24,318 nucleotides of DNA from a virus, in IMG/VR virus record IMGVR_UViG_3300030102_001066, positions 1 through 24,318 of that record. The stretch is one strand, 5' to 3'. A program made the position numbers and the translations under genes. Each line of letters starts with the position of its first letter. The stretch's first letter is position 1. Below the pieces are notes generated by a model. That model did not search any database. It worked only from the letters and a program-made list of their open reading frames with translations, and was not told where the DNA came from. Positions 1 through 24,318 of the stretch are shown here, in pieces.

Positions 1-1
1 T

Positions 2-70
2 TTTAGAGTAAATAAAATTGATTACAAACCAAATGATTTAGCAACAGTAGAATTTATACTTATACCATAA
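2..70 (+). CDS. 3' end of an upstream gene (partial)
   Basis: An open frame runs from base 2 to a TAA at 68-70 and encodes 22 C-terminal residues ending in ATVEFILIP. The stop overlaps the ATG of the next gene (TAATG), the junction style used throughout this genome, which supports it being a real coding end. The fragment is too short to assign. Its position just before virion genes suggests a structural protein. It does not join in frame to the gene cut at the other end of the window. Confidence 0.6.
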   Translation, partial: FRVNKIDYKPNDLATVEFILIP

Positions 71-906
71 TGGCAACAGATTACTTAAACGGATTTACAA
101 TAAAACCTGCAACAATTAACTCCACAGGGTTAGTGCAATTTACAGATGGAACTAATATAGTAACGCCTAATCAAAAACAATGCGAAGCTTATGGTTATAC
201 TTACGATCCAATAACAGGAACTTGTAATGCTTTTAATTTTAGCTCAAAACTACAAAGTAATATAAGCAATATAAACAACAACATTCAAGGTGCTGGTAAT
301 GTTACAGGCACAGGCACTAACAATACTTATATAATGGGTGAAGATAATACAGTTCAAGGTCTTTCAGCTAACAACATTATAACAGGAACTAATAACTATA
401 TAAATAGTGGTATAAACAACGCTTGTGTTTATGGTAGATTAGGAGAATCAACAGCAGAAAATTCAATAGTATTAGGTGGTAATGCTCCTGCTGACATATT
501 AGGAGAAAGGCAAAGCATACAAATTTTGTATGGTGTTCAAACAACAGATGGCAATACAGTTGATAGTTACTTAAACAATATAGTAGATAGTTTTTTTACC
601 ATTCCTGATAATACTATATTTTATTTTCACGCTGATACAGTAGCGGTAAGGGTAGGTGGTTCAGATACAGGATCAGTTGGCGATTTTGCCGCTTGGGTTG
701 AAAGGGGGGTTGCAGTTCAGATTTCTGAAACTGTTACAATAAGTAGAGAAAGGGATTTAATTAAAAGTTCAGGGAATGTTTCTAATTGGCGACCTGCTGC
801 AAATAATACAGGATCAAACTTTAGAATAACAGTTAGAGGTCAAGATAACCAAACAGTAGAATGGTGCAGTAACATAACAATTACTCAATTAAAAACAGGA
901 TTATAA
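70..906 (+). CDS. Probable virion surface or tail protein with beta-repeat segment
   Basis: A 278-residue protein rich in Asn, Thr, Gly and Ser. Residues about 63-140 contain imperfect short repeats of the type N-N-x-I-x-G-x-x-N (for example NNIITGTNNYI), with regular hydrophobic spacing like the beta-roll head of YadA-type adhesins or phage fibre shafts. The C-terminal half is non-repetitive, with beta-rich spacing. There is no signal peptide or membrane segment. It begins in a TAATG overlap with the upstream gene and ends 10 bases before the tape-measure-like gene. A tail-tip, fibre or head-decoration role is inferred from composition and context; no specific family was recognised. Confidence 0.55.
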   Translation: MATDYLNGFTIKPATINSTGLVQFTDGTNIVTPNQKQCEAYGYTYDPITGTCNAFNFSSKLQSNISNINNNIQGAGNVTGTGTNNTYIMGEDNTVQGLSANNIITGTNNYINSGINNACVYGRLGESTAENSIVLGGNAPADILGERQSIQILYGVQTTDGNTVDSYLNNIVDSFFTIPDNTIFYFHADTVAVRVGGSDTGSVGDFAAWVERGVAVQISETVTISRERDLIKSSGNVSNWRPAANNTGSNFRITVRGQDNQTVEWCSNITITQLKTGL

Positions 907-916
907 AATTTAAGAT

Positions 917-2416
917 ATGGCAAAAGAAGTATTAGAATTAGAAGTAAAATCAAACATAAAATCTGTTGCAAAAGATCAAAAAGCTTGGAATAAAGAACTT
1001 GAAACAACTAAAGAAAACATAGCAGATGTAAATGAAGAAGGAAAAGAAGTAGTTACAGAAATGCAGGTTTTAGGGCTTTCTATTAATGGTCTTAAAGCAG
1101 CTTGGGGGCAAGCAGCTTCAGGTGCTAAGTTTTTATTTAGGTCTGTTAAAATGGGTATTATCTCAACAGGTGTTGGTGCATTTGTTGTAGCTTTAGGAAC
1201 AATTACAACTTGGTTTACAACTACTAAAAGAGGTGCAGAAGTTTTAGAAACTGCTATGGCTGGTGTAGGTGCTGCTTTTAAAGTTATTATAGATAGAGTA
1301 GCAGATTTTGGACAAGGATTATTTAAATTGTTTAGCGGAGAAGCAACAGCAGGTATTTTAGAAATGGTTTTTGCTTTTAAGGATATGGGTGAAGAAATTA
1401 AAACTGACACTCTTTTAACTATGGCTTTGACTAAGCAAAACCAAAAACTTGTTGATAGTCAAAGAGCCTTAAATGTAGAAACCGCACAAAGAAGAGCAGA
1501 TATTGAAGAACTAAAATTAATAGCAGAAGATACTACAAAAACTGAAGCTGTAAGGCTTAAGGCTGCACAAGATGCTTTTAAAATTGAAAACGATTTATTA
1601 GATAGAAATATTGCTAATGCAACCGAAGCAGTTAGATTAGAAAAATTAAGACATGAAACAATTAAGCCACAAAAAGAGGATTTAGACAAACTTGCACAAC
1701 TAGAAATAGATTTAGCAAATATTAGGGGAGAATCAACTACTAAACAAATAGAGCTAAACAATAAAATAAACTCAATAAAACAAGAAGGACAAGCTAAGGA
1801 ACTAGAAGCTTTAGAAAAGCTAAAAGCTGCTGATGCAGAAAGAATGGGAACGCTAACTAAAATGCCTAGTTTAGTTGCAGAAACAAATGAGGAGATTATA
1901 CAAGCTGATAATACTGCTCTTGAAACTTATAAAACGCAAAACGAAGATAGAAAAAGGTCAGATGAAGCAGTTTTAGCAGCTAAAAAGTCAATAGGTATGC
2001 AAGGTCTTAAATTAGCAGCAGCTATTGCAGGAGAAGGATCAGCAATCGGCAAAGCAGTAGCAATAACTGAAACAACAATAGCAGGGGTTCAAGCTGTTCA
2101 AAATGCTTTTACAACAGCTTTACAATCCCCAGCAACAATAGCTTTTCCTGCCTTTCCATATATTCAAGCAGGTTTAGCAGGTGCTTTTAGTGCAGTTCAA
2201 TTACAAAAGATTATGAGTGGTGGTAAACCAACAGCAGGCGGTGGTGGTGGTGGTGGTCGTGCAGCTTCAGCAACCCCTGCACCCCAAATGATGTCAGGAC
2301 AATTTGAATTAGGCGGTGGTATTGCACCTGAACCTGTTAAAGCCTTTGTAGTAACTGATGAAATGACAAATAGCCAAGACCAATTAGCCAACATAAGAAG
2401 AAGGGCTACAATTTAA
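917..2416 (+). CDS. Tail tape-measure-like protein
   Basis: A 499-residue protein with tape-measure architecture. The N-terminal region is charged and helical (1-60). A hydrophobic Gly/Ala-rich segment at about 77-100 could be a membrane-active helix. A long Lys/Glu/Ala/Leu-rich coiled-coil region follows (about 165-355), then an Ala-rich hydrophobic stretch (360-430), a poly-Gly linker (441-447) and a conserved-looking basic C-terminus. Tape-measure proteins set tail length and are ejected into the host. By the usual rule of about 0.15 nm per residue, this one would fit a tail of roughly 75 nm. Unusually, the prohead protease and capsid genes follow it, while the chaperone-like gene lies after terminase. 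A long internal head or scaffolding protein is the alternative. Confidence 0.7.
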   Translation: MAKEVLELEVKSNIKSVAKDQKAWNKELETTKENIADVNEEGKEVVTEMQVLGLSINGLKAAWGQAASGAKFLFRSVKMGIISTGVGAFVVALGTITTWFTTTKRGAEVLETAMAGVGAAFKVIIDRVADFGQGLFKLFSGEATAGILEMVFAFKDMGEEIKTDTLLTMALTKQNQKLVDSQRALNVETAQRRADIEELKLIAEDTTKTEAVRLKAAQDAFKIENDLLDRNIANATEAVRLEKLRHETIKPQKEDLDKLAQLEIDLANIRGESTTKQIELNNKINSIKQEGQAKELEALEKLKAADAERMGTLTKMPSLVAETNEEIIQADNTALETYKTQNEDRKRSDEAVLAAKKSIGMQGLKLAAAIAGEGSAIGKAVAITETTIAGVQAVQNAFTTALQSPATIAFPAFPYIQAGLAGAFSAVQLQKIMSGGKPTAGGGGGGGRAASATPAPQMMSGQFELGGGIAPEPVKAFVVTDEMTNSQDQLANIRRRATI

Positions 2417-2439
2417 AAATCAAATAAATATTAATTAAA

Positions 2440-2452
2440 TCTATTATATAAT
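2440..2452 (+). promoter_or_regulatory. Late-promoter-like motif copy 1
   Basis: TCTATTATATAATATG runs directly into the ATG of the protease gene at 2453. It is a one-base-shorter version of the TTCTATTATATTA motif found at 3173, 5631 and 22042. The intergenic position and AT-rich -10-like core suggest a promoter, though an initiation-region enhancer is equally possible. Confidence 0.45.
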
Positions 2453-3169
2453 ATGCCTTGTAAACAATGTGAAAACGGAAAATATAAATTTGGCAATACA
2501 GGAGAATGTAAATATGATACATTAACTGAATGTCAAGAAGATAATAAAGATTACTACGAAAAAACTACTTCTATTGTAGAATTAGTTATTGATGATGAAT
2601 CAGAATCTTTAGCAATTGATGCTATCAGCTTAGTATCAGCACCTGCAATTGAACAAGATTTTGTGTATTTTGGAAAAGAAAAGAATAACTTAACATTTGC
2701 TAAAGTAGATGAAGAAAAGCGAATGTTAGTTAGCCCTGCTTTAATACCTAACAAGCAAATATTTAGATATGATCCAAATACTGATAAGGAATATTATGTT
2801 TATTTTAGTCCTGATACAGTCAGAAAAGCAAGTGAACTTTATTTAAAACATAACAATCATCACAAAGCTACACAAGAACACAACGAAAGAGTATCAGGTG
2901 TTTTAACAGTTGAAAGCTGGATAAAAGAGGGCGATATGGATAAGTCAAAACTTTATGGCTACGACCTCCCAAATGGCACTTGGTTCGTTAAGATGCGTAT
3001 AGATAATGACAGCTTGTGGCAAGATATAAAAGATGGCAACCTTAAAGGCCTAAGTATAGAGGGTTACTTTACTGACAAAATGGAAAAGATGTCAGAAAAA
3101 GCACCAACTGATGAAGAAATACTTAAAGCTTTAAATGAGATAATACGCGAAAATCAAATAAATAAATAA
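2453..3169 (+). CDS. Prohead maturation protease, XkdF-like (Peptidase_S78_2)
   Basis: A 238-residue protein. Residues 55-75 (IDAISLVSAPAIEQDFVYFG) and the block from 140 to 206 match the layout of XkdF-type phage prohead serine proteases. A His in QEHNERVSGVL (H143) and a Ser in KGLSIEGYF (S201) are the likely catalytic pair. The first 30 residues form a separate four-Cys segment (C3, C6, C19, C27) that could bind metal. These enzymes cleave scaffold and capsid proteins during head maturation. The next genes, a scaffold-like protein and the capsid protein, are its expected substrates. A copy of the repeated late motif lies immediately upstream of the start. Confidence 0.85.
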   Translation: MPCKQCENGKYKFGNTGECKYDTLTECQEDNKDYYEKTTSIVELVIDDESESLAIDAISLVSAPAIEQDFVYFGKEKNNLTFAKVDEEKRMLVSPALIPNKQIFRYDPNTDKEYYVYFSPDTVRKASELYLKHNNHHKATQEHNERVSGVLTVESWIKEGDMDKSKLYGYDLPNGTWFVKMRIDNDSLWQDIKDGNLKGLSIEGYFTDKMEKMSEKAPTDEEILKALNEIIRENQINK

Positions 3170-3172
3170 CTA

Positions 3173-3185
3173 TTCTATTATATTA
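3173..3185 (+). promoter_or_regulatory. Late-promoter-like motif copy 2
   Basis: TTCTATTATATTA lies in the 27-base gap between the protease and scaffold-like genes and is followed by AAAAAGAACCT and the ATG at 3197. The first 13 bases are identical to the copies at 5631 and 22042. If it is a -10-type element, the transcript would have a leader of only a few bases. Confidence 0.5.
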
Positions 3186-3196
3186 AAAAAGAACCT

Positions 3197-3934
3197 ATGG
3201 ACATTAAAGAACAAATATTAGTAGCACTTGGCTTAAACAAAGCCGAAGAAGAAATAAAATTAGCTTGGCAATCTAAAGGCGAAGATGGAACTATATATGT
3301 TTCAACTGCTGAAGAATTAGAATCAGGTGTAGATGTTTCTGTTTTGACAGAAGATGGAACTACAATACCTTTACCTGTTGGAACTTATAAAACAGAAGAT
3401 GGTGTATCTTTTAGAGTTGAAGAAGAAGGGGTAGTTGGCGAAGTTATTGAAAGCGAAACTGAAGAAGAAGTTGAAGCAGGTTATGATGACAAAGAAGAAA
3501 TGACAGAAGCAGTAGAATTTAAGTTTCCTGAATCGGAAGCAGAAAAAGCTGATTGGGCAAAGTCTTATGAAGAAATGAAAGATAAAGTAGATAATTTAAT
3601 GGATGCAGTAGCAGACCTTAAAGAAAGAATGGGTGAGGGTGATTCTGAAGAAGTAGAAATGCAAGAAGAAACTACTGACACTATTGAAGAAGAAAAACCA
3701 GAAAGCCCAAAAACAGTAACTACTAAAACTACTGAAGTAGTAGAATTTTCAGCAGAAGAAGAATTAGAAAACTTAAAAGCTGAAAACGAAAAACTTAAAA
3801 CGGAATTAGCGGCAAGTCCTGCTGATAGTCCTTTAAATACAAATAAATTTAGTTCAGAAAAAACTGAATTAAGCAAAAAAGAATATAACAAACTTTCTAA
3901 ACAAGAAAAGTTTTTATATAAGTTATACAATTAA
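3197..3934 (+). CDS. Acidic scaffold-like head assembly protein
   Basis: A 245-residue, strongly acidic protein with long Glu runs (about 75-170), Pro/Thr-rich linkers, a coiled-coil heptad stretch at about 185-207 (EELENLKAENEKLKTELAA) and a Lys-rich C-terminus ending KEYNKLSKQEKFLYKLYN. It sits between the prohead protease and the capsid protein. Charged, coiled-coil, low-complexity sequence in that position is typical of phage scaffolding proteins, whose basic C-terminal helix contacts the capsid protein. The N-terminal 75 residues look folded and may be a separate domain. The assignment rests on composition and synteny, not on a recognised family. Confidence 0.65.
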   Translation: MDIKEQILVALGLNKAEEEIKLAWQSKGEDGTIYVSTAEELESGVDVSVLTEDGTTIPLPVGTYKTEDGVSFRVEEEGVVGEVIESETEEEVEAGYDDKEEMTEAVEFKFPESEAEKADWAKSYEEMKDKVDNLMDAVADLKERMGEGDSEEVEMQEETTDTIEEEKPESPKTVTTKTTEVVEFSAEEELENLKAENEKLKTELAASPADSPLNTNKFSSEKTELSKKEYNKLSKQEKFLYKLYN

Positions 3935-3961
3935 TTAATTTAATAATAAAAAAAGAAAAAA

Positions 3962-4882
3962 ATGGCTTTAGACGCAACAGCAAGTAATTATGCAGGGAAA
4001 GCGGCAGGATTCTATATCTCTGCGGCACTACATCAAGCAAACTCAATGGAGTTCTTGACAATGATAGAAAATATAAAATATAAGAGTAACATACAAAAAA
4101 TGTCACACGAACTGATTGTTCGTAATGCTACGTGTAATTTTACTGAATCAGGAACTTTAACTTTGACAGAAGCAGTTCTTGAACCTAAGAACTTACAAGT
4201 TAATATAGATTTATGTAAGAAGAATCTATTAGAATCTTGGGAAGCAGCAGAAATGAGAGCAGGTGCAGGCGCACCACCTCCAGCATCTTTTGATGACTAT
4301 GTTATTTCTTATTTAGGAGAAATTATTGCAAATGCAACGGAAACAAGTGTTTGGAAAGGTAACAGCACGGCAAATGGAGAATTTGTTGGTTTTGTTCACC
4401 CTACTGATGGACACTTAGTAACAAACACTTCAGTTATTGATGTGGCAAAAGGTGCTAATTTTACAGCAGATTCAACAGCAGCAGGTTACATTATAACAGA
4501 ATTACAGAATTTAACAGCAGCTATACCATCTACTGTTTATACTAAAGATGACTTATATATTTATATGTCGCCTAAATCTTACAGGCTTTACATTTCAGCA
4601 ATCTCTACTTTAGGTTATGTAAACGCTTACTCAATGAACGGAGATTATGATGCAGTTTTTGAAGGTATAAAATTAGCAGTTTGTAACGGTATGTCAGATA
4701 ATGTTTTAGTAGCAGCAGAAAAATCAAATCTTTTCTTTGGAACTGACTTGCTTTCTGACCAAACTAGAATCCAAATGCTAGATATGTCACAATTGGACGG
4801 ATCGGATAATATGAGAGTAGTAGCAAGATATTCAGCAGGAACACAAGTTGGTATCGGTGCTGATGTTGTTCTTTTATCATAA
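3962..4882 (+). CDS. Probable major capsid protein
   Basis: A 306-residue protein of HK97-like capsid size, directly after the protease and scaffold-like genes. The N-terminal helix region (1-45) is followed by mixed alpha/beta sequence with an acidic loop at 90-115. The C-terminal half carries capsid-like features such as DDLYIYMSPKSYRLYIS (about 196-212) and a terminal segment, MRVVARYSAGTQVGIGADVVLLS, that resembles the last strand of the HK97 A-domain. There are no membrane segments. An A-rich leader with no Shine-Dalgarno site precedes the ATG, as expected for a highly expressed gene in a Bacteroidetes host. A hairpin follows the stop. Confidence 0.75.
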   Translation: MALDATASNYAGKAAGFYISAALHQANSMEFLTMIENIKYKSNIQKMSHELIVRNATCNFTESGTLTLTEAVLEPKNLQVNIDLCKKNLLESWEAAEMRAGAGAPPPASFDDYVISYLGEIIANATETSVWKGNSTANGEFVGFVHPTDGHLVTNTSVIDVAKGANFTADSTAAGYIITELQNLTAAIPSTVYTKDDLYIYMSPKSYRLYISAISTLGYVNAYSMNGDYDAVFEGIKLAVCNGMSDNVLVAAEKSNLFFGTDLLSDQTRIQMLDMSQLDGSDNMRVVARYSAGTQVGIGADVVLLS

Positions 4883-4898
4883 TAAACTTAATATAAGA

Positions 4899-4922
4899 AG
4901 TGGGGGTGTAAAAACCCTCACT
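4899..4922 (+). other. Hairpin after the capsid gene
   Basis: AGTGGGGG (4899-4906) pairs with CCCTCACT (4915-4922) over eight base pairs, including one G-T wobble, around an eight-base A-rich loop. There is no proper T-tract after it (ACTTTAACCC), so it is a weak terminator at best. It may attenuate transcription or protect the 3' end of the capsid message. Confidence 0.45.
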
Positions 4923-4949
4923 ACTTTAACCCTTAAAAAATAAAAAAAT

Positions 4950-5546
4950 ATGGCTTGCACAGCACTTACAAAAGGTAGAGGACTTACCTGCGATAGAATA
5001 CAAGGGGGTATTAAGTATGTTTACTTTGGTGTTTATGATGATTTTAATGCTAACGCTTCAACAGGAGAGATTTACGGAACAGGTATCGTAGTATCTTCAG
5101 GAGAGGTTACAGATATTGAAATGGGAGTAGGAACAGGATTAAAAAGATACGCTACTCCAATTGGAACTTCATCACTTACAGAAACAATTACAGGAACTAG
5201 AGAAACAGGAACTATAATGTATGCTCCACAATTAACTTTAGTATTTAATCAATTAACTAAAGAAGATGCGGCAGAATTAGAAAAATTAGCTAAAACTAAA
5301 GTAGTTGTCTTTGCTCAATTATGGCAACAAGTTGGCGGCAAAGATCAGATAGTTTGCTTAGGGGCTGCTAATGGTATGTATCTTAATAGTGGAACTGAAG
5401 TTAGTGGAACAGCTTGGGGAGATCAAAACGGTTACAGCCTTACCTTTGATGGAATGGAAACTAAACCAGCACCAATGGTAGCACCATATGATACAAACCC
5501 ATTTGATAATGGCGGTTTTACAAACGTATCAGTAGATATAGATTAA
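4950..5546 (+). CDS. Tail-tube-like (major tail) protein
   Basis: A 198-residue beta-rich protein with a high content of Gly and Thr and no membrane segment. It lies immediately downstream of the capsid gene and is closed by a strong terminator, as expected for an abundant virion protein. The central segment, ETGTIMYAPQLTLVFNQLTK (about 86-105), with alternating hydrophobic residues, followed by an EDAAELEKLAK helix, resembles the beta-sandwich plus helix of phage tail-tube proteins. The LKRYATPIGTSSLTETI motif is also typical of tube-like proteins in Bacteroidetes phages. The tail-tube call is inference; a head-decoration protein is the main alternative. Confidence 0.6.
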   Translation: MACTALTKGRGLTCDRIQGGIKYVYFGVYDDFNANASTGEIYGTGIVVSSGEVTDIEMGVGTGLKRYATPIGTSSLTETITGTRETGTIMYAPQLTLVFNQLTKEDAAELEKLAKTKVVVFAQLWQQVGGKDQIVCLGAANGMYLNSGTEVSGTAWGDQNGYSLTFDGMETKPAPMVAPYDTNPFDNGGFTNVSVDID

Positions 5547-5577
5547 TATTCTTAGTAGTTTTCATATATTCTTGATT

Positions 5578-5606
5578 AGAGTGGTTTTTTGCCACTCTTT
5601 TCTTTT
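5578..5606 (+). terminator. Rho-independent terminator
   Basis: AGAGTGG (5578-5584) pairs perfectly with CCACTCT (5592-5598) around a T-rich seven-base loop and is followed by TTTTCTTTT. This is a classical intrinsic terminator placed 32 bases after the tail-tube-like gene and 25 bases before a late-motif copy, marking a transcription-unit boundary. Confidence 0.85.
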
Positions 5607-5630
5607 ATAAGTCAAATAAAAACGGCACTT

Positions 5631-5647
5631 TTCTATTATATTAATAT
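5631..5647 (+). promoter_or_regulatory. Late-promoter-like motif copy 3
   Basis: TTCTATTATATTAATATATG, including the start codon at 5648, is identical over 20 bases to the sequence at 22042-22061. It follows an intrinsic terminator, so a promoter is needed here for expression of the next gene. A transcript started about 5-8 bases past the TATATT core would be nearly leaderless. Confidence 0.55.
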
Positions 5648-6346
5648 ATGATACAAGCAACAACAGAAACTAATTTTGCAGCATACGTTCAAACAAAGGA
5701 CAATAGAATACAAACATCTAGCAATTATACTATTGCACATTTGTTTAAATTTACTAATGATATGGATAGATCAGTTCAATATGCTTATGCTAAAAAAGAA
5801 GTTATTTTTGACAGATATACATTGGCAACTTTTGAATATAATGCAGTTCCAAATGTTTTTGAGGGCAAAGTAAACTTAGAAGCTGGTTTTTATAAATATG
5901 AAGTTTATGAAGTAGCATTTTTAAAAGGTGGAACTATTGGTGCAAATACAGCACCTGCAACAGAAACATTTGTTTTCAATCCTTTGGGGCAAAATGGTTC
6001 AGTTCAAGGAATAGTTACAAAAGGCAAAATGTATGTATCAGAAAAATCAGGAACAGAAGAAGTATCTTATACACAAAACGGAAAAAGTGTTCAAACTATA
6101 ACAATTGTAAGTGGTGGAACAGGATATACTTCAGCACCTACTATTGAAATTACAGGTGGTGGGTTTATAGAACAAGCAACAGCTACTTGTGATATTGCAG
6201 GTGGTAAAGTAAATTCAGTAACAATAACAAATGCAGGTAATGGCTACACTTCAAGGCCTACAATAGAATTAACAGGCGGTGGGTTTACAACACAAGCACA
6301 ATTATCAGCAAGCATTGAAGAAACAAATTATATATATACAGGATAA
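5648..6346 (+). CDS. Virion protein with two GxGYTSxPTIE repeats
   Basis: A 232-residue protein. Residues 1-125 form a beta-rich N-terminal domain with many aromatic residues. After residue 145 there are two tandem copies of a beta repeat with the core GYTSxPTIExTGGGF, at about 159-173 and 199-213, spaced exactly 40 residues apart. Such GxGYTSxPTI repeats are common in phage fibre and decoration proteins. It is the first gene after a terminator and late-motif pair. A fibre, spike or decoration role is inferred. The N-terminal part may attach it to the virion and the repeats may be surface-exposed. Confidence 0.55.
   Translation: MIQATTETNFAAYVQTKDNRIQTSSNYTIAHLFKFTNDMDRSVQYAYAKKEVIFDRYTLATFEYNAVPNVFEGKVNLEAGFYKYEVYEVAFLKGGTIGANTAPATETFVFNPLGQNGSVQGIVTKGKMYVSEKSGTEEVSYTQNGKSVQTITIVSGGTGYTSAPTIEITGGGFIEQATATCDIAGGKVNSVTITNAGNGYTSRPTIELTGGGFTTQAQLSASIEETNYIYTG
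6095..6295 (+). repeat. In-frame tandem beta-repeat, two copies
   Basis: Two coding repeats, about 6095-6175 and 6215-6295, share the peptide core GYTSxPTIExTGGGF with a 120-base period. The nucleotide copies have diverged but the protein core is nearly unchanged, pointing to an older duplication kept by selection. Confidence 0.7.
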
Positions 6347-6359
6347 AAAATAAAAAATT

Positions 6360-6620
6360 ATGGCAATAGAAAATGTGCAACAACTCTTATCAGAACAATT
6401 AGGTAAAAATGATGGAACAGAAGTATTTACAGGTGCAGTAACAGGTAAAGATTTTTACGCTGTTTACTTTCCTGTTGAAAGTGCAGTAAGTGCAATAACA
6501 GCAGCAAGTGTTACAAATGTAACCGCTTTACAAACTACTCTACCAGCAGGAACAACTCTTTTTATGAATATTACGGCAATGACACTCACAAGTGGTATAG
6601 CAATAGGATATAAAGAGTAA
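6360..6620 (+). CDS. Small virion protein, unknown
   Basis: An 86-residue protein rich in Thr, Ala, Ser and Val (for example VTNVTALQTTLPAGTTLF), with alternating hydrophobic residues that suggest beta structure and no membrane segment. It starts 13 bases after the preceding virion gene behind an A-rich leader (AAAAAATTATGG), and its stop overlaps the next start (TAATG). Its composition resembles that of the 150-residue protein at 23840 in this window, but no clear homology can be shown by eye. A small decoration or connector role is a guess from context. Confidence 0.5.
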   Translation: MAIENVQQLLSEQLGKNDGTEVFTGAVTGKDFYAVYFPVESAVSAITAASVTNVTALQTTLPAGTTLFMNITAMTLTSGIAIGYKE

Positions 6621-7297
6621 TGAAAATATTAAGATTAGGTCAAAGTTTAGTATCAATGCCAAGAGGTGGCGGCTGGTCGCCTGATGATGAAACAAGTTTA
6701 GTAGCTTGGTATAAAAACGCAGCAGGTATAACTTTAAATGATTCAGATGTTAGTGAATGGGCAGATAGCTCAAGCAATAATCACGATATGGTTCAAGCAA
6801 CTGCAAGTGAACAACCTGCATATACAGAAGATGGGGTTTTAACTTTTGATGCAAGTAATTCTGAAAACTTACAAACATCTAGTCAAATTACTTTAGATGG
6901 CAAATTTACAATTGGTTTCAGGGCAAATCCAAGTGCAACTAATGTTGTTATTATTGGAGATAATACGACTTCCAATGAGTTTATTAAATACTCAACATCA
7001 ACAAGAATAGTAATTAAAATAGGTGGTAGCTCAAAAAATCTAAATTTAAGCGAAGGCAGCTTTGGAGATGACTATATTGTTATAAGTCGTGACGCTTCAA
7101 ATGTTATTACTTTATATCATAACGGAACAGCACAAGAAAGTCCACAAACTTTAGCAGGGGATTGTTTAATTGATGCGATAGGTGTTAGGGCTACTGATGT
7201 AAACCCTTATGATGGAACAGTAGAAGAAATACAGATTTTTAGTGATACAAATGCTACTTTAATTGCTAATGTAAACTCAAGACTATCTGGAATATAA
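6620..7297 (+). CDS. LamG / concanavalin-A-like lectin-fold virion protein
   Basis: A 225-residue protein. From about residue 24 it has the look of a LamG-like (Laminin_G_3) jelly roll: LVAWYKN at the start, VSEWADSSSNNHD, then LTFDASNSENL, FTIGFRANPS, ITLYHNGTAQ and a final strand, GTVEEIQIFSD. Such domains bind sugars or proteins. On phage virions they are found on fibres and decoration proteins that touch cell-surface glycans. The N-terminal 20 residues, which include MPRGGGWSPDDE, may be an attachment tail. It overlaps the previous stop (TAATG) and lies directly before the portal gene. The fold call is fairly secure; the ligand is unknown. Confidence 0.65.
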   Translation: MKILRLGQSLVSMPRGGGWSPDDETSLVAWYKNAAGITLNDSDVSEWADSSSNNHDMVQATASEQPAYTEDGVLTFDASNSENLQTSSQITLDGKFTIGFRANPSATNVVIIGDNTTSNEFIKYSTSTRIVIKIGGSSKNLNLSEGSFGDDYIVISRDASNVITLYHNGTAQESPQTLAGDCLIDAIGVRATDVNPYDGTVEEIQIFSDTNATLIANVNSRLSGI

Positions 7298-7307
7298 AAT
7301 AAAAATT

Positions 7308-9323
7308 ATGAAAGACAATATTATTTCAATCAACTTAGAAACAGCAACAGCACCAATAATACAAGAGGTGCGTGGTCGTGATTATATAGAATACGGAACA
7401 GATGATTGGAGAAACTTATATCCTCAATTCCTAATTGATTTATATTATAATTCTTCTACACACGCTGCTATTATTAACGGAACTGCTGAAATGATTGCAG
7501 GAGAAGATTTAATAGTTGCTGATGATGATGTAAATTTAGAAGCTTACGTTAAGCTAAAAAAGTTTATGCGACACGCAAACTCAAAAGAAAGCTTACACCA
7601 AGTAATTAAAAAAGTAGCGTTTGATTTTAAGCTTCAAGGTGCTTACGCTTTGCACGTTGTATGGAATAGAGAAAGAACAGAAATTGCAGAAATCTATCAC
7701 GTTCCAGTTGAGAGGGTAAGAGCAGGGCGGCCAAATGCAATGGGTAAAGTAGATACTTATTTTATAAGTGCAGATTGGGGTAATGTTAGAACGCATAAAC
7801 CTTATCCTATTGCAGCTTTTAATGTAAATGATAGAACTTCAGGTAGTCAATTAATCTACACAGGTGCTTATTCTCCTAATATGGATATATATCACACTCC
7901 TGATTATATAGCCGCTTGTAATTGGGCTTTAGTAGATCAAAGAGTAGCCGAGTTCCACCTTAACAATATAGAGAATGGTTTTAGTGGTTCTTATTTCATC
8001 AGTTTTGCGAACGGAATACCAACAGCAGAAGAACGCAGACAAATAGAACAAAGTTTAACAGATAAATTTACTGGAGCTAAAAATAGTGGCAAGTTTATTC
8101 TCACATTTTCAGATGATAAAACTAGAACACCTGAAATAACCCCTATAAGTGTTTCTGATGCTGATAAGCAGTATTTAGCACTCCAAGAGTTGCTTGTTCA
8201 AAACATTCTTACAGGGCATAGGGTTACTTCTAAGACACTTTTAGGGATAGATAGCACTAATGGGTTCTCGAGCAACACAGATGAGCTTATAAACGCTGCG
8301 AACTTCTATACTAATACAGTTGTAAGGCCATTTCAATTAAACATCTTAGATACTTTACAAACTATATTTTCTGTGAACAATATGGATTTAGAAGTAGAAT
8401 TTGTTCAGTTAAAACCAATTACTGTTCAATTTGATTCTAAAACTATACGTGAAGTAATGACTCAAGATGAAATTAGAGAGGATATAGGGCTTGCACCGCT
8501 TGATGAAAATGAAGCGACAGTTGAACAAGAAGTAAAAATGGCTAAAGTTGGAATGATTGATGGACAACCTGTTTTTAGCACAATAGAAGAAGCTGAAGCT
8601 CACGCAAAAACTTTAGGGTGTTCAGGGTATCACGAACACGAATACGAGGGCAGAACTGTTTATATGGCTTGTGAAGGGCATAGTGAAGCTACTGAAATGA
8701 AAGCAGAAAAAACTGAGCTAGAAAAATGTATTGAAGAATTTGGAGAAGATATACCTGAAGGGTGGGAAATAATTAGTGAAGAAGATGCAGAAGAAGAATT
8801 AGCAGAGTTCGATTTTCAAAAAGAATTAAATGCTGATTACTACGAATTTGCATCAACAGGTTCAGCATATCCTAATAGAAAATCAGGCCAAGACCAAGTT
8901 AGTAAACAGGAAAAATATAAAGATGATATTTACAGGGTAAGGTATAGATATACAGGCACTCGTGTTGGAGAAAGAGATTTTTGTAAAAAAATGACTAATG
9001 CTAACAAGATTTATCGTAAAGAAGATATAATTGCAATGGGCAGAAGAGCTGTCAATCCAGGCTGGGGTGCTTATGGTGCAAATACTTATTCAATCTGGAA
9101 ATGGAAAGGTGGCGCACTATGCAAGCATAAATGGTTTAGAGTTATTTTAGTTCAAGAGGGTAATAGGCCAAAAAATTCTGATAAAATAATATCATCAACA
9201 GAAGCAAGAAGTAGGGGTGTAAAATTGCCTAGAAATGCAGCCGAAGTTTCAGTAGCACCACACGATATGCCAACTCACGGCTTTGTAAACCCTGAACTAA
9301 TAGAAAAATATAAAAACGTCTAA
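7308..9323 (+). CDS. Portal protein fused to a MuF-like C-terminal domain
   Basis: A 671-residue protein. Residues 1 to about 400 read as a portal: an N-terminal wing (about 30-130), the clip/stem region (about 240-300) and the helical YLALQELLVQNILTGHRVTS block (289-308) followed by DIGLAPLDENE. The portal forms the twelve-subunit ring at the capsid vertex. After a small Cys/His module (about 424-460, GCSGYHEHEYEGRTVYMAC) and an acidic linker (465-505), residues 540-620 carry RYTGTRVGERDFCKKM, a Gly/Trp-rich middle and GGALCKHKWFRVIL. This FC...CxH pattern is like the C-terminal part of SPP1 gp7/MuF minor head proteins. No separate MuF gene is visible, so the fusion may supply that function. 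Confidence 0.75.
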   Translation: MKDNIISINLETATAPIIQEVRGRDYIEYGTDDWRNLYPQFLIDLYYNSSTHAAIINGTAEMIAGEDLIVADDDVNLEAYVKLKKFMRHANSKESLHQVIKKVAFDFKLQGAYALHVVWNRERTEIAEIYHVPVERVRAGRPNAMGKVDTYFISADWGNVRTHKPYPIAAFNVNDRTSGSQLIYTGAYSPNMDIYHTPDYIAACNWALVDQRVAEFHLNNIENGFSGSYFISFANGIPTAEERRQIEQSLTDKFTGAKNSGKFILTFSDDKTRTPEITPISVSDADKQYLALQELLVQNILTGHRVTSKTLLGIDSTNGFSSNTDELINAANFYTNTVVRPFQLNILDTLQTIFSVNNMDLEVEFVQLKPITVQFDSKTIREVMTQDEIREDIGLAPLDENEATVEQEVKMAKVGMIDGQPVFSTIEEAEAHAKTLGCSGYHEHEYEGRTVYMACEGHSEATEMKAEKTELEKCIEEFGEDIPEGWEIISEEDAEEELAEFDFQKELNADYYEFASTGSAYPNRKSGQDQVSKQEKYKDDIYRVRYRYTGTRVGERDFCKKMTNANKIYRKEDIIAMGRRAVNPGWGAYGANTYSIWKWKGGALCKHKWFRVILVQEGNRPKNSDKIISSTEARSRGVKLPRNAAEVSVAPHDMPTHGFVNPELIEKYKNV

Positions 9324-9325
9324 AT

Positions 9326-9898
9326 ATGTCATACGTATTATTTATATCAGAACAGAAATTAAAGGAATCTACTGCAATCAATTTAAATGTAGATACAAAC
9401 ATACTACTTCCTTATGTTAGGCAGGCGCAGAAGCTTTATGTAGAAACAAAGCTTGGAACACAGCTTAATCAAAAACTAAAAGATTTAATAACAGCAGGAA
9501 CAATAGGCAATGTTGCTAATGCTGCTTATAAAACTTTGCTAGATGATTACATAGGCGATATGCTGCCTAATTGGGCGTTTTATCACGCTATTCCATTTTT
9601 AAGGTTTAAGATTGAGAATGGTAATATATATTCTAAAACATCAGAAACAGGTAATAGTTTAACAACTGAAGAAAGCCAGCACCTTAGAGAAGAAGTTAGA
9701 AATACTGCTGAATATTATACAGAAAGGATGATAGAATATATATGCAATAACAATTCTAGTTTCCCTGAATATTCAACAAATAGTGGTGCAGATGTATCTC
9801 CTGACAAAAATGCTTACTATGCAGGAATGAACCTTGAAAGACCAATGCGGCAAGGAACTAAATTAACTTTAAGAGATTTCTTAGATTCTAGTATATAA
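9326..9898 (+). CDS. Head-tail connector-like protein (DUF6712-like)
   Basis: A 190-residue protein beginning two bases after the portal stop. It opens with MSYVLFISEQKLKESTAINL and continues with LPYVRQAQKLYVETKLGTQL, a long helical region and a C-terminal LTLRDFLDSS. The helix-rich layout (NVDTNILLPYVRQAQ, then LLDDYIGDMLPNWAFYHAIPF) matches my recollection of the DUF6712 family found next to portal genes in Bacteroidetes phages. By analogy with gp6/gp15-type adaptors it would dock beneath the portal. The family assignment is from memory. The position supports a neck role. Confidence 0.6.
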   Translation: MSYVLFISEQKLKESTAINLNVDTNILLPYVRQAQKLYVETKLGTQLNQKLKDLITAGTIGNVANAAYKTLLDDYIGDMLPNWAFYHAIPFLRFKIENGNIYSKTSETGNSLTTEESQHLREEVRNTAEYYTERMIEYICNNNSSFPEYSTNSGADVSPDKNAYYAGMNLERPMRQGTKLTLRDFLDSSI

Positions 9899-10020
9899 TG
9901 AAGAAACACTACAAACCAAAAAAAATTAATATAACTAAGCTAAAATCCTACTTGGAAAGTAAGCCTAAATCAAATACAAATGAACGATCTAAAAGACACG
10001 CTTCAAGTCGGAATAGCTAA
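9898..10020 (+). CDS. Small basic protein, unknown
   Basis: A 40-residue frame, Lys/Arg/Ser/Asn-rich, starting MKKHYKPKKINITKLKSY. The ATG overlaps the stop of the connector gene (TAATG), and the next small gene begins inside it in another frame (ATG at 9980). The stop/start overlap is the main reason to call it. It has no membrane segment. Function unknown. Confidence 0.45.
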   Translation: MKKHYKPKKINITKLKSYLESKPKSNTNERSKRHASSRNS

Positions 10021-10132
10021 TGGTTCAGCAATTGGTTTCAGTATAACTGATTGCAATGAAGTATTAACTCTAATTTCACTAATATTAGCAATTAGTTTCA
10101 CTATTTATAAATTCGTAAAATTCAAAAAATGA
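9980..10132 (+). CDS. Single-span membrane protein, holin-like
   Basis: A 50-residue protein: a polar N-terminus (MNDLKDTLQVGIANGSAIGF), one hydrophobic span at about 28-44 (EVLTLISLILAISFTIY) and a short basic tail (KFVKFKK). Size and topology fit a small class III-type holin or a similar membrane peptide of a lysis cassette. It overlaps the preceding gene by 41 bases and the next by four (ATGA), and lies upstream of a candidate lysis enzyme. A second holin-like gene follows at 10761, so one of the two may be a regulator or partner. Confidence 0.55.
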   Translation: MNDLKDTLQVGIANGSAIGFSITDCNEVLTLISLILAISFTIYKFVKFKK

Positions 10133-10221
10133 TAAAATTTTTATGTAAATTAATCTATAAACTAACAGGGCAAATATATTGCTTTGGTTGTTGTGATTGC
10201 AATGCTAAATGTTGCAAATGA
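10129..10221 (+). CDS. Cysteine-rich 30-residue micropeptide
   Basis: A 30-residue frame with seven cysteines, six of them in the last 13 residues (CFGCCDCNAKCCK), after an N-terminal amphipathic, hydrophobic segment MIKFLCKLIYKLTG. It is linked to both neighbours by ATGA overlaps (10129 and 10218), which strongly suggests translational coupling and real expression. The Cys cluster could bind metal, be lipidated or disulfide-bonded, or sit at the membrane surface. Its place between a membrane peptide and the DUF5675-like protein suggests a lysis-associated role. No family recognised. Confidence 0.5.
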   Translation: MIKFLCKLIYKLTGQIYCFGCCDCNAKCCK

Positions 10222-10346
10222 AAAAACGTAAACTAAATAGCACAAATCCTAAGTTTAACAAAGAAAAAGAAAAAGATGTTAAAATGCGTAAGGAGTTTGT
10301 TAAAGAGGTTAAAGGGTGTAAAATCTACAAAGCCTACTATCTCTAA
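10218..10346 (+). CDS. Small Lys-rich protein, unknown
   Basis: A 42-residue, highly basic frame beginning MKKRKLNSTNPKFNKEKEK. It starts in an ATGA overlap with the Cys-rich micropeptide. It overlaps the annotated start of the DUF5675-like gene by 71 bases in another frame, so either this gene is real and the downstream gene starts later, or only one of the two is translated in full. There is no membrane segment and no recognised family. Confidence 0.4.
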   Translation: MKKRKLNSTNPKFNKEKEKDVKMRKEFVKEVKGCKIYKAYYL

Positions 10347-10758
10347 TCAAGTTCATATAAACCTCTTAATAATAAGAGAAATGTTTACAGATGAAAGCAT
10401 TATAGGAGAACTTTTTGTAAACGGAGAAAGGTTTTGTGATACTTTAGAACTGCCTTATAAAGACAATAAAAGAAGTATCTCTAGTATTCCTGCTGGAGAA
10501 TATTCAGTAAGAATGAGATACCCTAGAGAAAGTGCAACTAGAGATTATTTGCACTTATTAGTTGAAGAAGTGCCAAACCGAGATTATATACTATTCCATA
10601 GGGGAAATACTGCTAAAGATTCAAGAGGGTGTATTCTAGTAGGACAAGGAAGCCAACATAACATTGTTTATAATTCAACTTTAGCTATGGATTTACTTAT
10701 GAAAGAAATTATAAATTTGGGTGGCAAGAATATTAAATTAATAATTAAAAACAGGTAA
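10276..10758 (+). CDS. DUF5675-like protein, candidate lysis enzyme
   Basis: A 160-residue frame whose core (about residues 29-158) has the DUF5675 layout: LLIIREMFTDESIIGELFVN, a TLELPYKDN strand, IPAGEYSVRMRY and then FHRGNTAKDSRGCILVGQG. The HRG (H108-G110) followed by SRGC (S116-C119) resembles the His...Ser-x-Gly-Cys signature of YkuD-type L,D-transpeptidases, so C119 and H108 may be catalytic. In a gene block with two holin-like proteins this is the best endolysin candidate. The start is uncertain: ATG 10276 gives a 28-residue basic leader that overlaps another gene, whereas ATG 10381 would cut the first strand. Confidence 0.6.
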   Translation: MLKCVRSLLKRLKGVKSTKPTISNQVHINLLIIREMFTDESIIGELFVNGERFCDTLELPYKDNKRSISSIPAGEYSVRMRYPRESATRDYLHLLVEEVPNRDYILFHRGNTAKDSRGCILVGQGSQHNIVYNSTLAMDLLMKEIINLGGKNIKLIIKNR

Positions 10759-10760
10759 GA

Positions 10761-10949
10761 ATGAAAAATTACATTATTACACAACTATTATCTTCTAAGA
10801 AGGTGTGGTTAGGAATTTCATCAATCTTAGTTCCTATGATTGCAAACTATCTAGGAGTTGATGAAGATTCAGTATCTAAAATTTATTGGAGTTTACTCGC
10901 TATATTAGGCGGTCAATCTTTAGCTGATTTTGGAAAATCAAAGAAATAA
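10761..10949 (+). CDS. Holin-like small membrane protein
   Basis: A 62-residue protein with a short basic N-terminus (MKNYIITQLLSSKKVW), a hydrophobic span at about 16-31 (WLGISSILVPMIANYLG), an acidic turn (VDEDSVSK) and a second weaker span at about 41-52 (IYWSLLAILGGQS), ending in a Lys-rich tail. Two spans with both ends charged are typical of small phage holins. It begins two bases after the candidate lysis enzyme, completing a lysis cassette. The function is inferred from topology and context. Confidence 0.6.
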   Translation: MKNYIITQLLSSKKVWLGISSILVPMIANYLGVDEDSVSKIYWSLLAILGGQSLADFGKSKK

Positions 10950-11664
10950 TAGATACAGATTAAAACCACATGAAATTGTGGCTTTAAAAAAAATGCGAGA
11001 AGCTGACACTAGGAATGTCCTAGTTGTTGGCGACTTGCACGAGCCATTTTGCTTAGATGGCTACTTAGATTTCTGTTTAGAACAATATGAAGCTTATAAT
11101 TGCACACAAACAGTATTTATAGGCGATATAATTGACAATCATTATAGTTCCTACCACGAAACATCAGCAGATGGAATGGGCGGCTTAGAAGAGCTTGAAT
11201 TAGCTACTAATAAAATATCTAAATGGTATAAGGCGTTCAACGAGCCTGGAACTAAAGTTATCATTGGAAATCATGACCGCATAATAATGAGGAAGGCACA
11301 AACTTCAGCAATACCTAGCAAATGGATAAAATCTTATAAAGAAGTGTTAGGCACTCCTAATTGGGATTTTGTTGAAAGATTTGAACAAGATGGGGTTCAA
11401 TACATACATGGGGAAGGCGGAACTGCTAGAACTAAATGTAGGGCAGACATGATGAACACTGTTCAAGGGCATTTACATACACAATGCTACACAGAACATT
11501 ATGTAGGTAAAAACTTTAGAGTATTTGGAACGCAAGTTGGTTGTGGGATCAACCACAAGTCTTATGCAATGGCTTATGCTAAATATGGAAAACGACCTGC
11601 TGTTGGTTGTGCTGTTATCATAAACAATGGCAAAACACCCCTTAATCTTTTAATGCCTTTATAG
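10930..11664 (+). CDS. Calcineurin-like metallophosphoesterase
   Basis: A 244-residue protein with the full metal-binding set of the calcineurin-like phosphoesterase superfamily: GDLH (D35, H37), GDIIDN (D66), GNHD (N114, H115), YIHGE (H160) and GHLH (H181, H183). Such enzymes hydrolyse phosphomono- or phosphodiesters using two metal ions. Phage members may act on nucleic acid ends, nucleotides or proteins. The frame starts at TTG 10930, overlapping the holin-like gene by 20 bases. ATG 10993 is an alternative that keeps all motifs. The gene lies at the junction of late and early regions. Substrate unknown. Confidence 0.8.
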   Translation: MENQRNNRYRLKPHEIVALKKMREADTRNVLVVGDLHEPFCLDGYLDFCLEQYEAYNCTQTVFIGDIIDNHYSSYHETSADGMGGLEELELATNKISKWYKAFNEPGTKVIIGNHDRIIMRKAQTSAIPSKWIKSYKEVLGTPNWDFVERFEQDGVQYIHGEGGTARTKCRADMMNTVQGHLHTQCYTEHYVGKNFRVFGTQVGCGINHKSYAMAYAKYGKRPAVGCAVIINNGKTPLNLLMPL

Positions 11665-11741
11665 TGGAAAAAGAAACTACTTGGCAGTTATACACCCTAT
11701 ATTTTCTTATAATTTTTATTATTTTACTATTGAATTTATAA
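11664..11741 (+). CDS. Possible 25-residue membrane micropeptide
   Basis: A GTG-start frame overlaps the phosphoesterase stop (TAGTG). It encodes a polar N-terminus (MEKETTWQLYT) followed by an uninterrupted hydrophobic span (LYFLIIFIILLLNL) to a TAA at 11739-11741. The stop/start coupling and clean membrane profile are suggestive, but a T-rich intergenic region would easily give a hydrophobic frame by chance. Confidence 0.3.
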   Translation: MEKETTWQLYTLYFLIIFIILLLNL

Positions 11742-11791
11742 AAATTTTTACCTAGTAATGTTAAAAAAAGCGTTAAAAAGTTAGTTAAAAA

Positions 11792-11823
11792 TTTGTGTAA
11801 GTAAAATAAAACCTGTAATTTAG
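11792..11823 (+). promoter_or_regulatory. Early promoter candidate A (Bacteroidetes type)
   Basis: TTTG at 11792-11795 and TAATTTAG at 11816-11823, separated by 20 bases, match the Bacteroidetes -33 (TTTG) and -7 (TAnnTTTG) consensus with one mismatch. The block 11800-11821 is shared with the leader at 12965-12986 (18 of 22 bases). A start site near 11829 would give a leader of about 30 bases to the ATG at 11859. The preceding intergenic stretch holds no convincing terminator. Confidence 0.55.
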
Positions 11824-11858
11824 CCACGTAAATTAAAGTTAAATTAAATAAAATTAAA

Positions 11859-12113
11859 ATGAAAACAAATTACACAATGTTAGAAGCTACTAACAAAAAA
11901 GAAGCTATTGTATCTATATTAGATGTAATTAAAGAAAACCCTGTTTGGCTTAACAAAGTAAATGGAACGCTTGTTTCTTTATTAAAGTGCTTAAATTATA
12001 AAGAGCAAGCATTTTTATTATCAAAACAAATAGATGAACAAATAATAGATTTGTTTGTTAAAATTAAAACTGAATACTATAACTTTAAAGACAATACACA
12101 ATGGAATTACTAG
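11859..12113 (+). CDS. Hypothetical early protein
   Basis: An 84-residue, largely helical protein (MKTNYTMLEATNKKEAIVSI at the start, KTEYYNFKDNTQWNY at the end), with no motif or membrane span that I can recognise. It is the first gene after the candidate early promoter. The next gene begins 13 bases before its stop, so the two are probably translationally coupled. A host-takeover or regulatory role would fit a first early gene, but nothing in the sequence shows it. Confidence 0.6.
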   Translation: MKTNYTMLEATNKKEAIVSILDVIKENPVWLNKVNGTLVSLLKCLNYKEQAFLLSKQIDEQIIDLFVKIKTEYYNFKDNTQWNY

Positions 12114-12466
12114 CACAAGATTTCCATTTCTATAACAATGGAGTATATAAAGCAATTTCCAGCTTATCTAAAGAAGGGTGGTTTGCAGACTTAAAGAAAG
12201 TAGAACCAAGTATTAGAATATTTGGAACACAAGAACAAATTAATGAAGCTTTAGATACATATTTAAAGCTAACAGGAATGAATGTTGATGAATGTTACAA
12301 CTACAAGGTTGAGCCTAAAGGTTCTTATTGGTATGAAAATCTAAAAAGCAGGTTTGGAGAACAAGAAGCTATTGAACAAAATAAGGTTGTAGAAAACAAG
12401 CTCAAAGAGTATAAGAAAATGTATGATAAACAAAATAATAACAAAGCTTTAATAACAACGATATGA
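12101..12466 (+). CDS. Hypothetical early protein
   Basis: A 121-residue protein with a mixed N-terminal domain (FHFYNNGVYKAISSLSKEGW, EPSIRIFGTQEQINEALDTY) and a Lys/Glu-rich helical C-terminus (about 85-115). It is soluble, with a single Cys (C65), and has no recognised motif. It overlaps the upstream gene by 13 bases and the downstream start by four (ATGA), so it belongs to a tight early operon. Function unknown. Confidence 0.6.
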   Translation: MELLAQDFHFYNNGVYKAISSLSKEGWFADLKKVEPSIRIFGTQEQINEALDTYLKLTGMNVDECYNYKVEPKGSYWYENLKSRFGEQEAIEQNKVVENKLKEYKKMYDKQNNNKALITTI

Positions 12467-12666
12467 AAACAGATTTAATACACAAAGCAATGAACAACTT
12501 AAATACTTTTCAATGTTGTGAGGGTGAGCTATATTTAAGAGGAACAGATGAATTTGGTAACGATTTTCAAGTATGTTTTGATGCTTATGACTTTCTTAAT
12601 TGGATAGACAAAGAACAAATAGAATATATTAAAGAATGTTTAATTAAACACATAAAAACGAAATGA
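12463..12666 (+). CDS. Small hypothetical protein
   Basis: A 67-residue acidic/aromatic protein (FQCCEGELYLRGTDEFGNDF, then FDAYDFLNWIDKEQIEYIK) with three Cys and a Lys-rich end. It is joined to both neighbours by ATGA overlaps. The pattern of a short beta-hairpin followed by a helix is clear, but the family is not recognised. Confidence 0.55.
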   Translation: MKTDLIHKAMNNLNTFQCCEGELYLRGTDEFGNDFQVCFDAYDFLNWIDKEQIEYIKECLIKHIKTK

Positions 12667-12965
12667 AAACAACAATAAACAGGTATGAATTTGCAAGTTG
12701 GTTTGCAGAACACAGGCCAAACAACTTTAGCCCAATAGGCAGGTTAGAATTATATGATATGCTAACTAGCTACGAAGAAGATACAGGAGAAGAAATAGAA
12801 TTTGATCCTATTGCATTTTGTTGTGAATATATAGAATATGAAAATATGGAAGAATTTTGGTTAGATTATTACCAAGAAGATTTTCCTGATAAAGAAAGTA
12901 TTATGGATGCTACATTTTATTGGGGGTTTGAAAATGGTGAATCTTTTATAATACAACAATTTTGA
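12663..12965 (+). CDS. Acidic hypothetical protein, DNA-mimic-like composition
   Basis: A 100-residue protein with a very high Glu/Asp content (for example EEDTGEEIEFDPIAFCCEY and FWLDYYQEDFPDKES). It opens with RYEFASWFAEHRPNNFSPIG, which looks like a conserved small phage family of unknown function. Strong acidity and small size are shared by DNA-mimic and anti-restriction proteins, so an inhibitor role is conceivable, but that is speculation. It starts in an ATGA overlap and is followed by the second early promoter candidate. Confidence 0.6.
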   Translation: MKTTINRYEFASWFAEHRPNNFSPIGRLELYDMLTSYEEDTGEEIEFDPIAFCCEYIEYENMEEFWLDYYQEDFPDKESIMDATFYWGFENGESFIIQQF

Positions 12966-12988
12966 GTAAAATAAATTTTGTATTTTTA
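12961..12988 (+). promoter_or_regulatory. Early promoter candidate B
   Basis: TTTG (12961-12964, within the end of the preceding gene) and TATTTTTA (12981-12988) resemble the Bacteroidetes -33/-7 pair, though the 16-base spacer is short. 12965-12986 matches candidate A at 18 of 22 positions: AGTAAAATAAA, three variable bases, then TGTA(A/T)TTT. Both copies are followed by genes beginning ATGAAAAC. Confidence 0.45.
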
Positions 12989-13016
12989 ACACAATTATTA
13001 ACTAAAATGAAAACAA

Positions 13017-13400
13017 ATGAAAACAGAACTAATTAAGGAGAAGTATAACTACTATAACTTAACTCCAGATGATGTTTTTAAACATCAGCACTATATCATA
13101 ATTACAAGAAGTGGTATAGATAAAATCCAAGCAATAGAAAATATAAGTATTAATTATGAAGTTATAAATTGTGAAAGGGATTTTTGTGTAGTAAAAGCAA
13201 ACGCTACAAAAAATGACACATCAATACAAACTTTTGGATCAGCTTTAAAAGGTGGCTTTAAAGATGGTAATTGTAATACTTGGTATGTAATGGAGATGGC
13301 TGAAAAAAGGGCAATGAGCAGGGCGGTTTTAAAGCTTACAGGCTTTTATGAGTTAGGGGTGTTTGGAGAAGATGAATCAGAAGATTTTAAAAAGAAATAA
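13017..13400 (+). CDS. Possible single-strand annealing / recombination protein
   Basis: A 127-residue protein. The C-terminal block VMEMAEKRAMSRAVLKLTGF (91-110), followed by YELGVFGEDESED, is the AEKRAxxRAxLKLxG helix pattern seen in phage recombination proteins of the Rad52/Sak/Erf type and in related SSB-adjacent proteins. The N-terminal part has beta strands (KHQHYIIITRSG, NYEVINCERDFCVVKANAT). The gene lies two small genes upstream of the SSB-like protein, as such genes often do. Start ATG 13017 is preferred; ATG 13007 lies in another frame and stops after nine codons. The family call is tentative. Confidence 0.5.
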   Translation: MKTELIKEKYNYYNLTPDDVFKHQHYIIITRSGIDKIQAIENISINYEVINCERDFCVVKANATKNDTSIQTFGSALKGGFKDGNCNTWYVMEMAEKRAMSRAVLKLTGFYELGVFGEDESEDFKKK

Positions 13401-13406
13401 CATAGA

Positions 13407-13489
13407 TAGTGAAAAGGTTAGATATATACGAATTTATAATTGCAGTTATACTTTGTGGTATTATCAATTCCTTTTCACTTTCTTTTTTA
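13407..13489 (+). terminator. Long-loop hairpin followed by T-tract
   Basis: AGTGAAAAGG (13407-13416) pairs perfectly with CCTTTTCACT (13470-13479) over ten base pairs, closing a 53-base AT-rich loop, and is followed by TTCTTTTTT. A stem ending in a T-tract fits an intrinsic terminator or attenuator, but the loop is unusually long. A hydrophobic GTG-start frame of about 30 codons also begins inside the stem at 13408, so the region may instead hold a small membrane peptide. Confidence 0.5.
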
Positions 13490-13507
13490 TTAACTAAATA
13501 ATTAAAT

Positions 13508-13684
13508 ATGGAAAATTATATGCCAAAAAACAGTATTAACACACCTTTAGAAGAAAACGATCAAATTCAATATTTGCTTAAAGAAAATCAAAGGGTAAAA
13601 GAAAACAATCTTAATTTAAAAATGCAACTTATTGAATCAAGAGAAAAACTACAAACAATTTTAAAAATCATAAAAAACAAATAA
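13508..13684 (+). CDS. Small coiled-coil protein
   Basis: A 58-residue protein. After a short N-terminus (MENYMPKNSINTPLEENDQ) it is one continuous charged helix with heptad-like spacing (YLLKENQRVKENNLNLKMQL and IESREKLQTILKIIKNK). It ends two bases before the SSB-like gene and starts behind an AT-rich leader with the usual TATGG context. It may be a small dimerising adaptor or regulator of the replication cluster. No family recognised. Confidence 0.6.
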   Translation: MENYMPKNSINTPLEENDQIQYLLKENQRVKENNLNLKMQLIESREKLQTILKIIKNK

Positions 13685-13686
13685 AT

Positions 13687-14010
13687 ATGGAAGTAACAGG
13701 AAAATTAGTAAAAAAACTACAAGCAGAATCAGGAACAAGTAAAGCTGGTAAACCTTGGGAAAAACAAACAGTTATTATAGATAATGGTAACGAATTTAAC
13801 AATTTAATTGCAGTAAGTGCTTTTGGAGAAGAAAAGATAAAGCATTTAAATAAGTTAGAAGTAGGTATGGAGGTTGCTATTTTGTGTAATGTTTATTCAA
13901 GAGAATACAACGGTAAATACTATCATAACATTGATGGTTATCATTTTACAAATCAAAGCAATGCTAAAAAGCCAACTGATTTTATAACTTCTGATGAAGT
14001 TCCTTTTTAA
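13687..14010 (+). CDS. OB-fold single-strand DNA-binding protein (DUF3127-like)
   Basis: A 107-residue protein. Residues 1-90 follow the DUF3127 pattern: MEVTGKLVKKLQAESGTSKAG, then GKPWEKQTVII, a central strand, LEVGMEVAILCNVYSREYNG and KYYHNIDGYHF. DUF3127 proteins are OB-fold SSB relatives characteristic of Bacteroidetes and their phages. The C-terminal tip SDEVPF has the acidic-Pro-Phe ending through which SSB proteins recruit replication partners. It likely coats single-stranded phage DNA during replication and recombination. The DnaA-like gene starts two bases after its stop. Confidence 0.85.
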   Translation: MEVTGKLVKKLQAESGTSKAGKPWEKQTVIIDNGNEFNNLIAVSAFGEEKIKHLNKLEVGMEVAILCNVYSREYNGKYYHNIDGYHFTNQSNAKKPTDFITSDEVPF

Positions 14011-14011
14011 G

Positions 14012-14527
14012 ATGACACAAGAATTAGATTTTAAAGCTATTTGCAGTATTGCAACAAGGGTTTCAGGGCTGCAAGAGGGTTCTTTATCTTTTAAAAACAG
14101 AAGTAGAAACTTACAAGCAGCTAGAGCTTCAGCTTGTTATATAGCATTAACAGAAGAAAACATAGATAGAAATGTTATAGCTAAAGTTCTTATGAAAGAT
14201 AGGACTTCTACATACCACTATGAAAATACACACAAAAAAAAGTTTAAAAATTGTGATATTTATAGAAATACTTTTATTAAGATTTATCAAGAATATAAAA
14301 ATATGGAAGGGCAAAAAAACATATTTGTCAGTAAAAGCCATTTAAAAAACCACTTAATAAAAAATAAAATAAAAGTAGTTGAAAATAAAATTTCTGAAGT
14401 ATTACTAGAAGTAAAAAGTGGCGAAGCTGTTTGTATTGTAGAAACTTCTTACTTTGATTATATTAATCAATTAAAAAATATTAGTTTAGCTCTGAACAAT
14501 TATCACTATACAGTAAAGATTATATAA
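14012..14527 (+). CDS. DnaA domain IV-like DNA-binding protein
   Basis: A 171-residue protein when started at ATG 14012, just after the SSB stop. A longer frame from 13994 would overlap the SSB gene and is less likely. Residues 5-75 resemble DnaA domain IV: an N-terminal helix (FKAICSIATRVSGL), SFKNRSRNLQAARASACYIA in place of the kkR...aR...yL helix, and VLMKDRTSTYHYENTHKKKF in place of the RdHtTV.hA motif. DnaA domain IV binds DnaA boxes in origins. The AAA+ module is absent, so the protein may recognise an origin without ATP-driven unwinding. The C-terminal 55 residues are unrecognised. Confidence 0.65.
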   Translation: MTQELDFKAICSIATRVSGLQEGSLSFKNRSRNLQAARASACYIALTEENIDRNVIAKVLMKDRTSTYHYENTHKKKFKNCDIYRNTFIKIYQEYKNMEGQKNIFVSKSHLKNHLIKNKIKVVENKISEVLLEVKSGEAVCIVETSYFDYINQLKNISLALNNYHYTVKII

Positions 14528-15129
14528 TGGTAAAACCTAACTATTACGCTATTATTCCTGCTGATGTAAGATACAGCAAAAAGCTAACACCTAACGCTAA
14601 ATTGCTTTATGCAGAAATAACAGCACTATGTAATATGAATGGTAAATGCACAGCTTCAACTAAATACTTTGCTACACTATACAATGTAAGTAAAACTTCT
14701 ATACAAAATTGGTTAAAGATTTTAGATGATAACAATTTTATTACAAGACACAATATATTTAAAGAGGGTAGCCAAGAGATTTTGTCTAGGCACATAAAAT
14801 TAGTTAAGACACCCCCACAAAAAAATTTAAGAGATAATAATAATATAAATATAAATAATAATAATATTACATATAGTAATAATAAGAAGCGTTTTAAAAA
14901 ACCAACTTTAGATGAAGTTAAAAATTATTGTATCTTACGCAATAATAATATAGATGCAGCAGCTTTTATAGATTTTTATGAAAGTAAGAATTGGCAAATA
15001 GGTAAAAACAAAATGAAAGATTGGAAAGCTTGTGTAAGAACTTGGGAACGTAGAGAAACAAATAATACAACTATGGGTAAGTTACATTCACAAATTAATG
15101 AATGGCAAGAAGCTAAAAAACTATTATGA
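14527..15129 (+). CDS. Winged-helix replication initiator-like protein
   Basis: A 200-residue protein. Residues 5-75 form a winged-helix domain of the HTH_36/replication-initiation type (YYAIIPADVRYSKKLTPNAK, then STKYFATLYNVSKTSIQNWL). A poly-Asn linker (103-120) joins it to a C-terminal block, KKPTLDEVKNYCILRNN followed by FIDFYESKNWQIGKNKMKDW, typical of phage replisome-organiser proteins. It presumably binds the phage origin and recruits helicase. The linker DNA is an AT-only repeat tract that could double as an unwinding element. The start overlaps the DnaA-like gene (TAATG) and the stop overlaps the next gene (ATGA). Confidence 0.75.
   Translation: MVKPNYYAIIPADVRYSKKLTPNAKLLYAEITALCNMNGKCTASTKYFATLYNVSKTSIQNWLKILDDNNFITRHNIFKEGSQEILSRHIKLVKTPPQKNLRDNNNININNNNITYSNNKKRFKKPTLDEVKNYCILRNNNIDAAAFIDFYESKNWQIGKNKMKDWKACVRTWERRETNNTTMGKLHSQINEWQEAKKLL
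14833..14886 (+). repeat. AAT-repeat tract in the initiator linker
   Basis: The stretch is almost entirely A and T with AAT/ATA units and encodes the Asn/Ile linker of the initiator. It is much lower in complexity than the flanking coding DNA. It may simply be a codon-biased Asn linker, or a DNA-unwinding element inside the initiator gene, as the origin of lambda lies inside gene O. Confidence 0.5.
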
Positions 15130-15488
15130 AAACACTTAAAAACGAAAACTTAAAAGAGCTAACTGAAAAGGTGCTTGATCTTGTTGCAAAAACAGGGGTA
15201 GAAATAGGACATAAAACAGATAGAGAAACACTAGCTAATTTAAGCAAGATATTTGCACAAGATTTAATTACTGAAAAACGCTTTATGAATTTAACTTTTA
15301 ATCAAGTGCAAGATGCTTTCCATCAAGGAGTTAGGTTCGGTAAAGATGAACCATTTTTAAATATTAGAACTTTTTACAAATGGGTTTATGCACATAAAAA
15401 AGTAATTGATGATGCTTATCATCAAGTTCATACACTAGGAATGAAAGACGTTCCTTTTTATCAAGATAAAATAAAACTATTAAAATGA
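15126..15488 (+). CDS. Hypothetical replication-region protein
   Basis: A 120-residue helical protein with conserved-looking blocks: TGVEIGHKTDRETLANLSKI, then FNQVQDAFHQGVRFGKDEPF and LNIRTFYKWVYAHKKVIDDAY. It follows the initiator in an ATGA overlap, the position where helicase-loader or loader-partner genes often sit. I recognise no loader motif (no Walker A), so that role is only a suggestion. The stop overlaps the ATG of a 19-residue membrane peptide. Confidence 0.55.
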   Translation: MKTLKNENLKELTEKVLDLVAKTGVEIGHKTDRETLANLSKIFAQDLITEKRFMNLTFNQVQDAFHQGVRFGKDEPFLNIRTFYKWVYAHKKVIDDAYHQVHTLGMKDVPFYQDKIKLLK

Positions 15489-15544
15489 TCGGTTGGGTAA
15501 TAATAACAGCTATTGTAATGTGGCTAATAAGAGAACTAAGATGA
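15485..15544 (+). CDS. 19-residue transmembrane micropeptide
   Basis: The frame encodes MIGWVIITAIVMWLIRELR, a single membrane helix with a positive C-terminal end. Its ATG overlaps the upstream stop and its stop overlaps the downstream ATG, both as ATGA. Perfect coupling at both ends is strong support for such a short gene. It fills exactly the gap between two neighbours that otherwise would not touch. Function unknown. Confidence 0.5.
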   Translation: MIGWVIITAIVMWLIRELR

Positions 15545-15801
15545 AATTAATTTACAAAAACCAAAAAAAAATGCCATCTAAATTTGGTGGCGATATGTAT
15601 TACTTATTTTTTAATGATGGAGAAAAATCTTATAGAACTTGTATCTATACTGCTTTTAGAAACTATCATAAATGGGAACGCTTAATAAAAAACATTTCAA
15701 AGGGAGATATTGTTTTAAATTGTGTTGAGAAATCTAAGGGAATGATTGATGCTGATAGCACACCTAAATATGGTGGCAATATATATGAAAACAATAAGTA
15801 A
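15541..15801 (+). CDS. Small hypothetical protein
   Basis: An 86-residue protein from ATG 15541 (MKLIYKNQKKMPSKFGGDMY). A TTG-start extension to 15493 is open but would swallow the coupled micropeptide, so the ATG is preferred. Beta-type segments (YYLFFNDGEKSYRTCIYTAF, KNISKGDIVLNCVEKSKGMI) suggest a small OB- or SH3-like barrel that might bind nucleic acid; this is inference. It overlaps the NinG-like gene by 17 bases. Confidence 0.5.
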   Translation: MKLIYKNQKKMPSKFGGDMYYLFFNDGEKSYRTCIYTAFRNYHKWERLIKNISKGDIVLNCVEKSKGMIDADSTPKYGGNIYENNK

Positions 15802-16192
15802 GCTAAAAAAAGAACTAGACAAATGGTTTAGCCTTTACATAAGGTTAAGAGATTCAACTAATGAGGGTATGGTTCAATGCACAACTTGCTCAAAGGTTTC
15901 CTATTACAAATCAGGTATGCAAAATGGTCATTTCCAATCTCGGCGTTTTATGGCAACTCGTTATGACGAACAAAATTGTTCAACACAATGTGTCGCGTGT
16001 AATATGTTTCGTGGGGGTGAGCAGTATCGCTTCGCTTTAGCTATTGACGCAAAGTATGGAGAAGGAACTGCTGAAGAATTACAATATAAAGCAAGACAAA
16101 TTCAAAAGTTTTCAAGAGTTGATTACGAAGAAAAGATAAGTTATTACAAAGAAGCTGTTAAAAACTTAAAAAAAGAAAAAGGTATAGAATAA
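15785..16192 (+). CDS. ninG: NinG-like recombination nuclease
   Basis: A 135-residue protein from ATG 15785. An in-frame extension to 15746 adds 13 atypical residues and is unlikely. It follows the lambda NinG (Rap) layout: KKELDKWFSLYIRLRDS, a CTTC knuckle (C32, C35), NGHFQSRRFMATRYDEQN with the catalytic-type His (H49), CVACN (C69, C72) and a helical end containing YGEGTAEEL. NinG/Rap is a structure-specific nuclease acting on recombination intermediates such as D-loops and Holliday junctions. Its place in the replication/recombination block, with SSB and an annealing-like protein upstream, fits. Confidence 0.85.
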   Translation: MKTISKLKKELDKWFSLYIRLRDSTNEGMVQCTTCSKVSYYKSGMQNGHFQSRRFMATRYDEQNCSTQCVACNMFRGGEQYRFALAIDAKYGEGTAEELQYKARQIQKFSRVDYEEKISYYKEAVKNLKKEKGIE

Positions 16193-16201
16193 TTTTTTTT
16201 A

Positions 16202-16209
16202 TAACTTTG
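16202..16209 (+). promoter_or_regulatory. Perfect Bacteroidetes -7 element
   Basis: TAACTTTG matches the TAnnTTTG consensus exactly and ends four bases before the ATG at 16214, after an eight-T run. No good TTTG -33 element is seen at the right distance. If used, the transcript would start at or next to the ATG, giving a leaderless message for the unknown protein and the sigma-like gene behind it. Confidence 0.35.
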
Positions 16210-16213
16210 GACA

Positions 16214-16573
16214 ATGCTAAAACCAATATATGCAAACGAGCAGCACAAAAGTATAATTGAAGCGTATTTACTAATGTGCAAAAACTTTGCAGAAGATGTA
16301 TCATCAAAAAACAGATACAATAATTATTTAGAAGTAATAGATATTATTATAGATTATTCAAATAATTATGGAACAGGAAATAAAGAGAATGGAAACTTTT
16401 ATGATTGGCTTATGGTAATACCTATTAATTTATCAGTTGCAACAAATGGGTTTTTTGCAGGAATAGAAACAAAAAAAAATGCAGCAGTAATAAGGGCTTA
16501 TAAAGTTTTGCTTGAACAAATGATACACGAAGTAGCAGAAAAGCTATATGAACTAGAACCTAAGAATGACTAA
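16214..16573 (+). CDS. Hypothetical protein upstream of the sigma-like gene
   Basis: A 119-residue, mostly helical protein (HKSIIEAYLLMCKNFAEDVS, then LEVIDIIIDYSNNYGTGNKE, VIRAYKVLLEQMIHEVAEKL) without recognised motifs. It overlaps the sigma-like gene by eight bases, so the two are probably co-translated. It could be a partner or regulator of that factor, which is only a suggestion from gene order. A TAACTTTG element lies immediately upstream. Confidence 0.55.
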   Translation: MLKPIYANEQHKSIIEAYLLMCKNFAEDVSSKNRYNNYLEVIDIIIDYSNNYGTGNKENGNFYDWLMVIPINLSVATNGFFAGIETKKNAAVIRAYKVLLEQMIHEVAEKLYELEPKND

Positions 16574-17147
16574 AATTTATATAGAAATATCTAAGCTAAC
16601 AGATAAATTTAGATCAATGGCTTATGGTTTAACAACAGATGAAAATAAAGTGAATGAAGCAGTCCAAGAATTAATGCTTTATTTTTTACAAGCAAACCCT
16701 GAAACCATTAAGAATATATATGAAAAAGATGGAATAGAAGGAATAACGAGATATGGTGCAGTAGCTTTAAGAAGAGCATTAAGAAGCAAAAGAAGTAGTT
16801 TTTATTATAAGTATGAAAAGTATTATACACATATTGATAGCTTTAATGCTACTGTTAGTCAATCTTGCACTAACCTTGATTATGCAGCTAATGCTAATTA
16901 TTATAAGGCTTTATCAAATGTGCCAAATGAAAAAATAGACAATACAAATTTAATTAAATTAGAAATGATAGATAAAGAGCTGGACAAGTTAAGTTGGTAT
17001 GATAAGCAGTTATTTGAATTGTATTATTATGAAGATAACACGCTTGATTCACTTAGTGCTAAAACAAACATAAGCAGAAACAGTATATATACAACAATAG
17101 ATAAAGTAAGAACAATACTTAAAAAAGAACTCAATGAAGATGTATGA
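16566..17147 (+). CDS. RNA polymerase sigma-like factor
   Basis: A 193-residue protein with sigma-70-family layout. An N-terminal helical part (8-85) resembles region 2 (DENKVNEAVQELMLYFLQAN, then ITRYGAVALRRALRSKRSSF). A C-terminal HTH (about 134-187) resembles region 4 (ELDKLSWYDKQLFELYYYED, LSAKTNISRNSIYTTIDKVR). Phage sigma-like factors redirect host RNA polymerase to middle or late promoters. The repeated TTCTATTATATTA motif before late genes is a plausible target. The basic RRALRSKRSS stretch could contact DNA. Region 3 is absent, as in ECF-type factors. A terminase-small-like or other HTH protein is the alternative. Confidence 0.65.
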   Translation: MTKIYIEISKLTDKFRSMAYGLTTDENKVNEAVQELMLYFLQANPETIKNIYEKDGIEGITRYGAVALRRALRSKRSSFYYKYEKYYTHIDSFNATVSQSCTNLDYAANANYYKALSNVPNEKIDNTNLIKLEMIDKELDKLSWYDKQLFELYYYEDNTLDSLSAKTNISRNSIYTTIDKVRTILKKELNEDV

Positions 17148-17235
17148 TCCAATAAAGAAAAACAGTTTTGTAATGCAATTTGGGTTTGACTATCCTGATA
17201 AAGTTGTAACATATAAAAGTAAAAAAAGTGAATAA
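17134..17235 (+). CDS. Small hypothetical protein (33 residues)
   Basis: A short frame, MKMYDPIKKNSFVMQFGFDY followed by a Lys/Ser-rich tail, starts inside the end of the sigma-like gene (14-base overlap) and ends eight bases into the next gene, whose GTG is at 17228. It bridges two genes that would otherwise be 80 bases apart. Coding is plausible from the overlap pattern; function unknown. Confidence 0.45.
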   Translation: MKMYDPIKKNSFVMQFGFDYPDKVVTYKSKKSE

Positions 17236-17629
17236 GTTTTTTGTTCCTAATGAAGTATATAAAGATAGGATAGCAATATGCAAAAGTTGTATTTATTATT
17301 TTAAACCAACAGGAACTTGTAAAGATTGTGGGTGCTTTATGAAGATCAAAGCACGACTAGCACCGATGGGCTGTGGTCAGGGAAAGTGGCAAAAAACAAC
17401 TGAAATACAAACCCCTGATGATTTGCCGCAAGAAATAATAGATGAAATATTAGATATGTGGAAAGATTTAAAAACAGGAAGGGCTAAAAACCAAGCAGCA
17501 AAAAAAAGAATGATAGAGACGTATAACACAATATATAATACAAACTATAATACAGGAACTAATTGTGGTTCTTGTTTGTCAGCTTGTTATGATGGAATAA
17601 AAAAACTATATGACAAATACAATGATTGA
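17228..17629 (+). CDS. Zinc-ribbon protein (DUF6171-like)
   Basis: A 133-residue protein from GTG 17228. The N-terminal third has CKSC (C18, C21), CKDCGC (C31, C34, C36) and C49 followed by GQGKW, the CxxC...CxxCxC...C..gkW arrangement of small phage zinc ribbons such as DUF6171. The second part is helical and Lys-rich (LPQEIIDEILDMWKDLKTGR) and ends with CGSCLSAC. It could bind DNA or RNA polymerase, but no direct evidence is visible. It overlaps the next small membrane gene by eight bases. Confidence 0.6.
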   Translation: MNKFFVPNEVYKDRIAICKSCIYYFKPTGTCKDCGCFMKIKARLAPMGCGQGKWQKTTEIQTPDDLPQEIIDEILDMWKDLKTGRAKNQAAKKRMIETYNTIYNTNYNTGTNCGSCLSACYDGIKKLYDKYND

Positions 17630-17750
17630 ATTTTTTAAACATTTTCTAGGGCTTTGTGGCGAACCACACCCAAGCCTAATCACTTTAATATTTGGAACAC
17701 CAATTATAAGCTACTTGTATTATAATTACAAAAACAAAAGAAACAAATGA
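17622..17750 (+). CDS. Small membrane protein (42 residues)
   Basis: A 42-residue protein. The polar/aromatic N-terminus MIEFFKHFLGLCGEPHPS leads to a hydrophobic span (LITLIFGTPIISYLYY) and a basic tail, NYKNKRNK. The start overlaps the zinc-ribbon gene and the stop overlaps the next ATG (ATGA). The LGLCGEPHPSL block reads like a conserved motif rather than random sequence. It could act on the host membrane or in superinfection exclusion; this is inference only. Confidence 0.55.
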   Translation: MIEFFKHFLGLCGEPHPSLITLIFGTPIISYLYYNYKNKRNK

Positions 17751-17998
17751 ATTACAAAAAAAACCGACAACCTCATTATTATACAGGAAAGCTATATGGT
17801 TATTCAGCTAAAGATATAGTAGATGATTTTGATCTAAATGCTTGGAAGGCGCAAGCAGTTCAATACATACTTAGAGCAGGAAATAAAGAGGGCAGCCCTC
17901 CAGAACAAGATATACAGAAAGCAATTAATGTTTTGCACTTTGAATTAGAAAGATTAAATGAAAATAGTAAAACAAGAACAGGAAAATTAGTAGAATGA
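17747..17998 (+). CDS. DUF3310-like protein
   Basis: An 83-residue protein with the DUF3310 pattern: HYYTGKLYGYSAKDIVDDFD, then NAWKAQAVQYILRAGNKEGS and EQDIQKAINVLHFELERL. DUF3310 proteins are frequent in phages near nucleotide-metabolism and replication genes. Their activity is not established. The conserved YILRAGxK and DIQKAI blocks are intact and the length is normal for the family. It is coupled to both neighbours through ATGA overlaps. Confidence 0.7.
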   Translation: MNYKKNRQPHYYTGKLYGYSAKDIVDDFDLNAWKAQAVQYILRAGNKEGSPPEQDIQKAINVLHFELERLNENSKTRTGKLVE

Positions 17999-18252
17999 CA
18001 CTATATAAATGTAAATGCGGTAACCAAGAAGAAATTGGAAAGCAAACTATTGCTCTAAGAGATGGTAGGTGGAGAACTATACAAGCTTTATGCGAGTGCG
18101 GACTTTGGATGGAAGCAGAACCTGAAGAAGGTATGCCTAGCTTAATAAGAACAGAAGCATCTTTAAGCACAAAAAAAAGACACGACAAATTATGGGATAG
18201 TGCAAAAGAAAAGTTAGTAGGAGAAAGAGGTATAAATGAATCTTTTAACTAA
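17995..18252 (+). CDS. Small zinc-binding protein
   Basis: An 85-residue protein with two Cys pairs, CKCG (C6, C8) and CECG (C33, C35), that make a plausible single zinc ribbon. A charged helical C-terminus follows (LSTKKRHDKLWDSAKEKLVG). Similar small zinc ribbons are common in phage early regions and may bind nucleic acid. The start is in an ATGA overlap and the stop overlaps the next ATG (TAATG). Confidence 0.6.
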   Translation: MTLYKCKCGNQEEIGKQTIALRDGRWRTIQALCECGLWMEAEPEEGMPSLIRTEASLSTKKRHDKLWDSAKEKLVGERGINESFN

Positions 18253-18452
18253 TGAGAAAAAGAAGATCAAGAGCATATTTAAAAACTTTAAAAGCAAAGG
18301 CTGTTAAGTATTATTTAGACAACCCTAATATAAAATTAAAAATAATAGCTGACAAGTTTAACATTACTGAACAACTATTAAGTAGATCTATAACTACTGA
18401 ATTAAAGAAAAAATTTAGCAACAGCTTTAGCAGAAGATGCGCAAAATATTAA
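18252..18452 (+). CDS. Small helix-turn-helix DNA-binding protein
   Basis: A 66-residue, strongly basic protein. An Arg/Lys-rich N-terminus (MRKRRSRAYLKTLKAKAVKY) leads into a helix-turn-helix of the Psq/resolvase type: KLKIIADKFNITEQLLSRSI at about 29-48. It ends Lys/Arg-rich. It likely binds DNA as a small regulator or packaging accessory. It sits just upstream of the ParB-like gene and is joined to the zinc-ribbon gene by a TAATG overlap. Confidence 0.6.
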   Translation: MRKRRSRAYLKTLKAKAVKYYLDNPNIKLKIIADKFNITEQLLSRSITTELKKKFSNSFSRRCAKY

Positions 18453-18473
18453 AAATAAATATTATTAAAACCT

Positions 18474-19031
18474 ATGAAAACAAAAATAAATAAATTACAA
18501 CCAAACGAAAGCAACCCTAGATTAATTAAAGAACACAAATTCAAAAAACTTGTTCAAAGTATAAAAGATTTTCCTGAAATGTTAGAACTCCGACCAATAA
18601 TAGTAGATGAAGATATGACTATACTAGGTGGCAATATGCGTTACAAAGCCTGCATAGAAGCAGGTATAAAAGAAGTGCCTATAAAAATTGCAAAAGGATT
18701 AACTGATGAACAGAAGCAAGAGTTTATCGTAAAAGATAATGTAGGGTTTGGTGAATGGGATTGGAATATGTTAGGAAACGAATGGGATAATGTTATACTT
18801 GCTGAATGGGGGATGGATGTTTGGCAACCTGAAGAAGCTGTTGACTATTCTGTTTTAGAAGATATAGAAGTAGGTTCTGAACTGTATGAAAAAGAGCAGG
18901 GTGTTAAAAGGGCTATACAAATAGAGTTTAGCCCTGAACATTATGAAGAAGCCTTATCATTAATAAATAAAACAAGAAAAGAAGGCAAAGATGTTGGTTT
19001 AATTGTTTTAAACTGTTTTAAAAATTTATGA
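18474..19031 (+). CDS. ParB/Srx-like domain protein
   Basis: A 185-residue protein. Residues 5-95 form a ParB N-terminal (ParB/Srx superfamily) domain: NESNPRLIKEHKFKKLVQSI, LELRPIIVDEDMTILGGNMR with the GGNxR motif at 52-56, then FIVKDNVGFGEWDWNML. The HTH and dimer domains of chromosomal ParB are missing. Members of this superfamily can be CTPases or nucleases. In phages they are often found beside terminase, DNA methylases and base-modification genes. Here the protein precedes a P-loop kinase-like gene (ATGA overlap) and a TET/JBP-like dioxygenase. Its role in that module is inferred. Confidence 0.8.
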   Translation: MKTKINKLQPNESNPRLIKEHKFKKLVQSIKDFPEMLELRPIIVDEDMTILGGNMRYKACIEAGIKEVPIKIAKGLTDEQKQEFIVKDNVGFGEWDWNMLGNEWDNVILAEWGMDVWQPEEAVDYSVLEDIEVGSELYEKEQGVKRAIQIEFSPEHYEEALSLINKTRKEGKDVGLIVLNCFKNL

Positions 19032-19510
19032 TATTAATTGTTGGAGAATGTGGTGTTGGAAAAACTTGGGTAATGAAACAGTTAATAAAAAACTGCAAAG
19101 CTTATAAACTTGGTTTGTTTTATTTTCACGAAAACAAAAAATATATAATTGTTGGCAAATATGATAACAGCACTTTTGAAGGAAGCGATAGATTAAGTAT
19201 GGCAGTAATGAAGGATTTAGATAAAATGCTTATATACATAAATAAACAAAAAAAAATAGGTGTTTTTGAGGGCGACAGGTTTATGAATAAAAACTTTATA
19301 AAAGCTGCTCAACCTTATATCATAAAAATAAAAGGAGATGGGAAGGCTGGCAGGTTAAAACGTGGAAGCCAACAAACAGAAAGGCAATTAAAAACAATTA
19401 AAACAAGGGTTGCAAATATAAATGAAAATATATTAGTAGATAATTCAAACGAATGTTTGTTAAAAATAAAAGAATATGAAAACATTAAAATTACAGCAAG
19501 TAGAACATAA
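19028..19510 (+). CDS. P-loop kinase, candidate DNA base kinase
   Basis: A 160-residue P-loop NTPase. Walker A is GECGVGKTW (6-14). KYDNSTFEGSDRLSMAVMKD (44-63) looks like a nucleoside-binding loop. KIGVFEGDRFM (76-86) holds a Walker B-like D83. The Arg-rich region RLKRGSQQTERQLKTIKTRV (109-128) fits a lid. The FEGDR and GSDRLS blocks recall the small phage P-loop kinases that phosphorylate hydroxymethyl-pyrimidines in DNA during thymine hypermodification; this is from memory of the family. It sits between the ParB-like gene and the TET/JBP-like gene, sharing overlaps with both. A free-nucleotide kinase is the alternative. Confidence 0.65.
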   Translation: MILIVGECGVGKTWVMKQLIKNCKAYKLGLFYFHENKKYIIVGKYDNSTFEGSDRLSMAVMKDLDKMLIYINKQKKIGVFEGDRFMNKNFIKAAQPYIIKIKGDGKAGRLKRGSQQTERQLKTIKTRVANINENILVDNSNECLLKIKEYENIKITASRT

Positions 19511-20279
19511 TATAAAAATAGGAAAGGAATGTCCATACCACGAACCTAATGTAAAGGAAGATTGTTTATTAGAATTAGATGGTGAAATTATTGGCTTTTA
19601 TATTAAAGATGTAACAAAATACAGTAAAAAACTAGCTGCACTAATTGCTATTGCTAACAAAGAATTTAGAAGTGATAATGTGCCTAAGACAGAAATGAGT
19701 AGAGGACCTCAAGGAAGCAAAAAAGATAAATTAAAAAGGCAAATAGAGGGGAAAAATTTAGTAACTCAATATAGCACTATTCTTGGAAGTAGAGCACCTA
19801 AACCACATATGAGGATGCCTTATCCAAGTATAACACCTGTTCATAGAGAACCATCAGCAAAAGTATTTATAAAAGCAATGTGGGGGTCTTGCCTAGAAGC
19901 TGAAAAAATAATAAAACAATTAACACCAAAAATTTACGAAAGGCAAATAGAATTATTTAAGGATGTAAAAAAACAATGGAAATTTGGAAATATATATACA
20001 AGCAGCATTTCAAACTTTAATATCGCAGCAGCATTTCATAGAGATACAGGAAACATACAAGGAACAGTAAATGTTATACTAACAAAAAGAAACAATGCTA
20101 ATGGTGGTTGCTTAAACGTTCCTGATTACAATGTTACATTTGAACAAGCAGACAATTCTATGTTAGTTTATCCTGCTTGGAAGAACATACACGGAGTAAC
20201 ACCAATAAAACCAATAGCAGAAAACGGATATAGAAACTCTTTAATTTTTTATCCGTTGAAAGCGTTTAAAGGAATATAA
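19476..20279 (+). CDS. TET/JBP-family 2-oxoglutarate/Fe(II) dioxygenase
   Basis: A 267-residue protein with the double-stranded beta-helix signature of the TET/JBP family: AAAFHRDTGNIQGTVNVIL (184-202, iron ligands H188 and D190), NGGCLNVPDYNVTFEQ (209-224), WKNIHGVTPIKPI (235-247, distal ligand H239) and GYRNSLIFYP (251-260, 2-oxoglutarate-binding R253). TET/JBP enzymes hydroxylate the methyl group of 5-methylcytosine or thymine in DNA. The upstream half includes a Lys/Arg-rich segment (75-93) and the STILGSRAPKPHMRMPYPS block, probably for DNA binding. It overlaps the P-loop kinase gene by 35 bases and lies two bases before terminase small. No cytosine methylase is seen here, so thymine is a possible target. 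Confidence 0.85.
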   Translation: MKTLKLQQVEHNIKIGKECPYHEPNVKEDCLLELDGEIIGFYIKDVTKYSKKLAALIAIANKEFRSDNVPKTEMSRGPQGSKKDKLKRQIEGKNLVTQYSTILGSRAPKPHMRMPYPSITPVHREPSAKVFIKAMWGSCLEAEKIIKQLTPKIYERQIELFKDVKKQWKFGNIYTSSISNFNIAAAFHRDTGNIQGTVNVILTKRNNANGGCLNVPDYNVTFEQADNSMLVYPAWKNIHGVTPIKPIAENGYRNSLIFYPLKAFKGI

Positions 20280-20281
20280 CA

Positions 20282-20635
20282 ATGGACAAAAGTGGACACA
20301 TAAAAAAAGAAAGTATGCTTAAGGCACTAGAAAGTAGTTTAGGGGTTGTAACTGTTGCTTGTAAGTCAGCAGGAATACCACGTAGCACTTATTACAAATG
20401 GCTGAAAGATGATGAAGAGTTTGCAAAGGCAGTTAAAGATATTGAAAACATTGCGTTAGATTTTGGAGAAAGCCAATTACACGCACAAATGAAAGATGGA
20501 AATACTTCAGCTACTATATTTTTTCTAAAAACAAAAGGCAAAAAGAGGGGGTATATAGAAAGAAGCGAGTTAGATTTAAGTTCAGGTGATGAGCCGATTA
20601 AAATTAACGTAAACATTAAAGGTGTTGAATATTGA
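20282..20635 (+). CDS. terS: Terminase small subunit
   Basis: A 117-residue protein. An N-terminal helix-turn-helix (about 10-45: MLKALESSLGVVTVACKSAG, then STYYKWLKDDEEFAKAV) is followed by the helical ESQLHAQMKDGNTSATIFFL and LKTKGKKRGYIERSELDLSS, a pattern typical of phage small terminases. These form a ring that recognises packaging sites and loads the large subunit. The C-terminal DEPIKINVNIKGVEY may contact the large subunit. It overlaps the large-subunit start by 14 bases. If phage DNA is modified, TerS would have to recognise modified DNA. Confidence 0.85.
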   Translation: MDKSGHIKKESMLKALESSLGVVTVACKSAGIPRSTYYKWLKDDEEFAKAVKDIENIALDFGESQLHAQMKDGNTSATIFFLKTKGKKRGYIERSELDLSSGDEPIKINVNIKGVEY

Positions 20636-21935
20636 AGCTAACTTTACACACACGCAAGAAGAAGCAATAGAATATCTATTTGACAAAACAACAACAGAAG
20701 TTTTATTTGGCGGTGCAGCAGGCGGTGGTAAAAGTTGGGTGGGTTGTAGTTGGTTGATTTTAATGTGTTTAAAATACCCTAAAACAAGATTCTTAATGGG
20801 TAGGAGTAAGCTTGATTCTTTAAAGAAAACAACACTAAATACATTTTTTGAAGTGTGTGAAACTTGGGGTGTAAAAGCAGGCAAGCATTACAACTTTAAT
20901 GGGGGTTCTAATATTATAACTTTTTTTAATAAATCAGAAATATTATTAAAAGATTTGTTTTTATACCCATCTGATAGAAATTTTGACAACTTAGGTTCTC
21001 TTGAAATAACAGGCGCTTTTATAGATGAAGCAAACCAAATAACTGAAAAAGCTAAAAATATTGTAGCATCAAGATTAAGGTATAAGCTTGATGATTATGG
21101 ATTAATACCTAAAATGTTAATGACTTGTAACCCTGCTAAGAATTGGGTATATACACAATATTATAGACCATCAAAAGAAGGAAAACAAAAACCGCACCGA
21201 AAGTTTATACAGAGCTTGGTAGATGATAACAAATACATTTCTAGGTTTTACAAAACACAATTACAAACGCTTGATGAATTAAGCAAGCAAAGGCTTCTTT
21301 TTGGTAATTGGGAGTATGATGCAAGTAAAGACAACCTAATAGAATATGATGCTATTTTAAATATGTTTAATCAAAAAGGGGTAAAAGGGCAAAAATATAT
21401 AAGTTGTGATGTAGCGCGATTTGGAAGCGATAAAACAGTAATAATGCTTTGGGAAGGGTTATACCTTATAAAAATAAAAACATTGCTTAAATCAGCTGTA
21501 AATGATGTTGTAGAGTATATTAGGTTGTTGCAACAAGAACACAAAGTAAATATAACAAACATAATAGTTGATGAAGATGGTGTAGGTGGTGGTGTTAAAG
21601 ATTACTTGCGTTGTAAAGGTTTTGTGAATAATGCAAGGGCTTTAAAAGGCGAAAACTACCAAAACTTAAAAACACAATGCTATTACAAATTAGCTGATTT
21701 AATAAACAAAGGGCAAATAGGCGTAAATTGTGAAGATATAAATATAAAAAACCAAATAATAGAAGAATGTGAACAAGTTAGAATGAAAGATGCTGACAAA
21801 GACAACAAGCTACAAATAATGCCAAAAGAATTAGTGAAAGGCATAATTGGCAGATCTCCTGACTTTGCAGATGCTTTAGCAATGAGAATGTTCTACGAGA
21901 TAGATGGTAACTTTGGCAAGTATTTTGTGCAGTAA
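20622..21935 (+). CDS. terL: Terminase large subunit
   Basis: A 437-residue packaging motor. ATPase domain: Walker A GGAAGGGKS (30-38), Walker B GAFIDEAN (D135, E136) and the coupling-type motif LMTCNPAKNW (166-175). Nuclease domain: YISCDVARFGSDKTVIML (259-276, D263), IIVDEDGVGGG (314-324) and SPDFADALAMRM (412-423, D414 and D417), consistent with an RNase H-like active site. It cuts the concatemer and pumps DNA into the prohead through the portal. The start is GTG 20622, or TTG 20625, inside the small-subunit gene. It is followed by a GC-rich hairpin and then a new late-motif copy. Confidence 0.95.
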   Translation: MLNIEANFTHTQEEAIEYLFDKTTTEVLFGGAAGGGKSWVGCSWLILMCLKYPKTRFLMGRSKLDSLKKTTLNTFFEVCETWGVKAGKHYNFNGGSNIITFFNKSEILLKDLFLYPSDRNFDNLGSLEITGAFIDEANQITEKAKNIVASRLRYKLDDYGLIPKMLMTCNPAKNWVYTQYYRPSKEGKQKPHRKFIQSLVDDNKYISRFYKTQLQTLDELSKQRLLFGNWEYDASKDNLIEYDAILNMFNQKGVKGQKYISCDVARFGSDKTVIMLWEGLYLIKIKTLLKSAVNDVVEYIRLLQQEHKVNITNIIVDEDGVGGGVKDYLRCKGFVNNARALKGENYQNLKTQCYYKLADLINKGQIGVNCEDINIKNQIIEECEQVRMKDADKDNKLQIMPKELVKGIIGRSPDFADALAMRMFYEIDGNFGKYFVQ

Positions 21936-21939
21936 AAAA

Positions 21940-21987
21940 CCCCCCACTAGGAGAACGACAAAAAAAACAATGAAAGAAAGTGGGGGG
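21940..21987 (+). other. GC-rich hairpin after terminase
   Basis: CCCCCCACT (21940-21948) pairs perfectly with AGTGGGGGG (21979-21987) over nine base pairs with a 30-base A-rich loop. It is by far the most GC-rich element in its AT-rich surroundings. There is no T-tract on the + strand. On the - strand the stem is followed by TTTTTT. It may end or process the terminase transcript, or be a protein-binding site. Confidence 0.55.
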
Positions 21988-22041
21988 AGTATAAAACTAA
22001 AATGAGCAGCAAAGATACATAAAAAAATAAAATAAAATTAT

Positions 22042-22058
22042 TTCTATTATATTAATAT
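22042..22058 (+). promoter_or_regulatory. Late-promoter-like motif copy 4
   Basis: TTCTATTATATTAATATATG, including the ATG at 22059, is identical over 20 bases to 5631-5650. As with copy 3, a hairpin lies upstream, which suggests the start of a new transcription unit for tail genes. Confidence 0.55.
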
Positions 22059-22661
22059 ATGAAGATTAAAATTAAGAAGGAAGGCAAGGTAAAAGAATTT
22101 AATTTAATCAAAAGTTGGGAAGATGTAACTTTAGAAACGTGGTTGAAACTAATACATTTTCACAAAGGAACAAAGAGTGAAGAAGCAGAAGAAACAATAG
22201 CAGCTTTATCTGACATTCCTAAAGATTTAATTAAAAGATTGGAATTGAAAGATGTTGCTGCTATAATGTCTGCAATATCTGAAGCGCAAGACAATCAAAA
22301 TAGTTCTTTAAAAAGGATAATACAAATTGATGGCAAAAGGTATGGATTCCACCCTGATCTTGACAGCATTACGCTTGGAGAATGGGCAGATATAGAAACT
22401 TTTATAAAGCAAGACATACAAAAAAATTTGCCTGACATAATGGCTATTCTATATAGACCAATTGTAGAAGAAACAGATAGTGGTATTTATACTATTGAAG
22501 CTTATGATGGTAATATAGCAATTAGAGCCGAACAGATGCGAAAGATGTCAGCAGAACAAGTGCAAAATGCTCTGGTTTTTTTTTATCTTTTCGTGAATCT
22601 GTTATGTCTGACTTCGGCATCATTTTTGATAAAGAAGCACAAGGAAATGAAGAAGCAATAG
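22059..22661 (+). CDS. Tail-assembly-chaperone-like protein, short form
   Basis: A 200-residue protein that opens with MKIKIKKEGKVKEFNLIKSW, contains LDSITLGEWADIETFIKQDI (about 106-125) and has IRAEQMRKMSAEQVQNALVF near the C-terminus. The helix-rich layout, gene position after terminase and a slippery nine-T run at 22576-22584 fit the gpG-type tail-assembly chaperones, which hold the tape-measure protein during tail building. Ribosomes staying in frame add about 25 hydrophobic and basic residues after the T run. Those slipping back one base continue into the frame ending at 22843. Confidence 0.65.
   Translation: MKIKIKKEGKVKEFNLIKSWEDVTLETWLKLIHFHKGTKSEEAEETIAALSDIPKDLIKRLELKDVAAIMSAISEAQDNQNSSLKRIIQIDGKRYGFHPDLDSITLGEWADIETFIKQDIQKNLPDIMAILYRPIVEETDSGIYTIEAYDGNIAIRAEQMRKMSAEQVQNALVFFYLFVNLLCLTSASFLIKKHKEMKKQ
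22576..22584 (+). promoter_or_regulatory. Probable -1 ribosomal frameshift site
   Basis: Nine consecutive T bases, read GTT TTT TTT TAT in the zero frame, provide a perfect T-TTT-TTT slippery heptamer. A -1 slip continues as TTA TCT TTT CGT GAA with no stop until 22841-22843. It lies near the end of the short frame, as in lambda G/GT. Confidence 0.65.
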
Positions 22662-22843
22662 CTACAGAAAGCTTTGCTGAAAAGTGGGGATACTTTGGAT
22701 TATTTTATAGATTGTGTAATGCAGATATTTCAAAATTAGAACAAATAACAAAGCTTAACGTAGTTGAAGCGTTTACTTGGTTAAGTTATGAAACAGATTT
22801 AAATACGCAAAATAAAGTCAAAACTTATGGCAATAGTAAATAA
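22604..22843 (+). CDS. Chaperone extension domain (T-like), reached by -1 frameshift
   Basis: A 79-residue frame from ATG 22604. The same frame is open upstream back into the T run, so the likely product is a fusion of about 261 residues: 175 from the short form and 86 from this frame, continuing as LSFRESVMSDFGIIFDKE. The extension contains ESFAEKWGYFGLFYRLCN and LNVVEAFTWLSYETDLNTQ, the compact helical sequence usual for T-type extensions that bind tape-measure protein. Independent translation from 22604 is possible but no ribosome-binding site is evident. It overlaps the next gene by 17 bases. Confidence 0.65.
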   Translation: MSDFGIIFDKEAQGNEEAIATESFAEKWGYFGLFYRLCNADISKLEQITKLNVVEAFTWLSYETDLNTQNKVKTYGNSK

Positions 22844-23393
22844 AACATATAATAACGTAATAGGAACTTTGTGTAGATTAGGGGAATATCATCAACAAAT
22901 AACAACTGTATCTGTTGGCGATATATTTGATATTAATTTAGAAAAGATGGAAAAGCTGCCTTTATTGCATATAAACCCTGTAAACGTAACAACAGGCGAA
23001 GCAGAATTGATATACAACTTTCAATTATTTATTTGCGATTTAGTAAGCGAAAAAGAAAATTGGCAAACTAAACAAAATGCAGATTTGACTAAATTAATTG
23101 ATCCTAAAAACAATGAGCAGCAAGTATGGAATCAAACGCTGCAAATTTGCACGGACTTTATCGGTTTATTAAGACATAGTTCAAGGCAATCAGTATTAGG
23201 CGTAAATGACATCAATGCACCTTTATACTTTGCACAAGATCAGTTTACAATAGAGCCATTTCAAGAAAGGTTTGATAACTTACTTTGTGGCTGGACTTTT
23301 ACAATGGGCATAAGAGTTATGAATGACTTTACTACTTGTGCTAATGAAAGTGGCGATTTGATACCTGTAACAGATTTAGGTGCAGGATATTAA
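22827..23393 (+). CDS. Tail-completion-like virion protein, unknown
   Basis: A 188-residue protein with a beta-rich N-terminal half (TYNNVIGTLCRLGEYHQQIT, VSVGDIFDINLEKMEKLPLL), IYNFQLFICDLVSEKENWQT in the middle and FDNLLCGWTFTMGIRVMNDF near the end. The arrangement of strands around one central helix (TLQICTDFIGLLRH) resembles tail-terminator or tail-completion proteins (lambda gpU-like fold), and the gene lies beside the chaperone gene. I am guessing from pattern and context; no motif is decisive. Confidence 0.5.
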   Translation: MAIVNKTYNNVIGTLCRLGEYHQQITTVSVGDIFDINLEKMEKLPLLHINPVNVTTGEAELIYNFQLFICDLVSEKENWQTKQNADLTKLIDPKNNEQQVWNQTLQICTDFIGLLRHSSRQSVLGVNDINAPLYFAQDQFTIEPFQERFDNLLCGWTFTMGIRVMNDFTTCANESGDLIPVTDLGAGY

Positions 23394-23409
23394 TGTTTAA
23401 GTTTAAGAT

Positions 23410-23835
23410 ATGGAAAATAGAGATACAAATAATACCACCAAAAATAACAATAAAGCTATGAGCTATGATGATGTAATAGAAAAGCTAGATTTAATCAGTA
23501 TGAAGTTTGAAACTTATAATGATTATCCTGAAAGTGCAAGTAACAATGCTTGTAAGGTTTTGCGCTGGATAGATGAATACGGAAGAGATGAGGTTAAAGG
23601 AATGACTAGGGTTGGTATTACAAGAGCCAATCAGCTTTGCTCAAGATCAAATATTTCAAGAGATACGATTGCACGTATGGCTTCATTTAAAAGGCACAAA
23701 AAAAATGCAGAAATAAACCCTGAATATAAAGCAACCCCTTGGAAAGATAAAGGCTATGTAGCTTGGTTGGGCTGGGGTGGTTCTAGTGGCATAAATTGGG
23801 CAATAAATAAATTAAAACAAATAGATAAAAAATAA
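23410..23835 (+). CDS. Conserved phage protein with WLGWGG block
   Basis: A 141-residue protein. After a polar Asn/Thr-rich start, it has a compact conserved-looking domain: YNDYPESASNNACKVLRWID (about 36-55), DEVKGMTRVGITRANQLCSR, then SRDTIARMASFKRHKKNAEI and TPWKDKGYVAWLGWGGSSGI. This domain recurs in uncultured Bacteroidetes phages, alone or fused to head proteins (from memory). The name of the family and its activity are not known to me. The Arg/Lys-rich ARMASFKRHKK helix suggests DNA contact. Confidence 0.55.
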   Translation: MENRDTNNTTKNNNKAMSYDDVIEKLDLISMKFETYNDYPESASNNACKVLRWIDEYGRDEVKGMTRVGITRANQLCSRSNISRDTIARMASFKRHKKNAEINPEYKATPWKDKGYVAWLGWGGSSGINWAINKLKQIDKK

Positions 23836-23839
23836 AAAT

Positions 23840-24292
23840 ATGGCAGATTTAACAGTAACAATATCCGAAAGTGTAACAGTCAATGGTGCATTAAGAGGAT
23901 CAACAAACACTTTAATAGTAGGAAGTATTACAGATACTTTTGAAAGGATAGTAACTTGTCCTCATTCTAATACTACTACGATAGCAACATTTAACAGCAA
24001 TGTATATGGTAGTGCAGGTGCTTTAGATTTAGAAAATTGTAAATATATAAGAATTACAAATCTAAGCGAAACAGCAGTAATGGACTTAGCTATTGTAACA
24101 GAAAACACAAACTATCAAGTAGTAATGACAGCAGGAACAACGCACATGTTGTGTCAAGCAGATACAGCAGCAATTGGACAAAGTGAGGATACAACTCCTG
24201 ACTTTCCTACTCTTGAAGATATTACAAAAATACAAGTAAGACCTCGTTCTGAAGATGATGTAGATGTAGAAATATTTGTAGCTAGTGTATAA
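23840..24292 (+). CDS. Small virion protein, beta-rich
   Basis: A 150-residue Thr/Ser/Ala/Val-rich protein with alternating hydrophobic residues (LTVTISESVTVNGALRGSTN, CKYIRITNLSETAVMDLAIV, NYQVVMTAGTTHMLCQAD) and an acidic C-terminal part. It appears to be a beta-sandwich virion component such as a decoration, tail or tip protein. It starts behind the typical AAAAATATGG leader, and its stop overlaps the next ATG (TAATG). No family recognised. Confidence 0.55.
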   Translation: MADLTVTISESVTVNGALRGSTNTLIVGSITDTFERIVTCPHSNTTTIATFNSNVYGSAGALDLENCKYIRITNLSETAVMDLAIVTENTNYQVVMTAGTTHMLCQADTAAIGQSEDTTPDFPTLEDITKIQVRPRSEDDVDVEIFVASV

Positions 24293-24318
24293 TGAAAACT
24301 GAAAACTTAGAAAGGTAT
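24292..24318 (+). CDS. 5' end of a gene cut by the window
   Basis: An ATG in a TAATG overlap with the previous stop opens a frame of nine codons (MKTENLERY) that runs off the window. The overlap supports a real start. It is too short to identify. Joined to base 1 it would hit a stop at once, so the window ends are not adjacent in the genome. Confidence 0.5.

Follow-up and report, generated by a model that had tools for sequence, protein, structure and literature searches.

Thymidine hypermodification in phages M6, ViI and phiW-14 reportedly involves a 5hmdU DNA kinase and aGPT-PPlase/ADDT enzymes. Glycosylation cassettes composed of ParB, TAGT (Pfam PF20691) and TET are also said to have been predicted in phages, and phage TET enzymes reportedly participate in cytosine hypermodification together with a C5-methyltransferase. 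In Rhodococcus phage Tonitrus, a set of ParB, TET, aGPT-PPlase2 and a 5-hmU DNA kinase has been described (PMC11955845).

The window, meaning the whole 24,318-base stretch of DNA analysed, is the incomplete record of an uncultured marine phage. It carries what is probably a variant of a kind of system that is already known, phage TET/5hmU-kinase hypermodification, encoded by three genes next to those for terminase:

18474 to 19031, + strand: ParB_N-domain protein of 185 aa, first gene of the cassette and probable DNA-binding or targeting partner (Pfam PF02195, 9.3e-8)
19028 to 19510, + strand: small P-loop kinase of 160 aa, the variable 'X' gene, assigned from alignment, AlphaFold model, hhalign and TET context
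19043 to 19066, + strand: Walker A, GECGVGKT, kinase residues 6-13, with G6, C8, G9, G11, K12 and T13 near-invariant in 27 homologues
19181 to 19198, + strand: GSDRLS block, kinase residues 52-57, aligning to GTDALG of a TET-associated PF18751 kinase
19268 to 19279, + strand: EGDR block, kinase residues 81-84, probable Walker B/catalytic block, invariant in the alignment
19476 to 20279, + strand: TET/JBP Fe(II)/2-oxoglutarate dioxygenase of 267 aa, assigned from Pfam PF12851 and the model
20037 to 20054, + strand: H188-x-D190 iron ligands and N193 at position +3, invariant in 256/256
20190 to 20192, + strand: H239, third iron ligand, invariant in 256/256
20232 to 20234, + strand: R253, predicted 2-oxoglutarate-binding arginine, invariant in 256/256
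20282 to 20635, + strand: terminase small subunit (terS), a neighbour outside the chemistry (PHROG 309, 1.8e-9)
20622 to 21935, + strand: terminase large subunit (terL), a neighbour (Pfam PF04466, 2.1e-14)

The ParB and kinase genes overlap by 4 bases and the kinase and TET genes by 35, while a gap of two bases separates the end of TET from the start of terS. A sequence-only reading had proposed three genes at these coordinates, ending two bases ahead of the terminase small subunit, and had interpreted them as a DNA base-modification cassette; the positions of the open reading frames confirm the former, and the TET fold together with the TET/ADDT context of the kinase supports the latter. The cassette is not a chance arrangement, since the gene order ParB-X-TET recurs in more than 200 contigs and purifying selection acts on the kinase gene (dN/dS 0.08-0.17 for the window against seven relatives, with synonymous sites near saturation). 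A scan for promoters and terminators gave counts no different from those in shuffled sequences. As a whole, the cassette is best explained as a self-contained phage DNA hypermodification unit, a reading we regard as likely.

Each of the described systems shares part of this design. The marine-phage ParB-TAGT-TET cassettes have an identical gene order and TETs up to 90% identical to that of the window, but their middle gene is a glycosyltransferase where the window has a kinase. In Tonitrus, too, ParB, TET and a kinase related to that of the window lie near terminase, Asn stands three residues beyond the HxD motif of TET (HxD+3), and there is no C5-methylase; Tonitrus differs in possessing ADDT/aGPT-PPlase2 and in having its kinase apart from TET, whereas the window has three overlapping genes and no ADDT. 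M6, ViI and phiW-14 also have a small P-loop kinase predicted to phosphorylate 5-hydroxymethyl groups in DNA after replication, and relatives of the window kinase adjoin ADDT, PLP, FAD and GNAT-type enzymes. Their 5hmU, however, comes from a TS-like dUMP hydroxymethylase (PF00303, absent from the window) where that of the window would come from TET; they use aGPT-PPlase/ADDT, whereas window-type sets lack ADDT, and the match of the window kinase to M6 gp54 is weak. The methylophage Melnitz resembles the window in having TET plus a kinase and no ADDT that could be found, but a C5-methyltransferase adjoins its TET, a distant relative of the window TET with Asp at HxD+3.

The assignment of the dioxygenase to the TET family is firm at the level of sequence and predicted structure. 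Its match to Pfam Tet_JBP (PF12851; 4.6e-10, 39.4 bits) exceeds the curated cut-off of 34.9, and the complete ligand set that the sequence-only reading had recognized (H188, D190, H239 and R253) is identical in all 256 aligned TETs. In a fold search with the AlphaFold model (pLDDT 91.9), the nearest structure was TET2 (Z 19.4, rmsd 3.4, 241 aligned), followed by NgTet1 (Z 18.8) and then by CcTet and CMD1; FTO (Z about 14.5) and AlkB (about 13) scored lower than these. The enzyme thus groups with TET2/NgTet1 and not with protein or small-molecule hydroxylases. Fold and motif therefore point to a nucleic-acid oxygenase of the TET type as its predicted activity. Phage TET/JBP proteins in PHROG 6059 and in RefSeq records NC_020847, NC_020857, NC_011044 and others are labelled 'queuine tRNA-ribosyltransferase', which is probably an annotation error.

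As the substrate of this TET, thymine is favoured by the gene content of the window and its relatives. The competing substrate is 5-methylcytosine made by a host or unrecognized methyltransferase, with 5hmC and phosphorylated 5hmC as products. 5-Methylcytosine is the classical TET substrate, TET2 is the best fold match of the window enzyme, and a host C5-methyltransferase could supply the methylated base. Phages resembling Melnitz, moreover, have a C5-methyltransferase adjoining TET, plus a kinase: among the 71 loci retrieved by a Melnitz-type TET search, 66 have a C5-methyltransferase, as does Melnitz itself. Against this, the C5-methyltransferase family PF00145 is absent from the window, 25 IMG/VR relatives, Prochlorococcus phage MED4-184 and Tonitrus. 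The HxD+3 residue also differs, being Asn in 256/256 window-type TETs and Asp in all resolved Melnitz-type TETs, although it is an imperfect marker. Overall, we consider 5-methylcytosine an unlikely substrate.

The HxD+3 residue was considered as a marker of thymine (Asn) or cytosine (Asp) and is suggestive. D234 of NgTet1 reportedly contacts N4, and Asp at this position fits cytosine. The marker was nevertheless dropped, as the TETs of Cr30 and DLP_6 have Asp yet lack PF00145, and mammalian TET2, which acts on 5mC, has Asn. Asn at HxD+3 is compatible with either base and does not exclude either. In Methylophilales phage Melnitz (locus L115, 3454-7534), genes for a C5-methyltransferase, TET, a 427-aa protein and a kinase stand in a row, a set that predicts phosphorylated hydroxymethylcytosine. 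Because a C5-methyltransferase accompanies TET and a kinase related to that of the window in the Melnitz phages, the logic of TET plus kinase can apparently run on cytosine too. Melnitz is an isolated phage, and its TET and kinase are annotated as hypothetical.

The motifs read by eye in the kinase were all located, GECGVGKT at residues 6-13, GSDRLS at 52-57 and FEGDR at 80-84. No Pfam family matched the protein above cut-off, with only weak P-loop matches and an hmmscan E value of 0.17, below cut-off, for PF18751. In profile comparison, hhalign aligned it to the Tonitrus kinase, a PF18751 member, with an E value of 1.7e-10 over 133 columns, including the blocks FxGxDxLxM, EGxRxxN and TRxxN, and to the Melnitz_8 kinase of Melnitz with an E value of 7.4e-16. 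The alignment to M6 gp54, which we take to be the 5hmdU DNA kinase of that phage, was weak (E 4.6e-4, probability 33%) and covered the N-terminal half only. A search of the kinase profile against sequences of solved structures returned P-loop matches only (Midasin, LRRK2, Rab) and no informative relative, and NCBIfam gave no useful match. The AlphaFold model (pLDDT 86.8) resembles GMP kinase, uridine-cytidine kinase and bacterial polynucleotide kinase alike, with Z scores of 9-10. This is a generic small P-loop kinase fold, which therefore leaves the substrate undecided. A dNMP-kinase fold, considered as a sign against action on DNA, was set aside as non-discriminating, the model being equally like GMP, uridine and polynucleotide kinases.

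Where the fold alone is generic, genomic context decides the role of the kinase. Kinase loci from the IMG/VR scans, along with the window, were retained when at least 2.5 kb preceded and at least 2 kb followed the kinase (n=37). TET is encoded in all 37 of these well-flanked loci and an ADDT-type amino-acid:DNA transferase in 28, and the kinase therefore most likely phosphorylates a TET-made 5-hydroxymethyl-pyrimidine in DNA. In three loci (L089, L091 and L114), a kinase-ADDT fusion is the immediate neighbour of TET and a PLP enzyme is encoded upstream, and further loci carry FAD-enzyme, GNAT or amidotransferase genes; thymidine hypermodification reportedly uses these same types of enzyme, PLP, FAD, GNAT and amidotransferase. 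Alternatively, the P-loop protein could be a dNMP or nucleoside kinase, as its resemblance to GMP and uridine kinases might suggest, or a terminase-related ATPase, in line with a weak match to PHROG 800 'terminase small subunit', placed beside TET by accident. We regard either identity as very improbable in view of the constant presence of TET, the fusion of the kinase to an amino-acid:DNA transferase, and the glycosyltransferase or methyltransferase that takes its slot in relatives. The label 'terminase small subunit' is also borne by M6 gp54 and several actinophage PF18751 kinases, where it looks like annotation by position.

Several TET-linked kinases are labelled 'terminase small subunit' or 'adenylate kinase', probably in error. 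Other loci show elaborations of the basic set. L416 (3980-6504) has a tandem pair of TET genes followed by a kinase, without ADDT, while in L108 (1117-2120) glutamine-amidotransferase-like and GNAT genes stand within a ParB...ADDT-kinase-TET set and possibly provide extra tailoring steps.

The sequence-only reading had not noted that the middle position, X in ParB-X-TET, is an exchangeable slot. In a set of 256 TET loci whose surroundings could be read, a sample biased by the query TETs, X is a TAGT glycosyltransferase in 120, an FkbM methyltransferase in 89, kinase plus ADDT in 23, kinase alone in 13 and an unassigned protein in 4; 7 loci have none. These families were verified by Pfam on representatives, some of those for TAGT falling below the curated cut-off. 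In T6-like phages, TAGT has been described as probably a glucosyltransferase (PMC13390438). About 85 loci besides L059, L080 and that of MED4-184 (L083, 15790-17914) have the order ParB-FkbM methyltransferase-TET, as does P-HS2, and such cassettes would be expected to yield a hydroxymethyl base that is O-methylated (5-methoxymethyl-pyrimidine). In MED4-184 the ParB carries the annotation 'DNA methylase', although it is only ParB-like in sequence.

The borders of the slot are sharp. The DNA of the window is about 78-82% identical to that of TAGT-bearing relatives around ParB and TET, but the nucleotide alignment ends at 19021-19025, the end of ParB, and restarts at 19462-19473, the start of TET, whereas the alignment with the kinase-bearing locus L006 is unbroken. 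In sister phages the exchanged segment runs precisely from the ParB stop to the TET start, as seen from the identity of the two flanks in L011 (kinase) and L013 (TAGT), 93% and 91%; in L020 and L017, 92% and 96%; in L181 (FkbM) and L211 (TAGT), 95% and 93%; and in L245, which has a four-gene ADDT-kinase insert, and L260 (TAGT), 77% and 80%. Mapped on the TET tree, a quick tree with long branches, the label of X requires 36 changes; strongly supported branches force 15 or more for TAGT and 6 or more for kinase alone. Most simply read, every X enzyme acts on one shared handle, the TET-made hydroxymethyl group, to which relatives presumably attach sugar, methyl or amino acid. A one-gene swap thus seems enough for these phages to give their DNA a different chemical coat. 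No description of this exchange was found in the part of the literature searched.

Further variants of the slot were observed. In L285 (947-3061), TAGT is followed by a Sulfotransfer_2 protein and then TET, possibly yielding a sulfated glycosyl base. X-slot proteins of L222, L257, L258, L259 (301 aa) and L372 (5075-6004, 309 aa) look by eye like GT-B glycosyltransferases; the two tested, from L222 and L372, had no Pfam match. Nonlabens phage P12024L (L371, 1994-4259) carries TET, TAGT and a methyltransferase after its primase gene, a position where its sister flavophage P12024S (L084, 16313-17452) carries an ATPase/GNAT fusion, possibly another exchange of modification systems. P12024S gp24 was rejected as a TET candidate, being an ATPase/acetyltransferase fusion; the TET is in P12024L.

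The end product of the three-gene form can be approached through two kinase-only relatives, G002 (28,740 bases) and G003 (29,841 bases), which have direct terminal repeats of 148 and 138 bases (99.3%) and are probably complete genomes, circular or terminally redundant. Neither contains PF00145, PF18724 (ADDT) or PF00303, and Pfam scans of 40 and 38 of their ORFs recovered no other modification gene, glycosyltransferase included. The absence of a C5-methylase, a TS-like enzyme and a glycosyltransferase, first remarked on for the window, therefore holds in these terminally repeated genomes and extends to ADDT. PF18724 is likewise absent from the window, as is PF00303 from 29 records. Since G002 and G003 lack other recognized modification genes, direct oxidation of thymine and a phosphorylated end product are favoured. 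In SP8 DNA, phosphorylation of about 20% of 5hmdU by a 5hmdU DNA kinase blocks NcoI, NdeI, PvuII, NlaIII and other enzymes (PMC7653180); therefore phosphate alone can protect.

Phosphorylation may instead be an activation step only, after which an unrecognized phage or host enzyme swaps the phosphate for an amino acid or amine. ADDT, present in 28 of the 37 well-flanked kinase loci, is thought to replace phosphate in this way in relatives, ADDT-kinase fusion proteins exist, and in M6/ViI-type phages phosphate is an intermediate (PMC6449724). As most homologous kinases accompany an ADDT, a divergent or host-supplied transferase is conceivable here. On the other side stand the ORFs of G002 and G003, among which there is no ADDT or other recognized transferase, and the recurrence of kinase-only sets in several arrangements (L104, L384, L403/L405 and L381/L382). 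We give activation a real chance, though a minority one.

Taken step by step, the TET/JBP enzyme would hydroxylate a pyrimidine of the phage DNA at its 5-methyl group; the base is most likely thymine, oxidized directly to 5-hydroxymethyl-dU; we hold the preference for thymine over 5mC with good confidence. The P-loop kinase would then phosphorylate that hydroxyl in DNA, a step that context and homology make highly probable. In the three-gene form the phosphorylated base may be the final mark, whose bulk and charge would block host restriction enzymes, a proposal with about even chances. ParB may bind DNA and target or load the enzymes, for which the balance is similarly even. Its ParB_N domain scores 32.5 bits against a curated cut-off of 26.3, and ParB lies upstream of X in nearly all TET loci with enough sequence. 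A terminase gene occurs at most four genes downstream of TET in 187 of 231 loci, and the cultured mycobacteriophage Nigel has the order ParB-TET-terS-terL; gene position suggests that modification may be timed at packaging. The joint reading, offered tentatively, is of in-place thymine hydroxylation by TET and 5-phosphomethyl-dU as terminal mark from three genes, in a family that keeps ParB and TET and repeatedly swaps the tailoring gene, so that the surface chemistry of its DNA would vary in the manner of an antigen.

If this is correct, the cassette would offer a very compact set of genes for attaching phosphate covalently to DNA bases, one that could be used in vitro on T- or 5mC-containing DNA. 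It makes testable whether thymine is a substrate of any phage TET, as it is of trypanosome JBP, and cultured phages of like logic are available in Nigel (ParB-TET), MED4-184 and P-HS2 (ParB-FkbM-TET) and Melnitz (C5-methylase-TET-kinase). For the family, it would mean that one gene replaced between fixed borders, with the oxidase retained, is enough to alter the decoration of the DNA, and this opens a direct route to studying the arms race with restriction enzymes.
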